From positions 1-64,000 of the forward strand of contig JAUXMV010000016.1 of NCBI GenBank assembly GCA_030683155.1: 64,000 nucleotides of DNA, written 5' to 3'. The first letter of the stretch is position 1. Each line of letters starts with the position of its first letter. This DNA comes from Bacteroidales bacterium. GTDB lineage: Bacteria > Bacteroidota > Bacteroidia > Bacteroidales > F082. The notes below the pieces were generated by a model. It did no database searches. It was given only the letters and a program-made list of their open reading frames with translations, and was not told the origin of the DNA. Both the position numbers and the translations under genes were made by a program. This document shows, one piece after another, positions 1 to 64,000 of the stretch.

Positions 1-219
1 TTTATACAAATTGTTGACGTGCTTCGAATCGCTTGTTTACCTGTGACAAAATTAGTGCGAAAAATATTCTATCCAAAATATTTTAGCTTAATCATTTACA
101 AGGGGTTAGCTATAGTCCTTTTTTTATGCGGAATTGCTGAGGCTATGTGAAGCGAAACTTTGACTGTGACAAAGTCATAAGGAAAAGCAGGATTTTTTAT
201 TATTGCCAGAACGAAACAG

Positions 220-227
220 TATCTTTG
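220..227 (+). promoter_or_regulatory. Bacteroidota -7 box upstream of the MutS-like gene
   Basis: TATCTTTG matches the Bacteroidota -7 consensus TAnnTTTG and lies 17 bases before the ATG at 245. An in-frame TTG at 203 is upstream of this box and would not be on the transcript, so the ATG is preferred. No convincing -33 element is seen. Confidence 0.5.
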
Positions 228-244
228 CAAAAAGGATTGAAAAA

Positions 245-2038
245 ATGCAGAACCCCGCAAAGCTAAAGGATATGAAAGCTTTTTATGTTGAAAGATTGCA
301 TAGACTGAACGAGCAAATCATCAAGCTTCACCAGAAAATACAGATTTTTTCATGGCTTCGTCTGAGCAGTTTCGGATTGATGGTTGGACTCGTTTATGGT
401 TTTGCATCAACCGGAAATACAATCTTTTTGGTCGTCTCCGCGATGGCTTTGATTCTGCTAATTTTACTCGTTGTTTACCATCAGAAACTCTACAACAGAA
501 GGGAAAAATTGTCGGTCATGGCCGAAATTAATCAGAATGAACTTTCCCTCCTCAACAGAGAATCTTCAATTTTTGACGACGGAATGTTCTTTGCTGCACG
601 CCTGCCTTTTGCGGATGACCTCGATCTTTTTGGCCCACATTCGCTCTTCCAAACCCTGAACAGGTGCTCTACATCATATGGGAAAGAACTCCTTGCAGAA
701 TCGCTGATAAGTACGCCAACAAAAGCTTCCAGAATTTTAAAGCTTCAGGAGGCTATTGCACAAATGGCAAAAAAACTGGATTTCAATCAGGAAACCATTG
801 TCTCCCTTATGCTTGCTTACAGAAAAAAGGACCATAAAGAATTTGTGCCATCTGAAGATGATGCAATTTATCTTTTTACAAAACCATTTTACAAAATTGC
901 AAAGATTTTACTGCCTTTGCTGGTCGCATTTTCCTTTGTCCATTACCTTATCACAGCCAACTTCGCGCTTTTTATTCTGAATGGAAGTGTTGCTTTTTTG
1001 TTTGCTTTTGCACAAGCCAGAAAGATGTCGCTGCTTTCTGAGGAGATAAGTGGCTACGGACAAGCATTGAAGACCTATGGGAAACTTTTGGACAGCCTTT
1101 TAAAGGAAGAAACACAGGGCGAGGTGCTTGCCGAAATGAAATCTGTTGCTGCTGAAGCTTCTGCCGGAATGCTTGAATTATCGAAAATTTCGGAATGGTT
1201 CGACCGCAGGGCCAACATCCTTCTATATGCATTGGGCAATCTTTTTATGATGTACGACCTTCAGCTGGCCATGCGTTATGAGCAGTGGAAGCGAAAATAT
1301 CACACACAAATGCCTGATTGGATGCTGGTTGTAGGCCGTCTTGAAATGTTGATTTCTTATGGCATTTTTAATCACAATCACCCTGAATTTGTAAAGCCGG
1401 AATTAACACAGGAACAGGAACTATTTGCGCAGGCTTTAGGTCATCCGCTGATTGATTCTGACAAAAGGATCAACAACGATGTGCATTTGCACATTGACCG
1501 GCGTTTGGTTTTGGTCACCGGCAGCAATATGTCGGGCAAAAGTACCTGGCTGCGCACCCTTGGTGTAAACCTGCTTTTGGCTCAGGCCGGAGCCAGTGTA
1601 TGCGCTGAATCTTTGCGATGGAAACCTATGCCGGTTTTGAGTTCGCTCAGGCAATCCGATTCCTTGCATGAAAATACCTCACTTTTCATGAACGAGCTGA
1701 AACAACTAAAAGCAATATTGGACCAGGCTGCCGGTGGAGAATTATGCATGATATTGCTTGATGAAGTCCTTCGCGGCACAAATTCGGAAGACAAATACAC
1801 CGGGTCACATGCACTCATTCAACGGCTGGTGAACTACAACAGCCTTGTTGTGATGGCTTCTCACGACCTTAAACTCAGCGTTTTAGAAGAAGAACTGAAT
1901 GGCAAAGTTGTTAATTATTGCTTTGAAAGCCGGATTGAAAACGGACAATTACTGTTCGATTACACCATCCGCAAAGGGGTTGCCGTAAACCGAAATGCAA
2001 CCTGGCTGATGCAGGATATGGGAATTATTAAGAAATAA
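245..2038 (+). CDS. Membrane-anchored MutS-family ATPase
   Basis: A 597-residue protein carrying only the C-terminal core and ATPase part of MutS; the N-terminal mismatch-recognition domain of canonical MutS is absent. Walker A GSNMSGKST is at about residues 426-434, followed by the signature region (SLFMNELKQLK), Walker B (MILLDEVLRGTNSEDKY) and the switch histidine (VVMASHDLKLS). Two hydrophobic segments lie near residues 35-80 and another pair near 215-260, so it is probably membrane-bound. Such shortened, TM-bearing MutS relatives are widespread in Bacteroidota and their role is unknown; classical mismatch repair is unlikely. The start is the ATG just downstream of a TAnnTTTG box. It is transcribed alone and converges on the CotH operon. 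Confidence 0.85.
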   Translation: MQNPAKLKDMKAFYVERLHRLNEQIIKLHQKIQIFSWLRLSSFGLMVGLVYGFASTGNTIFLVVSAMALILLILLVVYHQKLYNRREKLSVMAEINQNELSLLNRESSIFDDGMFFAARLPFADDLDLFGPHSLFQTLNRCSTSYGKELLAESLISTPTKASRILKLQEAIAQMAKKLDFNQETIVSLMLAYRKKDHKEFVPSEDDAIYLFTKPFYKIAKILLPLLVAFSFVHYLITANFALFILNGSVAFLFAFAQARKMSLLSEEISGYGQALKTYGKLLDSLLKEETQGEVLAEMKSVAAEASAGMLELSKISEWFDRRANILLYALGNLFMMYDLQLAMRYEQWKRKYHTQMPDWMLVVGRLEMLISYGIFNHNHPEFVKPELTQEQELFAQALGHPLIDSDKRINNDVHLHIDRRLVLVTGSNMSGKSTWLRTLGVNLLLAQAGASVCAESLRWKPMPVLSSLRQSDSLHENTSLFMNELKQLKAILDQAAGGELCMILLDEVLRGTNSEDKYTGSHALIQRLVNYNSLVVMASHDLKLSVLEEELNGKVVNYCFESRIENGQLLFDYTIRKGVAVNRNATWLMQDMGIIKK

Positions 2039-2069
2039 CAAAAGCTATTCTAAAACACAACGGAAAATG

Positions 2070-2100
2070 AAAAACAGAATTTCCATTATAAACTGTTTTT
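2070..2100. terminator. Bidirectional terminator between mutS-like and cotH genes
   Basis: Perfect 8-bp stem AAAAACAG (2070-2077) / CTGTTTTT (2093-2100) with a 15-base loop, in a 64-base gap between convergent genes. The stem supplies a U-run in both directions. It is AT-rich, so strength is uncertain. Confidence 0.45.
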
Positions 2101-2102
2101 AA

Positions 2103-4382
2103 TCAAAGCTTTATGAATCTACCGAAATAATATTTTCCGTTTTTATCGGTAAGTCTCAGTATCAACATTCCTTCAGGAAAATCATCGATATTGATTATGT
2201 TACTATCTGAAACACTGCTAAAAATCATTTGTCCTGCAACATTGAAAACCGCAGTTTGAGCAATTTCAACCTGTCGATCAAGCTTATAAGAAAGTTGACT
2301 TGAGGCAGGATTGGGTTGTATGGTCAGATTGTAACTTCTCAGCTTTTCATCAAAGCCATCAGTACAATTCAGTTGATTCATTGTAGGTGGATTGAAGCTC
2401 ACCCAATCGCCAATACCATCCGGACACCTTCCTAAAGAAACATCTGCTGTTTGTGGCCCAAAAGAAACCTGATCGATGATAAGACCATCTACATTGCTGA
2501 TAATCACATGTTCACCATCAGCTGAAAGTTTAAAACTGCAATGAATATTTCCTTCTGTATCGGGCCTTTCGTCAGCCCAGATAATAAGCAAGCCATGTGC
2601 AGGAATAGCTGCATTTTGCGGAAAAGCCCACTTGGTGAGATTGTTTGGATTATCGCTAAGATACAAGCCATAGAGGCTAATTTCCTCAGAAGTATTGTTG
2701 ATTAATTCAATCCAGTCTGCATATTCTCCATATTCATTTTGAACGCCGGCATTATTTTTTGCCAGAAATTCATTCACAGCAACATCGCCAGGCTGGATTG
2801 ACGGTATGGAAGCTGAAATTTCCAGAAAAACATGCTCCGCTCCGGCAGGATAGACTTTTACAGCAGTGTTATTGCTGGCAAAAATGTAAAATTGTGTCGT
2901 AATAACATTCAGATTTATCTGCATCCCAAAAACATTGTCGTTTGCTTGTCCATCGTTGTGATTGCCGTCATCGAACATTTCAACTTTTGTAAAAGGATCA
3001 TAATTTGCTGTCCGATAAGCAAAAAATACAACATCAGCATTGGTTATATGCACGCTGACGGTGATTTCGGAATTAAGCTCCGGTGTCGGGTCACTCAATT
3101 CAATATTACCAATCAAGGGTGCAGAAGCGCTGAATTCTGAATTTGTATTCAGGTAGCTGACCCTTGCATCCATCAAATGAGCAATGCCCGGCACCTGATA
3201 ATTAAGAAAATTGGTATTCTCTGTCAGACCAGTCAAAAACTGTCCGTAGCTAAAGAACTTATTCACATCCTGTTGCACTGCATCACTGATAAGTTGCTGA
3301 AGGTTTGCAGCCAATTGTTTGTAATAATCGTTTGAAATGTTTTCTTCTATGATTGTTCGTAAATGAGCAAAAAACAACTTCCTGTAGTCCGGATTATTCA
3401 TCACAACACGTATCAACGGCCAATAGGCATCTGTGGCATGAAGCGCAGGTGTAAGGGATTGCATTTGTTCGATGGATAAACTTCCCATGCTTGTATTGCC
3501 ACTTCCTGCAAATGGAAAACCGCCAAACGACATATTCATATCCCACATGATGGGGCTAAATCTGGCAGATGCGTCCTTGTACAGATAATGATTTTGTGCA
3601 AAAACGCCTGAATAGCTGTCGAGATTCACCAATGCAATATTGAAGGCAAGCATCCATATTACCCTGTCCATGTCCATTGACAAATGCGCAGTTTCAGGAT
3701 TGTTTGCGAGGATATCGCAAAGTTCAACGAGTTCATTCCAGCCCTTGTCCGACTTTATTTCGTAAAGATTAAAGTAGGCTGAACTATCAGCAGAAAGGTA
3801 CCTGAGATTGCTTTTCGTTACCGGACTGGGGTTGGTTATAGGATTGCATTTGATGAATGTCTGTCCTGAAATGCCAAAGTTGCTGTTGCAAAAAGTTTTT
3901 CCGACGCTTTCAGTATTTGTATACAGCCCGATATACTCATCATTTATGAAAACTTTTGCGAAATTGGCCCGAGGGCTGATCATATAGTTATTGAGTATTT
4001 TGTATGAAATCACTTCACGTATCATCGAAGGATCTCCAAAACCATTTGATAGTTTTATATCCTTAAAGCCCTGATAGGATTGAGAAATCAGGTGATCAAG
4101 TTCGATGTGCAAAGGATTTTTCCGGTATGTCGAGTCATAAGAACTGTTGCCTTTATATTTAACACCAACATTAAGAAATTCTACATCATTGATTACTACC
4201 CTATCGGCAATGATATACCCTTCGGCCCCATGCTTGGCTGTGTCCATCTGGTAATCCCAGTTGGGTTGCAAAAAGAAAATCTCAATTTGCTGAATGGTAC
4301 TTAGATCATAAAATGCATCCTGTGAATATGATGAAATACTGAAGAGCAGACCGAACAAAAGCAGTTTAAGATGCTTTGTCAT
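2103..4382 (-). CDS. Secreted CotH-kinase-family protein with lamin-tail and T9SS sorting domains
   Basis: 759 residues. N-terminal signal peptide ending near SSYSQ. A CotH-type atypical kinase region covers about residues 25-390: KNPLHIELD, FKDIKLSNGFGDPSMIRE, then NLDSY, HYLYKD and IMWDMNMSFG, corresponding to the conserved Asp motifs of the family. A lamin-tail domain follows (about 560-690: VNEFLAKN, EYADWIELIN, GLYLSDN, WAFP), and the last ~80 residues are a T9SS type-A sorting domain (IQPNPASSQL, DFPEGMLILRL, KFIKL-type end). CotH proteins phosphorylate secreted proteins in spore formers; in Bacteroidota the substrate is unknown. Its start overlaps the stop of the upstream gene in ATGA, so the two are translationally coupled. 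Confidence 0.85.
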   Translation of the reverse strand: MTKHLKLLLFGLLFSISSYSQDAFYDLSTIQQIEIFFLQPNWDYQMDTAKHGAEGYIIADRVVINDVEFLNVGVKYKGNSSYDSTYRKNPLHIELDHLISQSYQGFKDIKLSNGFGDPSMIREVISYKILNNYMISPRANFAKVFINDEYIGLYTNTESVGKTFCNSNFGISGQTFIKCNPITNPSPVTKSNLRYLSADSSAYFNLYEIKSDKGWNELVELCDILANNPETAHLSMDMDRVIWMLAFNIALVNLDSYSGVFAQNHYLYKDASARFSPIMWDMNMSFGGFPFAGSGNTSMGSLSIEQMQSLTPALHATDAYWPLIRVVMNNPDYRKLFFAHLRTIIEENISNDYYKQLAANLQQLISDAVQQDVNKFFSYGQFLTGLTENTNFLNYQVPGIAHLMDARVSYLNTNSEFSASAPLIGNIELSDPTPELNSEITVSVHITNADVVFFAYRTANYDPFTKVEMFDDGNHNDGQANDNVFGMQINLNVITTQFYIFASNNTAVKVYPAGAEHVFLEISASIPSIQPGDVAVNEFLAKNNAGVQNEYGEYADWIELINNTSEEISLYGLYLSDNPNNLTKWAFPQNAAIPAHGLLIIWADERPDTEGNIHCSFKLSADGEHVIISNVDGLIIDQVSFGPQTADVSLGRCPDGIGDWVSFNPPTMNQLNCTDGFDEKLRSYNLTIQPNPASSQLSYKLDRQVEIAQTAVFNVAGQMIFSSVSDSNIINIDDFPEGMLILRLTDKNGKYYFGRFIKL

Positions 4383-5371
4383 TTTTTAAGGAATTTAGAT
4401 GTAAACATTGTCGGACCATTGCTTAAACGAATGATATAGATTCCGTCAGCAAGTCGGCTAATATCGGAAGAAGCTTCGGGATTAAGTGATAACTGATTGG
4501 TTGAAAGCAATTTTCCCTGCATATCGAAAACGGCCATCTGATAAATCCCTTCTTTAGCTGATGAAATAATTAGCATTGTATTGGCCGCATCATAACGAAT
4601 TCTGACTGAGGCAGCTTCCATTTCGTCAGAAATGGAACTTGGAATACAGTCAACACAGGAGGAGAAACAAACTGTGTTATGTACCACATGATCGTATACA
4701 AAAATCTGTCTGTTCCCTTCATCGGAACACTCCGCAGGCACAATTTCATAGCCGGCATCCGTATTGCCGTTCAAAAACTTAAACTGATAATCTCCTTCGG
4801 GCATGAAACTGATAATCTCATAAATATTTTCTTCAAAGCTGTATAGGCGCGTTGTTGCAGTGTTCCAGCCTTGAAAACTTCCCGCTACATGCACTCCATG
4901 TTCAGAGATGGAAGCAAGGTTTTCGAGATTGACTTTAAATCTGACGAGAAACTGTCCCTGAGGCGCATTTTCGCCAAAAACAATTGCCCCTGTGAAGGTT
5001 GTGTCATTGGCAATTGAATCCACATAAATCCAGCGGTTATCATTAAACTCGTAACCCACCCTCGACTCCAGCGGAACAAATTCAGTTTCATAAAACTGGT
5101 CGCCATTAACAAAACGGTATTCATATTTCTGGAAAGCAGGGATATCAACGATAATGCTGAAAATATCCGTTTCAGCTTCACGCGCCATGGGTGTGCTTTC
5201 CGACGACCAGTCGCCACCGGGGAAGCCGGCAATGGTTTGAAAATCGCCAGTTACATGTACTCCGTTTGGACTGATCTCAAAGCCAGTCAGATCGACTGAG
5301 AACTTCACTTTTTTTGCTGAAACATTTAATGCAAACAGCGCCAATGCAAATAAAAATATTAATTTTCTCAT
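4379..5371 (-). CDS. Secreted tandem beta-sandwich (CBM48/starch-binding-like) protein with T9SS sorting domain
   Basis: 330 residues. Signal peptide (LIFLFALALFALNVSA), then two homologous domains at about 21-127 and 143-242. Each has a GVHV-GxFQ motif, a conserved Trp/Tyr pattern, a YxFxFxNG segment, and an E-VP motif followed by NR. This resembles the E-set/CBM48-like domains that bind glucans or accompany CotH proteins. Cys residues near the end of the second copy (CFSSCVDC) look like paired disulfides. A T9SS C-terminal domain closes the protein (GIYQMAVFDMQGKLL, DGIYIIRLS). No catalytic motif is evident. It lies 21 bases after the arylsulfotransferase stop and overlaps the cotH start by 4 bases, so it may be a surface partner of the kinase; that is inference. 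Confidence 0.75.
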   Translation of the reverse strand: MRKLIFLFALALFALNVSAKKVKFSVDLTGFEISPNGVHVTGDFQTIAGFPGGDWSSESTPMAREAETDIFSIIVDIPAFQKYEYRFVNGDQFYETEFVPLESRVGYEFNDNRWIYVDSIANDTTFTGAIVFGENAPQGQFLVRFKVNLENLASISEHGVHVAGSFQGWNTATTRLYSFEENIYEIISFMPEGDYQFKFLNGNTDAGYEIVPAECSDEGNRQIFVYDHVVHNTVCFSSCVDCIPSSISDEMEAASVRIRYDAANTMLIISSAKEGIYQMAVFDMQGKLLSTNQLSLNPEASSDISRLADGIYIIRLSNGPTMFTSKFLKK

Positions 5372-5392
5372 TTCTAGTTAGTTAAGAGTAGT

Positions 5393-7063
5393 CTATCGAC
5401 TTATGATAATTTTTTGTACTGTTTCTGAAGCAGTTGATTTCATTTTTATCAGATAAATGCCATTTGGAAAACCAGATAAATCAAGGGACTTGCTGTTGAA
5501 AACTTTCATGAGTGATTTTCCTGCCATGTTAAAAACCTCTATTTCATTTTCACTTATTTCCGGACCAGTGAGGTTTAGGATACCAGTAGTAGGATTTGGA
5601 TAGAAAACACTTTTCAGATTACTCGCAATATCCTTTATTGTAGTTGTGATATCAAAATAATGGCCTTTTGAATAAACCATGTGGCAACCTATGTCATTGG
5701 TAATTCTGACGAGATAAATCCCGCTATCCTCAGGCTCTAATGATTGATTTGTAGCGCCTTCAATAAGTTGTCCGTTCCGATACCATTGATAGGTAGCACC
5801 TGAAGTGCTGTAAAGTACTTTATCTGATTCAGTTATTTCCGGCATGGGAGGCAAAGGGTTATTTACATAGCATTCGCTGTAGCGCCAGGCTTTTGCAACC
5901 TGTCCGGATACCTGCTTTGTCCAGATTGTTGTTCCGGCAGGATCTATTTCATAAATCAGCCCAGAGGTAGCCATACAAATCAAAGCATTTCCGTTTGGAA
6001 GCTGTTGTGAACTACTCATATTGCTGCTGTAACCATTGCAGGCATGGCGTTCGTCAAAATTTAAAGGAGCCCAGGCCTCAGTTCCATTGATATCGTAATT
6101 ATATCCATTCAGTGGAGGATTGATCTGATCAACTGACGAACGGGTACTCGAGTATCCCTTATTATTGAAAGCCACAAGGCGACCTGCATTCGGAACCCCT
6201 TCAGGAATCCAGTGTGAATCATGCACTACATTCAAAATTCTGGCTCCTGTCCTTTGATAAGCCGGAGGATTTCCCCATCTGTACAAAAAATCTCCACCTT
6301 TTCCTGCATTACCGCCAGTGCTGCCGGCAGCTTCTTCGGTTGTGGTGCTATGGTCAATCACATAAATTTCATTGAGGTTGTGAGAACTGAAAGTTATCTG
6401 GTCAAGAATTGGATTATATTCAACTCCATTCATGTGAATCCAGTCTTTTTTAGTCAGATAATTGATATTCAGGCGTTCCGGATGTTCAGAAATCGATGTA
6501 ACGTAATTATCTTTCACCGGATTATGATTTTGTACAAGATGATCCCATAGATGCCATTCCCACACAATTTCTCCGGTAGTAAGACCTGTCTGTTGCACTT
6601 CAACAATTTTTTCCGACCAAATTGTGATTGCCTGCGAACTACCGGCCTGTGTGGCTTCTGCAGCAGTTTTCACTTCATAGGCAATGAGTAGCACATTGCC
6701 ATTGGGCATGGGACAAACATCGTGGTGCATCGCATAAGCTGTTGTGGAATAAACAAAATCCCATAGTATGTTTCCATCCCAGTCAACTTTTTGAAGTTTT
6801 CCAGACTGACCACCTCCGGTAAAACTATTAGGTGAGTATTTAACTGTCCTGAGAAGTTCACCACCAGGTAAAAGGTAACTTGAATACCCTGTTCTGTTAT
6901 TTGTTGAAAAAGTCCAGCTATGAAAAACGCTTCCGTCATGTCGTACGAGGTATGCTGCAGTACTGTTCGTGACACTGTATAAGGTATAATCGCCCCATTG
7001 CTGACCAAAGGCTCCCTGAAGAAAGAATGTCAGCAATAAAGTTGTGAATGTGAATATTCTCAT
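5393..7063 (-). CDS. Secreted arylsulfotransferase-family protein with Ig-like and T9SS domains
   Basis: 556 residues. Signal peptide ends at GAFGQ. About residues 25-400 form a beta-propeller-like aryl-sulfate sulfotransferase region: blade motifs (VDWDGNILWDF, EIDPAGTTIWTK), MHHDVCPMPNGNVLLI, WIHMNGVEYNP and VVHDSHWIPEG contribute conserved histidines typical of PQQ-independent ASST relatives. An Ig-like stretch follows (about 415-470: YQWYRNGQLIEGATN, YLVRITNDIGC), then a T9SS sorting domain (FYPNPTTGILNL, GIYLIKMKS). It is the promoter-proximal gene of a three-gene leftward operon. The family moves sulfate between phenolic compounds, but many Bacteroidota members have no tested activity; adhesion or scaffold roles are possible. 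Confidence 0.8.
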   Translation of the reverse strand: MRIFTFTTLLLTFFLQGAFGQQWGDYTLYSVTNSTAAYLVRHDGSVFHSWTFSTNNRTGYSSYLLPGGELLRTVKYSPNSFTGGGQSGKLQKVDWDGNILWDFVYSTTAYAMHHDVCPMPNGNVLLIAYEVKTAAEATQAGSSQAITIWSEKIVEVQQTGLTTGEIVWEWHLWDHLVQNHNPVKDNYVTSISEHPERLNINYLTKKDWIHMNGVEYNPILDQITFSSHNLNEIYVIDHSTTTEEAAGSTGGNAGKGGDFLYRWGNPPAYQRTGARILNVVHDSHWIPEGVPNAGRLVAFNNKGYSSTRSSVDQINPPLNGYNYDINGTEAWAPLNFDERHACNGYSSNMSSSQQLPNGNALICMATSGLIYEIDPAGTTIWTKQVSGQVAKAWRYSECYVNNPLPPMPEITESDKVLYSTSGATYQWYRNGQLIEGATNQSLEPEDSGIYLVRITNDIGCHMVYSKGHYFDITTTIKDIASNLKSVFYPNPTTGILNLTGPEISENEIEVFNMAGKSLMKVFNSKSLDLSGFPNGIYLIKMKSTASETVQKIIISR

Positions 7064-7187
7064 TTTATCATTATTTTATTGAATTGTGTACAAAGAAAGG
7101 CATCATTGATTAAGGCATCAATTTTTTGAGGTAAACCGATAAAATATTGCGGTAAAGCTCATTATTGCGGGTAAAATTTTGATATTG

Positions 7188-7411
7188 TATCACTGTTGTC
7201 CGGTTAAATTTTTATAAAATGTTCTGTAATACCTAATATCTCTCGTCCGCCTGGGCGGACTTCTTTTTAATTGGGGTTGCTTTTTATCTTCTACCAATCT
7301 TTCGTCCCTCTGGGACTGTCCCAGAGGGACAATAGATTGGTAGTGAATAAGATAATAATCATTAAAAGTCCCGTAGGGACGAGAGATAATTTTTACCGGA
7401 CATCAATGATA
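7188..7411. repeat. Nested palindromic intergenic repeat (~220 bp, MITE/REP-like)
   Basis: Three tiers of inverted repeats share one centre. Outer arms ATCACTGTTGTCCGG (7190-7203) and its near complement (7397-7411) extend into a TGTCCGGT / ACCGGACA pair with A/T-rich flanks. Middle arms contain TATCTCTCGTCC and GGACGAGAGATA (near 7238-7260 and 7369-7388). The inner hairpin carries CTACCAATCT / AGATTGGTAG around a near-perfect GTCCCTCTGGGAC / GTCCCAGAGGGAC core. It lies between the LytTR gene and the arylsulfotransferase operon and codes for nothing. The shape fits a non-autonomous mobile repeat or a transcription-attenuating hairpin. Only this copy is seen here. Confidence 0.7.
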
Positions 7412-7442
7412 TTGCATAAAGCATTATTGCATCATCACAAAA

Positions 7443-8138
7443 TCAGGTTTCTCCACTAAGTGTTTTTAAAAAATCGGATTCAAAGCTGCTGCCAATCGGA
7501 ATTTCTTCATCTTCGATAAAAATTGTTTTATTCTTAACGCTTCTAACTCGCTCTAAAGGAACGATATAAGAACGATGTACCCGGCAAAATTCTTTTGAAG
7601 GCAGCTTCTCCAACATCGTTTTTAAGGTCATTCGTGTGACGATGGTTTTTTGGTTTGAAAGATGGATTTTCAGGTAATCGTCCAAGCCCTCAATGAAAAG
7701 GATGTCTGCGAAATCAATTCTGATAAGACTGTAATCTGCCCTGACAAAAAAGTGTGGTGGTGATCCTGCTTCTGATTGACGGGTAAGCTGAAACAGTTCG
7801 GCTGCTTTGGCTGCTGCTATTTGGAAGCGCTCTTCTGCAAAAGGCTTCAACAGATAATCCACCGCATTAAGGTTATAGCTTTCAACGGCATATTGACTGT
7901 GGCCTGTGGTAAAAATGATCAGTGAATTCTGTCCGATAGCTTTAACGAATTCAATCCCCGAAATACCAGGCATTTGAATATCGAGAAATACCAAATCAAC
8001 AGGAAACTTACGAAGATATTTCAGTGCTTCCGATGGACTGGTAAAACTACGCTCAAGATCTATGTAATCAAGCCTTTGACAAAAGTGCTCAATAACTTTC
8101 AAGGCAGGTGGCTCATCATCAATCGCGATAGCTTTCAT
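7443..8138 (-). CDS. LytTR-family response regulator
   Basis: 231 residues: receiver domain (about 1-120) with acidic pocket IDDEPPA and phosphoacceptor Asp53 in FLDIQMPGISG, Lys in YLLKPF, then a LytTR DNA-binding domain (about 135-228) with FVRADYSLIRI, ILFIEGLDDYLKI and FCRVHRSYIVPL. It is encoded directly downstream of its likely cognate kinase with a TAATG stop/start overlap, so the pair is co-translated. LytTR regulators bind pairs of direct repeats; targets cannot be read here. The nearest downstream transcription unit on this strand is the exported-protein operon, a candidate target by proximity only. Confidence 0.93.
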   Translation of the reverse strand: MKAIAIDDEPPALKVIEHFCQRLDYIDLERSFTSPSEALKYLRKFPVDLVFLDIQMPGISGIEFVKAIGQNSLIIFTTGHSQYAVESYNLNAVDYLLKPFAEERFQIAAAKAAELFQLTRQSEAGSPPHFFVRADYSLIRIDFADILFIEGLDDYLKIHLSNQKTIVTRMTLKTMLEKLPSKEFCRVHRSYIVPLERVRSVKNKTIFIEDEEIPIGSSFESDFLKTLSGET

Positions 8139-9151
8139 TATTTCAACCGTATTATTAAATCAACTTTATATTCATCTATTCCGTCATCTATATTGATTTC
8201 GTGTTCAGAAGGATATAAAAGCTTTAAACGACTTAAGGTGTTTTCAATTCCAATGCCACTCTCCTGATATTTGATTTCATTTATCAGTACTTTTTTATTG
8301 ATTACGTTAAAATGCAAAGTTTCGTTTTCCAGACTTAGTCTGATGCGAATATTAGATGTCTCTCCCGGATTTACCCCAAATTTGAATGCGTTTTCAACAA
8401 AAGGAATCAATAAAAGTGGCGCTATGACTTTTGTTTGAAAGTCTCCGTCTTTGGAAAACTCCAATGTTACTGTATCGCCAAGACGTAGTTGTTGCAAACG
8501 AATATAGTCATCAATATACCCAACCTCTTTGTCTAAAGGTACCGTTTCGTTTGCAGCATCAGTAATTACATAACGCATTAATCCTGATAACTTTACAATG
8601 GCTTCGGGCGTTTCGTCAGATTTTTGTATGGCAAGAGAATAAATGCTGTTAAGGGTATTGAACAGAAAATGGGGATTAATCTGTGCTTTCAAATAGTCCA
8701 GTTCAGCAGCTATTTTCTCTTTTTGACTTTGTCTCCATTGTTCATTTATTTTCAATGTAACAGATAAAATGGCCACAACCAGAAAATGAAAAAAATGTCT
8801 GCCCAATTCAAACAACAAGGGGGAGTGATGGCGTGGCCTTTTTGACATTGGCGGCATTAAATCCTTAAAAAGGATAATTTGGGGCAAAAAAGAAATAACG
8901 AGATAACTTAATACAAGTGCAATTGTAAATATGAGGAATTTACGTTTGAAATAAAGTTCCGGAATAAACAGATAATAATTCGCATAAAAAAAGATGATTA
9001 ATAACAGAAAAACCAGGGTTTCTTTCTGAATAATCGGATTGTAAAATGATTGGATTCCCAATGGGGGTCCGGGAAGAAACAATAAAGGAACTGACAGAAA
9101 CGCCAGACCTCCAAGCAAGTGAACCAGAATGATTTTGACTTTTTTGTTCAT
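8138..9151 (-). CDS. LytS/YpdA-type membrane sensor histidine kinase
   Basis: 337 residues with four predicted membrane segments in the first ~135 residues, a short linker, the His_kinase (PF06580-type) phosphoacceptor region LKAQINPHFLFNTLNS (His161), and a C-terminal HATPase with N-box PFVENAFKFGV and G-box GIGIENTLSRL. No extracellular sensor domain of size is present, so the signal is probably membrane-derived. The stop overlaps the response-regulator ATG by one base. This pairing is the standard LytTR two-component arrangement of Bacteroidota. Confidence 0.92.
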   Translation of the reverse strand: MNKKVKIILVHLLGGLAFLSVPLLFLPGPPLGIQSFYNPIIQKETLVFLLLIIFFYANYYLFIPELYFKRKFLIFTIALVLSYLVISFLPQIILFKDLMPPMSKRPRHHSPLLFELGRHFFHFLVVAILSVTLKINEQWRQSQKEKIAAELDYLKAQINPHFLFNTLNSIYSLAIQKSDETPEAIVKLSGLMRYVITDAANETVPLDKEVGYIDDYIRLQQLRLGDTVTLEFSKDGDFQTKVIAPLLLIPFVENAFKFGVNPGETSNIRIRLSLENETLHFNVINKKVLINEIKYQESGIGIENTLSRLKLLYPSEHEINIDDGIDEYKVDLIIRLK

Positions 9152-9259
9152 TGATTTTAATTCTCAGGCGAAATTATGGTAATCGTTTCAAGTTTCAAAC
9201 AAATTGAGGTAAAGCGCTGAAATAAAGCGGTGTTTCATAAATTGTTTGTGAAATTTCAT

Positions 9260-10717
9260 TTAATCTTGTTCATCAACTTCCAAGAGAGTATCATCTTTAG
9301 AATTTAAATCATCAAGCAAGAAACCTGCTTCAGATGAAGGCAATTCCTGCACCTCTCTGAGCCGTCTTTCAATGGCGCGGGTTCGTGTTCCAACAAGATT
9401 ATCAATGTCATTACTGGCTTCATCGATCTTTTTGCGGGCTTTTTCCAGAATGCCACCGAACTTACCAAATTCGGTTTTCACAGCGCCCAGAATTTGCCAC
9501 ACTTCACTGCTTCGCTTCTGAATTGCCAAGGTCTTAAAACCCATCTGAAGACTGTTCAAAATGGCGGCAAGTGTGGTAGGACCAGTCACAATAACTTTGA
9601 ATTTTCGCTGCAACTGCTCTATCAGGTCTGTGTTTCGAACTACTTCGGCATACAATCCTTCAATGGGCAAAAACATGATAGCGAAATCGGTTGTAAAGGG
9701 CGGATCGAGGTATTTTTCGCTGATATCTTTAGCAAATTTGCTGATCGCTGTCGCTAAAACTTTTGTCGATTCTTCAACCATTTGCGGATTGGCCTCATCA
9801 TAAGCGGTTTGAAGAAGATGATACGCCTCCTGCGGAAACTTGGCATCAATTGGTAAATACACAGCCTGATTATTGTCATCCCGACCGGGCAATTTAATTG
9901 CAAACTCAACATGATCGCTGCTCGACCTTTTGGTTTTGACATTGGTTTCGTATTGCTCAGGGGCCAGAATCTGTTCCAAAATATTGCCCAATTGAATCTC
10001 TCCAAGCACACCACGTGTTTTAACATTGGATAAAACTCGTTTCAAACCTCCTACATCGTTGGCTAAAGATTGCATTTCACCCAATCCTTTTTGAACACTT
10101 TCAAGCTGTTTGCTTACCAGCTCGAACGATTGACCAAGTCTCAGTTCGAGGGTTTTCTGCAGTTTTTCGTCTACCGTTTCGCGCATTTTCTCCAGCTTGA
10201 GTTCGGTGGAAGTAATAAGTTCGCCCTGCTTCTTCTCCAGATCGGCAAACTTCTGTTTTTGTAACTCATTGAATTCCTTTACATTGCTTGTAAATGCCTG
10301 CTGGAAGTTACTCATCGACCTATCAAATGCTTCCCGATTTTCTTTGCCCGACTGATCATTTTTCTCCATTAGTTTTGTCAGCCGATCTTCGATGGTTTTA
10401 TTCAGGCTGGAAAGGTTTTGCTGGTTTTGTTCGTTCATGGCTTTCAATTGTTCCAACTGATTGAACGAAATTTCACGCAGGGTATCAAGAAATGTATGCT
10501 GAAATTTGCTAAGACTGTTTGAAAGTTCCTCTCTATTTTGGCGGAAATCATTTTTTAGATCAGACTCAAACCTGCTCAGGTTTTTATCAAGAAAATCAAG
10601 CTTGGCGGAAGTTTCAGCACCATTATTCAGTTTCTTTTCCAGTCCTGAAACTTTTGCCATTGTTACTACGAGAAAGGCAATTGCAACGAAAATAAGGCTT
10701 AACGAAAGAATTTCCAT
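9260..10717 (-). CDS. rmuC: DNA recombination protein RmuC
   Basis: One N-terminal membrane segment (ILSLSLIFVAIAFLVVTMA), a long coiled coil to about residue 210, then the RmuC nuclease-like domain with conserved GxxGE (TRGVLGEIQLGNILEQIL), LPIDAKFP and ADISEKYLDPPFTTDFAIMF-type strands. RmuC belongs to the PD-(D/E)XK-like fold group and limits inversions at short inverted repeats in E. coli; the biochemical activity is not settled. A GTG at 10744 would extend the frame by nine residues; the ATG at 10717 directly before the membrane segment is preferred, giving 485 residues. It is monocistronic. Confidence 0.9.
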   Translation of the reverse strand: MEILSLSLIFVAIAFLVVTMAKVSGLEKKLNNGAETSAKLDFLDKNLSRFESDLKNDFRQNREELSNSLSKFQHTFLDTLREISFNQLEQLKAMNEQNQQNLSSLNKTIEDRLTKLMEKNDQSGKENREAFDRSMSNFQQAFTSNVKEFNELQKQKFADLEKKQGELITSTELKLEKMRETVDEKLQKTLELRLGQSFELVSKQLESVQKGLGEMQSLANDVGGLKRVLSNVKTRGVLGEIQLGNILEQILAPEQYETNVKTKRSSSDHVEFAIKLPGRDDNNQAVYLPIDAKFPQEAYHLLQTAYDEANPQMVEESTKVLATAISKFAKDISEKYLDPPFTTDFAIMFLPIEGLYAEVVRNTDLIEQLQRKFKVIVTGPTTLAAILNSLQMGFKTLAIQKRSSEVWQILGAVKTEFGKFGGILEKARKKIDEASNDIDNLVGTRTRAIERRLREVQELPSSEAGFLLDDLNSKDDTLLEVDEQD

Positions 10718-10858
10718 GAAAGTAAATTTTATAAGTTGGTTCACAAAGTTCGCTAAAATACCTTCATTCCATGGTTGAAAAAAAACAAGTGGTACTTAAT
10801 AATCTGGTTTTGTTGTCTTTTTTTTGAAATGAGACTATGAATTAAGCGAAGGGTTGCT

Positions 10859-10866
10859 TAATTTTG
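10859..10866 (+). promoter_or_regulatory. -7 box of the yebC-type gene
   Basis: TAATTTTG fits TAnnTTTG, 43 bases before the ATG at 10910. A matching -33 TTG at the usual spacing is not seen. Confidence 0.4.
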
Positions 10867-10909
10867 CAAACGCTAAAAATAAAAGTATCTAACATAAAAC
10901 ACTGATATT

Positions 10910-11620
10910 ATGGGCAGAGCATTTGAATATCGCCGCGCATCGAAAGAAAAAAGATGGGATAAAATGTCAAAAGTATTTCCAAAGCTTGGAAAACTCATTA
11001 CCATTGCAGCTAAAGAAGGCGGCCCTGACCCCGAAATGAATGCGCGTCTTCGCAATGCGATCAATAATGCCAAGGCAGAAAACATGCCTAAAGACAATAT
11101 CGATAACGCCATCAAACGGGCTTCAGGAAAAGATGCTGAAAGTATGGTCGAAGTTGTTTACGAAGGCAAAGGCCCGCATGGAGTGCTTGTTTTCGTTGAA
11201 ACCGCCACTGACAACACAACCCGCACAGTAGCTAATGTAAAGTCCTATTTCAATAAAGCCGGCGGATCTCTTGTGCCCAATGGCTCACTGGAGTTCATGT
11301 TTTCACGCAAGGCTGTTTTTGAATTTAAACCCAAAGAGGGGCTGGGATTGGAAGACATGGAGCTTGAGCTTATCGATGCCGGTCTGGAAGAAATCGAAGA
11401 GCACGAAGAAAGCATTTTTGCCTATGCAGATTACACCAATTTTGGCACATTGCACCATGCCATAGAAGCTTTGGGTATTGAAATCCTGAAAGCGAATCTT
11501 CAGCGATTTGCCAATTCGCCGGTGCATTTCTCTGAAGAACAAATGGTTGATATCGACAAAATGCTTGATAAGATTGAAGAAGATGACGATGTTCAGGCAG
11601 TTTACACCAACATTTCCTGA
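10910..11620 (+). CDS. YebC/PmpR-TACO1 family protein
   Basis: 236 residues matching the YebC family from end to end: N-terminal [20 protein letters not shown], the helical segment [19 protein letters not shown] with [14 protein letters not shown], and the acidic C-terminal domains. Members were called transcriptional regulators, and more recent work links several to translation of proline-rich sequences or to ribosome function; which applies here is unknown. It stands alone on the plus strand between rmuC (divergent) and a convergent cyclophilin gene. Confidence 0.92.
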
Positions 11621-11685
11621 TTTGAATCTGACGCTTTTTAGCAATTCAATTTAAGTCTCAACATTCAATTTAATTCTTTAAAAAA

Positions 11686-11719
11686 AACCGGATTGAAATG
11701 AATCGATCCGGTTTTTTTT
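11686..11719. terminator. Bidirectional terminator between yebC and cyclophilin genes
   Basis: Stem AACCGGAT (11686-11693) / ATCCGGTT (11706-11713), 12-base loop, followed on the plus strand by a run of T to 11719 and preceded by a run of A that serves the minus strand. It sits between convergent genes. Confidence 0.8.
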
Positions 11720-11740
11720 GATTGATTTTTGGAAAAATGT

Positions 11741-12178
11741 CTATTCTTCACTGATTGTGATCGAAACGATACGGTCTCCACCACGAATCTGATCAATCAC
11801 ATTAACGTTTTCAATTACTTTGCCGAAAACAGTGTGATTTCTGTCGAGATGTGCAGTATTGCGTCTGCTGTGGCAGATAAAAAACTGTGAACCTCCGGTG
11901 TTTCTTCCGGCATGTGCCATTGATAGGACACCGCGGTCATGGTATTGCCTTTCGCCTGTTAACTCACAAGGGATTGAATATCCCGGACCACCTGTTCCAT
12001 CACCTTTTGGACAGCCACCCTGAACCACGAAATCGGGAATTACGCGATGAAAAGTCAGTCCGTTATAAAAACCTGATTCAGATAATTTCACAAAATTGGC
12101 TACTGTACCCGGTGCATCGTCTTCAAAAAGTTCGATGACCATGGTTCCTTTTGCCGTTTCAATTGTCGCTTTTTTCAT
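11741..12178 (-). CDS. Cyclophilin-type peptidyl-prolyl cis-trans isomerase
   Basis: 145 residues, the length of a single-domain bacterial cyclophilin. Active-site motifs are present: [13 protein letters not shown] (catalytic Arg), NTGGSQFFI and the [12 protein letters not shown] segment. There is no signal peptide, so it is probably cytoplasmic. It lies 12 bases downstream of lepB on the same strand and is probably read with it. The role would be folding of proline-containing proteins. Confidence 0.95.
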
Positions 12179-12190
12179 TTTTACTATTAT

Positions 12191-13705
12191 TTATTTAACA
12201 ACACGCATTGATTTATCAAAACGAATTTTGCCACCAAACAACGATTTCGCCGGATCGAGAGAAAGCCATACAAATACCGCTTTTCCAACAACATGGTCGT
12301 TTGGCACAAAACCCCAGATACGGGAGTCAGCTGAATTATGGCGGTTGTCGCCCATCAGCCAGTAATAATCCATTTTAAAAGTATAGCTGTCAGCTACCTC
12401 CCCATTGATATAAATTTTTCCATCTTTCACTTCCAGAACATTGCCTTCATAGGCATGGATAATCCTTTCATAGAGTGGAAGATTTTGCAGACTCAGCTGC
12501 ACTTTCATACCTGCTGAAGGTATCACCAGTGGCCCATAATTATCGATATTCCATGGATAATACGCTGAATTTGGAAAAACTTCGCTGTTCCATTCGCCCT
12601 CGTTCTCAAGCAATCGGTTGACTGATACCACATTAGGCAGCGTTTTCAACGTAGTTGCTATTTCTTCACTTATCCAGAAAACCCACTCTCCGGCTGTATT
12701 TCCCATGCGGCCTTCGGTGATGTTATACTTGTCAAGCACCCTTTGATTGAGCGCTACTCCATCCGTTTTGACAATATATTTGAACTGAACAATTCCTGGT
12801 GTTGGATTTGGTTTTCCGTTCACAAAAAGCTCAGATTTTACAACATGAATCGTATCTCCGGGCAAGCCAACACATCGTTTAATATAGTTTTCACGCTTGT
12901 CAACAGGACGGGCTGCAATTTTTCCAAAATTACGTTCGTCGGAGAGCACTCGCTCACGGCCATATTCTCTGACGAGTTGGTAATAGCTCACATTGCTCTG
13001 AAAACGCAGACTCACAGTATCTCCGGCAGGATAATTGAAGACTACTGCATCATTGCGTTGCACATGACCCAAACCGGCAAAACGGAAATAAGGCCATTTC
13101 ACCCATTCAACATAGGATCGCGCAGTTTCACTCCATGGCATGGTGTGGTGCACAAAAGGAAATGCAATGGGTGTATTGGGTATGCGCGGGCCATAGCTGA
13201 TTTTACTCACAAACAAAAAATCGCCAACAAGTAAGGATTTCTCCATACTTGATGTTGGTATGGTGTATGCCTCAAACAAAAATGTACGGATGATGGTAGC
13301 AGCGATGACAGCAAAAATTATCGCGTCGAGCCATTCTCTTACCGGGCCTTTTTTCTCACGTTCAACTGTTGTTGGATCTGTATAAACAACTTCTTTTTTT
13401 GAGCCAATCAACGGCAAGTATATAAAAGGAGCAACAACGGCAACAAAATGTTCCCACAATTGCTCTTTTCCAAAACTTTTCACCAACTCAACGACCATCA
13501 GCATATACACAAAAACATTGATAAAAGGTGTGACAAGAAAAATATACCACCACAAGGGCTTTTTAATGATCTTTAATAAGATGTAAAGGTTGTAAAATGG
13601 AATCAGGGTAAGAAAACCTTTCTCTCCTGCTTTCACAAACAATTGCCAGGCGAAAACCGTTGGAAGGGTAAATAAAACCGGCAAAGTAAGGATCAATTGA
13701 ATCAT
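12191..13705 (-). CDS. lepB: Signal peptidase I
   Basis: 504 residues, longer than E. coli LepB because it has an N-terminal DUF5684-like membrane region (three segments within about 1-100) and an insertion between the catalytic boxes. The S26 catalytic domain follows a further membrane segment at about 125-143: nucleophile Ser153 in IPTSSMEKSL, general base Lys276 in NYIKRCVGLPGDTI, and box E near the C-terminus (MGDNRHNSADSR, WGFVPNDHVVGKA). It cleaves signal peptides of exported preproteins, which in this window include all the T9SS cargo. It lies 133 bases after dapB in the conserved par-dap-lep order and 12 bases before the cyclophilin gene. Confidence 0.95.
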   Translation of the reverse strand: MIQLILTLPVLFTLPTVFAWQLFVKAGEKGFLTLIPFYNLYILLKIIKKPLWWYIFLVTPFINVFVYMLMVVELVKSFGKEQLWEHFVAVVAPFIYLPLIGSKKEVVYTDPTTVEREKKGPVREWLDAIIFAVIAATIIRTFLFEAYTIPTSSMEKSLLVGDFLFVSKISYGPRIPNTPIAFPFVHHTMPWSETARSYVEWVKWPYFRFAGLGHVQRNDAVVFNYPAGDTVSLRFQSNVSYYQLVREYGRERVLSDERNFGKIAARPVDKRENYIKRCVGLPGDTIHVVKSELFVNGKPNPTPGIVQFKYIVKTDGVALNQRVLDKYNITEGRMGNTAGEWVFWISEEIATTLKTLPNVVSVNRLLENEGEWNSEVFPNSAYYPWNIDNYGPLVIPSAGMKVQLSLQNLPLYERIIHAYEGNVLEVKDGKIYINGEVADSYTFKMDYYWLMGDNRHNSADSRIWGFVPNDHVVGKAVFVWLSLDPAKSLFGGKIRFDKSMRVVK

Positions 13706-13838
13706 AATGAGGTTATATTAATCGGCTAAATTAGAAAACTCTGTTAAAACTAAAAACTAACCATTGTTAAATATTCGTAATCAGCGAAATAGAATGTAAT
13801 ACATACCACTAAATTCCACTTTGCTGTTAATTTTGAAT

Positions 13839-14570
13839 TTAAAATTGCTGATCCAGCAAATCGTCCATAGAATAGATGCCTTTTCTTCCTGATAGAAATT
13901 CTGCAGCAAGTACAGCGCCAAGCCCAAAGCCTCGTCTGCTTTTAGCTTCATGTTTCAAACTGATCGTATCTTCTGCAGAATCGGCTACCACTTCATGTAT
14001 TCCATTGGCTTCACCAACTCTGTTAACGAAAATTGGCAGCGTATTTTCGACTGTTTTGTTGTCTATTTCCCATCTTTTCAAGCTATCCACTGAATCAATC
14101 AAGTCATTTGCAAGCTGAATTGCTGTCCCGCTTGGAGCATCCAACTTATGAATATGGTGTATCTCGTTCAGTGAGATCTTGTATGAAGTACCATTCAACA
14201 TTCTGCCCAGTTGACGGTTGAGCCTGAAAACAATATTCATTCCCAGCGAAAAATTGGGCGCATGAAATAACGCTACATCATTTTGCTTACAGAGGGCAGT
14301 CACTTCATTTTTTTGGTTGTACCAGCCTGTAGTGCCTACCACGACAGGGATATTAAGCTCAAAGCAACGTTTCATATTGCTGAATGCAGCTTCCGGAAGA
14401 CTGAAGTCAATTGCAACTTCACAACTTTTCAGCTCCTTTTCCTTTTCAGTCCATTCACTTTCGCTGTCAATGATGCATGCGATTTCATGACCTCTTTCAA
14501 GGCAAACAGACTCAATTATTTTGCCCATTCTGCCATATCCAAGCAGGGCTATTTGTAGTTTTTCTTTCAT
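13839..14570 (-). CDS. dapB: 4-hydroxy-tetrahydrodipicolinate reductase
   Basis: 243 residues. N-terminal nucleotide-binding motif LLGYGRMGK, VVVGTTGW in the NAD(P) domain, and the signature EIHHIHKLDAPSGTA at about 136-150 with the catalytic His/Lys and the substrate-binding GT. It catalyses the NAD(P)H-dependent step of the diaminopimelate/lysine pathway. Its ATG overlaps the DUF5683 stop (TAATG), so it is translated from the par operon. It is slightly shorter than E. coli DapB, as is usual in Bacteroidota. Confidence 0.95.
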   Translation of the reverse strand: MKEKLQIALLGYGRMGKIIESVCLERGHEIACIIDSESEWTEKEKELKSCEVAIDFSLPEAAFSNMKRCFELNIPVVVGTTGWYNQKNEVTALCKQNDVALFHAPNFSLGMNIVFRLNRQLGRMLNGTSYKISLNEIHHIHKLDAPSGTAIQLANDLIDSVDSLKRWEIDNKTVENTLPIFVNRVGEANGIHEVVADSAEDTISLKHEAKSRRGFGLGAVLAAEFLSGRKGIYSMDDLLDQQF

Positions 14571-15148
14571 TAAAAACTAATTCTGAAGGTGAGTAGTGTC
14601 TGCTGATTGATTCCGGCCATCTTAGGTGTATGTGGAATGGTCTGCAACTGAAATCCAGGTTGCAGCTGCAAGCTAATTTCATCGCTTATATCGTAATTGA
14701 AAAAATGAGCATCCACGGTAGCATCAACGATGTTAAGGATATACCAAAGTCCGAGAAAAATCCAGCTTACTTCGGTATTGCGTCTGTAATAGTCGCGTAT
14801 TGTGATCAAATCGGTGGCTGAATATTTCCCGACATATTTATTATCAGTGGGATATTCCTCACCGTTTGCCACATAAACCTGCGCTTCTTTGGCAAGCCGG
14901 TATTCGTTTCTGTTGGTTATTGCCAGATAAGAGATCGTTCCAATACCCGCATAAACGATTGGAATTTTCCAGTATTTTTGATTATATGCCTGACCGAGTC
15001 CGGGTAAAACAGCAGAATACAATGAAGCTTTATGTGGAGAATGTAGTTTTGGTTCACTTGTGGCCACAGTCGCAGCTTTTTGCGCGAAAATCGGATTCGA
15101 CATCAGCAAAAGAACAAAAATCCAAAGGTACTTCACCCTGAACATCAA
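14570..15148 (-). CDS. DUF5683 domain protein
   Basis: 192 residues: signal peptide (FVLLLMSNPIFAQ), then the DUF5683 core with HKASLYSAVLPGLGQAYNQK, a membrane segment (WKIPIVYAGIGTISYLAI), NEYRLAKEAQ, and a second membrane segment around WIFLGLWYILNIVDATVDAH. Function is unknown; the family is almost always found between parB and dapB in Bacteroidota, as here. The start is 4 bases after the parB stop, and either of two adjacent ATGs (15148 or 15145) may be used. Confidence 0.85.
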   Translation of the reverse strand: MMFRVKYLWIFVLLLMSNPIFAQKAATVATSEPKLHSPHKASLYSAVLPGLGQAYNQKYWKIPIVYAGIGTISYLAITNRNEYRLAKEAQVYVANGEEYPTDNKYVGKYSATDLITIRDYYRRNTEVSWIFLGLWYILNIVDATVDAHFFNYDISDEISLQLQPGFQLQTIPHTPKMAGINQQTLLTFRISF

Positions 15149-15151
15149 AAA

Positions 15152-16063
15152 CTATTTAGAAATCAGCGATGCCACAATTCTTTCGAATTCGGCGTCATTA
15201 TCAAAATTAATGACAAGTGCTCCTTTACCATTGGAGGCACGACGCACATCGACCTTCGTAAGAAGTCGTTCTGAAAGTTCTTTTGAATGTTGCTTGTAAA
15301 CTGCCGGAACAAAGTTCGTTTTTGGTTTCTTTTGTTTTTGTTCAGGATTGTTGATGTTACGCACAACTGCCTCAACCTGACGTACATTAAGCTCTTCCTC
15401 GATGATTCTCTGCAGGATAAGCAACTGCTGCTCATCGTTGTCAAAATTGATCAATGCGCGTGCATGACCCATCGTTATGTGACCATCGCGTAGGGCAATC
15501 TGCACTTCGGGTGGAAGCTTGAGCAAACGAAGAAAATTTGTGATGGTTGTTCTGCTTTTCCCAACCTGTTCGCTCAGACTTTCCTGCGTCAGATTGCATT
15601 CATCTATAAGGCGTTGGTATGAAATGGCTATCTCAATTGCATTGAGGTTTTCACGATGAATATTTTCAATCAGGGCCATTTCAAGCATTTGCTCATCGTT
15701 GGCAACCCTTATGAAAACAGGTATTGTGGTCAGACCTGCAATCTTTGAAGCGCGCAAACGACGTTCGCCGGAAATAAGTTGATATTTATCGAAGCCAAGC
15801 TTACGAACCGTTACCGGCTGGATGACGCCTTGCGTTTTTATCGATGCAGCAAGCTCTCTGAGTGCCATATCATCAAAATCGGCACGTGGCTGAAAAGGGT
15901 TCGCTTCAATCTTATCCAGTTCGATTTCAGCGATGGCGCCTGCCACATAATTTCCGGAGATATCACCCGAGGTGATGTCGGTATCCGGACTTTGCAGAAT
16001 GGCTTCAAGTCCGCGACCAAGGCCTCTTCTTTTTGCTTTGCTTATGTTTTGCTCCTGACTCAA
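15152..16063 (-). CDS. parB: Chromosome partitioning protein ParB
   Basis: 303 residues. N-terminal RRGLGRGLEAIL, the ParB/Srx CTPase domain with IEANPFQPR, LAASIKTQGVIQPV and the GERRLRASKIAGL box, IENIHRENLNAIE, then the HTH (TQESLSEQVGKSRTTITNFLRLLKLP) that binds parS, and a C-terminal dimerisation region. It loads as a CTP-dependent clamp at parS and works with ParA in origin segregation. It follows parA by 2 bases. No copy of the canonical parS palindrome was found in this window. Confidence 0.96.
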   Translation of the reverse strand: MSQEQNISKAKRRGLGRGLEAILQSPDTDITSGDISGNYVAGAIAEIELDKIEANPFQPRADFDDMALRELAASIKTQGVIQPVTVRKLGFDKYQLISGERRLRASKIAGLTTIPVFIRVANDEQMLEMALIENIHRENLNAIEIAISYQRLIDECNLTQESLSEQVGKSRTTITNFLRLLKLPPEVQIALRDGHITMGHARALINFDNDEQQLLILQRIIEEELNVRQVEAVVRNINNPEQKQKKPKTNFVPAVYKQHSKELSERLLTKVDVRRASNGKGALVINFDNDAEFERIVASLISK

Positions 16064-16065
16064 TG

Positions 16066-16857
16066 CTAATTTCCTCCCGTTTGTTTTTGAATGAGTTGAT
16101 TTTTCTGCAGAATCTCTCTTGCGAGATTAAGATAATTAATAGCTCCTGTGCTTGTTGCGTCGTGCATGATGATGGTTTCACCAAAACTAGGCGCTTCACT
16201 CAAACGTGTATTTCGGTTGATAATTGTATCAAATACAATCTGTTGAAAATGCGTTTTAACTTCATCGACTACCTGACGTGAAAGTCGGAGTCGTGAATCG
16301 AACATTGTAAGAAGAATCCCTTCGATATCAAGGTTCGGGTTGAGCCTCGATTGCACAATTTTGATGGTGTTGAGCAGCTTTCCAAGCCCTTCGAGTGCAA
16401 AATATTCACATTGAACCGGCACAATCACTGAATCGGCAGCAGTGAGCGCATTCACCGTAATCAGGCCAAGCGAAGGTGAGCAGTCGATGATAATGAAATC
16501 GTAGTTGGCCTTGATTTTTTCAATGGCTTTGTGCATCATCCTTTCCCTTTCAGGCAAATTGATCATCTCAATTTCTGCGCCAACAAGGTCAATGTGTGCA
16601 GGTAGCAAGTGAAGGTGTGGTGTTGTAGTTTCAACGATAACTTCGGCAGGGTCGACATTATCGATGATACATTCATAAATGCTGTTCTCAATTTCTTTTG
16701 GATCGTACCCCAGACCAGAAGTCGCATTGGCCTGCGGATCGGCATCAATAATGAGTGTTTTATACTCAAGCACAGCAAAACTTGCTGCCAGATTGATCGC
16801 TGAAGTCGTTTTGCCAACTCCTCCTTTTTGGTTTGCTATAGCAATGGTTTTACCCAT
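16066..16857 (-). CDS. parA: Chromosome partitioning ATPase ParA
   Basis: 263 residues, chromosomal (short) ParA/Soj form without an N-terminal HTH. Deviant Walker A KGGVGKTT at residues 11-18, Walker A' and B (LLIDADPQANAT, FIIIDCSPSLGL) and VPVQCEYFALEGL are intact. It drives ParB-origin complexes over the nucleoid. It is the first gene of the operon parA-parB-DUF5683-dapB; lepB and the cyclophilin may be read through from it. Confidence 0.96.
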   Translation of the reverse strand: MGKTIAIANQKGGVGKTTSAINLAASFAVLEYKTLIIDADPQANATSGLGYDPKEIENSIYECIIDNVDPAEVIVETTTPHLHLLPAHIDLVGAEIEMINLPERERMMHKAIEKIKANYDFIIIDCSPSLGLITVNALTAADSVIVPVQCEYFALEGLGKLLNTIKIVQSRLNPNLDIEGILLTMFDSRLRLSRQVVDEVKTHFQQIVFDTIINRNTRLSEAPSFGETIIMHDATSTGAINYLNLAREILQKNQLIQKQTGGN

Positions 16858-16909
16858 AAATATTGTAATTCAATGTTTTAACAGACGAAAATATAAACTA
16901 TATGTTGGA

Positions 16910-16938
16910 CAAAAGTACTGTATTTTATGGACATTCAA
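16910..16938 (-). promoter_or_regulatory. Promoter of the parA operon
   Basis: On the minus strand TACTTTTG (16917-16910) matches TAnnTTTG, with TTG (16938-16936) 18 bases upstream as the -33 element. The parA ATG at 16857 is 53 bases downstream of the box. Confidence 0.6.
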
Positions 16939-17096
16939 GCGTTGGTTCTGGATAAAATGCAAACTACCCGAATAAAATATAATTGTACTCATTTTTTGAA
17001 ATGAATTAAAAATCAATTCATTATGTACAAGCTCTATTTCTAAGGCTGACTTATTTTTCTATTTAATGACTGCAAATGAGCAGTAAACCAAAACAG

Positions 17097-17117
17097 AAAA
17101 AGCTGCCAAAGCAGCTT
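17097..17117 (-). terminator. Terminator of the DUF3276 gene
   Basis: Stem AAGCTGC/GCAGCTT (17100-17117) with a 4-base loop. Read on the minus strand it ends in a run of five T, 36 bases after the DUF3276 stop. Confidence 0.65.
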
Positions 17118-17152
17118 GATTTTTATTGTTGCCGAAAAACAAAAAACAAGTT

Positions 17153-17509
17153 TTATGCAAGGTCCTCAAAAGAGACTTCTTCATTGTTTTCTGAAATTTC
17201 TTCAGGACTTTTCGTTTCATCATCATCTTCAAAATCAACAGGGATTTCTCCTGTTTCAATAAAACGGATAGATTCTGTAAGTCCTTTCATAAACTTTTCA
17301 AAATCTTCACCATAAAGGAAAAGTTTGTGTTTCTCATAAAAAAACTTACCCTGATCATTACTGAACCTGCGCTTGCTTTCCGTAATTGTGAGGTATTTCT
17401 CGTCGCTGCGGGTTTGTTTCACATCAAAAAAGTAAGTGCGTTTGCCTGCCCTCACTGCGCGGGAAAAAATCCCTTCCCTTCTTTCATTGTTTTCGCTCTC
17501 TTCCATCAT
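17153..17509 (-). CDS. DUF3276 (PUR-alpha-like) nucleic-acid-binding protein
   Basis: A PUR-repeat-like DUF3276 protein: GIFSRAVRAGKRTYFFDVKQ, YLTITESKRRF, KHKLFLYGEDFEKFMKGL, then an acidic C-terminal tail (FEDDDETKSPEEISEN). Related Bacteroidota and spirochaete PUR proteins bind single-stranded DNA/RNA. A TTG at 17530 would add seven residues; the ATG at 17509 is preferred (118 residues) because a TAnnTTTG box lies at 17550-17543, so initiation of transcription falls close to the TTG. It is monocistronic with its own terminator. Confidence 0.88.
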   Translation of the reverse strand: MMEESENNERREGIFSRAVRAGKRTYFFDVKQTRSDEKYLTITESKRRFSNDQGKFFYEKHKLFLYGEDFEKFMKGLTESIRFIETGEIPVDFEDDDETKSPEEISENNEEVSFEDLA

Positions 17510-17530
17510 CAAGTCATTTTGATTCTTCAA

Positions 17531-18047
17531 TAAATCTTACAACAAAAGTAAAAAAAGTTTTAAACGAACTGCCATCAAATAAAACTCAAAAAAAATCCAG
17601 TATAGTTTTATCCAATTAAAAACAAGACAAAAGCTTCGCAAATGCAACTATATTAATGATTTATGAAAATATTACAAGATCAAACAAAAATAAATTTTCA
17701 ATGCCAACACCATACATAGCGCTTAATATTCAATCAGTAAAACTGAAATCAAAAGCAATAAGGCAGGTAAAAAATATACAAATAGCACATGTTAGCTAAC
17801 TTCCATAAGTGAGCTCAACTATTGATTTCGCAGAACTTTTAAGTTTAGAGAATGATTTCAACTATTATGACGGACTTAAGGTTTTCCTCCTTCTGTAATG
17901 GGTGGAAAATTATTTGAAAAAAAAAAAGATTGTTCAACAAAAGGGAAAAACTTGACTGAATAGAAAAAAAATAATCTTTCAAAAAAAGTTTGCATTAGTA
18001 ATATAAAGTAGCTTATATTTGTAATATTAACTTTAAAGCTTAAGGTA
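17531..18047. other. 517-bp AT-rich gap at the left edge of the ATPase island
   Basis: It holds the DUF3276 -7 box CAAAAGTA (17543-17550; TACTTTTG on the minus strand) and, at the right end, the promoter of the first ATPase gene. Between them I see only A/T-rich sequence with stop codons in all frames and no structured RNA. Confidence 0.6.
17989..18021 (+). promoter_or_regulatory. Promoter of ATPase gene 1 with overlapping inverted repeat
   Basis: TTTG (17989-17992), 21-base spacer, TATATTTG (18014-18021): a full Bacteroidota -33/-7 pair. The spacer and -7 box carry an inverted repeat AATATAA (18000-18006) / TTATATT (18013-18019). The 20 bases from 17988 recur with one mismatch at 20887-20906. 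Confidence 0.6.
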
Positions 18048-19265
18048 ATGCTACTTAAACAAGATATTGAACTTGCGATAGTTGCTCAGCAAGAACAACT
18101 TACAACAAAAAGCGGCACTATAAACCGCAAATTTCTTGATGATTTTAAAGTTGTGGGTAATCACATCGAAGTAATATCCGGTGTAAGAAGGTGTGGAAAA
18201 AGCACTTTGATGAAAAAAATCATTCAAAGTCTTTATCAAAAAACCGCCTGGTTCAATTTTGAAGATTCACGCGTACATGGCTTTGAAGTCAATGATTTTA
18301 GTAAATTGGACGAATTGATGGGTGGGGGTATTGAGGCCTATTTCTTTGATGAAATACAGAATGTACCTTCATGGGAAATTTTTGTTCGTCAGCTGCATGA
18401 CCGCAATGATAAGGTTTATGTGACAGGTTCAAATGCTGCATTGCTCAGCAAGGAACTCGGCACAAGGCTTACCGGCAGGCATATACGACATGAGCTTTTT
18501 CCATTTAACTATACCGAGTTTCTCAATTACCGGAATTATGAACCTAACCCATCATCATTCAATCATTATATTCAATTGGGAGGATTTCCTGAATATCTGG
18601 ATACAGAAACCCCTGAAATATTACAAAATTTATTGAAAGACATCGTTTTCAGGGATATTGCTGTAAGATATGGGATAAGAAATACCGGAAGTCTTATGGA
18701 TATGACCTTGTATCTTATTTCAAATATAGGAAAGGAATTTTCCTACAATACGCTACGAAAGACCTTCTCAATTGGATCAGCAAATACTGTCTCAGATTAT
18801 TTGACATGGCTAGGCGACAGCTATTTGCTGTTTTTTTTGCCACGGTTCAGTTGGTCGGCAAAGAGTATTGCGATGAATCCACGCAAAGTATTTTCCATTG
18901 ACACTGGTCTGGTCAATGCCAATACTTTAAGTTTTAGCAAAGACAGGGGAAGATTGATAGAAAATGCAGTGTATTTATTTTTGCGACAGCATAGGACTGA
19001 TTTATATTATTTCCGTGAAAACCACGAGTGTGATTTTGTTGTGTTCAAAGGTCGTGAATGCAAAATGTTGATTCAGGTTTGCGAACAACTGAATCATGAT
19101 AACCTTAAAAGAGAAACACAAGGACTGGAGGAGGCAATGAACTTCTTTGGATTGAAAGAAGGATATATTTTAACACTCGACCAGTTTGATGAGCTGCGCA
19201 TACAAAATAACCATGTACATATTCTACCAGTTTATCAATTTTTTATATCTGATTTGCTTGATTAA
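18048..19265 (+). CDS. AAA_14/DUF4143 ATPase, island copy 1
   Basis: 405 residues. AAA+ core with Walker A SGVRRCGKST (about 44-53), Walker B AYFFDEIQNV, sensor motif VYVTGSNAALLS and the arginine-bearing ELGTRLTGR, then the C-terminal DUF4143 domain, which belongs to the PD-(D/E)XK fold group. The nuclease-like site reads ECDFVVF then LIQVCEQ: the acidic Asp is present but the ExK pair is replaced by Q-V-C, so catalysis is doubtful. COG1373 proteins like this are abundant in Bacteroidota and have no agreed function. It is transcribed alone from its own promoter. Confidence 0.88.
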   Translation: MLLKQDIELAIVAQQEQLTTKSGTINRKFLDDFKVVGNHIEVISGVRRCGKSTLMKKIIQSLYQKTAWFNFEDSRVHGFEVNDFSKLDELMGGGIEAYFFDEIQNVPSWEIFVRQLHDRNDKVYVTGSNAALLSKELGTRLTGRHIRHELFPFNYTEFLNYRNYEPNPSSFNHYIQLGGFPEYLDTETPEILQNLLKDIVFRDIAVRYGIRNTGSLMDMTLYLISNIGKEFSYNTLRKTFSIGSANTVSDYLTWLGDSYLLFFLPRFSWSAKSIAMNPRKVFSIDTGLVNANTLSFSKDRGRLIENAVYLFLRQHRTDLYYFRENHECDFVVFKGRECKMLIQVCEQLNHDNLKRETQGLEEAMNFFGLKEGYILTLDQFDELRIQNNHVHILPVYQFFISDLLD

Positions 19266-19413
19266 TTTCAGCGAGCAAATTATATGAAATGTGTTTTAAA
19301 AACTGTCGCCTTTGTGTTCAACGCACTAATCGGGTCTATAAAATATATCTACTCTTGTAAGTTCAAAGTACTGGCTTTTAAAAAACAACACATAAAGTGA
19401 AAAAACACTGAAT

Positions 19414-19463
19414 GATTATTGGACAAATTCCATTTTATTAATTAAATTTGTCCGCTAATAATC
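19414..19463 (+). promoter_or_regulatory. Promoter of ATPase gene 2 inside a long inverted repeat
   Basis: TTG (19419-19421), 21-base spacer, TAAATTTG (19443-19450). The whole promoter lies within an interrupted inverted repeat: GATTATTGGACAAATT (19414-19429) against AAATTTGTCC (19444-19453) plus TAATAATC (19456-19463), two bases bulged. This is where a repressor dimer would bind. Confidence 0.6.
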
Positions 19464-19469
19464 TAAGTC

Positions 19470-20669
19470 ATGATGATTCAAAGAGATATAGCGTCTAAAA
19501 TTCTTGAATTAGCACAGAAATTTCCGGTGATTACCCTTACAGGACCGCGTCAATCAGGCAAAACAACACTTTTGCGCCATCTTTTCCCTGAGAAAAGGTA
19601 TATCTCGCTGGAGGACCTGGATACGCGCGAATATGCTACAACAGACCCTCGTGCTTTTCTAGACTCCTTACCTGATGGCGCAATTCTGGATGAAATTCAG
19701 CGTGTGCCCGGGCTCTTTTCTTATTTGCAGGGCATTGTTGATAAACATGGTATTGCAGGAGAGTTTATTCTTTCAGGTTCACAAAATTTTTTATTACTGG
19801 AAAGTGTCAGTCAAACGCTTGCCGGACGTGCAGCAGTATTGAAACTCCTGCCTTTAAGCAACAAAGAGCTTGCAACCACGCCTTTTTTTGAACAAAGTTT
19901 GGAAGAAAGAATCTATGGGGGATTTTACCCCCGCATCTATGACAAACAAATTTTACCTGCCGACTTTTATACAGCCTATACGCAAACCTATGTAGAGCGA
20001 GACATCCGTCAAATGAAGAATATACACGATTTGAGCCTGTTTACCCGCTTTTTGAAATTGTGTGCTGCCCGTATTGGGCAACTACTCAACCTTTCTTCTC
20101 TTGCCAACGATTGTGGCATCTCTCATTTTACTGCACAATCATGGCTGTCGCTGCTACAAACCGGTTTTGTTGTGTACCTGCTGCAACCTCATTATGTCAA
20201 TTTCACCAAACGATTGACAAAAATGCCCAAACTTTACTTTTATGATACTGGTCTTGCTTGTCATTTACTGAACCTTACCGAAAGCAGTCAGTTGCAATCG
20301 CATTATATGCGCGGAAGTTTATTCGAAAACCTGATGATCATAGAAATTGTAAAGCATTATGCAAATTTAGGCCTGGAAGCTCCTGTATTCTTTTGGAGGG
20401 ATAAAACCGGAAATGAAATTGACTGTCTCATAGAAGCGCCCCAAGGCATGCATCTGATTGAAATGAAATCGGCGCAGACCTATCATTCCGATTTCGCCAA
20501 AAACATCAACTATTACGTAAAACTGAACGCAGGAAAATACAAGCTCAACCTTGTCACCATTTACACCGGAAATGTAAAACAGAAGCGTGCCAATATGCAA
20601 TTGATACCCTGGCAGCAAACCGACTTCAGTTCATTGCTTCATCCCGATAAATTCATAGAAACAATTTAA
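19470..20669 (+). CDS. AAA_14/DUF4143 ATPase, island copy 2 (nuclease-like site intact)
   Basis: 399 residues and a different subfamily from its neighbours. Walker A LTGPRQSGKTT (about 23-33), Walker B GAILDEIQRVP, sensor FILSGSQNFLLL, QTLAGRAAVL, then DUF4143 with GNEIDCLIE followed by LIEMKSA: the D...ExK nuclease-like triad is complete here, unlike the other three copies. It starts at either of two adjacent ATGs (19470, 19473). It is monocistronic, 204 bases after copy 1. Whether it cuts DNA is unknown; many DUF4143 proteins keep this motif. Confidence 0.9.
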   Translation: MMIQRDIASKILELAQKFPVITLTGPRQSGKTTLLRHLFPEKRYISLEDLDTREYATTDPRAFLDSLPDGAILDEIQRVPGLFSYLQGIVDKHGIAGEFILSGSQNFLLLESVSQTLAGRAAVLKLLPLSNKELATTPFFEQSLEERIYGGFYPRIYDKQILPADFYTAYTQTYVERDIRQMKNIHDLSLFTRFLKLCAARIGQLLNLSSLANDCGISHFTAQSWLSLLQTGFVVYLLQPHYVNFTKRLTKMPKLYFYDTGLACHLLNLTESSQLQSHYMRGSLFENLMIIEIVKHYANLGLEAPVFFWRDKTGNEIDCLIEAPQGMHLIEMKSAQTYHSDFAKNINYYVKLNAGKYKLNLVTIYTGNVKQKRANMQLIPWQQTDFSSLLHPDKFIETI

Positions 20670-20886
20670 AAATTTCATAAAATATCTCAACCAATACCCC
20701 CCAACAATGAGTTTATCTATATGATTTGCATGGAAGAAGCGTGAACCTCCCCGCCCCTAGTAATCAGGAGGGCCAAGTGGAAATTGATTGTTGTTACTTA
20801 TCTGGAGGAATGTATTTTATCCATGTTTATTCCGATGGCATTCTTACCGTAAAGAAATTGAGTTTAATTCCTTGATAAAACTATGA

Positions 20887-20906
20887 GTTTGCATTACTAA
20901 TATAAA
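20887..20906 (+). repeat. Second copy of the ATPase-1 promoter segment
   Basis: GTTTGCATTACTAATATAAA matches 17988-18007 at 19 of 20 positions. No -7 box follows at promoter spacing and no gene follows on this strand, so it looks like a remnant or a recombination junction. Confidence 0.5.
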
Positions 20907-20912
20907 CTGTTA

Positions 20913-21022
20913 CGTATATGAAACGTTTGGCATTTCGAAGCACTTTCCTGTCAAGTTACAAGTGCCTTTGATACGAGCCAGAATGCTCGATAGCCCACTG
21001 ACTGCCAAATGTTTTATATACG
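20913..21022. other. Foldable ~110-bp element with 20-bp terminal helix and two internal hairpins
   Basis: Arms GTATATGAAACGTTTGGCA (20914-20932) and TGCCAAATGTTTTATATAC (21003-21021) pair over 19 positions, 17 Watson-Crick plus two that are G-T (G-U in plus-strand RNA); C20913-G21022 adds one more pair. Inside are GCACTT/AAGTGC (20940-20965) and CGAGC/GCTCG (20974-20989). It could be a structured RNA, a MITE with long terminal repeats, or an attC-like site: it starts 17 bases past the stop of ATPase gene 3. No known family is matched. Confidence 0.45.
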
Positions 21023-21038
21023 ATGTTATAGCCTTTGG

Positions 21039-22283
21039 TTATTCTTGTTCTTCATCTGTGTCCAGTAGCCAGTTAAAAACATTAAGATGCTTAATTCCAC
21101 TTCTATTTTGAGTAAAGGAGTCTGATGTGAGTAAAAATTTAGGGTAATTGTCGTTGATTTTTTCTAACGCATCAAACTCTCGTTTAATTGTGCTTTCACT
21201 CGCCATTTGCCAAGCAAGCTGATAATATTCAATGTCGCCTGTCTTGGTTTTGCAAACAAAGTCAACTTCGCTATTTCGTGAAGTACCTGTCCAAATTTTG
21301 TTGCCTCTTCTAAGCAGTTCCAGATAAACTACATTTTCTAATATATGCCCTCTGTCTGTAGTACGTTCTTTTCCCACCAAAATATTGAGCAATCCAGTGT
21401 CCACTAAATAGTATTTTTCTTGAGTAGCCAATTGCTTTTTGCCTTTCAAATCGAAGCGGTTTACTTTGTAAAATATAAAACTTGCCACTAAATATTCTAA
21501 ATATTTCTCAACGGTGGTATTGTGTGTGTTTTGTCCGTCTTGTTTTAACATTTTTGCAATATTTCCGGGCGATAGTGGGTTCCCAATGTTGGAAGCTACA
21601 AATTTTGTAATATTGCCAAAAGCCCGCTTGTCGTTTATTTGGTGACGTTGTGTAATATCTTTTTCTACAATAGTGGCGTAAATTGCTTCTAGGTACTCAT
21701 ATATCTTATCGAATCCGCCCTCTCGCAGTTCAACGCCTTTGGGTAATGATGTTTCATTTACATAATCAAAAAAGAGAGCTTCATAATTGAGGTATCTGTT
21801 TGATATGTCAATTTTGCGAGCAGTTAAGTACTCTTTGAATGAGAAAGGCAATATAGAAATTTCAATATACCGACCACTTAAAAGTGTCGCTAATTCACCT
21901 GACAGTAAAAAAGCGTTTGAGCCTGTGATGTAAACATCTATATTCGGTTTTACGAATAACCCATCCACCAAAAGTTCAAATTCGTTTACATTTTGCACCT
22001 CGTCTAAAAAAACATAGCAGGGCTTTGATAAATCTAACTGACTGATGATATGTGCATACAAAGAATCTAAGTCGTTAAGAAATTTGCGCAGTTCAAACTC
22101 TTCAAAGTTTAAAAACACTATTTGCTTGTCTTTTACCCCCATTTGCAATAGTGTTTGTCTATATAGTTCAAACAAGGTGCTTTTGCCGCTTCTGCGCAAA
22201 CCACTTACCACTTTTATCAGGTCTTTGTCTTTATAAGCCAATAATTTGCTTATGTATTCTTTGCGATTTGTATAATTACTCAT
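21039..22283 (-). CDS. AAA_14/DUF4143 ATPase, island copy 3
   Basis: 414 residues. Walker A SGLRRSGKST (about 27-36), Walker B CYVFLDEVQNV, sensor VYITGSNAFLLSGEL, TLLSGRYIEI, and a C-terminal DUF4143 part with SEVDFVCK followed by YYQLAWQM; the ExK pair is replaced by Q-L-A. The YYQLAW type is a distinct subgroup of these ATPases. It is the only island ATPase on the minus strand. A TATATTTG box ends just 4 bases before the ATG, so the transcript would be nearly leaderless, unless another promoter is used. Confidence 0.88.
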   Translation of the reverse strand: MSNYTNRKEYISKLLAYKDKDLIKVVSGLRRSGKSTLFELYRQTLLQMGVKDKQIVFLNFEEFELRKFLNDLDSLYAHIISQLDLSKPCYVFLDEVQNVNEFELLVDGLFVKPNIDVYITGSNAFLLSGELATLLSGRYIEISILPFSFKEYLTARKIDISNRYLNYEALFFDYVNETSLPKGVELREGGFDKIYEYLEAIYATIVEKDITQRHQINDKRAFGNITKFVASNIGNPLSPGNIAKMLKQDGQNTHNTTVEKYLEYLVASFIFYKVNRFDLKGKKQLATQEKYYLVDTGLLNILVGKERTTDRGHILENVVYLELLRRGNKIWTGTSRNSEVDFVCKTKTGDIEYYQLAWQMASESTIKREFDALEKINDNYPKFLLTSDSFTQNRSGIKHLNVFNWLLDTDEEQE

Positions 22284-22287
22284 ACTG

Positions 22288-22340
22288 CAAATATAATGAT
22301 ATAATCATTAAAACATGCATAACTTACAAGTTTTAATGAT
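22288..22340 (-). promoter_or_regulatory. Promoter region of ATPase gene 3 with inverted repeat
   Basis: TATATTTG on the minus strand (22295-22288), and upstream a perfect 11-bp inverted repeat ATCATTAAAAC (22304-22314) / GTTTTAATGAT (22330-22340) with 15 bases between. The repeat covers the -33 area. Confidence 0.5.
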
Positions 22341-22470
22341 TTGATAACTGTTCCTATTAATCATTGTATTAGTGTGTCGTATATGTTTAATTACAATAAC
22401 ACTTTATTTATGAGTCGTTTCCTAAATAGCTATCTCAAAATTCGTCAAATTGTTGAACCCGCCACGGCTA

Positions 22471-22531
22471 AGCGGCAATTGTATTGCCGCTTTCTTGAGT
22501 TTGGATTTAACTAGATAAATCCAAACTCAAG
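22471..22531. repeat. Two tandem perfect hairpins
   Basis: Hairpin 1: AGCGGCAAT (22471-22479), loop TGT, ATTGCCGCT (22483-22491). Hairpin 2: CTTGAGTTTGGATTT (22494-22508), 8-base loop, AAATCCAAACTCAAG (22517-22531). Both stems are perfect and are 2 bases apart. They are upstream of both flanking genes, so they are not 3' terminators of either; a mobile-element remnant or regulatory structure is possible. Confidence 0.65.
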
Positions 22532-22756
22532 ATGAATGAGGAAGTAAGCGTGCATAAACTGATAAAGTTTGAATAATTAAGCAGGTGATTCATGAAATTG
22601 AAGTCAGCTATTCATTCTTTTTAATTTGCTTTTGATGATTGAATCGCTGGATTTCTTGTTTTGGAAGTAAAACATAAATAACTACCATACGAAAATGAAA
22701 AACATTTTTAAAAAAATATAATTCGGTTGATTTTTTTACTACTTTAGCTCAAAAGT

Positions 22757-22772
22757 GGTAATAATTATTACC
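22757..22772 (+). promoter_or_regulatory. Perfect 16-bp palindrome before ATPase gene 4
   Basis: GGTAATAATTATTACC is a perfect palindrome ending 16 bases before the ATG at 22789. Upstream, TACTTTAG is a one-mismatch -7 box. The position fits an operator over the transcription start. Confidence 0.55.
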
Positions 22773-22788
22773 GATTAACAGATTTATC

Positions 22789-24099
22789 ATGAAAGAACTT
22801 ATAAAAGAGCTGATACTTGACTGGCAATCAACACAATGGTTTTCTGGAACTTCAAGGGAAACACAGCCGGCACATGTTCCTAACAAGGCAACAATCATTA
22901 TTGGCGTGCGGCGTGCCGGCAAATCTACCTTAATGAATCAGATTGCCGAAAGACATCTTCAATCGGGTGTTTTGAAAGAAAATATCCTGTATATAAATTT
23001 CTTTGACGACAGGCTATCTTCATTGAAAAACCTGGGTCCTGATTTGATTATGCAAGCTTATTACGGACTTTATCCACAAAAAAAATCCACAGAAACTGTC
23101 TATTGCTTTTTTGATGAAATTCAGGAGTTGCCCCAATGGGAATCTTTTATCGACAGGTTAATGCGAACAGAAGTGGTGGAAATATACCTCACAGGATCTT
23201 CTGCTCAAATGTTGTCAAGTGACATTGGCACACAAATGCGCGGCAGGGCATTATCTTGGGAGTTGTTTCCGTTTTCCTTTAAGGAGTTCACCTCCCGGGT
23301 CGGAATTTTAAACTATCCTCCTTTCAACACCAAAGACAGACTCCTGTTGGAAAACAAGTTTCAGGAATACTGGCACAGTGGCGGTTTTCCAGAGGTTTAT
23401 GGACTGGATAAAATGCTTCGGGTAAAAATACATCAGGAATATTTTAACTCTATCATGTTTCGCGATTTGGTTGAAAGGCACGATGTTTCACATCCCAAAG
23501 CCATGATGGAGCTTGCACGTTATCTTTTGGAAAATATTGCTTCCCTATATTCTATTAACAATCTTACAGGTTTTTTAAAATCAATGGGCTTCGGTCTGTC
23601 CAAAACCTTAGTTGCTGAATATCTGAACTGGTTTGAGGATGCCTATTTTCTTTTTACCGTACGTTTGTTTGATGCCTCCTATCGCAGGTCGAATGCAAAC
23701 CCTAAGAAAATTTACTGCGTTGACCATGCTTTTGTTCGTTCAGTCACCTCAGGAATCCTTGTAAACAGTGGTCATTTATTGGAAAACATTGTGTTTATGC
23801 AATTAAGGCGCCATTCAAATGAGGTTTACTATTACAAAACAAATAATGGCCGTGAAATCGATTTTGTGCAAAAAGATCAATATGGTCGTATCAACCTTAT
23901 ACAAGTGTGTGAAGCAATTGTGAATCCTGCAACCCGTGATCGTGAACTATCAGCTTTAGAAATAGCAATGGAAGAACTAAAAGTTGACATGAGCTATCTG
24001 GTAACGCTAAATGAAACGGAAATTGTTAAGCTAAAGAATGGTATGGTTGAGATTATTCCTTTATGGAAATTCCTTCTTGTGATGGATGAAAAAATTTGA
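22789..24099 (+). CDS. AAA_14/DUF4143 ATPase, island copy 4
   Basis: 436 residues, the longest of the four. Walker A IGVRRAGKST (about 38-47), Walker B VYCFFDEIQEL, sensor IYLTGSSAQMLS, DIGTQMRGRAL, then DUF4143 with REIDFVQK followed by LIQVCEA. As in copy 1 the ExK pair has become Q-V-C; copies 1 and 4 share this and are probably the closest pair. It is transcribed alone from the palindrome-bearing promoter region. Confidence 0.88.
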   Translation: MKELIKELILDWQSTQWFSGTSRETQPAHVPNKATIIIGVRRAGKSTLMNQIAERHLQSGVLKENILYINFFDDRLSSLKNLGPDLIMQAYYGLYPQKKSTETVYCFFDEIQELPQWESFIDRLMRTEVVEIYLTGSSAQMLSSDIGTQMRGRALSWELFPFSFKEFTSRVGILNYPPFNTKDRLLLENKFQEYWHSGGFPEVYGLDKMLRVKIHQEYFNSIMFRDLVERHDVSHPKAMMELARYLLENIASLYSINNLTGFLKSMGFGLSKTLVAEYLNWFEDAYFLFTVRLFDASYRRSNANPKKIYCVDHAFVRSVTSGILVNSGHLLENIVFMQLRRHSNEVYYYKTNNGREIDFVQKDQYGRINLIQVCEAIVNPATRDRELSALEIAMEELKVDMSYLVTLNETEIVKLKNGMVEIIPLWKFLLVMDEKI

Positions 24100-24233
24100 T
24101 TTATTATTCGATTATATAGCTTCTGATTGATATTATGTACCAATCCTGCGTTATTAAACCAATTGAAATATGCATGTAATTTGACCTTGCTTGAAATGAA
24201 ACAAAGTAACATTAGTTTTGATAAAACAGTGCC

Positions 24234-24311
24234 ATGAAAATAAAAATCGCTAACCTGCTTTTCCTGCTTTTATTAAAAATCAGCAACTTCGCATTCTCCA
24301 CCAGGGTATAA
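24234..24311 (+). pseudogene. Possible remnant: isolated signal-peptide-like ORF (25 aa)
   Basis: ATG followed by a Lys-rich start and a hydrophobic core (IANLLFLLLLKISNFAF) then stop. It resembles a signal peptide whose mature part is gone. Chance is possible. Confidence 0.2.
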
Positions 24312-24394
24312 ATTTTTACCAATTTTAAGAATCAATTTATTACTTTCCTCGTTAAGCTTCAAGTTGAAACGCACTTTCTTTACGAAAATATCTG

Positions 24395-24402
24395 TATTTT
24401 TG
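24395..24402 (+). promoter_or_regulatory. -7 box of the E2 gene
   Basis: TATTTTTG fits TAnnTTTG, 73 bases before the ATG at 24476. No good -33 partner at normal spacing. Confidence 0.35.
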
Positions 24403-24475
24403 CAGCCTAAATTGAACAAAAAAGGTCATACAACCATTACATTTGTATTCGAAAAATAAAAATAATTGAAATAAT

Positions 24476-25783
24476 ATGGCAACATTTGAAATTATAATGC
24501 CAAAATTAGGCGAAAGTGTTATCGAAGCTACCATCACCAAATGGCTTAAAGCACCCGGTGATGTTATCAATGAAGATGATGCCCTCGTTGAAATTGCCAC
24601 TGATAAAGTGGATTCAGAAATCCCTTCCCCTGTTGAAGGAAAACTCATAAAACTCCTTTTCAACGAAGGAGATGTTGTAGCTGTAGGCACGCCGATTGCG
24701 GTCATTTCTCTTGATGGAGATGATGCCGTGGCCGAAACAGCTGTCGAATCAACTAAATATGAGCCTATTGCGACTGAAATCGCAACGCCAAGTGTAAATG
24801 AAAACATTGAAACCGTCGCAAATGAAAGTGGCAGCGGAAAATTTTATTCCCCACTTGTGAAGAGCATTGCCAAAGAAGAAAATATTTCGCAGAAGGAACT
24901 CGACAGCATTCAAGGCAGTGGAAAAGAAGGCCGCGTGACCAAAGATGATGTGATGACATTTTTGAAAACCCGCAGCACCCAACCCACGGCTATCCCTGAA
25001 GCAAAAGCACCGGAAGCAGCAACTCCAAAAGCTGCGGCACCACGTATTGAAGCACCAAAAGTCACAACAGAAAGTGGCGATCAGATTGTTGAAATGGACC
25101 GTATGCGCAGGCTCATTGCCGACCATATGGTGATGTCGAAACATGTTTCACCGCACGTGACATCCTTTATTGATGTAGATGTTACCAATATCGTGAACTG
25201 GAGAAATAAGGTTAAAGACAGTTTCCAGAAACGCGAAGGAGAAAAAATCACCTTTACCCCAATTTTCTTCGAAGCTGCTGCAAAAGCATTGAAAGATTTT
25301 CCGCAGGTGAATGCATCTGTTGATGGCTACAATATTATTCTCAGAAAGAACATTAATATAGGTATGGCCACTGCACTTCCAAATGGAAATCTTATTGTGC
25401 CTGTGATCAAAAACGTGGATGAGAAGAACCTTTTGGGCATTACCAAATCGGTGAATGATCTTGCAAAAAGAGCCCGTGCCAACAAACTTCAACCGGATGA
25501 AATTCAAGGTGGCACTTTCACGATTACCAATTTTGGTTCTTTTGACAGTCTCACGGGAACACCCATCATCAATCAGCCACAGGTAGCTATCCTTGCTGTT
25601 GGCGCCATTCGCAAGCAGCCTGCAGTGCTGGAAACAGCGTTTGGAGATGTCATCGCCATTCGTCACATCATGATTCTGGCTTTGGCCTACGATCATCGGG
25701 TGGTTGACGGAGCTCTGGGCGGCATGTATCTCAAAAAGATGAAAGAAATGCTCGAAAACTTTGATCCTAACAGAGAAGTTTAA
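24476..25783 (+). CDS. 2-oxo acid dehydrogenase E2 (dihydrolipoyl acyltransferase)
   Basis: 435 residues in the standard order: lipoyl domain (1-78) with the lipoylated Lys44 in EIATDKVDSEIPSP; a linker; E1/E3-binding domain (about 120-160: YSPLVKSIAKEENI, GSGKEGRVTKDDV); an Ala/Pro-rich linker; and the acyltransferase domain with catalytic His407 and Asp411 in YDHRVVDGALGG. There is a single lipoyl domain. It is E2 of a branched-chain, pyruvate or 2-oxoglutarate complex; the substrate cannot be decided. E1 and E3 genes are not adjacent. A strong terminator follows, so it is monocistronic. Confidence 0.92.
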   Translation: MATFEIIMPKLGESVIEATITKWLKAPGDVINEDDALVEIATDKVDSEIPSPVEGKLIKLLFNEGDVVAVGTPIAVISLDGDDAVAETAVESTKYEPIATEIATPSVNENIETVANESGSGKFYSPLVKSIAKEENISQKELDSIQGSGKEGRVTKDDVMTFLKTRSTQPTAIPEAKAPEAATPKAAAPRIEAPKVTTESGDQIVEMDRMRRLIADHMVMSKHVSPHVTSFIDVDVTNIVNWRNKVKDSFQKREGEKITFTPIFFEAAAKALKDFPQVNASVDGYNIILRKNINIGMATALPNGNLIVPVIKNVDEKNLLGITKSVNDLAKRARANKLQPDEIQGGTFTITNFGSFDSLTGTPIINQPQVAILAVGAIRKQPAVLETAFGDVIAIRHIMILALAYDHRVVDGALGGMYLKKMKEMLENFDPNREV

Positions 25784-25800
25784 TCCAAAAATCAAAATCC

Positions 25801-25840
25801 ATGGGTTGGAATGTGTAAAAATTCCAACCCATTATTTTTT
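25801..25840 (+). terminator. Terminator of the E2 gene
   Basis: Perfect 12-bp stem ATGGGTTGGAAT (25801-25812) / ATTCCAACCCAT (25821-25832), 8-base loop, then TATTTTTT. Confidence 0.9.
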
Positions 25841-25937
25841 ATAATAAACCTTGCCTGCTAAAAGCTTAAATCCACTGACGAGTCAAACTGTCAGCTAAAA
25901 TGCTTCAAGAGACAAAAATCAAATCAAAACCACCACA

Positions 25938-26771
25938 ATGAAACTAAACCTCAAACGACCACTTGCCATTTTTGATCTTGAAACAACAGGCCTTAGCATC
26001 ACAGCCGACCGCCTGATTGAAATCAGCATTTTAAAAGCATATCCCGATGGCAGGGAAGAACAGAAAACATGGCGTGTAAATCCGGGAATGCCTGTTCCGG
26101 AAGAATCAAAAAAATTCCATGGTATCTCTGATGAAGATTTAAAAGATGAGCCATTGTTCAAGGAAATTGCACATGATCTGAACGCATTTTTAAGTGGCTG
26201 TGACCTGGCAGGATACAATGCCTTAAAGTTTGACATTCCAATGCTGATGGAAGAATTTTTGCGTTGTGATATCCCTTTTGATATTACAAACCGCCACCTT
26301 GTTGATGTTCAGAATATCTTCATGAAGATGGAACCACGCACACTCAAAGGTGCTTACAGGTTTTTCTGCAACAAAGAACTCGAAGATGCACATTCGGCTG
26401 CGGCAGATACAAAAGCTACCTACGAGATTTTAGCAGCGCAGGTTGAACGTTATCAGGATGCCTATTATGAAGATTCGTCAGGAGTGAAAACGAAACCTGT
26501 TTCCAACGACATGAAGGCTTTGCACGATTTTTCAACCCACCACCGCAATGCAGACCTTGCCGGACAGATTATTTATAATGAAGAAAATCAAGAGGTTATC
26601 AATTTTGGAAAACACAAAGGCAGGACAGTAGAAGAAGTTTTTACCAGAGAGCCTTCCTATTACGACTGGATGATGAAAGGAGATTTTCCACTTTTCACAA
26701 AAAAATTGATTACTGCCATCAAGCTCCGAATGTTTGGAAAAAATGTAACGCTAATAAACCAAAAAAAATAG
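25938..26771 (+). CDS. DnaQ-like 3'-5' exonuclease with C-terminal DUF3820-type domain
   Basis: 277 residues. DEDDh exonuclease domain over about 1-175: IFDLETTGL (Asp13, Glu15), GYNALKFDIPML and HSAAADTKAT (His and Asp of ExoIII). The C-terminal part INFGKHKGRTVEEVFTREPS with YYDWMM is the small domain often fused to Bacteroidota exonucleases (DUF3820-like). It resembles the epsilon proofreading subunit but is a free-standing gene; DNA repair or RNA trimming are both possible. It precedes the FAH gene by 5 bases, so the two are probably co-transcribed. Confidence 0.88.
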   Translation: MKLNLKRPLAIFDLETTGLSITADRLIEISILKAYPDGREEQKTWRVNPGMPVPEESKKFHGISDEDLKDEPLFKEIAHDLNAFLSGCDLAGYNALKFDIPMLMEEFLRCDIPFDITNRHLVDVQNIFMKMEPRTLKGAYRFFCNKELEDAHSAAADTKATYEILAAQVERYQDAYYEDSSGVKTKPVSNDMKALHDFSTHHRNADLAGQIIYNEENQEVINFGKHKGRTVEEVFTREPSYYDWMMKGDFPLFTKKLITAIKLRMFGKNVTLINQKK

Positions 26772-26776
26772 AACCC

Positions 26777-27388
26777 ATGAAAATCATTTGTATTGGACGC
26801 AACTACAGTGAGCACGCCAAAGAGCTGAACAACCCGATTCCGGAGAAGCCTGTTTTTTTCATGAAACCTGATACAGCACTGCTTCCGCCGCACAACCCGT
26901 TTTTTTATCCTGCTTTTTCAAATGACATTCATTATGAGGTCGAACTGGTGCTGAAAGTCAGCAAGACAGGGCGCAGCATCAGCGAAAAATTTGCTCATAA
27001 ATATTTTGATGAAATTGGCGTTGGCATTGACTTTACTGCCCGTGACCTGCAAAATGAATGCAAGAAGAAAGGCTTGCCCTGGGAAATGGCTAAAGCTTTT
27101 GATTTTTCAGCCCCATTAGGAAAATTCCTTCCCAAGGAAAGTTTTGAAGACCTGAAAAATATTGATTTTGGTTTAAAAATCAATGACGAATGGCGTCAAA
27201 AAGGCAACAGTAAAGACATGATTTTCAGTTTCGATCAAATTATCGCTTACGTCTCTCAGTTTGTTACCATCCGCAAAGGTGATTATATTTTCACCGGCAC
27301 TCCGGAAGGCGTTGGTCCGACAAAGGTTGACGATCATTTCGAGCTTTTCATTGGCGACGAAAAAATGCTTTCATTTAACGTTAAGTAG
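26777..27388 (+). CDS. Fumarylacetoacetate hydrolase (FAH) family protein
   Basis: 203 residues, the short FAHD1-like form. It starts with IICIGRNYSEHAKELNN, has the metal ligands HYEVELVLKV and GIGIDFTARDLQ-type Asp, WEMAKAFDFSAPLGKF, and ends with GDYIFTGTPEGVGPTKVDD. The family hydrolyses or decarboxylates acylpyruvates and oxaloacetate; the substrate is not predictable. It is the second gene after the exonuclease. Confidence 0.92.
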   Translation: MKIICIGRNYSEHAKELNNPIPEKPVFFMKPDTALLPPHNPFFYPAFSNDIHYEVELVLKVSKTGRSISEKFAHKYFDEIGVGIDFTARDLQNECKKKGLPWEMAKAFDFSAPLGKFLPKESFEDLKNIDFGLKINDEWRQKGNSKDMIFSFDQIIAYVSQFVTIRKGDYIFTGTPEGVGPTKVDDHFELFIGDEKMLSFNVK

Positions 27389-27453
27389 ATTTTAAGCTTT
27401 CAAGCGATTATTTTCAGTAAAAATCAATAGTTTTGCTTGCAAATTGCTGAAAG

Positions 27454-28179
27454 ATGGTATACCTGATAATTGGATTGGCAATTCTTTTCGCTTCGCTTGG
27501 TTATCTGATAACTGAAAAAAATGCGAGATATCTCCTCTCAGGCTATAACACTATGCGTGAGGAAGACCGGAAAAAATTTGACCTCAAAGCATTTTTGAAT
27601 TACTTCAAAAAGTTTCATCTTTTTCTTGGAAGCTCCTTATTAATCCTTGGAATATTTCTGCTTTATACTATCAATGAAACAGTTGCAGGTATTTTCATGG
27701 CAATATATCCCATTTTAGCTTATTCACTTCTTGCATGGCGGAGCAAAAGCTTCGGGTATTCTTCAAATAAAAAATCCACCTTCTTACCGATGATTATTAT
27801 GTTTTTAAGTCTGTTTTTTGTAGCATACATTTTTACTGTAGGACTAAAAGAAGACAAGCTGATTATAGGTGAAAAAGAAATAATCATCAAAGGATTTTAT
27901 GGTGAAAAGATCTTGTTTTCTGAGATAGCATCTCTGAAAATGATTGAAAAAATTCCAGAAATCCGCATCCGAACCAATGGTTTCTCAACCGGCAGTGTCA
28001 ATAAAGGCTATTTCAAAACAAAAGAAGGCGAAAGTGTAAAATTGATAATAAACGCTGACCAATTACCATGTCTTGAGATCACAAAAAAAGATGGCAGACA
28101 AATTTTATTTTCTTCCCGAAAAGAGTCGAATGAATCCATTTACACAGCCTTGATTCAAAAAATAGATTCAGAAAAGTAA
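27454..28179 (+). CDS. DUF3784 membrane protein with C-terminal PH-like domain
   Basis: 241 residues. It begins with a membrane segment and the DUF3784 hallmark YLLSGYNTMREEDRKKFD, then two segments at about 50-92 and one at 110-130. The soluble C-terminal ~110 residues (LIIGEKEIIIKGFYGEKILF, EIASLKMIEK) look like a bacterial PH domain. Function unknown. It is 65 bases downstream of the FAH gene on the same strand. Confidence 0.75.
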   Translation: MVYLIIGLAILFASLGYLITEKNARYLLSGYNTMREEDRKKFDLKAFLNYFKKFHLFLGSSLLILGIFLLYTINETVAGIFMAIYPILAYSLLAWRSKSFGYSSNKKSTFLPMIIMFLSLFFVAYIFTVGLKEDKLIIGEKEIIIKGFYGEKILFSEIASLKMIEKIPEIRIRTNGFSTGSVNKGYFKTKEGESVKLIINADQLPCLEITKKDGRQILFSSRKESNESIYTALIQKIDSEK

Positions 28180-28231
28180 TTTATCTTAAAAGGAGAAAAG
28201 ACAGTTCCGGAAAAGGTTTAATGCTTTTAAA

Positions 28232-30907
28232 CTATGGTTCGAAGCTTATATTTACATCTCCCGTGACTGTGAAATAAATATTCAAAAACTTTTCACTGGC
28301 GGCTAATTCATTCAATTGGAGTTCGTAGAAAACGCTGTCATCATCCGAATCAGCCTGATAAACCCCAAAAGGCTGAAATAACAAAGTAGGAGCCTGCGGC
28401 CATTTCAATTCTATTGCGCTTTCAACAAAGGCGGCAGATAGCTGAAAATTGTGTTTTCCACCAGGAAACGGCATTACTTCCGGAAATCCAACCGATCTGT
28501 AAAGAACCATCAAAGCATCCAATGAAGTCAGCGTTCCGCTGTTGTTTACATCAGCCACATTTTTGAAAAGCTGGCTATAGGGCGCTGATCCAATCCATTG
28601 AAAGCCTTCCACCACTGGATGACCAACCGACATATAATTCACAATGAGTGCATCCAAAGCAGTGATGCCTCCCCAATTGTTCCACATCCATGAACTCCCC
28701 AGTTTCCCTGTCGCTGTCTGTTCCCAAAGCCTTATTTTGTATGCCATTCCGGCTTCCAGTCCTTCAAAAGTAAAACTGTTTTGGCCTATTGGAAGGCACT
28801 GCATCGGAGTCACAGCCTGATTTTCCGCATTAAAAATTCTTAAACAAAAACTACGGTTTTCATTAGCCTGCAAAGCACTTTCATTGCTGTTGAAAACTTT
28901 CAACTGTCCTGTAACATTAATCAAATTACTGACATTGCCCGGTATTGTCCTGATAAAAACAGGCCTTTCGCTTACTGCAAAACGCACAATTCCATTGTCA
29001 ACCTGCAAAGGTTGCTGCAAACCAAGTGTATCTCCAAAAACCGGCGTAACAAGCGTTACTACGCTGTTTTGCCCTACATTAAGCTCGAAGTTTTCAATCA
29101 CCCTGTTTTCTGAAGTTGTACTCCAGACAGCAAAAACCAGCGTATCACTGGAATCAGAATCAAAACGGTAAACATTTACCTGCGGCACTGAAGAAGGCAA
29201 TTCCTGCTGAAAGCGTAGTCCGCTCAACTGATTTTTCATTGCAAACACATAATACCAGGATTTCTTTGGCTGATGTCCATACCAAATCTCGCCAGTAAGC
29301 CCACAACTATTATAAATATTTGGGTTTAAGGCATTCACATCGCGCAACATAAACATATGTGCTCTTTCAATGCCACTTGCTGCGGCCTCAAGATAGGAGC
29401 GCAAAATCCATTGACCCTGCACTTCAAAATTGTCGGTAGTATCGATTGGTCTTGAAGCTTGCACACTTTCGGGGTTGGTATCATAACCAAACTCAGACAA
29501 CCAGATTTCTTTTCCCGGGAGGTATTGGTTTCTGTATTCAACCAGTTTTTTCAATTTAAACTTTAAACTATCTTCTTCAGGACTGATGCCATGGTATCCA
29601 TTTCCTGAATAATGATGAAAGTTGAGCACATCAACCGGAAAGCCTGTTTGCCGGTTGTAATCGCTCCAGAGTTTCATGCAGCGCACATATTCCAGATTAA
29701 GACTTGCCAGGCCGCCCATCACCATTTTCATTTGGGGGTCAGCAGTTTTCATTCCTTTGCCAACTCCCAGTGCACCTTCGTGGCCATCGGCATCGGCGCT
29801 GCTCATGGCAGCAAATTCGGTGCAACTAAAGTAACCACCGCGCGTAAACCACCATTTATCGGGCTCATTCCAGTTTTCCAGATACTCAACCAAACCAAGG
29901 CCTGAATGTGGTTGCTGATCCGGTTTCAACTTTAGCAATCCTGCATCAACGCTTGTTTTGCCGTAGCGTGCTGCAAACTGAAACATATAATCAGCGTGCT
30001 CAATATAGGATGCAGGATCTTCAGGGTTTTCGCCCGGACTTAATGGTTTGTGCTGTTCGAGCGAATCGTTGAAAGCTGTTATATAAGGCGCAGCACCCTG
30101 AAGGTCGGGACTGACCAAGATGTTGTTGGATTTAAGTCTTTCATAGAAATCATCAAAATTGAATGCCCAGCCCGGACCGCTCACCCAACTTGGATTCCAT
30201 GCATATTGGTTGTTTGGAAAGCCCGGATAAGTCGTATCCTGATTGCCTTCATCCCAACCCCAGTTATGATATTCACGCAGACTTCCGGCAACACGCAATT
30301 TGTCAATCGGATCGTCAATGAAACCATTAACTCCGAGAAAAATATCCATTTTTGAGACTTGATTTATTACCGGAATCGGCGGAGGCTCCGGCAATCCTGT
30401 GGCTGTTCCATACAGAACAATTTCAGAAATACGTGTGGAAGGATTTTTAAACTCAAGCATCACAAATCTGCTGAGCGTATTGATTGATGCACTTCTCCAT
30501 TGATTGAAAGTATTCAGATAGATCGAATGAATCAACTCCCATCCGGCAGGATTACCAATATAAACAAAAAGTGAATCAGCATCATTGATATCAAAAAACC
30601 AAAGATCTGACAGTTGATGCGACACCCCGAGATCAATTGCGATGCGAACCGGATAATAAATTGCTGCATCAGGCCAGCCGGCACTAAATACTGTTTCGGG
30701 CTGACCACCACCTCCGTTTGCCGGATCACCTGCCAGCAGCTGTTCGTCGATGAGCAAAGTTGCATCACCTTTCGTGCTGAAGTTATACAACATTTGAGGT
30801 TCCAGCATGATTTTTTCCTGTGCGTGTATTCCTGTGAAAAAGAATGTGAAAAAGAAAAACAAGCCAAGAATATGAAGTTTGGGTTTTAGGATAGATTCTT
30901 TACTCAA
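28232..30907 (-). CDS. Secreted glycosidase-like (clan GH-A type) protein with dockerin-like repeats
   Basis: 891 residues. Signal peptide ends at GIHAQ. About residues 40-170 form a discoidin/F5-8C-like beta-sandwich; about 185-590 look like a TIM-barrel glycosidase with the acid/base motif ENWNEPD (Glu348) and nucleophile motif IWLSEFGYD (Glu472). A C-terminal part carries two dockerin-like repeats (ITALDALIVNYMSVG and DVNNSGTLTSLDALMVLY). No T9SS domain is obvious. No ATG precedes the signal peptide; the start is a TTG inside the stop of the Pmp3-family gene (ATATTGAG), so translational coupling is likely. The gene at 48813 is a paralog in its barrel part. The family and substrate are not recognised. 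Confidence 0.7.
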   Translation of the reverse strand: MSKESILKPKLHILGLFFFFTFFFTGIHAQEKIMLEPQMLYNFSTKGDATLLIDEQLLAGDPANGGGGQPETVFSAGWPDAAIYYPVRIAIDLGVSHQLSDLWFFDINDADSLFVYIGNPAGWELIHSIYLNTFNQWRSASINTLSRFVMLEFKNPSTRISEIVLYGTATGLPEPPPIPVINQVSKMDIFLGVNGFIDDPIDKLRVAGSLREYHNWGWDEGNQDTTYPGFPNNQYAWNPSWVSGPGWAFNFDDFYERLKSNNILVSPDLQGAAPYITAFNDSLEQHKPLSPGENPEDPASYIEHADYMFQFAARYGKTSVDAGLLKLKPDQQPHSGLGLVEYLENWNEPDKWWFTRGGYFSCTEFAAMSSADADGHEGALGVGKGMKTADPQMKMVMGGLASLNLEYVRCMKLWSDYNRQTGFPVDVLNFHHYSGNGYHGISPEEDSLKFKLKKLVEYRNQYLPGKEIWLSEFGYDTNPESVQASRPIDTTDNFEVQGQWILRSYLEAAASGIERAHMFMLRDVNALNPNIYNSCGLTGEIWYGHQPKKSWYYVFAMKNQLSGLRFQQELPSSVPQVNVYRFDSDSSDTLVFAVWSTTSENRVIENFELNVGQNSVVTLVTPVFGDTLGLQQPLQVDNGIVRFAVSERPVFIRTIPGNVSNLINVTGQLKVFNSNESALQANENRSFCLRIFNAENQAVTPMQCLPIGQNSFTFEGLEAGMAYKIRLWEQTATGKLGSSWMWNNWGGITALDALIVNYMSVGHPVVEGFQWIGSAPYSQLFKNVADVNNSGTLTSLDALMVLYRSVGFPEVMPFPGGKHNFQLSAAFVESAIELKWPQAPTLLFQPFGVYQADSDDDSVFYELQLNELAASEKFLNIYFTVTGDVNISFEP

Positions 30908-31062
30908 TATCTTGATTTATTGTTAATTATTAAAGCGGCCAAAACACCCGGTATCCAACCGGCTATTGTGAGAAGGAGCACAATCAAAACAGATCCGCAT
31001 CCTTTGTCTACAACTGCCAAAGGTGGGAAAATGATACAAAGCAAGACCCTCCAAAGTGACAT
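30904..31062 (-). CDS. YqaE/Pmp3-family small membrane protein
   Basis: 52 residues, two hydrophobic segments separated by a turn: MSLWRVLLCIIFPPLAVVDK, then GCGSVLIVLLLTIAGWIPG and AALIINN. The FPPLAV and TIAGWIPGxxAA motifs are those of the Pmp3/YqaE proteolipid family, which affects membrane potential and salt tolerance in yeast and plants. The stop overlaps the TTG start of the glycosidase-like gene by 4 bases. Why these two would be coupled is not clear; the small gene may simply provide translation to an mRNA whose second start is weak. Confidence 0.85.
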   Translation of the reverse strand: MSLWRVLLCIIFPPLAVVDKGCGSVLIVLLLTIAGWIPGVLAALIINNKSRY

Positions 31063-31268
31063 ACGTTTTAGTTTTTTGTAAATATGGCTGTAAAACTAGA
31101 TAAAAAACGAAAGCAGTTAAAGCAAAGTTACTGAAGAAAGGATATAAATGGAATTTTCTTCATACTATTAATAATTGAATCAATCAGTTTGAAAATTTCA
31201 CATCACACAAATCAAATAGCCCAAAATCAAAAAATCGATTACTTTTACGACCTTAAATCTTAAAAGAT

Positions 31269-32270
31269 ATGAACCTTAGACTTTTATTCATCTTAATAGT
31301 GCTCTCCGGAGGCTCACTTTTTGCACAGGATACATTTTCGATTGTTGCCGTAGACACGGTTACAGGCCAGCTAGGCAGCGCCGGAGCCAGTTGCATTGAT
31401 GCCACGGCAATTGCAGGTGGGGCAAAAATTATCAGCGATATTTTGCCGGGCAGAGGTGCTATACATACTCAGTCATACTGGTTGTCAGCAAATCAGGTGA
31501 ATGCCAGAAACCGTATGTTGGCAGGGGATTCACCACAGCAAATCATCGACTGGCTCGTTGCCAATGATGTGCAAAATCAGCCGGGAAGGCGGCAATATGG
31601 TATTGTAGATATGGATGAAAATGGAAATCCAAGGTCAGCTGCCTATACAGGTGCCACAAGTATGAATTGGAAAGGGCATATCACAGGAAGAAACTATGCC
31701 ATTCAGGGAAATATCTTATTAAGTCAGGCGATTATCGATTCGATGGAAGCACGATTCAATGCCACAGAAGGAATGCTTTCTGACAAACTTATGGCAGCTT
31801 TGCAAGGTGCCAATGTCCCCGGTGCAGATTCCCGCTGCCTGAACGAAGGCGTTTCATCGCTTTCAGCTTTTATCCGTGTGGCAAATTCAAACGATGTTGC
31901 AGGAAACTTTTTTCTTGACCTCAATGTTCCGCAAACGCCTTATGGTGTTGAACCAATTGATTCATTACAAGTGCTTTATGATGAATGGAAAATGATTCTT
32001 GGGCTTGATCCTTCCAGCAAAACTGATAACGACGGCTGGCTGATTTATCCAAATCCAACAGACGGACTTTTGCATTACAGCATCAATTCAGCAACAAAAG
32101 AAGCAATTGAAATGCTATTCACTGCCACTGATGGAAAAACATTATTGAGGTTTCCGCTTTCGCAAAACACTGGAAGCATCGATGTTTCAAACTTACCAAA
32201 AGGAAATTTGATGGTGCGTTTAATATGGAATGACGGAAAAAGCAGTACAAAAAAATTACTTTTGAAATAA
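31269..32270 (+). CDS. Secreted DUF1028 protein with T9SS sorting domain
   Basis: 333 residues. Signal peptide ends at GSLFAQ. DUF1028 (Ntn-hydrolase-like) domain over about 20-235: TFSIVAVDTVTGQLGSAGAS, GRGAIHTQSYW, GRRQYGIVDMDENGNP, AYTGATSMNWKGH, AIQGNILLS. The last ~75 residues are a T9SS type-A sorting domain (IYPNPTDGLLHYS, GNLMVRLIWNDGKSS, KKLLLK). The catalytic role of DUF1028 is unproven. It lies directly before porQ, an apt neighbour for a T9SS substrate. Confidence 0.85.
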   Translation: MNLRLLFILIVLSGGSLFAQDTFSIVAVDTVTGQLGSAGASCIDATAIAGGAKIISDILPGRGAIHTQSYWLSANQVNARNRMLAGDSPQQIIDWLVANDVQNQPGRRQYGIVDMDENGNPRSAAYTGATSMNWKGHITGRNYAIQGNILLSQAIIDSMEARFNATEGMLSDKLMAALQGANVPGADSRCLNEGVSSLSAFIRVANSNDVAGNFFLDLNVPQTPYGVEPIDSLQVLYDEWKMILGLDPSSKTDNDGWLIYPNPTDGLLHYSINSATKEAIEMLFTATDGKTLLRFPLSQNTGSIDVSNLPKGNLMVRLIWNDGKSSTKKLLLK

Positions 32271-32357
32271 GCTTTGTTTTATAAATCACTGTATTGACTA
32301 AAAAAAAACAATAAAGCAAGGTTTCATACGTTTCCGTTAAGTTACCAGAATTTGAGT

Positions 32358-33425
32358 ATGAAACAATTATCTACTATCTTAAGGCATAAAGTTCTTTTAA
32401 TCAGCGCGATTATGATGCTTAGCAGTCTGGGATTGCTGGCACAAATTGGTGGCAGAGGCACCTATGACTTTTTAAACGCTGCCATACCTGCACGCGTTGC
32501 AGCCCTGGGCGGCACAGCCCTTCCGATTGACGATGGCGATATACAGCTTTCCTTGTTCAATCCAGCACTCATCAATCCTGAGATGCACAATCAGCTCAGT
32601 CTCTCCTACGTTGATTATTTTTCAGATATCCGTTTTAGTTCCATACAGTACGGTCGCTCATTCGAAAATTTCGGAAATTTTGTTGGGTCTCTTCAATACC
32701 ACAATTACGGGAAATTTGAATATGCCGATGAAGCAGGTCAGCGCAATGGCACTTTCGGTGCTTCAGATTATGCATTTATGCTGGGCTGGGGCCGTCAGCT
32801 CGACTCAAATTTTTCTATCGGAGCACAGATTAAATTTGTTGGTTCTCAATATGAAACCTACAGCTCCTTTGGATTGGCAGTAGATGTGGCCGGAACCTAC
32901 AAAACCAGTGAAGGCTGGCTCTTTTCGCTTACTGCAAGAAATATTGGAAGTGAAATGAAATCCTATCTTCCGGGCGATGCAAGCACCATGCCTTTCAATA
33001 TGCAGTTTGGTGTTTCAAAACGCCTTGACCATGTTCCTTTCCGCATCATTCTCATCTACGATAACTTGCAGCAGTGGGACCTGACCTACGACGACCCGCT
33101 TGACCTGAAAGGGAAAATTGACCCGATCACCGGCACAAAAACCGAAAGTAAAGGTGCAGAAAAAGTCGCTGATCAGTTCATGCGGCATATCGTTTTAGGA
33201 GGTGAATTTTACATCGGAAAAAACCTAACACTCAGAGGAAGCTATAACTACAAACGTCGTCAGGAGATGCAAATACCTGATAAACTGGCAATGGTTGGTT
33301 TTTCATGGGGTGTTGGCATCAGGGTTTCAAAGTTTAACATCAATTACAGCAGGTCAACATTTCATGTTGTTGGATCACCCAACTACCTGACCATCAGCAC
33401 CAATCTGAGTAATTTCAGCAGATAG
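32358..33425 (+). CDS. porQ: Type IX secretion system protein PorQ
   Basis: About 355 residues: signal peptide ending near GLLAQ, then an outer-membrane beta-barrel with GRGTYDFLNAAIPARVAALG, NPALINPEMHNQLSLSYVDY, TLRGSYNYKRRQEM and a barrel-type end. These match the PorQ family (PorP/SprF-like fold), part of the PorU-PorV-PorQ-PorZ attachment complex that processes and anchors T9SS cargo. A TTG at 32352 is two codons upstream; the ATG at 32358 is preferred. It is followed by recF after a short gap with its own -7 box. Confidence 0.85.
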   Translation: MKQLSTILRHKVLLISAIMMLSSLGLLAQIGGRGTYDFLNAAIPARVAALGGTALPIDDGDIQLSLFNPALINPEMHNQLSLSYVDYFSDIRFSSIQYGRSFENFGNFVGSLQYHNYGKFEYADEAGQRNGTFGASDYAFMLGWGRQLDSNFSIGAQIKFVGSQYETYSSFGLAVDVAGTYKTSEGWLFSLTARNIGSEMKSYLPGDASTMPFNMQFGVSKRLDHVPFRIILIYDNLQQWDLTYDDPLDLKGKIDPITGTKTESKGAEKVADQFMRHIVLGGEFYIGKNLTLRGSYNYKRRQEMQIPDKLAMVGFSWGVGIRVSKFNINYSRSTFHVVGSPNYLTISTNLSNFSR

Positions 33426-33447
33426 ACCTTTTTTTGGCTTACTGTTG

Positions 33448-33455
33448 TATCTTTG
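33448..33455 (+). promoter_or_regulatory. -7 box of recF
   Basis: TATCTTTG fits TAnnTTTG, 20 bases before the ATG at 33476. It lies inside the frame opened by a TTG at 33434, arguing against that TTG. Confidence 0.5.
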
Positions 33456-33475
33456 CCCTCCAAAGCAAAGAAAGC

Positions 33476-34585
33476 ATGTTTTTGCAACAACTCAAACTTA
33501 CGGATTTCAAGAATTGTCCTTCAACAGAATTGGATTTTTCGGAAAAAATAAATTGCTTCATTGGAAACAATGGTGCCGGAAAAACCAATCTGCTTGATGC
33601 CATCTATTATTTATCTTTCTGCAAAAGCTATTTCAACAATATAGATCAGCAAAACATACGTCATGGATGCGATTTTTTCAGTGTTCATGGCCATTATCGC
33701 AGAAACGGTGATACCGATCTTGTGAGTTGTATTCAAAAAAGAAATCACAAAAAGTCATTCAGATTCAACAAAAAAGAATACGACCGCCTTGCCGAACACA
33801 TTGGCAAGATTCCGCTTGTCATGATTTCGCCCTACGACCGTGATCTCATCAATGAAGGCAGTGAAGTGCGCCGTCGTTTCATCGATGGCATGATTTCGCA
33901 ATCCGACCCCATTTATCTTGACGAACTGCTTAAATACAATAAAGCTTTGCTTCAACGCAACACACTGCTTCGGCAATTTGCTGAATCGGGCCGCTTTGAT
34001 TCAAGCCTGATCGAACTCTGGGATGAGCAACTGCACAAAGCTGGAACAATCCTGCACGAAAAAAGACATAGTTTTCTCAAAACTTTTATTCCCATCTTCG
34101 GCGACTATTACAATATCGTTTCAGGAAGCAGCGAAGAAGTTGACATTGTCTACGAAAGCGGTCTTTTTGATCATCCATTGATCAACGCACTGAAATCGGG
34201 CATTGATAAGGACAGACAGTTAAGATACACAACATCCGGAATTCACAAAGATGACCTTCAGCTGATGATTAACGGCTTTCCGCTAAAAAAATTCGGCTCA
34301 CAAGGTCAGCAGAAATCATTTGTAATTGCCATTAAACTGGCGCAATTTGAATACACAAGAAACATTATGGGGTTTAAACCCATTTTGCTTTTTGATGATA
34401 TTTTTGATAAGCTCGATGATCAGCGTGTAGGCCAATTGATAAATCTGGTGAGTCAGGACAGTTTTGGTCAGGTATTTATAACCGATACTCAAAAGCAGCG
34501 CATAGGCAGGCTTTTTGATGCAACAACCATTGATCACCGCATATTTGAAGTGCAATCGGGAATGGTAAAACTGACAATTGAATAA
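33476..34585 (+). CDS. recF: DNA replication and repair protein RecF
   Basis: 369 residues. SMC-like ATPase with N-terminal LKLTDFKN, Walker A GNNGAGKTN (30-38), YYLSFCKSYFN, then the C-terminal signature SQGQQKSFVIAIKLAQFEY and Walker B PILLFDDIFDKLDD. It loads RecA at gapped DNA with RecO and RecR. The start at the ATG follows a clear -7 box, and the extension from TTG 33434 is rejected. The DUF721 gene follows 11 bases later, as in many bacteria. Confidence 0.95.
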   Translation: MFLQQLKLTDFKNCPSTELDFSEKINCFIGNNGAGKTNLLDAIYYLSFCKSYFNNIDQQNIRHGCDFFSVHGHYRRNGDTDLVSCIQKRNHKKSFRFNKKEYDRLAEHIGKIPLVMISPYDRDLINEGSEVRRRFIDGMISQSDPIYLDELLKYNKALLQRNTLLRQFAESGRFDSSLIELWDEQLHKAGTILHEKRHSFLKTFIPIFGDYYNIVSGSSEEVDIVYESGLFDHPLINALKSGIDKDRQLRYTTSGIHKDDLQLMINGFPLKKFGSQGQQKSFVIAIKLAQFEYTRNIMGFKPILLFDDIFDKLDDQRVGQLINLVSQDSFGQVFITDTQKQRIGRLFDATTIDHRIFEVQSGMVKLTIE

Positions 34586-34596
34586 AACAATCAGGC

Positions 34597-34887
34597 ATGA
34601 CAAATCAAAACAATCAAAGTCTGGGTAAAGCCATTGAAGAAGTTTTCAAAACCTATAATCTTCAGGATAAAGTTGATGGCGTGAGGATTATAAATTCGTG
34701 GGAAAGTGTTGTTGGCGCTATGATTGCCAGCCATACGACCGATTTGTACTTTAACAAAAAAACACTTTTTGTCTATCTCGACTCCGATGCCATCCGCAAT
34801 GAGCTTTCGTATGCCAAAACCCTCATCATTAAAAACCTGAACAAAGCTGTCGGCAAAGAAGTGATCACAGATGTTGTTTTCAGGTAA
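34597..34887 (+). CDS. DUF721 (DciA-like) protein
   Basis: 96 residues, one DUF721 domain: LGKAIEEVFKTYNLQDKVDG, NSWESVVGAMIASHTTDLYF, and VYLDSDAIRNELSYAKTLII. DciA in this family helps load the replicative helicase in bacteria lacking DnaC/DnaI; the C-terminal or N-terminal extensions seen elsewhere are absent here. Its place directly after recF supports a DNA-replication role. Confidence 0.88.
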   Translation: MTNQNNQSLGKAIEEVFKTYNLQDKVDGVRIINSWESVVGAMIASHTTDLYFNKKTLFVYLDSDAIRNELSYAKTLIIKNLNKAVGKEVITDVVFR

Positions 34888-35291
34888 GTCAAAGGAGCTG
34901 TATAGATTCCTTTATCCGGTCTGCTGAAAAGCTAATTTTTAATCATCTTGTCATTCAGTAATCAGCATTTTCAAAGCAAAAAGTTTTCTTTTTAAAAAAC
35001 TCAATCTGACATTGCTGCCCGGTTTTCACAGCCTTTCATGGAATCTGCCACATTTTTTCATTCTAAAATTACAGTTTAATAATTGAATTATAATTGGTTA
35101 TATTTTATTTAACAGACTACTAATAATATACATTCACAGTTTTGAAATCTCAAAACCAGTTTTTCTTCAAATTTGTTAAAAAAGCTAAGATTTATTTAGG
35201 TTATGTTTCAAATCAAATGTAAATTAGCGGTTTTTCATGTAAGATGTTAATTGCTTTTATGAATTATAGCAAGTAATTTAATTTTATTAGG
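34888..35291. other. 404-bp AT-rich gap before the signalling cluster
   Basis: No credible ORF, hairpin terminator or full promoter is seen. It must contain the promoter of the signalling cluster, but no TAnnTTTG box stands out next to the first start. Confidence 0.5.
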
Positions 35292-36962
35292 ATGGATAAA
35301 AGACTAAAACTACTCTTTGCAGAAGATGTTCTGTTAGATTTTGAGCTTGCTGTTAAGACACTAAAATCAGACTTAACGTTTGATGTATTAAATGTGGCAA
35401 TTCCAAAAGAATTTCAAAATGCTTTGCATGAATTTGACCCTGACATTGTTATCTCCGACTATTTAATGCCTGATTTTACAGGCTTGGATGTATTAAAAAT
35501 CGTTAAGGCTTTTGATCCGGATTTGCCTGTAATTATCCTTACCGGCTCACAAAATGAAGAAACAGCTGTAAGCTGCATGCGTGAAGGGGCTACAGATTAT
35601 GTTCTCAAAGAAAACCTGAAGTATCTGACTTTTGCCGTGAAAGTTGCGTTGAAGTTAAAGCAAGAAAAGCTGGAGCAGAAGCAACATTTAGCAGAGCAAG
35701 AAAAGTTTCGAAAATATATTGATTTTGCTCCGGAGGGCATTTTTATCGTCGATAAAAATGGTAAATATATCGAAGTAAACAAGGCAGCAGTTGAAATGAG
35801 CGGGTTTTCCAGAGAAGAGCTTTTAAGCATAACTCTTTTTGATTTGCTTGCTCCGGAAACAAGAGAAAAAAGTATTGCACACTTCCAAAAAGTCGTAAGC
35901 ACAGGTAAAGCCTACGACGAGCTGCTAATTTTAAAAAAGGATGGCTCGAAAGCATGGTGGGCAGTAAAAGCCGTGAGTTTGCCCGGTGAACAGTTTATGG
36001 GCTTCATCAGCGATGTAACTGATCGAAAAAACACAGAAATTGCTTTGTCTGAAAGTGAGCATAAGTTTAAAGCACTCGTTAATGGAATGCTACAGGGATT
36101 AGCGCTGCATGAAATAATTCTGAACGATGAAGGAGTTGCCATTGATTACCGCTTTCTTGAAATGAACGAAAGCTTTGAAAGGTTAACAGGTTTAAGGAAA
36201 GAACAATGTATTGGAAAAACAGTGCTGGAAGTGCTTCCGGAGACTGAACCATTTTGGATTGAAAAATACGGCAGGGTTGCCTTAACAGGCGAGCCTGTTT
36301 ATTTTCAAAATTTTGCTGCTGCCTTGGACAAACATTATGACGTGGTAGCATATTCACCCGCGAAGCATCAATTTGCGACTATTATAACAGACATCACTGA
36401 AAGCAAAAAAAACAGTCTCCAATTGAAGGCTGACGAGCAAAAATACCGGATGCTTGCTGAAAACAGCACAGAAGTTATTTTTACGACTGACATGAATCTG
36501 CGAATAAATTATATCAGCACTGCAATTATCAATCATAGTGGATACACTGTTGAAGAGAGCTTGTCACAAGTATTCTGGGATACAATTACGCCGGAAACTG
36601 CAATCCACTTAAAAAAAATATTTGAGGAACAGATGGCACTTGAAGCCAAAGGTGGTGAAGATCCAGATCGCATTATCAGTGTTGAATTTGATGAAAGACA
36701 TAAAGACGGTAGGATTCTGAATACAGAATCGACTATGCGTTTTTTACGTAATGTTGAAGGTCATCCCATAGGAATTATTGGGGTATCACGCGATGTCACT
36801 GAACGCAAAAATGCTGAACGTGAGATCAGACAAAAGATGGATGAACTTGAGCGTTTTAACAACCTTACAGTAGGCAGGGAAATGAGAATGATTGAGCTGA
36901 AAAAAGAGATTAATCATTTGCTTGAAAAACTCGGAGAACCGACAAAATATAAAATTGTTTAA
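35292..36962 (+). CDS. Response regulator with three PAS domains (no output or kinase domain)
   Basis: 556 residues. Receiver domain over 1-122 with phosphoacceptor Asp56 in VISDYLMPDFTGLDVL and TDYVLKENL at its end. Then PAS domains at about 138-255, 262-375 and 390-510, with YKDGR/DVTERKNAE-type PAC ends. A coiled coil of about 50 residues (ERFNNLTVGREMRMIELKKE, LLEKLGEP) ends the protein where a kinase would normally follow. It is likely a signal relay or scaffold for the kinases encoded downstream. It opens a run of five same-strand signalling genes. Confidence 0.88.
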   Translation: MDKRLKLLFAEDVLLDFELAVKTLKSDLTFDVLNVAIPKEFQNALHEFDPDIVISDYLMPDFTGLDVLKIVKAFDPDLPVIILTGSQNEETAVSCMREGATDYVLKENLKYLTFAVKVALKLKQEKLEQKQHLAEQEKFRKYIDFAPEGIFIVDKNGKYIEVNKAAVEMSGFSREELLSITLFDLLAPETREKSIAHFQKVVSTGKAYDELLILKKDGSKAWWAVKAVSLPGEQFMGFISDVTDRKNTEIALSESEHKFKALVNGMLQGLALHEIILNDEGVAIDYRFLEMNESFERLTGLRKEQCIGKTVLEVLPETEPFWIEKYGRVALTGEPVYFQNFAAALDKHYDVVAYSPAKHQFATIITDITESKKNSLQLKADEQKYRMLAENSTEVIFTTDMNLRINYISTAIINHSGYTVEESLSQVFWDTITPETAIHLKKIFEEQMALEAKGGEDPDRIISVEFDERHKDGRILNTESTMRFLRNVEGHPIGIIGVSRDVTERKNAEREIRQKMDELERFNNLTVGREMRMIELKKEINHLLEKLGEPTKYKIV

Positions 36963-37000
36963 CAAGACTAAAAACTCATAAATAATTAAATATTAAACCA

Positions 37001-37837
37001 TTGGCAAACCCAACAGATCATATAAAGCAAATAATTCTTGAAAAATCTAATATCGATTTTTCAGTTTATGACACATCATTTTTACAAAAAATGATCGAAG
37101 ATCAAATAAAAAAAAGCAGGGTCAAAAACACTGAGGAATATGCTATACTGATCCAAAACAATGAGGATGAAGTAAAAGGTTTGATATCAAAACTATCCAA
37201 TTCCTACAGCAGCTTTTTCAGGAACCCCTATACCTTTTCTGTGCTTGAATATGTTAGTCTTCCAACACTGCTTATCGAACTTAAAGGAAAAATGATCAAT
37301 GAGTTACGTATCTGGTCAACAGCCTGTGCAGCTGGTCAGGAAGTTTATAGCCTTGCCATTCTGCTTGAGGAGCTAAAACAAACAAGTAAAATTGATTTTA
37401 AATACAGGATTTTTGCCAGTGACCGATCCGAAAGCCAGATTGAACTTGCTAAAAATGGAATTTACAATGAAGATTGTCTGGGAAACGTAAGTTTGAAACG
37501 TTTGAAAAAATGGTTTATACCAGAAAAGAATCTTTACAGCATTGACAAAAGCCTTCAGGAAAATATTGTCTTTTCAGTTTTTGACCTGTTAAACACAAAA
37601 ATAAACTTCCCGCCCGAAAGCATTTTTGGAGAGTTCAACCTCATTATCTGCTCAAATTTACTTTTCTATTATGAAAACGCAGGTCAGCAGATTATTTTTG
37701 ATAAAATTAAAAAATCCTTGGCACCAAATGCCTGTTTTATTACTGGGGAAACGGAAAGAGCAGTTGTTTCCAGAAATGGTTTTCAGGAAAAATTTCAGCA
37801 ATCTGCCATATTTAAATTAAAGCACAAGCAAGATTGA
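37001..37837 (+). CDS. Divergent CheR-type protein methyltransferase
   Basis: 278 residues: CheR N-terminal helical domain (about 1-85, ending LSNSYSSFFRNPYTFSVLE) and SAM-binding domain with IWSTACAAGQEVYSLAILLEE, IFASDRSESQIELAKNGIY, and NLIICSNLLFYYENAGQQII. The usual CRNVLIYF is here CSNLLFYY and the GEE motif is GQE, so it is a divergent member. CheR methylates glutamates of chemoreceptors, yet no MCP, CheB, CheA or CheW is encoded here; the target may be the next gene's receptor-like coiled coil. No ATG is available at the N-terminus, so the TTG at 37001 is the best start. Confidence 0.78.
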   Translation: MANPTDHIKQIILEKSNIDFSVYDTSFLQKMIEDQIKKSRVKNTEEYAILIQNNEDEVKGLISKLSNSYSSFFRNPYTFSVLEYVSLPTLLIELKGKMINELRIWSTACAAGQEVYSLAILLEELKQTSKIDFKYRIFASDRSESQIELAKNGIYNEDCLGNVSLKRLKKWFIPEKNLYSIDKSLQENIVFSVFDLLNTKINFPPESIFGEFNLIICSNLLFYYENAGQQIIFDKIKKSLAPNACFITGETERAVVSRNGFQEKFQQSAIFKLKHKQD

Positions 37838-37890
37838 AACTACATGGAATGAACTAATTAAAGATTAATATAGCGCCAATTAATAAAGTT

Positions 37891-40800
37891 ATGAATCTAA
37901 AAAATATTAAAATAGAAACCCAGCTCAAATTTGGTTTTGGCTTTATGTTGTTTTTGGTTGGTTTTATGGGCTTTATCGCATACGAACAAACAAACAAAAT
38001 ACATGAACAAACAGTTTTCCTATACCAACATCCCTTTAAAGTGAGGCGTACAATTGGAAATTTAAAAGCTGACATCCTTACGATGCACAGGGATATGAAA
38101 AACTTGTTTTTAACAACAGATGAAAAAGAACTTGAACAAAATATCATTGAACTTGTGCAGGCAAAAAGCAGAGTCTTTGAACATATCAATGAAATATACA
38201 CCAGCTATCTTGGACCTAAAACAGATATTGATACGCTGAAAGCCAATTTCGAAACATGGAACGCGATGCGCGAAGAAACCATTCGCCTTTACAGAGCGGG
38301 AGAAATTAAGGTTGCCGCTGAAAGGACGAAATCATTTGGAACTGCTGGAAATCAGATACGATTGCTCATGGAGTCGGTTCAAAAAATCGATAATTTTGCG
38401 AGAAATAAAGCAGATGAGTTTTATCAAAACTCTAATAAATTGAACTCCAGACTTAATCTCCAATTAGGTCTCTTTGTCGTTTTAGTGTTGTTGATTTCGA
38501 TTATCGTTCAAATTATTATTTCGAGAAACATAAACAAACCCATACAAATTCTGACTAAGGTCACAAATGATTTTTCTGATGGAGACTACAGTGCAAGAAG
38601 TAATTATTCACTTCAAAATGAATTAGGCAGCTTGTCGAATGCACTCAACAGTCTTGCAGAAAAACTGGAACGAAATATAAAATTGAACGAAAAAATTTAT
38701 GCGATTTCGGAAATAATGATGAGTGAAAACGAACAAAAACAGTTTTTTGTAAAAACACTTTCAAAACTTGCTGAACTTACTTCAGCACAAACTGCAGCAA
38801 TATATTTACTGAACGACCAAGGCAAACTTATTCACATTGAGTCTCTTGGCTTAAATGAAGAAATAAGAACAACTTTTTCATTCGAAAACTTTGAAGGCGA
38901 ATTTGGTGCTGCTATCGCCACTAATAATGTTCATCACCTTAAAAATATTCCCGAAAACTCGAAGTTCGTTTTCAATACAGTCAATGGAGCTTTTGTGCCC
39001 AATGAAATCATCACATTACCTGTGGTTACGGGAAACAGACTCATAGGAATAATCTCTTTGGGTAAAATAGGTCATTTCAGCGCAGATACAATTATTCTGA
39101 TCAACAAAATTAAGGACACGATCAGCGCAAGAGTTGAAAGTATTGTTGGTTCCGCAAAAATTTCGGCTTTTTCTGAAAAACTGAAAGAAACAAATCTTGA
39201 ACTTGAAAAACAAAAACAAGAATTGTTTAATGCAAGTTCCTACAATCGCGGTCTTATTGAAGCTAGCATCGACCCGCTAGTAACCATCGGGCCTGACGGC
39301 AAAATCACAGATGTGAATCTTTCTACTGAACTTCTAACCGGCTACCAGCGCGAAGAATTGATAGGTACAGATTTTTCAGGCTACTTTTCAGATCCTGATT
39401 CCGCCAAAAAAGGCTATGAACTGGTCTTCCAAAAAGGTATGGTAAGGGATTATGAATTAGAAATAAAACATAAAAACGGGCAATTAACAAACGTAACGTA
39501 CAATGCATCAATATATAAGGATGGAAATGGTAAGGTAGCGGGCGTATTTGCTGCAGCGCGCGATATTACTGAAAGAAAGCAGGCTGAGGAATGGCAAAAA
39601 CAACTTCATGAAGAAATTGGGGAAAGGTCAAAATTTCTTGAAGTAGCAAACAACGAACTTGAAGCACAAAAAAATGAGTTGGCAAGCCAAACAGCTGAAT
39701 TGGCAGAGCAAAACACCGAGCTTGAAATGCAAAAAAAACAACTCGATGAAGCCAACAGGCTGAAAAGTGCATTTCTATCGAATATGAGCCATGAGCTGCG
39801 CACACCCTTAAACTCAGTGATTGCTCTTTCAGGTGTTTTGAGCCGAAGACTAAAAGGAAAAATTCAGGAAGACGAATACACCTATCTGGATGTAATTGGT
39901 AAAAATGGCAAAAACCTGTTGTATCTTATCAATGAAATTCTTGATTTATCTCGTATCGAAGCCGGAAAAGAGGAGATAGAGTTAAGTGAATTTTCACTCT
40001 ATGAGATGGTTAAAGAAATATTGGAAATGCTGCAACCAACCGCCATTGAAAAAGACATTAAATTGCTGAATAAACTTCCTGCCGATCTTGAGCTTATTGT
40101 TTCCGATCGTGTCAAAGTAAGACATATCCTTGTAAACCTGATTGCCAATGCAGTCAAGTTTACAACTGAAGGACAGGTAGAAATTACACTCATAAGAAAA
40201 TACAGAGAATTGGGAATTGCAGTAAAGGATACTGGAATAGGCATTGATCCTGAGATGGTTGAAGTCATTTTTGACGAATTCAGACAAGCTGACGAAAGAA
40301 CCTCCCGAAAGTTTGGCGGCTCAGGCCTTGGACTGGCCATTGCAAAAAAATACAGCGAGATATGCAACGGAAATATTGAGGTGCAGACCATGCCCGGCAA
40401 AGGCTCAACTTTTACTTTATTTCTGCCAATAATTGAAAAAACAAATGATCACTTTGCTCAAAGTGGACTAAATGCAAGAAATGCAGACAAAGAAAACGCT
40501 GTCAAACATCGAAAAAATGAGGAAATAACAATTTTGATCGTTGAAGACAGTGAGCCGCAAATTGTTCAACTCAGAGAACTCCTTTTCGAAGAAGGTTATA
40601 AGGTTTTGGTTGCCGGAAACGGACATGAAGCCCTCGACCTAATCAATCAATTCATTCCTGATGCCATTATTCTTGATTTAATGATGCCAGAAATGGATGG
40701 TTTTGAAGTTTTGAAAACAATCAGACAACAATTTGAAATCAAAATCCCCGTGTTGATTCTTACGGCCAAACACATCTCAAAAGAAGAATTAAATGTTCTT

Positions 40801-41307
40801 AAAGGAAATAATATCAATCAATTGGTTCAAAAAGGAGAGCTAAACAGAGCCGATCTGCTCAAAAGAATTGAATCAATGCTTCCGATAAAAACAAGTTTTT
40901 CGCGAGTTGAAGATATCCCATTTCTGGCCAAAAAAGCAGGCGACCCTACCCTCCTGCTTGTTGAAGACAATCCCGATAACAGCACAACGATAAAAGCGCT
41001 TTTGGGAGATAAATATTTTCTGTTGACTGCTGAAGACGGAATTTCAGGCCTTCAAAAAGCTATCAACTACAAACCTCATTTGGTATTACTTGATATTTCA
41101 TTGCCCGGGATTGATGGATTCGAAGTGCTAAAAGGGATACGTGAAAATGAAACAATAAAAAACATCCCCGTTGTTGCTGTCACAGCTCGTGCAATGAAAG
41201 GCGACAAAGAAGAATTACTTGCTTATGGTTTTGATGCTTATGTGCCAAAGCCAGTTGATCATGATTTATTAGAAACCACTATCAATCATCTTTTGTATGG
41301 AAAATAG
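37891..41307 (+). CDS. Hybrid histidine kinase (4HB-HAMP-GAF-PAS-HK-REC-REC)
   Basis: 1138 residues. Membrane segment (about 10-30), a periplasmic four-helix-bundle sensor like that of chemoreceptors (33-190), second membrane segment (190-210), HAMP (about 212-265), GAF (285-430), PAS (455-570), coiled coil, HisKA with His634 in MSHELRTPLNSVI, HATPase (about 745-860; N-box LIANAVKF, G-boxes VKDTGIGI and GGSGLGLAI), and two receivers with Asp929 (LDLMMPEMDG) and Asp1068 (LDISLPGIDG). The gene overlaps the next kinase by 11 bases, so they are co-translated. The receptor-like sensor next to a CheR gene is suggestive of methylation control. Confidence 0.9.
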   Translation: MNLKNIKIETQLKFGFGFMLFLVGFMGFIAYEQTNKIHEQTVFLYQHPFKVRRTIGNLKADILTMHRDMKNLFLTTDEKELEQNIIELVQAKSRVFEHINEIYTSYLGPKTDIDTLKANFETWNAMREETIRLYRAGEIKVAAERTKSFGTAGNQIRLLMESVQKIDNFARNKADEFYQNSNKLNSRLNLQLGLFVVLVLLISIIVQIIISRNINKPIQILTKVTNDFSDGDYSARSNYSLQNELGSLSNALNSLAEKLERNIKLNEKIYAISEIMMSENEQKQFFVKTLSKLAELTSAQTAAIYLLNDQGKLIHIESLGLNEEIRTTFSFENFEGEFGAAIATNNVHHLKNIPENSKFVFNTVNGAFVPNEIITLPVVTGNRLIGIISLGKIGHFSADTIILINKIKDTISARVESIVGSAKISAFSEKLKETNLELEKQKQELFNASSYNRGLIEASIDPLVTIGPDGKITDVNLSTELLTGYQREELIGTDFSGYFSDPDSAKKGYELVFQKGMVRDYELEIKHKNGQLTNVTYNASIYKDGNGKVAGVFAAARDITERKQAEEWQKQLHEEIGERSKFLEVANNELEAQKNELASQTAELAEQNTELEMQKKQLDEANRLKSAFLSNMSHELRTPLNSVIALSGVLSRRLKGKIQEDEYTYLDVIGKNGKNLLYLINEILDLSRIEAGKEEIELSEFSLYEMVKEILEMLQPTAIEKDIKLLNKLPADLELIVSDRVKVRHILVNLIANAVKFTTEGQVEITLIRKYRELGIAVKDTGIGIDPEMVEVIFDEFRQADERTSRKFGGSGLGLAIAKKYSEICNGNIEVQTMPGKGSTFTLFLPIIEKTNDHFAQSGLNARNADKENAVKHRKNEEITILIVEDSEPQIVQLRELLFEEGYKVLVAGNGHEALDLINQFIPDAIILDLMMPEMDGFEVLKTIRQQFEIKIPVLILTAKHISKEELNVLKGNNINQLVQKGELNRADLLKRIESMLPIKTSFSRVEDIPFLAKKAGDPTLLLVEDNPDNSTTIKALLGDKYFLLTAEDGISGLQKAINYKPHLVLLDISLPGIDGFEVLKGIRENETIKNIPVVAVTARAMKGDKEELLAYGFDAYVPKPVDHDLLETTINHLLYGK

Positions 41308-44300
41308 TCAATTCAAGATTTTAGCTATCGATGATACAGCTGATAACCTATTGGTTTTAAAGGCTTTGATGTCAGAGTTTTTTCCGATGTCAATTTATTT
41401 AATGGCACAATCCGGCAAAAAAGGAATTGAAATCTGCCTAAATGAAAAGCCAGATATCATTTTGCTGGATATCATCATGCCTCAGATGGACGGCTACGAT
41501 GTGTGCAGAATGATAAAGGAAAACCCTTTGACTAAAAACACACCTATAATTATGATCACCGCTGCAAGAAACGATGATGAGTCCAGGATTAAAGCATTTG
41601 AAAGTGGTGCCGATGCATTTTTGAGCAAACCGATTGACGAAACTGAGCTGAAAATCCAGATACAAGCAATGCTGAGGATAAAACAAGCTGAGGATAAAAT
41701 TCTCGGTGAAAAAGCACTGCTTGAGAAACTCGTTCATGTGCGAACTGCAATGCTCGAAAAAGAACTGGATGAAAGAAAGCTTACTCAAGAAAAGCTGCAG
41801 ACAGCCATTGCAAGTCTTGAAAAAAGCAAGCAGGCTGCACTTAATCTTATGGAAGACCTTCAGACAGAAATGTTTGAAAAATTGCAAACGCAGGAAGTTT
41901 TAAGCAACAGTGAAGAAAGATTCAGGCTTGTCTTTGAAAACACCCCGCTGGGTATGATAAGTTTCACCGAAACAGGTATTATCACTGCCTGCAACGATAG
42001 ATTTATCGAAATCATCGGTTCATCCAGAGAAAAACTCATTGGACTTAACATGAATATCCTTCCTGATAAAGAAGTTGTTGCAGCCCTGAATCTTTCTTTG
42101 GAAGGACAAATTGCCAATTATGAAGGTCTTTATAAGTCTTTTACAGCTGAAAAACAATCCAGAGTAAAGGTTCAATTTGCACCCATCTTCAATAAAGAAG
42201 GGGTCGTAAAAGGCGGGGTTGGTCTTATCGAAGATATCAGTGAACAGTATAATGCTGAGATGTTGAGAAAACAACTTGAAGAACGCTTCAAAAAGTCGTT
42301 CTATTCGAGTCCTGTAGCCATTTCAATTACACGAATGAATGATGGAGCATTCATCGATGTCAACGATGCCTATTGCCGCCTGACAGGCTACTCGAGAGAA
42401 CAGCTTCTTGGCAACAACGTAATAAACATGGGTATCATAAGCGAGCAAATGCGAAATCATCTTATCGATAAGCTTAAAAAACAAAATTTCGTTCAACAGT
42501 CAGAAATACCTTTGTATATGCGCAACAATGATCAGCGCATCATATTGTTGTCGGTTGAAAGCTATAAAATGGAGGGTGAAGAATTTTTGCTTTCTACGCT
42601 GCTCGATATCACCGAACGCAAACAATACGAACTAGAATTAACAAAACTGACACGCGCAGTTGAGCAATCGCCGGTATCAATTGTAATAACAAACCTTGAA
42701 GGAGATATCGAATACGTAAATCCTAAAGTTGTAGAAACCACCGGCTATTTACCCGGCGAATTGATAGGTAAAAATCCACGCGTACTCAATTCGGGTGAAA
42801 AAAGCAAGGATGAATACCTCAAAATGTATGAAACCATTGCCCTAGGTGAGGTGTGGCAGGGCGAGTTTCACAATAAAAAGAAAAACGGCGAGCTCTACTG
42901 GGAATGGGCATCTATTAGTGCTGTCATCAACGATGATGGAGTCATGACACATTATCTCGCTGTAAAAGAAGATATTACACAAAGTAAAGCCATGCAGACG
43001 GCCTTGAAAGAAAGCGAAGAGCTTTATCGCAATATCTTTATGAATAATCCACTTCCAATGTGGATTTATGATGTTGATACCTTAGCATTTGTTGAAGTAA
43101 ATCAAACAGCCATAGAAAAATATGGATATACACGGGAAGAATTTCTGAAAATGACTTTGAAAGATATCAGACCGGCAGAAGATATTCCAGCACTGCTAAT
43201 AGATGTGTATAATAAAGAAGGCTATCAAAAATCAGATCATTGGCGACACAAACTCAAAAACGGTGAGATTATCAATGTCGAAATTACTTCGCATTCATTG
43301 CCATTAAAAGACAACCAACAACTCCGCATGGTGATGTCCAATGATATAACCGAGCGATTAAAAGCCAGTCAGGCCATGGAAGAAGCCAAACTGATGGCAG
43401 AAGCAAGTGATAAACTTAAAACAGCATTTTTAAACAATATTTCACATGAAGTGCGCACGCCGCTGAATGGCATTATGGGCGCTTCTATGCTTATTTCTGA
43501 TCCGGATTTATCCCGTGATGAAATACCTGAACTGGTTGAAATCATCAACCTGAGTACAGAAAGACTGATCAGAACCATTACGGACTATATGGATATTTCT
43601 CTTATCACTTCTGGCAATATGGAAGTGAATAAGAAGAAGATCGATTTAAGTGACCTGCATAAAAAAATTTATAACAAATACATCGATGCCGCCTCAGGGA
43701 AAAACATTTCACTGCTTATTCAAATAAAAGATTCTTGCAAAAACCATGTTGTAAATACGGATGAGGAGCTCATCAACAAGGCACTGGATCAGTTGATTAA
43801 CAATGCCATAAAATTTACTGAAAGCGGTACCGTTGAAATAGGATGTGATGTAAATTCAGGATGGCTGCAAATATATGTAAAAGACTCAGGTATTGGCATT
43901 AATAAGGAATCAATTGACAATATTTTCAAACCGTTTTCACATGAAGACACCGGCAGTTCACGCCGACATGAGGGCAGTGGACTGGGGTTGACTATTGTTA
44001 AAGGTATTACAGATTTACTCGGCGGAAAAATAACTGTTGAATCAGAAAAGAACAAAGGATCTGCATTTTATATAGATTTACCTTTGGAAGGTCAAGGTAC
44101 TGAGGTTACAGAAAAAGAGCTTTCATTGCCAAAAAGTATTGTTTCCGATAAAATAAAAAAGAATGTCATTTTGATTGCTGAAGACGATGACACGAATTTT
44201 ACTGTGATGGAAATGCTAATTAAGCAAACCACTAAATCAACAGTAATCAGGGCTTTAAACGGACAAGAGGCAGTAGATATCTGCCTTAAAAACATGAATA

Positions 44301-44530
44301 TCTGTCTTGTGCTTATGGATATTAAGATGCCTGTAATGAATGGACTTGAAGCAACAAAACTAATTAAAGCTCAACTGCCTGACCTCACAATACTGGCACT
44401 CACAGCCTATGCTATGAGCGGGGATGAACATATGGTCAGAAATGCCGGATGCGATGATTATATCGCAAAACCTGTTAGCATAAAAGAACTCAAAGCTAAA
44501 CTAGAAAGCTACGGTATTGCAATGAAGTAA
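41297..44530 (+). CDS. Soluble hybrid histidine kinase (REC-PAS x4-HK-REC)
   Basis: 1077 residues without membrane segments. N-terminal receiver (Asp58 in LLDIIMPQMDGYDV), coiled coil (about 125-195), four PAS/PAC modules (about 195-315, 325-440, 450-565, 575-690), HisKA with His717 in ISHEVRTPLNGIM, HATPase (about 820-935; NNAIKF, VKDSGIGI, GSGLGLTI), and a C-terminal receiver with Asp1008 (LMDIKMPVMNG). The N-terminal receiver suggests it takes phosphate from another kinase, most simply the one encoded immediately upstream, giving a multistep relay. Confidence 0.9.
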   Translation: MENSQFKILAIDDTADNLLVLKALMSEFFPMSIYLMAQSGKKGIEICLNEKPDIILLDIIMPQMDGYDVCRMIKENPLTKNTPIIMITAARNDDESRIKAFESGADAFLSKPIDETELKIQIQAMLRIKQAEDKILGEKALLEKLVHVRTAMLEKELDERKLTQEKLQTAIASLEKSKQAALNLMEDLQTEMFEKLQTQEVLSNSEERFRLVFENTPLGMISFTETGIITACNDRFIEIIGSSREKLIGLNMNILPDKEVVAALNLSLEGQIANYEGLYKSFTAEKQSRVKVQFAPIFNKEGVVKGGVGLIEDISEQYNAEMLRKQLEERFKKSFYSSPVAISITRMNDGAFIDVNDAYCRLTGYSREQLLGNNVINMGIISEQMRNHLIDKLKKQNFVQQSEIPLYMRNNDQRIILLSVESYKMEGEEFLLSTLLDITERKQYELELTKLTRAVEQSPVSIVITNLEGDIEYVNPKVVETTGYLPGELIGKNPRVLNSGEKSKDEYLKMYETIALGEVWQGEFHNKKKNGELYWEWASISAVINDDGVMTHYLAVKEDITQSKAMQTALKESEELYRNIFMNNPLPMWIYDVDTLAFVEVNQTAIEKYGYTREEFLKMTLKDIRPAEDIPALLIDVYNKEGYQKSDHWRHKLKNGEIINVEITSHSLPLKDNQQLRMVMSNDITERLKASQAMEEAKLMAEASDKLKTAFLNNISHEVRTPLNGIMGASMLISDPDLSRDEIPELVEIINLSTERLIRTITDYMDISLITSGNMEVNKKKIDLSDLHKKIYNKYIDAASGKNISLLIQIKDSCKNHVVNTDEELINKALDQLINNAIKFTESGTVEIGCDVNSGWLQIYVKDSGIGINKESIDNIFKPFSHEDTGSSRRHEGSGLGLTIVKGITDLLGGKITVESEKNKGSAFYIDLPLEGQGTEVTEKELSLPKSIVSDKIKKNVILIAEDDDTNFTVMEMLIKQTTKSTVIRALNGQEAVDICLKNMNICLVLMDIKMPVMNGLEATKLIKAQLPDLTILALTAYAMSGDEHMVRNAGCDDYIAKPVSIKELKAKLESYGIAMK

Positions 44531-44602
44531 AATATCAGAACCGTAAAATAAGTAAACTGAATAAGGAATATTAATGCAACAAACCAGCTTAACATCTTAA
44601 AT

Positions 44603-46966
44603 ATGAACCTTCTGAAAAAAAATACGATTAACAATGTTTCGCGCATCTTTTACATATATGGCACCGGCTCTGTTGTTTTGGCTGTAATAGTGATGGGATT
44701 GCTATTTGTATTGGCTGAGATTAATGTATTCAACATGAATGCAGAAAAAATGAGGCAAAACCATGTGGAATCCAAAAAAAATATTTCCAGAATTGAAGTT
44801 GAAAAAGCAGTGGATTACATCAACCTCAGAAGGCTTTCTGTGGAGGAAAACATGAGAAAAGACCTGCAACAAAGTGCATCACAGATACTGGAAATAATGA
44901 AAAGTATTTATGAAGCCAATAAAATCAAATCTTCGAAAGAGTCGATAAAAAATATGATAAAAGATGCCCTCATTCCGGTTCAACCTATTTCAACCCAAAG
45001 CTACTTCTTTATAAACGAGCTTAATGGCAGACAAATTCTAAATCCGGCTGCACCGGAATTTGAAGGAAAGAACTTATTGAATTTCAAGGATGAAAAAGGA
45101 AATTTTGTAGTAAAAGAAGAGATAGAAACAGTCAAGAAATTTGGTGAAGGCTTTGTGACTTCCTGGTATAAAAAGCCTGAATCCGAAAAGGAACAACTAC
45201 TAGCTAAAACAGTGTATGTAAAACTTTTTGAGCCGCTCAACTGGTATATCGGTTTTAGTGCTTTTGCTGACGACATAATTAAAACCACTAAAAAAGAAGT
45301 AGTTGAACATTTAAGCAAAATTCGTTTTGGTGAAGAAGGCTATATTTTCATCAATACTTACGATGGCATTGCGGTTCTTATCGATTCTGAAGTCTACAAA
45401 AAAGGTGACAACATCTGGGAAATGACAGATCCGGATGGCTATAAAGTTATACAGGCAGAATATGAAGCTGTACAAAAACCCAATGGTGATTTCATCTGGT
45501 ACAAATGGAAAAAATTAAGCTCCGGCGAAATTTTCCCAAAAGTATCTTATATAAAAGGTGTTGACGAGTGGCAATGGATGGTTGGCGGAGGGGTCTATAC
45601 AGATGAAATTGAAAGTGTTATTGCTAAAGAAAGGGCAATCCTGAACAAGGCGCTTATGCAAAAGCTTTTTTTAAGCCTGTTTATTTTGCTGTGCATTTTG
45701 CTTTTGATATTTATCATTGCGCACCATATTTCGTCGCGTATCAAACGAAATTTTGATACATTCACTGATTCTCTTTCTCAAGCTGTACACAAAGGGCAGC
45801 CAATGAACAAAAATGATTACGACCTTACAGAGTTGAAAACAGTTTCACAGAGTATCAACAACATTCTTGATATTCGACTCAAAACGGAAAAAATGCTTAA
45901 AGACAATGAAGCAATGTTCCGTACAATTTTTGATAATATGCCTGTGATGCTTGCTGTGCTCGATCAGGATCTCCACTATATCCGATTGAATATTGAGTTC
46001 GAAAAATTCTTTATGAATAACAAAAAACCGAAAAGGTATAATATTCAGGGAATGCTCACCGAAAAGCCTTCAAACGAAAATTATTTTTTACTCATCGAAA
46101 AACTGGATGGCATTTTCAGAGAATTGGAAATCAATACCAGACAGGGTGTAAGAACACAAAACTGGGCGCTTTTTCAAACGGATGCCGAATATTTGATCCT
46201 TGCAGGATATGACATCACAGAAATGAAGCTCAACCAGCAAAAACTTACCGAATTAAATGCTACCAAGGATCTGCTTTTTTCAATTATTGCCCACGACCTT
46301 CGCAGTCCCTTTACTTCCTTTCTTGGTTTAACGGAAGTCCTTGCTGATGACACAGCAGCACTTACCGAAAAAGAAATCAGCGCCTTTGCTTCAGAACTTC
46401 ATAAATCGGCAAAGGTTACTTTCAACCTGCTCGAAAACCTGCTTGAATGGTCAAGTCTTCAAAGAGGAATGCTCAAACCCAACCTCAGCCAAACTCCTTT
46501 GAAACCACTTATTGGAAATATTGTTGAAGGACATAAAGAGCTTTTGCGAAATAAATCACTTGACTGCACTATTGAAATATCAGAACCATTGGCAGCCATG
46601 GTGGATAAAAGAATGATAGAAGCAGTAATTAGAAATCTGTTGACCAATGCCATTAAATTTACCCCAAAAGATGGTAAAATCAGCATAACCGCTGAAAATG
46701 GCAAAGCCGGCAAAATACTTATCTGTATCGCTGACACTGGAATTGGAATTCCGGCATCATTGGTTCCAAAACTGTTTGCTGTAGATGAAACTAAAAGCCG
46801 CAAAGGTACTGAAGGCGAAAAAAGTTCAGGTTTAGGGTTGATGCTTTGCAAACAGTTCACCGAGCTGAATGGTGGCAAAATCTGGGCCGGAAGTGTTCAG
46901 AATAAAGGAAGTAAGTTTTATATTGAAATACCGGAATACACTGAAGAAAGACAAAACGAAAATTGA
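44603..46966 (+). CDS. Cache-domain membrane histidine kinase
   Basis: 787 residues. Membrane segment at about 18-40, two tandem Cache_2-type periplasmic domains (about 60-235 and 235-345: YFFINELNGRQILNP, GEEGYIFINTYDGIAVLIDS, DEWQWMVGGGVY), second membrane segment at 355-375, a linker with a PAS-like domain (about 430-535), HisKA with His564 in FSIIAHDLRSPFTSFLGL, and HATPase (about 670-780; NLLTNAIKF, IADTGIGI, GLGLMLCKQF). Cache domains bind small organic ligands such as carboxylates or amino acids. It lacks a receiver, so the hybrid kinases' receivers are possible partners. Confidence 0.9.
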   Translation: MNLLKKNTINNVSRIFYIYGTGSVVLAVIVMGLLFVLAEINVFNMNAEKMRQNHVESKKNISRIEVEKAVDYINLRRLSVEENMRKDLQQSASQILEIMKSIYEANKIKSSKESIKNMIKDALIPVQPISTQSYFFINELNGRQILNPAAPEFEGKNLLNFKDEKGNFVVKEEIETVKKFGEGFVTSWYKKPESEKEQLLAKTVYVKLFEPLNWYIGFSAFADDIIKTTKKEVVEHLSKIRFGEEGYIFINTYDGIAVLIDSEVYKKGDNIWEMTDPDGYKVIQAEYEAVQKPNGDFIWYKWKKLSSGEIFPKVSYIKGVDEWQWMVGGGVYTDEIESVIAKERAILNKALMQKLFLSLFILLCILLLIFIIAHHISSRIKRNFDTFTDSLSQAVHKGQPMNKNDYDLTELKTVSQSINNILDIRLKTEKMLKDNEAMFRTIFDNMPVMLAVLDQDLHYIRLNIEFEKFFMNNKKPKRYNIQGMLTEKPSNENYFLLIEKLDGIFRELEINTRQGVRTQNWALFQTDAEYLILAGYDITEMKLNQQKLTELNATKDLLFSIIAHDLRSPFTSFLGLTEVLADDTAALTEKEISAFASELHKSAKVTFNLLENLLEWSSLQRGMLKPNLSQTPLKPLIGNIVEGHKELLRNKSLDCTIEISEPLAAMVDKRMIEAVIRNLLTNAIKFTPKDGKISITAENGKAGKILICIADTGIGIPASLVPKLFAVDETKSRKGTEGEKSSGLGLMLCKQFTELNGGKIWAGSVQNKGSKFYIEIPEYTEERQNEN

Positions 46967-46998
46967 TTATTTCTTCAATCTTCCAGAATGACTTCATC

Positions 46999-47339
46999 TT
47001 ATGAGCGCCAGGCCGGATCAACGATACAAAGAAAAACCAGATCCTTACTGCAAGTGTTTTCTATGTTTTGTTTTGCATAAGGCGGAATGTAAATGGTTTG
47101 ACCCTGCCCCGCTTTGGCTGATTCGCCATCAATATGCATTATGCCTTCACCCTCCAAAATGTAATACACTTCAGAAGTTTTCAGCTTGTGAGGCAGAGTC
47201 GTCTGTCCGGGTGAAACAGTTGCATGGGCAAGACTGTAACGAGGATTCAGATCTGCTTTGTCAGGATGAAGAATTTCCCGTAAAAGGCTGTCATCAGCAG
47301 CAAAAAAGCTTCACATTTTTCATGATCTCTGATAAACAT
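46999..47339 (-). pseudogene. Frameshifted cupin-domain gene
   Basis: From the ATG at 47339 the frame reads MFIRDHEKCEAF, then derails at a run of six T (forward 47302-47307). One extra T would restore 113 residues: SLLREILHPDKADL, RYSLAHATVSPGQTTLPHKL, KTSEVYYILEGEGIMHID, YIPPYAKQNI and FLCIVDPAWRS, a canonical small cupin with its metal-binding His/Glu pattern. All of the rest is in frame and uncorrupted, so the break is recent or a sequencing error; slippage on the T run could also rescue it. Small cupins of this type bind metals, and the function here is unknown. Confidence 0.8.
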
Positions 47340-47391
47340 AACAGCAGGTTTTAATAAAGTTTTACTTTTTGAGAAAATCAAAAACATACAT

Positions 47392-48648
47392 TTACTTTCC
47401 AAAGAACCAAATCAATGGCTCGTCAATAAGTGCGCGCCAGTTGCCCCACGAATGTCCTTCGCTGACTTCCTTATATTGCAAGGAATAACCTTTCGCTTCG
47501 AGGATTTCCTTCATGTTGAGGGCTTGGGTTTGTGTATCGTAAATCCGTCCGGTGCTCATATAAATTTTCAATGGCAACAAAGTGCTGTTGCTGAAATTTT
47601 GCAGAATTGCATTGTCAAATGCAGGTGAATGAATTCCGATAAGCTGAAATTTATCTGATCGTCTCAATCCAAAAAAGGCGGAATTCCAACCTCCCAACGA
47701 AGTGCCTAAAACCGCTCTTTTGGAGGCATCTGCATTGGTTTTGAAGTCGTTGTCAATCTTTGTTGTAAGCTCATCAGCCACAAAATCTGCAAAACGGATA
47801 TTGGCTCTGTACTCGGTCATGCGTCTGTTGGCTCCACTCACAGGGTCACGCGGATCAATAAAAACTGCAATCACCGGTTCAATGCGGTTTTGATGAATCA
47901 GATTATCCAACACAATAATCATTGCGCCTAATCGGTCATCGGCGTACTCATGTCCATCGGTAACATAAATTACTGGCAGGTTTTGTAGTTGCGTATAATT
48001 ATAAGGAGTATAAACTTTGTAACCCACCTGATAACCCAGATTGGCGGGAATACTTGTAATGAGAAGATCTTCGCTCAGGCTGCCTCTTCCCGCACCGGAG
48101 ATCAATGTCGTTTCTTCAGGAAATTGCCAGTCGGGCATACGGAGTTCTGAATTTGGTCCAAACCCACTGTATTGCTGATATGGATTGGCAGGATCGAGAA
48201 TCCAGTTGGTATTGGCAACGATTTTGTAATCGAGCCGGGCATCTGTCGGAAAACTTTTCTTCAGATACCAAAAATTACTATTGCCGATTTTTGTTCCTTG
48301 CCAGCCTGGCAAATTGGGATTCCATCCGTTGAAATCGCCTGCCCAGCTCACAGTTGAAGCGCTGCTCCGGTGCAAAAAAACAACAGAATCGCCCATGATC
48401 AAAGGGATTTGCTTATTTACCTTCAGACTGTCCCACAAAGCATTTGTCCGGAAAACACGTTCTGCCGAATCCGCAAGGGTGACAACTTTTTCCAAAACCG
48501 TGAGAAAATCATTCGCAGAATTGAATGTACGATAATCCACAACAGGTTTTGGTTCTTCGGGAGTATCTTCCTTCTTGCATGCGCTGTTCAGCATAATTCC
48601 TGTCAAAAAGATTATTATAAAGTGCATAAAAATGGATGTTCTTTTCAT
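47392..48648 (-). CDS. Lipoprotein esterase (enterochelin-esterase-like) with N-terminal E-set domain
   Basis: 418 residues from the ATG at 48648; a TTG at 48696 is rejected because the lipoprotein signal MKRTSIF-GIMLNSAC (Cys24) needs the ATG. An E-set/CBM48-like domain (about 85-170: VVFLHRSSASTVSWAGDFNG) precedes the alpha/beta-hydrolase (PF00756 type) with nucleophile Ser317 in GTSLGGWNS, LPVIYVTDGHEY, an Asp in the YMSTGRIYDTQTQ region and catalytic His in EGHSWGNWR. Related proteins hydrolyse ferric-siderophore esters or acylated sugars; no siderophore gene is nearby, so feruloyl/acetyl esterase activity is as likely. Confidence 0.85.
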   Translation of the reverse strand: MKRTSIFMHFIIIFLTGIMLNSACKKEDTPEEPKPVVDYRTFNSANDFLTVLEKVVTLADSAERVFRTNALWDSLKVNKQIPLIMGDSVVFLHRSSASTVSWAGDFNGWNPNLPGWQGTKIGNSNFWYLKKSFPTDARLDYKIVANTNWILDPANPYQQYSGFGPNSELRMPDWQFPEETTLISGAGRGSLSEDLLITSIPANLGYQVGYKVYTPYNYTQLQNLPVIYVTDGHEYADDRLGAMIIVLDNLIHQNRIEPVIAVFIDPRDPVSGANRRMTEYRANIRFADFVADELTTKIDNDFKTNADASKRAVLGTSLGGWNSAFFGLRRSDKFQLIGIHSPAFDNAILQNFSNSTLLPLKIYMSTGRIYDTQTQALNMKEILEAKGYSLQYKEVSEGHSWGNWRALIDEPLIWFFGK

Positions 48649-48783
48649 TCTTGTTTCATTTTCCGAAATCAGAAGTGGTTTCAGAGTAATTTGCAAAGTT
48701 CGTCCTTTTGAATGAATTAAAAACCACCGTTTGCAATTGAAAAACCAAATTTTGGAGATATAAGGTCAATGCTACTTTTCAGC

Positions 48784-48791
48784 TATCTTTG
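48784..48791 (+). promoter_or_regulatory. -7 box of the second glycosidase-like gene
   Basis: TATCTTTG fits TAnnTTTG, 21 bases before the ATG at 48813. A TTG at 48789 overlaps the box and is therefore not a plausible start. Confidence 0.5.
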
Positions 48792-48812
48792 CTAAAAACT
48801 ATAATCAGCTGC

Positions 48813-51014
48813 ATGAAATATATCCTTCTTTTATCATTACTTATCCTATTTTGCTCATTACAAGCACAATACGATCCTGATGCCGGGAGAATTCCATCTT
48901 ATACCGAAGGGGCAAAGGTAATTATCAGCTCCGGAAACAACATCGCTTTTGTTACCGATAACAATCATCATACCTTTTGGGAATCAGAACATGCACTTCC
49001 TGATGGTTATATCGGCCGTAGCTATCTGAATGCTTTTCATAGCGGAAACCCCGATCGGTTGATTTCCGAAAAAGGACCTGCATTCGACGGCAACCTGAAC
49101 ACCATGCAGCAGTTTGAAATTAAAAAAATCAACAACAAATACAGGCTTGAAATTAAATTCAGCAGCCCATCACAAATAAAACTTCTATCCATCAAAGCTC
49201 AGCTCACAGCGCCGTTGAGGATTACCTTAAGCACTAAGAAAGCCAGTGTTTTTGCAGGAAATGTGCGCGTTGAAGACAACTACAGCCTCCAAAACATCCG
49301 CGTTTCCGAGTCCTATGCCTTTGAGTCGGTTATACTCGAATCAGATGCGCCTTTTGGTCTTTTTGAACTCGCCGGTTTGCGCAGTCAGCCTTATGAATTC
49401 GTAGCATTCGATTTTGGCTCGCTAAAAGATATACAGCAAATCTGGTCGCGCCATATGAGCGGAAACAATGTTGAGAAAGGCTTTATTGAACTTTCCTCCG
49501 ATGGCTTGAAATGGATTACTGTTGCTGAAATAAATCCACAAGCTGTACCTTTTTTACCGACCGTGCTTGACAAAAGCTACAGAGCTCGCTTTTTACGCAT
49601 CCGTTACGATTTAAGCATGGAAGATTATGGCAAAGCTTTGCTGTGGGAAGTAAAAGTTTTTGATAAAAACGGGCCATTCGGGCCACCACCGGCTTTTCAA
49701 AGCAATCATAAAAAACTTGCTGAAAGGATTGGCATAAATGGAATCTGGGGTTGGGGCTACAACACTTACAGTGACAATCTTCCGCAGGAATCAGGATCAG
49801 AACTTTTCAAAAGCGTAGCCTCAAAAGCCAGAAATTATCACGAATTGCTTTGGGATATAACTGAGCCCGGAAGGCATGCTGATTACGCTAAAATGATCAG
49901 AGGAGAAGGAACGCAAGCTTCATGGTGGCTTAACTGGGATAGAGAATACAGCTTCTGGAAAGCCAAAGGGCTTTCACCTACAGCCACGATTCAGTTTAAA
50001 AATGAAACCATACCCGAAAGTGCCTGGACAAAACCTTTTGATCAGGCTTACCAATATGGCTTTGATTTCGCAAGCCATTTTGGCTCCGAAAAGGGCAATG
50101 GATTGTTGCATCTTGTTGAAATAAGCAACGAGCCCTGGGACTATTCAAAGGGATTTTATCCTGTTATCCTCAACGGAATGCTCAAAGGTATGAAGGATGC
50201 CGATAAAGCAATGAATGTTGTGCCAGCCGCATTTCAAGCTACATTCCGGCAGTTTGAAGGCCATGATTACAATAATTATCTGGGCGACAACATTGATTCC
50301 ACAGCAACAAAACTGTTGGACGGCCTTAACGGTCATTTCTATTCTCATATTTATAATGCCGATGGAAAACGCATCGGCACCCATCCTGAAGATCCTGCAT
50401 CGGAGTTTCACAGCAGCAGAAATCTCCTCCGTTTCAGAGATAAAAACATGGCAGGAAAGCCTGTTTTTGTCACCGAATATGGATATGACAGTCAGGGTGG
50501 TGGTGAAGATTGCCTTCATGAAGAGTGTGTTACCGAAGCGCAACAGGCGGCATGGGGATTGCGTGCAGCACTTTTATTGCTCAGAAATGGCATTGATGAA
50601 GTTTATTGGTATTTTTTCGCCAATGAATTCACCGCTTCTTTCCTGCACACAAGGTCTGGTTTGACAGGATCACTCAATACAGGTTTTCAAAAAAAGCAAA
50701 GCTTTATAGTCTTTGAAAAACTTCTGGAACAGCTCGGCGAAAGCAAAATGACTGCGATTATAAATGAAAATGAAGACTACTATTGTTACCTTTTTGAGGA
50801 TGCATCTGGGCAACAAACAGCCATCGCATGGCGACCCATCGGTGGTGATCCGAAAAAAATTAATCCTTTAAAAGTGAGGTTTCCGCAATCTGCATCTGCC
50901 TTTCTTGTCCTGAATGGAGGAAAATCAACTGATTGGGAAACCATCCACCCATCAAGATCACCTGAGCTTCCACTCTCAGGATTTCCTATGCTGATCAGAC
51001 TTGAGAGTGAATAA
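48813..51014 (+). CDS. Secreted glycosidase-like (clan GH-A type) protein
   Basis: 733 residues. Signal peptide MKYILLLSLLIL-LQAQ. An N-terminal discoidin-like half (about 20-280: beta-rich, PYEFVAFDFGSLKDIQQIW, LRIRYDLSMEDYG) is followed by a TIM-barrel-like half with acid/base motif VEISNEPWD (Glu440) and nucleophile motif VFVTEYGYD (Glu555). WYFFANEF and LTGSLNT recall the paralog at 28232 (LTGEIW). No sorting domain or lipobox is evident, so it may be periplasmic. The start follows a -7 box. The substrate is unknown; the two paralogs are 18 kb apart in opposite orientations. Confidence 0.72.
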   Translation: MKYILLLSLLILFCSLQAQYDPDAGRIPSYTEGAKVIISSGNNIAFVTDNNHHTFWESEHALPDGYIGRSYLNAFHSGNPDRLISEKGPAFDGNLNTMQQFEIKKINNKYRLEIKFSSPSQIKLLSIKAQLTAPLRITLSTKKASVFAGNVRVEDNYSLQNIRVSESYAFESVILESDAPFGLFELAGLRSQPYEFVAFDFGSLKDIQQIWSRHMSGNNVEKGFIELSSDGLKWITVAEINPQAVPFLPTVLDKSYRARFLRIRYDLSMEDYGKALLWEVKVFDKNGPFGPPPAFQSNHKKLAERIGINGIWGWGYNTYSDNLPQESGSELFKSVASKARNYHELLWDITEPGRHADYAKMIRGEGTQASWWLNWDREYSFWKAKGLSPTATIQFKNETIPESAWTKPFDQAYQYGFDFASHFGSEKGNGLLHLVEISNEPWDYSKGFYPVILNGMLKGMKDADKAMNVVPAAFQATFRQFEGHDYNNYLGDNIDSTATKLLDGLNGHFYSHIYNADGKRIGTHPEDPASEFHSSRNLLRFRDKNMAGKPVFVTEYGYDSQGGGEDCLHEECVTEAQQAAWGLRAALLLLRNGIDEVYWYFFANEFTASFLHTRSGLTGSLNTGFQKKQSFIVFEKLLEQLGESKMTAIINENEDYYCYLFEDASGQQTAIAWRPIGGDPKKINPLKVRFPQSASAFLVLNGGKSTDWETIHPSRSPELPLSGFPMLIRLESE

Positions 51015-51198
51015 TTGCTTAAATATTTAGTGACAGATCAGAGGTGCTATCTTGTCCTGCTGATACAATTTTTGTTAAAAGCACCAACCTTCAATTTACA
51101 ACTTCAAATGCAATTGCTACATATACGCTGTTAACTCAGTTACTTCTTCACTTTTCAATATTGTACTCTAGAAATTATTCAAAAATCAAGAAAAAAAT

Positions 51199-51244
51199 TT
51201 TGTAGGATTAAAAATTGTCTTTAAATTTGCATACTATAAATAGC
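51199..51244 (+). promoter_or_regulatory. Methyltransferase promoter with controller-operator sequence
   Basis: TTTG (51199-51202), 19-base spacer, TAAATTTG (51222-51229) form a Bacteroidota promoter. Directly downstream and overlapping the -7 box is TTTGCATACTATAAATAGC (51226-51244), identical at 18 of 19 bases to the sequence before the controller gene. The site would cover the transcription start, a repressing position. The ATG at 51250 gives a leader of roughly a dozen bases. Confidence 0.65.
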
Positions 51245-51249
51245 AAATA

Positions 51250-51837
51250 ATGAGTGCAGGCAGGTCAGTTAATTCGCAAAGTCAAACATGGGGAACACCT
51301 AAAAAGTATGTAGATGCTGTCAAGCGTTTTTTTGGCGGAAGTATTTCTTTAGACCCATGTTCAAATGAATTTTCAATTGTTAATGCTGACACAGAATATT
51401 CTTTACCTGAAAATGATGGATTAAAAGAAAGATGGGAATTTCCTACTATCTATGTCAATCCGCCTTATGGTGCAGATAGAGAAAGAGGAACTACGATCAA
51501 GAATTGGCTCGCTAAATGTGCATTAACACACAAAAAACATCAATCTGAAATTATAGCACTAGTACCTGTTGCTACAAATACTGGTCATTGGAAACAAAGT
51601 GTCTTCGGTGAAGCGTCTGCGATTTGTTTTCTATATGATACAAGATTAAGATTTTTAGAAAACGGTCTTGATGTGGGCAAAGGTGCTCCAATGGCTTGTT
51701 CTATGATATATTGGGGTAAAAATTACCAAGCATTTTATAACGAATTTATAAAATATGGTGCCGTAGTTGATATTACAAGTTTACACAACGAGCCAATTGA
51801 AAAAGAAAGGACAATGATGAAGATGCAATTTGGTTAA
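51250..51837 (+). CDS. DNA N6-adenine methyltransferase (phage Dam-like)
   Basis: 195 residues, Dam_2/PF05869 type: TWGTPKKYVDAVKRFF at the start, ISLDPCSN as the SAM-site strand, and catalytic NPPY (Asn70-Tyr73) in IYVNPPYGADRERG, then ALVPVATNTGHW. DPPY/NPPY marks amino-methyltransferases acting on adenine (or N4-cytosine). The recognition sequence is unknown; it should protect the sites cut by the neighbouring endonuclease. It converges on that gene and their stop codons share the tetramer TTAA at 51834-51837. Confidence 0.88.
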   Translation: MSAGRSVNSQSQTWGTPKKYVDAVKRFFGGSISLDPCSNEFSIVNADTEYSLPENDGLKERWEFPTIYVNPPYGADRERGTTIKNWLAKCALTHKKHQSEIIALVPVATNTGHWKQSVFGEASAICFLYDTRLRFLENGLDVGKGAPMACSMIYWGKNYQAFYNEFIKYGAVVDITSLHNEPIEKERTMMKMQFG

Positions 51838-52955
51838 CTCATTGCCCTGAGTCTTAATTTGTTTTTATTGTCTTCTGCAAAATGTTCAAACTCTACAAAT
51901 TGGTTAGAGCCCATTTCGAGAAGAACCCTGCCGTTAAATGTGTTTATAACATCATTTACAATGTTTTGTACTTTTTTCGATTTTCTATAATTAGTTTTAG
52001 TGATAATTTCTTGATAATTTTCACCAAATTCTTGGTCAAATACTTGAAATAATTTAACCAAAACGGCATCAGGGATAATTAAGTTATAGTCGTTACAAAG
52101 TCGAACCATTGAACGACTCTTACGCTCCCAATGAGATGCTTCCCCAATAACAAGGATTGATATAAATGAATCATCATCAGTTTTGTCAAATCTGCCTAAA
52201 ACCTTTTTCCTAACATCTAAAGAAACAAATGATGCTTGTTTAGCTTTTTCAGGTGTTTGAGGCCCAGGAAGAGATTCGTTAACGTGAATGGTTATTATTT
52301 TTCTTGAAGTTACAGCCTTGATTTGGACAACAATACATTTTTTTATAGAAGCAACTATGTCATTTAATGTTTCATTAGGTCCTAGAATAAATAAGGAATC
52401 ATTTACATCCTGAACTATCAGAATTTGATGTCTTTGATCACAAATAAATGAGAATGAGTCACTTTCTATAACAACACCATTACTGGCTTTTTCTAGTGAA
52501 ACCGAAATATTATTTTCATCATTCTCAACTGCAGTTAATTTCAAGGTCCATTTAAAACCAGCATTTGAAGGTGAGATTGTGAAAGAATATCCGTCAGTTA
52601 AATAAAATTCTTTCTTATTTTCTTGTAAAGATTGCCATTTTTTGAAATTTTGCTTAATGGTTTGCTCAACACCAACCTTTTTACATTCGATAATTCCAAA
52701 AAGATTTTCAGAGTTTCTTTGATGTACATTCTCTAAGTCCAGATTGTAAAAAGCAAACTCAACTTTATGTTTTGCAGTAGTAGCTCCCTCAACGCCATCT
52801 TCAATAACTAAGAAACTTGTCAATGATTCTTCTTTAGAAATCATTGCAAGGGTAATTAATTCAATAGCATCTCCAACTTTTCTTCCAATTTGGTGACCTT
52901 TTTGACCCAATCCTTGGGTAAATTTAAAAACATCCGACAAATGCATTTGACTCAT
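51834..52955 (-). CDS. Probable type II restriction endonuclease (PD-(D/E)XK-like)
   Basis: 373 residues with no sequence family recognised by eye. The N-terminal ~100 residues hold a plausible nuclease core: GDAIELITLAMI (helix acid), KHKVEFAFYNL (Glu66) and FGIIECKKVGVEQT (Glu90, Lys92), the E-x-K strand of PD-(D/E)XK enzymes. The rest is beta-rich and unassigned, ending with VNDVINTFNGRVLLEMGS. Assignment as endonuclease rests on this motif and on position between a controller gene and a methyltransferase. Its ATG overlaps the controller stop (TAATG), as in controller-endonuclease operons. A novel target specificity is possible. Confidence 0.68.
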   Translation of the reverse strand: MSQMHLSDVFKFTQGLGQKGHQIGRKVGDAIELITLAMISKEESLTSFLVIEDGVEGATTAKHKVEFAFYNLDLENVHQRNSENLFGIIECKKVGVEQTIKQNFKKWQSLQENKKEFYLTDGYSFTISPSNAGFKWTLKLTAVENDENNISVSLEKASNGVVIESDSFSFICDQRHQILIVQDVNDSLFILGPNETLNDIVASIKKCIVVQIKAVTSRKIITIHVNESLPGPQTPEKAKQASFVSLDVRKKVLGRFDKTDDDSFISILVIGEASHWERKSRSMVRLCNDYNLIIPDAVLVKLFQVFDQEFGENYQEIITKTNYRKSKKVQNIVNDVINTFNGRVLLEMGSNQFVEFEHFAEDNKNKLRLRAMS

Positions 52956-53164
52956 TATAATAACTGGTTTATATCAACATTAAGTGCATTCGCGATTTTC
53001 TCAATGTTTACAAGAGTTATATTTTTCTCAGCACGTTCTATCATACCGATATAGGTTCTGTGCAAGTCTGCTTTGAAAGAAAGCTCTTCTTGTGAAAGAT
53101 TTTTTTCCTTTCTTAATTTTCTTACTCTCTGTCCGAACTTAATTAAAATTTCTCTGCGCTCCAT
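52955..53164 (-). CDS. XRE-type controller (C) protein of the restriction-modification module
   Basis: 69 residues, a single five-helix XRE/HTH: FGQRVRKLRKEKNLSQEELS, FKADLHRTYIGMIERAEKNI, and VNIEKIANALNVDINQLL. Size, the RTYIGMIER recognition helix and coupling to the endonuclease gene match restriction-modification C proteins, which bind operators at their own and sometimes the methyltransferase promoter to delay nuclease expression. The promoter carries an inverted repeat (see the 53183-53213 entry). Confidence 0.85.
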   Translation of the reverse strand: MERREILIKFGQRVRKLRKEKNLSQEELSFKADLHRTYIGMIERAEKNITLVNIEKIANALNVDINQLL

Positions 53165-53182
53165 TGGCTAATTACAATGGAG

Positions 53183-53213
53183 CAAAGCTACTTATAGTAT
53201 GCAAACCATACTA
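53183..53213 (-). promoter_or_regulatory. Controller/endonuclease promoter with inverted-repeat operator
   Basis: On the minus strand TAGCTTTG (53190-53183) is the -7 box, 19 bases before the ATG at 53164. Upstream a perfect inverted repeat TAGTATG (53195-53201) / CATACTA (53207-53213) with a 5-base spacer replaces a normal -33 element. The 19 bases from 53205 to 53187 on the minus strand match the methyltransferase site (51226-51244) at 18 of 19. Confidence 0.65.
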
Positions 53214-53455
53214 CAGACTAAAGTTAGCATTTTAACTTGCAAAATAATCCCACAAGATTAGTTTTCATTGTAGGCTTGTGTCCAATTTAGCATTTTTTCA
53301 AAAAGTAATCATTTCTGCATCAATACATGAATTAAATTGTATTACCTGACAATTTTTTGATTAAATCAAAAGTTTTATTCTGGTTTAAAAGCAATAAAAA
53401 ATGACTGGCAAGCTCAAAAAAGCATTAATTTAGTGCGTTAAAAAAATTCATACTT

Positions 53456-55546
53456 ATGAAAAAAACCTCATTAATTCTGCTAGCCTCATTGGCTTTCAGC
53501 TTCTTTTCGTGTAATTCCACAAAAGAACAGCAGGGACATCTTTCGGTTATAGGGCCAAAAGAAATCACCTTGACGAGTGACCGTATGACACCTGAAGTGC
53601 TTTGGTCGCTCGGACGCATCGGAGAAGTTGTTGTTTCACCTGATGGAACACAAGTGCTTTTTACGCTCACCTATTACGGCATTGAAGAAAACAAAGGCAA
53701 TGCTGAACTTTATCTGATGAATGCAGATGGCTCTGATTTAAAACGACTTACTCATACTCCAGTCGGAGAATACAACCCGCGCTGGAGCCCTGATGGAAAA
53801 ACCATCGGTTTCCTTTCAGCCGAAAGCGGCAGCATGCAACTCTGGGTTATGAACAACCATGGAACCGGAAGAAAACAGGTATCAGAAGTTGAAAGTGGAA
53901 TCGGCGGTTTTGCATTTTCACCGGATAACAAAAAAGTTCTTTATACAGCGGATGTAAAATTGAATTCGACGGTGAAAGATATTTATGCCGACCTTCCTAA
54001 AGCAACCGGGAGAATCAACAACGATCTCATGTATCGTCACTGGGATCATTGGGTGGATAACTTCACACACATTTTTGTTGCCGATTTCAATGGCAAAAGC
54101 CTCAGCAATGCCACTGACATTATGAAAGACGAACCATGGGAATCTCCGCTTCGTCCTTTCGGTGGCATGGAGCAAATAACATGGAGCCCCGACAGCAAAT
54201 CTATCGTTTATACAGCTCGAAAAAAAACAGGCAAAAGTTACAGCTTGTCAACCAACAGTGACCTTTATCAGTTTAATACAGAAACAGGCAAAACAATCAA
54301 CCTGACAAGCGGCATGATGGGTTATGACATGAATCCTGTATTTTCTCCTGATGGAAGATTTCTGGCATGGGAAAGTATGGAACGCGATGGCTATGAAGCT
54401 GATAAAATAAGACTTTTCATCATAGACTTTGAGTCATCAGAAAAGACCTATCTTACCGAAAGCTTCGATCAGAATGTGCACAGCCTTGTCTGGAGCAACG
54501 ATGGAAACAAAATTTATTTCACCAGCAACTGGCATGCCTTAGACCAGATTTACAGCATTGATCTTGCAGATAAAAACATCAGAAAGATAACAGAGGGTGT
54601 TCACAGCTACAACAGTGTGATGCTTGCTGCAGAAAAACTTATAGGCGCCAGAATGTCGATGTCATCCCCGGTCGAACTTTTTAGTATAGATGAAGAAAGC
54701 GGCAACCAAACCCAAATCACTTTTGTGAACAAACAACTACTTGATCAGATTCAGATGGGTCGCGTGGAAAAAAGATGGATTCCAACCACCGATGGCAAAG
54801 AGATGCTTACATGGGTAATTTATCCACCTGATTTTGACCCTGAAAAGAAATATCCAACATTGCTTTACTGTCAGGGTGGACCGCAAAGCACAGTAAGTCA
54901 GTTTTGGTCGTTCCGCTGGAACTTCCAGATGATGGCTGCCAATGACTACATTATTGTTGCACCAAACCGCCGTGGTTTGCCCGGATTTGGCATGGAATGG
55001 CTTGAGCAAATCAGTGGTGATTATGGAGGACAAAATATGAGAGATTATTTCTCTGCTATCGATGAATTGGCAAAAGAACCTTTTGTAGATGAAAACAGAA
55101 TGGGTGCTGTTGGTGCAAGTTATGGCGGATTTTCAGTTTACTGGATGGCAGGAAACCACAACAAGCGTTTCAAAGCTTTCATCGCGCATAACGGTATGTT
55201 CAATCTTGAGTCTCAATACCTTGAGACAGAAGAAATGTGGTTCGCCAACTGGGATCTTGGAGGTCCATTCTGGGATAAAAACAATAAAGCTGCACAATGG
55301 TCATACGAAAATTCACCCCATAAATTTGTGCAAAACTGGGATACACCATTGCTGGTGATTCACAGTGAGCTTGATTACCGCATTGTTGCTTCACAGGGTA
55401 TGTCGGCCTTTAATGCTGCCATTCTTAGAGATATTCCGGCAGAATACCTTTACTTCCCTGATGAAAACCATTGGGTTCTAAGGCCTCAAAATGGCATCCT
55501 ATGGCAACGCACATTCTTCAACTGGCTCGATCGCTGGCTGAAATAA
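53456..55546 (+). CDS. S9-family (prolyl oligopeptidase/DPP-like) serine peptidase
   Basis: 696 residues. Lipoprotein-like signal (SLAFSFFSC, Cys19). N-terminal beta-propeller of TolB/PD40-like repeats (VVVSPDGTQVLFT, NPRWSPDGKTIGFL, FSPDGRFLAWES) to about 430, then an alpha/beta-hydrolase with Ser555 in GASYGGFS, Asp640 in HSELDYRI and His672 in DENHWV. It resembles DPP5/DPP-type exopeptidases that take dipeptides from exported peptides in Bacteroidota. Specificity cannot be fixed. It is monocistronic with a terminator. Confidence 0.93.
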   Translation: MKKTSLILLASLAFSFFSCNSTKEQQGHLSVIGPKEITLTSDRMTPEVLWSLGRIGEVVVSPDGTQVLFTLTYYGIEENKGNAELYLMNADGSDLKRLTHTPVGEYNPRWSPDGKTIGFLSAESGSMQLWVMNNHGTGRKQVSEVESGIGGFAFSPDNKKVLYTADVKLNSTVKDIYADLPKATGRINNDLMYRHWDHWVDNFTHIFVADFNGKSLSNATDIMKDEPWESPLRPFGGMEQITWSPDSKSIVYTARKKTGKSYSLSTNSDLYQFNTETGKTINLTSGMMGYDMNPVFSPDGRFLAWESMERDGYEADKIRLFIIDFESSEKTYLTESFDQNVHSLVWSNDGNKIYFTSNWHALDQIYSIDLADKNIRKITEGVHSYNSVMLAAEKLIGARMSMSSPVELFSIDEESGNQTQITFVNKQLLDQIQMGRVEKRWIPTTDGKEMLTWVIYPPDFDPEKKYPTLLYCQGGPQSTVSQFWSFRWNFQMMAANDYIIVAPNRRGLPGFGMEWLEQISGDYGGQNMRDYFSAIDELAKEPFVDENRMGAVGASYGGFSVYWMAGNHNKRFKAFIAHNGMFNLESQYLETEEMWFANWDLGGPFWDKNNKAAQWSYENSPHKFVQNWDTPLLVIHSELDYRIVASQGMSAFNAAILRDIPAEYLYFPDENHWVLRPQNGILWQRTFFNWLDRWLK

Positions 55547-55562
55547 AATATACTTAAACCAA

Positions 55563-55599
55563 AAAATGCCGCAGCTAAAACGTTACGGCATTTTTTTTT
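55563..55599 (+). terminator. Terminator of the S9 peptidase gene
   Basis: Stem AAAATGCCG (55563-55571) / CGGCATTTT (55586-55594), 14-base loop, T-run to 55599. Confidence 0.85.
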
Positions 55600-55660
55600 G
55601 CTTTCTCTTATACGATCGGGCTTTTATGACCGTTTCAATTAACTGAGTAATTAATCAAAA

Positions 55661-56716
55661 ATGGTTAATATGAATGAACAAAACAACAGCAAAAAGCAAA
55701 GCAAGCCTTGTCATGGAACTGTCAGCTACAACTTTTCACAACCCTCCTTTAAACTGATATTATCATTTCTGGTACTGGTATTTTTCTCACTCACATCCTC
55801 AGCCATCAATTCCGACACCACGAAAAAAGTGAAATCAGATAGCATCAAATACTGGAAAAACACTGCTTCCTTCGGTCTGAATCTTAATCAATTGAGTCTG
55901 ACCAACTGGGCAACCGGTGGTGAGGGTTCTTTGTCGGGCAAGGCACTGCTAGACTATAAAACAAGATATCACAAAGACAACCTGAGTTTCGAATTTATCA
56001 ATAAATCGGCACTTGGTGTTGTTACATACGGTTCCAGTAGAATTGAAAAAACCGAGGACAGACTAGACCTCTCAATGTCATTTTCCAGAAAAGCATTTGA
56101 AAAATGGACCTATACCACTTTATTTACTTTTAAGTCGCAATTTGCCAACGGATACAAATACCCAAATGACTCAACGCTTATTTCGGCGTTTATGGCTCCC
56201 GGATATATTACGGCCTCATTGGGTTATAAGTACAGGAAGAGTGAAAAATTTGAAGTTTTTCTTAGCCCGGCCTCCGGGAAATTTACAATGGTTATGAATC
56301 AGACTTTAGCAGATAAAGGTGCCTTCGGTGTCAAAAAAGCTATTACTGACAGCACAGGAAATATAATAAAACCAGGCAACAACCTCTTGCCTGAATTTGG
56401 CATTAATGTGCTGGCCATCTTTTCGCACGACATCTCCGAAAACATTGATCTCTCGACAAGTCTGAACCTTTATAACAACTACCTCGACGACAACCATAAC
56501 AACCGATGGAATATTGATGTTGATTGGGAAACAACAGTAAAACTGGCAGTGAATAAACGTATCCAAACAGTTTTCTTTCTCCTTTTGAAATACGATCACA
56601 ATATAAATATTCCGGTATATGAATGGTCGGATGGCTTGAAAAAACAAGTTGGAGAAGGCCCAAGATTGCAGGTAAAAGAATCTTTAGGCATCGGATTCAC
56701 ATATAAAATAACCTGA
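55661..56716 (+). CDS. DUF3078 outer-membrane beta-barrel-like protein
   Basis: 351 residues. A hydrophobic signal/anchor lies at about 30-48 (LILSFLVLVFFSLTSSAI) after a basic, Lys-rich N-terminus; the first ATG may be too early (a second at 55670). The mature part has the DUF3078 pattern: YWKNTASFGLNLNQLSLTNW, ATGGEGSLSGKALLDYK, then alternating beta-strands as in outer-membrane barrels and a short aromatic-basic end. Function unknown; the family is common in Bacteroidota. It lies between the peptidase and ugd with its own start after a terminator. Confidence 0.82.
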   Translation: MVNMNEQNNSKKQSKPCHGTVSYNFSQPSFKLILSFLVLVFFSLTSSAINSDTTKKVKSDSIKYWKNTASFGLNLNQLSLTNWATGGEGSLSGKALLDYKTRYHKDNLSFEFINKSALGVVTYGSSRIEKTEDRLDLSMSFSRKAFEKWTYTTLFTFKSQFANGYKYPNDSTLISAFMAPGYITASLGYKYRKSEKFEVFLSPASGKFTMVMNQTLADKGAFGVKKAITDSTGNIIKPGNNLLPEFGINVLAIFSHDISENIDLSTSLNLYNNYLDDNHNNRWNIDVDWETTVKLAVNKRIQTVFFLLLKYDHNINIPVYEWSDGLKKQVGEGPRLQVKESLGIGFTYKIT

Positions 56717-56734
56717 TTTACAATTAGTTAATAT

Positions 56735-56742
56735 TATTTTTG
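56735..56742 (+). promoter_or_regulatory. -7 box of the ugd gene
   Basis: TATTTTTG fits TAnnTTTG, about 97 bases before the ATG at 56839. No -33 partner is obvious. Confidence 0.3.
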
Positions 56743-56838
56743 CTAAGAATAGAAAATAAACTTGATAGTACAAGGTATTTTTCTTTAACTTGCTGCCTGA
56801 TTTATATTCATCTCTATCATCATCAATAAAAAGCTCCT

Positions 56839-58164
56839 ATGAAAATTACCGTTGTTGGAACAGGATATGTCGGACTTGTGACCGGCACTTGTTTTGCTGA
56901 AGTTGGAATCGACGTCCACTGCGTTGATATCGACAAAAATAAAATTGACAACCTGAACAAGGGAATCATCCCCATTTATGAGCCAGGTCTCGAAGAAATG
57001 GTGGCACGCAATGTTGAGAAAAAACGTCTCTTTTTCACAACGAATCTCGGAGAAACAATAAAAGATTGTCAGGTCATTTTTAGTGCTGTTGGCACTCCTC
57101 CTGACGAAGATGGAAGCGCCGACCTGAAATATGTTTTGGATGTAGCCCGCGAAGTGGGCGAAAACATGCAAAATTATGTGCTTATCGTCACAAAGAGCAC
57201 TGTCCCTGTTGGCACTGCCGAAAAAGTCAGAAAAACCGTCAAAGATGCACTTGCCAAAAGAGGTGTTGACATTCCTTTTGATGTGGCCTCAAATCCTGAA
57301 TTTCTAAAAGAAGGTGCCGCCATTGACGACTTCATGAAACCTGACCGTATAGTAGTTGGCATTGACTCTGAAAGAGCTGAAGAGCTGATGAAAAAACTTT
57401 ATAAACCATTTACAATGAACGGTCATCCTGTAATTTTCATGGACATCGTATCTGCTGAAATGACAAAATATGCCGCTAACTCTATGCTTGCTACAAAAAT
57501 CAGCTTCATGAATGATATCGCAAACCTCTGCGAGATTGTAGGAGCCGACATCAACATGGTTCGAAAAGGCATTGGCTCCGACCGCCGCATCGGACAGTAT
57601 TTTATTTATCCCGGTACAGGTTATGGCGGCTCTTGCTTTCCAAAAGACGTGAAAGCACTCATCAAAACTGCCAAAGGTTATGGTTATAATTTGCGCGTGC
57701 TCACAGCTGTTGAAGATGTAAATGAAGATCAGAAATCGATTTTGATCAGAAAAATGAATACATACTTTAATTATGATCTCAAAGGCAAAACCATTGCTAT
57801 CTGGGGATTGTCATTTAAGCCCAATACCGATGATATGCGTGAGGCTCCTTCGCGGGTCATCATTGCCAAGTTGCTCGAGGCAGGCGCTAAAGTACGTGCT
57901 TACGATCCTGTTTCGTTCCATGAAGCCGAACGTATCTTTAACGACAGCATTGAATTTGCCAAAGACCAGTACGATGCACTTGTTGATGCTGACGCTTTGG
58001 TGATTGTAACGGAATGGTCTGAATTCAAATTCCCTAACTTCAGAGTTATAAAGAAACTTTTGAAAAATCCTGCTGTCTTCGATGGAAGAAATATCTATGA
58101 CGCCAAAGAAATGAAAAACGAAGGCTTCGACTATTTCTGCATTGGTATCAACACAAATAAGTAA
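56839..58164 (+). CDS. ugd: UDP-glucose 6-dehydrogenase
   Basis: 441 residues with the three-domain UDPGDH order: NAD-binding [17 protein letters not shown], the [13 protein letters not shown] active-site loop, central [17 protein letters not shown], catalytic Cys266 in [14 protein letters not shown], and the C-terminal [19 protein letters not shown]-binding domain. It oxidises UDP-glucose to UDP-glucuronate with two NAD. It leads a run of nucleotide-sugar genes, directly before UDP-xylose synthase, so the product is probably passed on. Confidence 0.97.
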
Positions 58165-58182
58165 ATCATTAAAAATACTCAG

Positions 58183-58223
58183 ATAGCCTGACTGCCTTCA
58201 CAAAAAGGTTGTTGGGCTATTTT
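58183..58223 (+). terminator. Weak terminator-like hairpin after ugd
   Basis: ATAGCC (58183-58188) / GGCTAT (58215-58220) with an internal CCTT/AAGG stem, followed by TTTT. It suggests partial separation of ugd from the downstream genes. Confidence 0.35.
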
Positions 58224-58236
58224 AATACCCAAACAT

Positions 58237-59172
58237 ATGAAAAGAATATTGGTTACCGGAGGTGCAGGCTTTATTGGCTCGCATTTGTGTGAAAGGTTGC
58301 TCAACGAAGGCAACGACGTTATTTGTCTCGACAACTATTTCACCGGACAAAAGCAGAATATTGCCCATCTGATGAGCAATCCGTTTTTTGAATTGGTAAG
58401 GCACGATGTCACCGCACCCTATTTTGTGGAAGTGGATGAAATATATAACCTTGCGTGCCCTGCCTCGCCTGTGCATTACCAGTACAATCCCATCAAAACA
58501 GTCAAAACTTCGGTTATGGGTGCGATCAATATGCTTGGGCTGGCTAAGCGCGTGAAAGCAAAAGTGCTACAGGCATCAACGAGTGAAGTATATGGCAATC
58601 CTGAACAGCATCCTCAAACAGAATCCTACTGGGGTCATGTGAATCCTATCGGCCCAAGGTCTTGCTACGACGAAGGCAAACGCTGCGCAGAAACACTCTT
58701 TGTAAATTATCATGAGCAAAACAATGTGAAGATTAAAATCATTCGCATTTTCAATACTTATGGACCTAGAATGCATCCCAACGATGGCCGTGTTGTTTCA
58801 AACTTTATTGTGCAGGCGCTTCGTGGCCAAGACATCACCATGTATGGCTCAGGCGAACAAACACGAAGTTTTCAATATGTAGATGACCTTTTGGAAGGAA
58901 TGATCCGAATGATGAAAACAGGCGATGATTTCACAGGCCCTGTAAACATTGGTAATCCCGGAGAATTTACCATGCTCGAACTGGCCGAAAAAGTAATTAA
59001 AATGACTGGAACGAAGTCGAAGATTATTTTCCAGCCTCTGCCTCAAGACGATCCTTTGCAGAGAAAACCAGATATCAGTCTGGCCAAGAAAATGCTTGAC
59101 TGGGAGCCAAAAGTGAACCTGGATGAAGGTTTGGAAAAAACCATCGCCTTCTTCAAAACTGTTGTAGGATAA
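58237..59172 (+). CDS. UDP-glucuronate decarboxylase (UDP-xylose synthase)
   Basis: 311 residues, extended [18 protein letters not shown] at the N-terminus, the UXS signature [20 protein letters not shown], and the catalytic YxxxK in SCYDEGKR (Tyr144, Lys148), then [17 protein letters not shown] and [15 protein letters not shown]. It converts UDP-glucuronate to UDP-xylose, taking the product of the gene upstream. Short soluble form without a membrane anchor. Next gene starts 30 bases later. Confidence 0.95.
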
Positions 59173-59202
59173 AAATTTTCAACAATACTAATAAAAACGC
59201 CA

Positions 59203-60078
59203 ATGAACATCCTTGTCACAGGCAGCAATGGTCAGCTGGGCTCAGAACTTAAAAAAATAGCTGCAACAGATCAATTGCATTTCTGGCATTTTACCGATGT
59301 CGCAGAACTTGATATCACCAATAAAGATCAGGTTGAGGGCTATTTTAAAGCCAATGAAATTGAAGCCTGCATCAACTGTGCTGCCTACACAGCTGTAGAT
59401 AAAGCTGAGGATGAACCACAACTGGCAGAAAAAATCAATGCTACGGCGGTAGGCGTGCTAGCAGACGCATGTCTTGGAAATGACGCCTTGTTAGTACATA
59501 TTTCAACAGATTATGTTTTCGACGGAGAAAACTTTAAGCCTTACGAAGAATCAGACCGGATTTCTGCCGTCTCTTCTTATGGGCTGGGCAAAGCAAAAGG
59601 AGAGATGATTCTGGCCGGTCATCAGGCGAATTCTGTTGTGATTCGCACCTCATGGCTGTACTCGGCGACAGGAAACAATTTTGTTAAAACCATGATCAGA
59701 CTGGGAAGTGAAAGGCCGGAAATACGTGTTGTCGCTGATCAGGTTGGAACACCTACCTGGGCATTTGATCTTGCATGGGCTATCATGCTTGTGATTGACA
59801 GGCCTGACAAGGAGAATGCCAAACAACTGTATCATTTCAGCAATGAAGGCGCTATAAGCTGGTACGACTTTGCAAAGGCCATAATGGAACTCGAAAAACT
59901 CGATTGCAAAGTGATACCCATCCCTTCATCGGAATATCCGGTTAAAACAAAAAGGCCATTTTACAGTGTTTTAAGCAAGGAGAAATTTAAAAAACATTAT
60001 CAGATTAGCATTCCGTATTGGAAAGATAGTTTGAAAAAATGCATGGAGGAACTTGATGGACAAAAGCAGGCGCAATAG
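59203..60078 (+). CDS. rfbD: dTDP-4-dehydrorhamnose reductase
   Basis: 291 residues, RmlD-type SDR: VTGSNGQLGSEL, CAAYTAVDKAED, HISTDYVFDGE, YGLGKAKGE (catalytic Tyr and Lys), RTSWLYSATGNNFV and VADQVGTPTWA. It performs the last step of dTDP-L-rhamnose synthesis; rfbA, rfbB and rfbC are not in this window. Its 3' end overlaps the GxxExxY gene by 23 bases. Confidence 0.94.
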   Translation: MNILVTGSNGQLGSELKKIAATDQLHFWHFTDVAELDITNKDQVEGYFKANEIEACINCAAYTAVDKAEDEPQLAEKINATAVGVLADACLGNDALLVHISTDYVFDGENFKPYEESDRISAVSSYGLGKAKGEMILAGHQANSVVIRTSWLYSATGNNFVKTMIRLGSERPEIRVVADQVGTPTWAFDLAWAIMLVIDRPDKENAKQLYHFSNEGAISWYDFAKAIMELEKLDCKVIPIPSSEYPVKTKRPFYSVLSKEKFKKHYQISIPYWKDSLKKCMEELDGQKQAQ

Positions 60079-60454
60079 CCTAGCCACACAGATTTTCGAC
60101 TGCGTCAGGGAGGTACATTCCTGGACAGGCCCGGGAATATTGGCTGAGGTTTTTAAAAACTGCCTTGCCCACGAAATAAGACTTCGTGGCATCAGGTTCA
60201 GAATGAATGCTGCTGTGCCTGTAAATTACAAAGGCATCAAAATAGATGAAAAACTATTCGCTGATTTTATTATTGAAGAAGAAATTGCCATCGAAGTAAT
60301 TACAGGAAAGCGTTTTACGGATATCCACCATTCAAAACTAAATACGATTCTGTTTTTCTCCGGACATAGTCTTGGCATTCTTATCGACCCGACAGAAACA
60401 AGAATTATTGATGGATTTAAAAAAATACCTAACCCAAAAAAATTAAGTGTATGA
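60056..60454 (+). CDS. GxxExxY-family protein
   Basis: 132 residues from the ATG at 60056 (a TTG lies one codon before). GPGILAEVFKNCLAHEIRL is the GxxExxY-type helix, followed by VPVNYKGI, LFADFIIEEEIAIEVI and GHSLGILIDP, the order of this PD-(D/E)XK-like family. The typical E-x-K lysine is lost (EVI), so nuclease activity is doubtful. The family has no known function. It is overlapped on both sides (23 bases with rfbD, 4 bases ATGA with the mutase), so it is translationally coupled within a sugar-nucleotide operon. Confidence 0.82.
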   Translation: MDKSRRNSLATQIFDCVREVHSWTGPGILAEVFKNCLAHEIRLRGIRFRMNAAVPVNYKGIKIDEKLFADFIIEEEIAIEVITGKRFTDIHHSKLNTILFFSGHSLGILIDPTETRIIDGFKKIPNPKKLSV

Positions 60455-62190
60455 CAGCACAAATTGACCCTGCCATTCTGGAAAAAGCGCAGCAATGGCT
60501 CAAGCCTCCTTACGATGAAGCCACCATAAAGCAGGTGCAGCATCTCATTGACAATGATCCTCAGGAACTGACTGAATCTTTTTACCGTAGCCTGGAGTTT
60601 GGAACAGGCGGACTTCGGGGCATCATGGGCGTTGGAACAAACCGCATGAATAAATACACCGTTGCAATGGCTACGCAGGGATTGGCCAATTACATAAAAA
60701 TGATGTTTCCGGGCAAAGATAAACTGGCTATGGCAGTGGCATATGACTGCAGAAACAACAGTCAGTATTTTGCTGAAATAACAGCAGAGGTGATGTCGGC
60801 CAATGGCATTCATGTGTATCTCTTTGAAAGTCTTAAACCTACGCCTGAACTTTCTTTTGCAGTGCGCTATTTCGGCTGTCAAAGTGGTGTGATGGTTACT
60901 GCCTCGCACAACCCAAAAGAATACAATGGCTACAAAGCCTATTGGGATGATGGCGGACAGCTGATAGCACCACACGACAAAAATGTGATAACTGAAGTAG
61001 AGAAAATCACCGGTCCGGCAGCGGTAAATTTTGAAGCCAAGCCCGAACTAATAACTCATTTGGGCGAAGAGTTTGACCAAATCTATGTCGACAGAATCAT
61101 CGAGCTAAGTCTTTCGCCTGAGATGATTCAACGGCAGAAAAATTTCCCGATTGTCTTCACTCCTATCCATGGTGCCACAGTAAAACTTGTTCCGATGGCA
61201 CTGAAAGCCTTCGGTTTTGAATCTGTTTACAATGTTGCTGCACAGGATGTGGTCGATGGAAATTTCCCAACCGTATATTCGCCTAATCCGGAAGAGCCTG
61301 CAGCACTCAGCATGGCCATTGAAAGAGCTTACGAAGTGAATGCCGAGCTTGTGATGGCAACCGACCCTGACGGCGATCGCGTTGGCATTGCCGTGAAAGA
61401 TGACAAAGGTGAATTCATACTGCTGAACGGCAATCAGGCGGCAAGTTTACTCCTCTACTACCTGCTTACCAAATGGGAAGAAAACGGAAAACTTTTGGGC
61501 AAAGAATATATAGTTAAAACCATCGTCACCTCTGAATTGCTTTTCAACATTGCAGATAAGTATGGTGTTGAAAAATTTGATGTCCTTACCGGATTCAAAT
61601 ATATTGCCGACATCATCAAAAAATTTGAAGGCGAAAAAACTTTTATCGGTGGCGGCGAAGAAAGCTATGGCTATCTGGTAGGCGATTTTGTGCGCGACAA
61701 AGATGCCGTGATTGCCTGCGTGATGCTCGCTGAAACGGCAGCATGGGCGGCAGATAAGGGCAAAAGCATGTATGAAATGCTCAAAGACCTTTATGTTGAA
61801 TTTGGTTTTTACAAGGAAAAACTACTTTCTGTTACCAAAAAAGGTATGGCCGGCGCACAGGAAATCAAAGATATGATGACACGTTTCCGCAACAATCCAC
61901 CTTTGGAAATTGGCGGATCGAAACTTGTACTGGTGAAAGACTACAAAACAGGCAAAGCAAAAAACATGGTGGATGGCAGCGAAAGTGTCATCGACCTTCC
62001 GGCATCTGACGTTTTACAGTTTTTAACAGAAGACGGCAGCAAAATCAGCGTGCGGCCTTCAGGAACTGAACCAAAAATAAAGTTCTATTTCGGTGTGAAA
62101 GGCCAACTTGATAAACGTGAAAACTACGACCTTGTTGACGCAGCCCTTGAAGAGCAAATCAAAAAAGTGATGGAGTCGTTGAGTATCTGA
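60451..62190 (+). CDS. Phosphohexomutase (phosphoglucomutase/phosphomannomutase)
   Basis: 579 residues, four-domain alpha-D-phosphohexomutase. FGTGGLRGIMGVGTNRMN at the start, phosphoserine loop VTASHNPKEYNG (Ser152), Mg-binding TDPDGDRVGIAV, sugar-binding GGGEESYGY and phosphate-binding RPSGTEPKIKFYF. It interconverts hexose 1- and 6-phosphates, providing glucose 1-phosphate for UDP-glucose and so for Ugd and UXS. Start overlaps the GxxExxY stop. A terminator follows. Confidence 0.95.
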   Translation: MTAQIDPAILEKAQQWLKPPYDEATIKQVQHLIDNDPQELTESFYRSLEFGTGGLRGIMGVGTNRMNKYTVAMATQGLANYIKMMFPGKDKLAMAVAYDCRNNSQYFAEITAEVMSANGIHVYLFESLKPTPELSFAVRYFGCQSGVMVTASHNPKEYNGYKAYWDDGGQLIAPHDKNVITEVEKITGPAAVNFEAKPELITHLGEEFDQIYVDRIIELSLSPEMIQRQKNFPIVFTPIHGATVKLVPMALKAFGFESVYNVAAQDVVDGNFPTVYSPNPEEPAALSMAIERAYEVNAELVMATDPDGDRVGIAVKDDKGEFILLNGNQAASLLLYYLLTKWEENGKLLGKEYIVKTIVTSELLFNIADKYGVEKFDVLTGFKYIADIIKKFEGEKTFIGGGEESYGYLVGDFVRDKDAVIACVMLAETAAWAADKGKSMYEMLKDLYVEFGFYKEKLLSVTKKGMAGAQEIKDMMTRFRNNPPLEIGGSKLVLVKDYKTGKAKNMVDGSESVIDLPASDVLQFLTEDGSKISVRPSGTEPKIKFYFGVKGQLDKRENYDLVDAALEEQIKKVMESLSI

Positions 62191-62229
62191 TAACATATTG
62201 ATGCATAGCCATCAAATAAAATTCAAAGA

Positions 62230-62271
62230 ACCCGGATTTGATTTTTCTGATCATCTCCGGGTAATTTTTTT
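62230..62271 (+). terminator. Terminator of the nucleotide-sugar operon
   Basis: Stem ACCCGGA (62230-62236) / TCCGGGT (62256-62262), 19-base loop, then AATTTTTTT. Confidence 0.75.
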
Positions 62272-62418
62272 ACGGTAATCTTTCAACAATAAAAACCAGG
62301 AATCAAAAAGCATAGACTGACCAGTTCGGCTTGAAGCGAAAGCGTTTTAGTAGTTTATCAATAACTTTCAGCCAATGGGAAAGACTTTTGTGACACTGAA
62401 ATTGAGCTGCATAAACAC

Positions 62419-63096
62419 TTAGAAAGAATTTCTAATTGAATGATAGAAATTTAAACCTAACCAAAATCTATTCCTTGTATTACCACTGATAAATGAATCA
62501 ACCCTGTAGTCTAACCCAATTTCAACCTTGCTGTCGGAGGTGATAGCATACCCGATGAATGCAACGCTCCTAATCTCCAGGTCATACTCTTTTCCCTGTA
62601 GAGAATTTAAATATTCGTTGCTTAATTTGAGGAAATACTCCTTAGGATCAAGCGATTGTCCCTGCAGTGGAATTTCTGTAGATATCCGGTATCGAAACCT
62701 AAACTCCGTGTCATCCAGGTTGCTGAATGTTTGATCCATTGCTATTCTGTGCGACAATCTAAAATTCTCGTACTTTCTGGCAAAACTGATTTGTTGTATT
62801 GCCCTGTGTTTAATTTCTTCATTTGTAATTCTCATCAAATATCCCCCGGCAATTGTCGTGTTTAAACGAATTCTCTTTGCAGCAGTCAAACCTAAATCAG
62901 TCAATACATAGCTGTATTTAAAATCATCCTGATACAATGCCTGTCTGGATTCTGCCTTAAAGTTTAATGCCCAGTCTTTTGGCAATTTTGTGCTTATGTT
63001 CAATGAGGGCATAAAGCCCAGCTGACTGCTGCTTTGCGCATTTGAACCAATTGAAATTGAAATAAATATCAAGAAAAATAAATAAATTCGGTTCAT
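62419..63096 (-). CDS. DUF2490 outer-membrane barrel-like protein
   Basis: 225 residues from the ATG at 63096; the TTG at 63129 would put 11 charged residues before the signal peptide (LFFLIFISISIGSNAQ) and is rejected. The mature part resembles DUF2490: WALNFKAESRQALYQ, RAIQQISFARKYENFRLSHR, FRFRYRISTEIPLQG, IEIGLDYR-type strands and a C-terminal FYHSIRNSF-like end. It is probably a beta-barrel of unknown role. One base separates it from the upstream gene's stop. Confidence 0.72.
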   Translation of the reverse strand: MNRIYLFFLIFISISIGSNAQSSSQLGFMPSLNISTKLPKDWALNFKAESRQALYQDDFKYSYVLTDLGLTAAKRIRLNTTIAGGYLMRITNEEIKHRAIQQISFARKYENFRLSHRIAMDQTFSNLDDTEFRFRYRISTEIPLQGQSLDPKEYFLKLSNEYLNSLQGKEYDLEIRSVAFIGYAITSDSKVEIGLDYRVDSFISGNTRNRFWLGLNFYHSIRNSF

Positions 63097-63097
63097 T

Positions 63098-63670
63098 TTA
63101 ATATATAATATTATCAATGCTTTTTTCAATAATCATATCTTTTCGCACAAAGTCACCTGCTTCTGAAAACAAATATTCAAACATCCTGAAGGCCCCATCC
63201 AGCTTGGTAGAAATCACAATTTCAAAATGAATGCCGATCGCATCTGTGACGACTCTTTCCTGTAATTTTGCTCGTACAGACTCAGGATTGCCTGAATACT
63301 GTATCTGAACCTTTTCAATGGAATAACGATCATACTCAGATTTAATGAACTCTTCAATTTTCCTGAAAGTTACGACGGGAATATCTTTGGGTGCAATCTC
63401 AATTTCAACATCTTCGAAAGTGCCATCCTCAGAAAACTCGATGCTAAATCTTTTTCCATTGTATTTGGTTTTAGCCTCGTAAGAAATGTTGATTTTTCCA
63501 ATTTCTTTATACCATTTGATTTTTGAATTGAAATTCATCGAATCAACAAAAGACCTGGCATTAGCAGGGACAGCATTTTCTTTTATACGGACTTCCTTTT
63601 CATATTTGAACTGACTAAATCCATCTATTGTGATGAATATCAGCAGAATAATGTACAAATATTTTAGCAT
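63098..63670 (-). CDS. Secreted hypothetical protein, possibly PepSY-like fold
   Basis: 190 residues, signal peptide LLIFITIDGFSQ. The mature part alternates strands and helices (IKWYKEIGKINISYEAKTKY, RFSIEFSEDGTFEDVEIEIA, FRKIEEFIKSEYDRY), reminiscent of PepSY/BLIP-like repeats, but I do not recognise a family with confidence. It is co-transcribed with the DUF2490 gene, one base apart, so the two may act in one envelope function. Confidence 0.65.
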   Translation of the reverse strand: MLKYLYIILLIFITIDGFSQFKYEKEVRIKENAVPANARSFVDSMNFNSKIKWYKEIGKINISYEAKTKYNGKRFSIEFSEDGTFEDVEIEIAPKDIPVVTFRKIEEFIKSEYDRYSIEKVQIQYSGNPESVRAKLQERVVTDAIGIHFEIVISTKLDGAFRMFEYLFSEAGDFVRKDMIIEKSIDNIIY

Positions 63671-64000
63671 GGGTCAGAATTTAATGATTTGCAAATATAT
63701 GCGGTTATTGTATTAGCAAAAACCGTGTTTTATTATTTTAACAAGATGTTTGATTGTGCTATTTTAAAGAAATCGTAATGGAAAACAATCAAATTCTCAA
63801 TTACCATTATTGTGCATAACAGGTATTCTCACTCCATCTCGCTTATATTTTGAAAAACCGGCAACTCATTCTGAAATTTTACCTGAATTAATAACAGAAA
63901 TTTATGGCTTCTTTTCCAGAGAGGCTCAATATTGTTTTCAATAATAAGTTTATCGACTAAAAAAGAAGCATCAAATTCTGGCATGACCTAAAGTTTGGGA
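63671..64000. other. Terminal 330 bp: mostly non-coding
   Basis: AT-rich; a 51-residue minus-strand ORF is the only candidate gene. The window ends before the next clear gene. Confidence 0.4.
63829..63984 (-). CDS. Possible small hypothetical ORF (51 aa)
   Basis: ATG to TGA with an in-frame TAG just upstream. The product (starts MPEFDASFLVDKLI, then EPLWKRSHKFLLLI) is charged and helix-prone, with no family recognised. It may be noise or the tail of a decayed gene. Confidence 0.25.
   Translation of the reverse strand: MPEFDASFLVDKLIIENNIEPLWKRSHKFLLLIQVKFQNELPVFQNISEME

What the first reader, a model, noticed from the sequence alone, without database searches (positions are those of the whole stretch)
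17989..24099. Island of four independent AAA_14/DUF4143 ATPases, each with its own promoter palindrome
Four divergent COG1373 ATPases lie within 6.1 kb with no other genes. Each has a different inverted repeat at its promoter: AATATAA/TTATATT, GATTATT..TAATAATC with GGACAAATT, ATCATTAAAAC/GTTTTAATGAT, and GGTAATAATTATTACC. These ATPases have no agreed function. The pattern suggests separate acquisition and separate autoregulation, possibly a defence or mobile-element-related hotspot.
Basis: partly seen in the sequence, partly recalled or inferred. Interest (0 to 1): 0.55.

Follow-up and report, generated by a model that had tools for sequence, protein, structure and literature searches.

The report
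ATPases that read their own promoters
Four distantly related copies of a very common but unstudied bacterial protein sit side by side here, and comparison with relatives suggests that such a protein reads a DNA signature on its own promoter through a few amino acids that change in step with that DNA, so that each gene appears to travel as a self-controlling unit.

Summary
Observation confirmed in outline: four AAA_14+DUF4143 ORFs, 21-34% identical to each other, fill a 6.95-kb insert between DUF3276 and E2 that is missing from all 14 examined relatives keeping this junction. Taken alone, only the g2 and g3 repeats beat shuffles; g1 and g4 do not. 53 of 113 family genes (control 16 of 300) carry a palindrome beyond all 100 shuffles before the start codon; some have phased direct repeats instead. 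Gene plus operator is the conserved DNA unit, and g3 has moved between bacterial families. In the g3 superclade a scan of 392 protein windows picks residues 251-257 as the part that changes with operator sequence; AlphaFold makes 255-267 the recognition helix of a winged helix. Asn/His255 goes with T/C in both arms (16 of 16), Lys256 with CC (17 of 20 versus 0 of 36). The equivalent residue (220) is the top column in the distant g2 clade; the rule held in part in later loci. Best reading: the proteins bind, probably repress, their own promoters; their ATPase-winged-helix core resembles STAND switch ATPases (APAF-1, NLRs). The family is PADLOC's defence candidate PDC-S01. Binding, repression and defence remain untested.

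The parts
18048..19265 (+). g1: AAA_14 + DUF4143 protein, 405 aa; C-terminal motif ends in QxC, no Lys
   Evidence: homologues of 53-60% in other families, 39% at best in the genus
17988..18021 (+). g1 operator and -7 box: half-site GTTTGCATTAGTAATATAAA (17988-18007), degenerate second half, TATATTTG (18014-18021)
   Evidence: half-site identical before homologue L088; alone not beyond shuffles (p 0.38-0.44)
19470..20669 (+). g2: AAA_14 + DUF4143 protein, 399 aa, with intact ExD...ExK (E316, D318, E331, K333)
   Evidence: AlphaFold pLDDT 85.3, helix 219-231
19421..19453 (+). g2 operator GGACAAATT-15-AATTTGTCC overlapping -7 box TAAATTTG (19443-19450)
   Evidence: the only match without mismatch in the whole genome
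21039..22283 (-). g3: AAA_14 + DUF4143 protein, 414 aa; winged helix with recognition helix 255-267; C-terminal motif ExD...QxA, no Lys
   Evidence: AlphaFold pLDDT 90.3, pTM 0.90
22304..22340 (-). g3 operator ATCATTAAAAC-15-GTTTTAATGAT, 20 bp before the start codon; -7 box TATATTTG at 22288-22295 on the minus strand
22789..24099 (+). g4: AAA_14 + DUF4143 protein, 436 aa; no homologue above 35% found outside its own genome; motif ends in QxC
22757..22772 (+). g4 palindrome GGTAATAATTATTACC
   Evidence: not beyond shuffles (p 0.14-0.15), no close homologue to test conservation
17531..24475 (.). lineage-specific insert between DUF3276 (17153-17530, -) and E2 (24476-25783, +)

Best explanation
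Each gene is a self-contained, horizontally mobile unit: one ORF plus its own operator. The protein is a STAND-like switch ATPase (AAA_14 module followed by a winged helix) with a PD-(D/E)XK-like C-terminal domain. The winged helix reads the gene's own operator, two half-sites lying on the promoter, so the protein controls, most likely represses, its own synthesis. Specificity sits in the first residues of the recognition helix and has diverged together with the operator, which would let many copies coexist in one genome without reading each other's operators. SHOWN by sequence analysis (g3 and g2 types): operators, their placement on the promoter, symmetric change of the arms (g3), covariation with the recognition helix, operator-plus-gene as the conserved unit, transfer between families. 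INFERRED: physical binding, repression rather than activation, release by an ATP-driven switch when a trigger (foreign DNA?) appears, a role in defence, and that g1 and g4 work the same way.
For: Enrichment: 53 of 113 family genes have a palindrome beyond all 100 shuffles versus 16 of 300 control genes; score >=14 in 39 versus 3; 37 of 71 in a separate genome scan; 26 of 52 in further loci found with g2 or its alignment. Placement: 49 of 51 palindromes with p<=0.05 and a TAnnTTTG box lie on the promoter stretch. Symmetry: 18 g3-clade operators, 91.3% of cells paired versus 34-41% when slid; 16 cells changed on both sides, 0 of 500 shuffles as high. Recognition helix: scan with the rest of the protein held constant puts windows within residues 251-257 first of 392 (partial r 0.46, n=56 of 106; 0.62 in a strict set, n=42) and windows starting at 252-254 first in three subsets, 0 of 300 maximum-statistic permutations each; top single column T256 in all three sets, H254 second. 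N/H255 with T/C 16 of 16, changing twice on a tree built without the winged helix, both times together; K256 with CC 17 of 20 versus 0 of 36; S254-H255 with GAC 6 of 7 versus 0 of 49. g2 clade: residue 220, the same helix position, is the top single column; later loci K with GGA 7 of 9 versus 2 of 22, p=4e-4. Structure. No regulon seen. Unit of homology.
Against: No binding or expression data. g1 and g4 repeats are not beyond chance alone; of the closest g1 homologues L085, L087 and L089 show no significant repeat. Of 113 genes, 52 have neither palindrome nor direct repeat at p<=0.01. In IMG/VR loci only 6 of 54 (7 with direct repeats) pass, perhaps because Firmicute operators lie further upstream. 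In the g2 clade the best six-residue window is 171-176; the helix windows rank 4th, 6th and 7th of 380. In the strict g3 set columns F370 and L180 score nearly as high as H254. The tree-based pair tests are too small to be significant. Two of five whole-structure measures do not stand out (two-sided pairs reached by 29 of 500 shuffles, further pair types by 321 of 500). Exceptions: L221 has HN but no operator found; L121 and L374 break the g2 rule; N with GCA in later loci is p=0.06. I know of no STAND winged helix that binds DNA (recalled).
Confidence: 0.78

Rival explanations
1. A separate host regulator binds these repeats; the ATPases are merely its targets.
For: Operators are typical of ordinary promoter regulation; nothing here shows which protein binds.
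Against: The operator changes in step with the recognition helix of the encoded protein, more than with any other window of it; relatives with related operators occur in several phyla, so a host factor would have to be everywhere and match each variant; the perfect g2 operator occurs once in the genome, the perfect g3-type one at two ATPase genes and once inside another ORF; no shared neighbour gene in the flanks held.
Confidence: 0.08
2. The repeats are the ends or target sites of a mobile element that the ATPase/nuclease handles (TnsC/TnsA-like or homing), not operators.
For: AAA+ plus winged helix plus PD-(D/E)XK-like domains; horizontal spread; a g1-type half-site occurs a second time at 20887-20906.
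Against: The conserved unit of g3 ends around the stop codon on the other side and I saw no matching repeat there by eye; repeats sit on the promoter stretch; the Lys of the nuclease motif is missing in three of the four and, by a pattern tally, in 172 of 290 relatives.
Confidence: 0.06
3. The repeats act as RNA hairpins (attenuator or leader structure).
For: They are inverted repeats just before the start codon.
Against: Most palindromes that have a TAnnTTTG box are centred upstream of it (42 of 51), hence mostly outside the transcript if the box is the -7 element (consensus recalled); other members use direct repeats of 22-23 or 32-33 bp period, which cannot fold so.
Confidence: 0.03
4. The proteins bind their operators as activators, or use them to park an inactive complex on DNA, rather than as repressors.
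For: 18 of 51 centres lie 26-28 bp upstream of the -7 box start, near the -33 region, where an activator could also sit; MalT, a STAND activator, is among the structural matches of g2.
Against: Other operators overlap the -7 box itself, as in g2; single-gene autoactivation would be self-locking (inference).
Confidence: 0.2

Closest known systems
PDC-S01 (PADLOC phage defence candidate; Pfam AAA_14 + DUF4143; COG1373)
   Same: All four proteins match its models over most of their length; single-gene, ATPase fused to PD-(D/E)XK superfamily, called the fourth most common defence across prokaryotes, with validation pending for most such candidates (PMC12988326, passages seen).
   Different: No description of an operator, of DNA reading by the winged helix or of autoregulation turned up in my paper searches (of the hits I opened five papers in part).
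STAND ATPases: PABY2304 (2qen), SSO1545 (2fna), APAF-1, CED-4, plant NLRs
   Same: g3 residues 1-304 (ATPase plus winged helix) align with Z 17.9 (rmsd 4.0, 273 residues) to 2qen, 17.2 (rmsd 4.2, 273) to 2fna, 16.4 (rmsd 4.2, 261) to RPP1. That these are STAND proteins is recalled.
   Different: Here the winged helix appears to read DNA; the C-terminal domain is PD-(D/E)XK-like by motif.
STAND transcription regulators such as MalT (8bob)
   Same: Switch ATPase coupled to transcription; among the Foldseek matches of g2.
   Different: MalT activates other genes through a separate C-terminal HTH (recalled); here the winged helix next to the ATPase appears to read the protein's own promoter.
Dedicated repressors of defence islands, e.g. 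RptR
   Same: Represses a defence promoter through three direct repeats in it (PMC12255303, abstract seen).
   Different: RptR is a separate small protein; here regulator and effector would be one polypeptide.

Membership tests
AAA_14 / DUF4143 (COG1373) | AAA_14 ATPase with Walker A, followed by DUF4143 | tested here: met
   all four over both Pfam cut-offs
PDC-S01 defence candidate | match to the PADLOC models | tested here: met
   E 6e-98 to 8e-146 for the best model of each protein
PDC-S01 defence candidate | protects against phage | not testable with these tools
   validation pending for most such candidates according to the passages seen
STAND ATPases | ATPase core followed by a winged helix in the STAND arrangement | tested here: met
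   residues 1-304 align with 2qen, 2fna, RPP1, CED-4, APAF-1
STAND ATPases | ADP/ATP-driven switch and oligomerisation | not testable with these tools
   needs biochemistry
PD-(D/E)XK nucleases | catalytic D ... (D/E)xK | tested here: inconclusive
   g2 has ExD...ExK, invariant in 24 g2-clade proteins; g1, g3, g4 have Q in place of E and no Lys, so for them the feature is not met
Autoregulatory DNA-binding protein | own-promoter operator conserved and covarying with the protein's recognition helix | tested here: met
   met for g3 and g2 types; inconclusive for g1, not testable for g4
Autoregulatory DNA-binding protein | physical binding and change of transcription | not testable with these tools
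   needs gel shift and reporter

The most novel reading that the evidence does not exclude
One of the commonest unvalidated defence candidates in prokaryotes is a class of STAND-type switch ATPases whose winged helix is a sequence-specific DNA reader aimed at its own promoter, with a readable residue-to-base code (His/Asn255 to C/T, Lys256 to CC/GG). Sensor, effector and repressor are one polypeptide, and copies diversify their code so that many can coexist. This would tie the winged helix of APAF-1/NLR-type receptors to DNA-reading regulators.
Probability: 0.55. Interest if true: 0.85.

Novelty: new variant of a known kind. Interest (0 to 1): 0.72.

Why it matters
The family is very common (9,986 archaeal plus 29,494 bacterial PDC-S01 systems counted in PMC12988326) and I found no tested function for it. 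The code makes testable predictions for individual members: which DNA one binds, which residue to swap, and that loss of binding should change its own expression. It also suggests how a costly single-gene defence system could be kept silent without a partner gene, and why one genome can hold 17 copies.

Tried and rejected
Considered and set aside: (1) a special ATPase hotspot at the DUF3276-E2 junction: the two other inserts there hold unrelated long ORFs. (2) Integron cassette for g3: a 117-123-bp element with inverted repeats lies just 3' of g3 and recurs 3' of other genes, but no integron integrase reached the curated cut-off in the genome (ten sub-cut-off tyrosine-recombinase matches did appear, and such matches ring in all 14 control genomes), its ends do not fit attC boxes as I recall them, and similarity to g3 homologues stops before it. 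Left open. (3) A partner gene: all 27 ORFs of 60 aa or more shared between the 16 g3-type loci and the window region lie inside an ATPase gene, none outside (flanks mostly 1.5 kb). (4) A regulon: the only further g3-type site without mismatch lies inside a 411-codon ORF that looks like an ABC permease; with up to one mismatch the reversed control pattern gives no fewer hits (8 versus 6). (5) Viral loci as a held-out set: many have Firmicute-like leaders, for which my -100 window is probably too short; 6 of 54 palindromes significant.

Dropped rows: one search used 113 of 119 genes (6 with under 100 bp upstream); one search used 71 of 80 loci; one search used 54 of 65; one search used 52 of 53. 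The scan used 42, 50 or 56 of 106 genes, chosen by core match, symmetry and spacing and not by the identity of the bases tested. In one search, 24 of 33 and 31 of 52 genes had a palindrome with p<=0.05 and were counted; its motif test looks at the whole left arm, so an outer GGA (g2, L018, L396) counts too. The set of 113 includes one false upstream region (an internal piece of g2 in L008), left in. The g2 rule was seen by eye on the first 33 genes, so only the 31 later ones test it. Related sequences are not independent; neither shuffles nor permutations remove that.

The pdb_via list says little about residues beyond 313; the C-terminal domain was not searched alone. A listing of 570 'AAA_14' papers was noise in the 30 rows shown.
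Full report
What is there. The window belongs to a 4.74-Mb genome in 111 contigs, Bacteroidota-like by my reading of its genes and promoters. Four ORFs at 18048-24099 each carry AAA_14 and DUF4143 over the Pfam cut-offs, match the PADLOC models PDC-S01 at E 6e-98 or better and are 21-34% identical to one another. The genome has 17 DUF4143 matches, eight other genomes of the genus 2 to 12 each.

The insert. Of 30 relatives searched, 17 have a close E2. In 14 of these 17 DUF3276, ParA and ParB lie beside it; the other 3 stretches show E2 only. In 12 of the 14 the DUF3276-E2 gap is 127-717 bp; here it is 6.95 kb. The remaining two hold 2.9 and 2.2 kb with unrelated ORFs. So the block is lineage-specific. 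The four proteins have separate histories: g3 is 89 and 86% identical to proteins in other families, whereas E2 is 78-83% identical inside the genus; g1 reaches 53-60% in other families and only 39% in the genus; g2 has one 87% copy in the genus (L018) and otherwise 54% or less in 247 class genomes; g4 has nothing above 35% there outside its own genome.

Repeats at promoters. For 113 family genes I took -100..+10 and compared the best palindrome with 100 dinucleotide shuffles. 53 of 113 beat all 100, against 16 of 300 other genes from the same loci; scores of 14 or more: 39 against 3; palindrome or direct repeat beyond all 100: 61 against 22. Of the three high-scoring controls at least one (L073) looks like a terminator; a fourth just at the limit (L120) is a divergent gene that shares an ATPase operator. 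Some relatives have direct repeats in two or three copies with a period of 22-23 or 32-33 bp, which I read as helical phasing. Of the four in the window, g3 and g2 stand alone; g1 (p 0.38-0.44) and g4 (0.14-0.15) do not. g1 gains support because its left half-site is identical before L088, a 53% identical protein in another family; other g1 homologues (L085, L087, L089) show no significant repeat.

Where they lie. A TAnnTTTG box (Bacteroidota -7 element, recalled) ends within 25 bp of the start in 67 of 113 family genes and 31 of 300 controls; 49 of 51 palindromes with p<=0.05 and a box within 60 bp lie on the promoter stretch. This argues for a DNA operator rather than an RNA hairpin.

The unit. 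Among 19 distinct g3-type loci with long DNA similarity, 14 alignments end at 22340-22342, the outer edge of the operator, and one (L149) at 22359; four stop inside the gene. At the other end they begin at 21024-21069 in most cases, around the stop codon. For g2 and L018 the similarity runs from 19418, at the operator, to 20682, just after the stop codon. No gene outside the ATPase itself is shared among 16 such loci and the window. Gene plus operator is the conserved unit.

Symmetric change. In 18 g3-clade operators the two arms pair in 91.3% of cells, against 34-41% when slid; 16 cells change on both sides and the covariation score is 0.198, 0 of 500 shuffles as high for either; the number of two-sided pairs (6) is reached by 29 of 500 shuffles and the number of further pair types by 321.

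The protein part that follows the operator. The half-site is NNNN-AAAACTT with 11 or 12 bp between cores. For each six-residue window I correlated protein distance with operator distance, holding the rest of the protein constant. Windows within residues 251-257 came first: partial r 0.62 (n=42), 0.49 (n=50), 0.46 (n=56). Windows starting at 252-254 are first in the genome contigs rows alone (n=38), the unnamed-genome rows alone (n=18) and without the closest clade (n=40); 0 of 300 maximum-statistic permutations reach the observed value in any of them. Among single columns T256 is first and H254 second, though F370 and L180 are close to H254 in the strict set. A weaker second peak at residues 27-36, around the Walker A motif, is not explained. 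Permutations do not remove relatedness; holding the rest of the protein constant does so only in part.

The code. On a tree built without the winged helix (n=56): Asn255 goes with T and His255 with C in both arms, 16 of 16 (5 and 11), two changes on supported branches, both together; Lys256 goes with CC in 17 of 20 against 0 of 36; Ser254-His255 with GAC in 6 of 7 against 0 of 49. The sign tests on independent pairs are too small to be significant. In this genome g3 (Asn, T) and its 75% paralogue L007 (His, C) differ in just this way.

A second clade. In the distant g2 clade residue 220 is the top single column (partial r 0.58, n=23 of 33), though the helix windows rank only 4th, 6th and 7th of 380. 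By eye: Lys with GGA, Asn with GCA, Pro with AAA. In 31 later genes with a significant palindrome (of 52): Lys-GGA 7 of 9 against 2 of 22 (p 4e-4), Pro-TAAA 6 of 9 against 3 of 22 (p 0.007), Asn-GCA 3 of 5 against 4 of 26 (p 0.06).

Structure. AlphaFold of g3 (58 sequences) has pLDDT 90.3 and a winged helix with helices 219-231, 239-248 and 255-267 and a two-strand wing; g2 (12 sequences), pLDDT 85.3, has helix 219-231. So g3 T256 and g2 F220 are both the second residue of the recognition helix. Residues 1-304 of g3 align best with PABY2304 (Z 17.9), SSO1545 (17.2), the plant NLR RPP1 (16.4), and also with CED-4 and APAF-1; Foldseek for g2 gives PABY2304, APAF-1 and MalT among its best. The C-terminal domain carries ExD...ExK in g2, and Q without Lys at the second part in g1, g3, g4; a pattern tally over 290 relatives gave ExK 82, Qx[ASTC] 172, QxK 1, none 35.

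No regulon seen. The g2 operator occurs without mismatch once in the genome, at g2. The g3-type operator occurs without mismatch at g3, at L007 and once inside an ABC-permease-like ORF.

Reading. The simplest account is that each protein binds its own operator through the winged helix and holds its promoter down, with the STAND-like ATPase as the switch that lets go. Binding is inferred from covariation, repression from placement, the switch from fold, and defence from the PADLOC assignment. PMC12988326 (passages) calls PDC-S01 the fourth most common defence and says validation is pending for most such candidates. PMC4406477 (section 7) reports a 6.6-fold rise of a gene with AAA 14 and DUF4143 motifs in Thermus with plasmid, only with Argonaute, which would fit derepression but has other explanations.

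Print. 'DUF4143' occurs in 1 paper of the held library, 'COG1373' in 7, 'PDC-S01' in 3; searches combining family, STAND or autoregulation terms gave nothing on this point in the rows listed. Subscription journals are mostly outside that library, so an earlier description cannot be excluded.

Noticed in passing
20905-21027: A roughly 120-bp element with an imperfect inverted repeat lies just 3' of g3; a 91% copy and weaker copies (about 70%) occur in the same genome, three of them close behind the 3' end of other ORFs (L204, L205, L208). It resembles an integron attC-like site, unproven.
   Followed up: partly
20887-20906: Second copy of the g1 operator half-site (GTTTGCATTACTAATATAAA) between the 3' ends of g2 and g3, with no gene start beside it.
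   Followed up: partly
L137, L132, L030, L025, L031 upstream regions: Relatives with two or three direct repeats at 22-23 bp period in place of a palindrome; by eye, in L030, L025 and L031 Pro/Asn at the recognition position again goes with TAAAA/TTGCA.
   Followed up: partly
L066:9470-11293; L074:750-2324: Two relatives carry unrelated long ORFs, secreted-looking, at the same DUF3276-E2 junction.
   Followed up: no
G202:C103, G144:C62, G192:C1, G159:C1, G001:C214, G002:C174: Pairs of AAA_14-DUF4143 genes within a few kb recur in other genomes, so clustering is not peculiar to this window.
   Followed up: no
51250-52955: Low-GC patch (0.32-0.35) with an ORF that looks like a phage-type Dam methylase next to an ORF of unknown function, possibly a restriction pair; not tested.
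   Followed up: no
L121:967 upstream: A control gene (171 aa) has a palindrome with arms of about 25 bp upstream of its start, the highest score of all controls; not explained.
   Followed up: no
g3 residues 27-36 (window 22176-22205): The Walker A region forms a weaker second peak in the operator-covariation scan; cause unknown.
   Followed up: no
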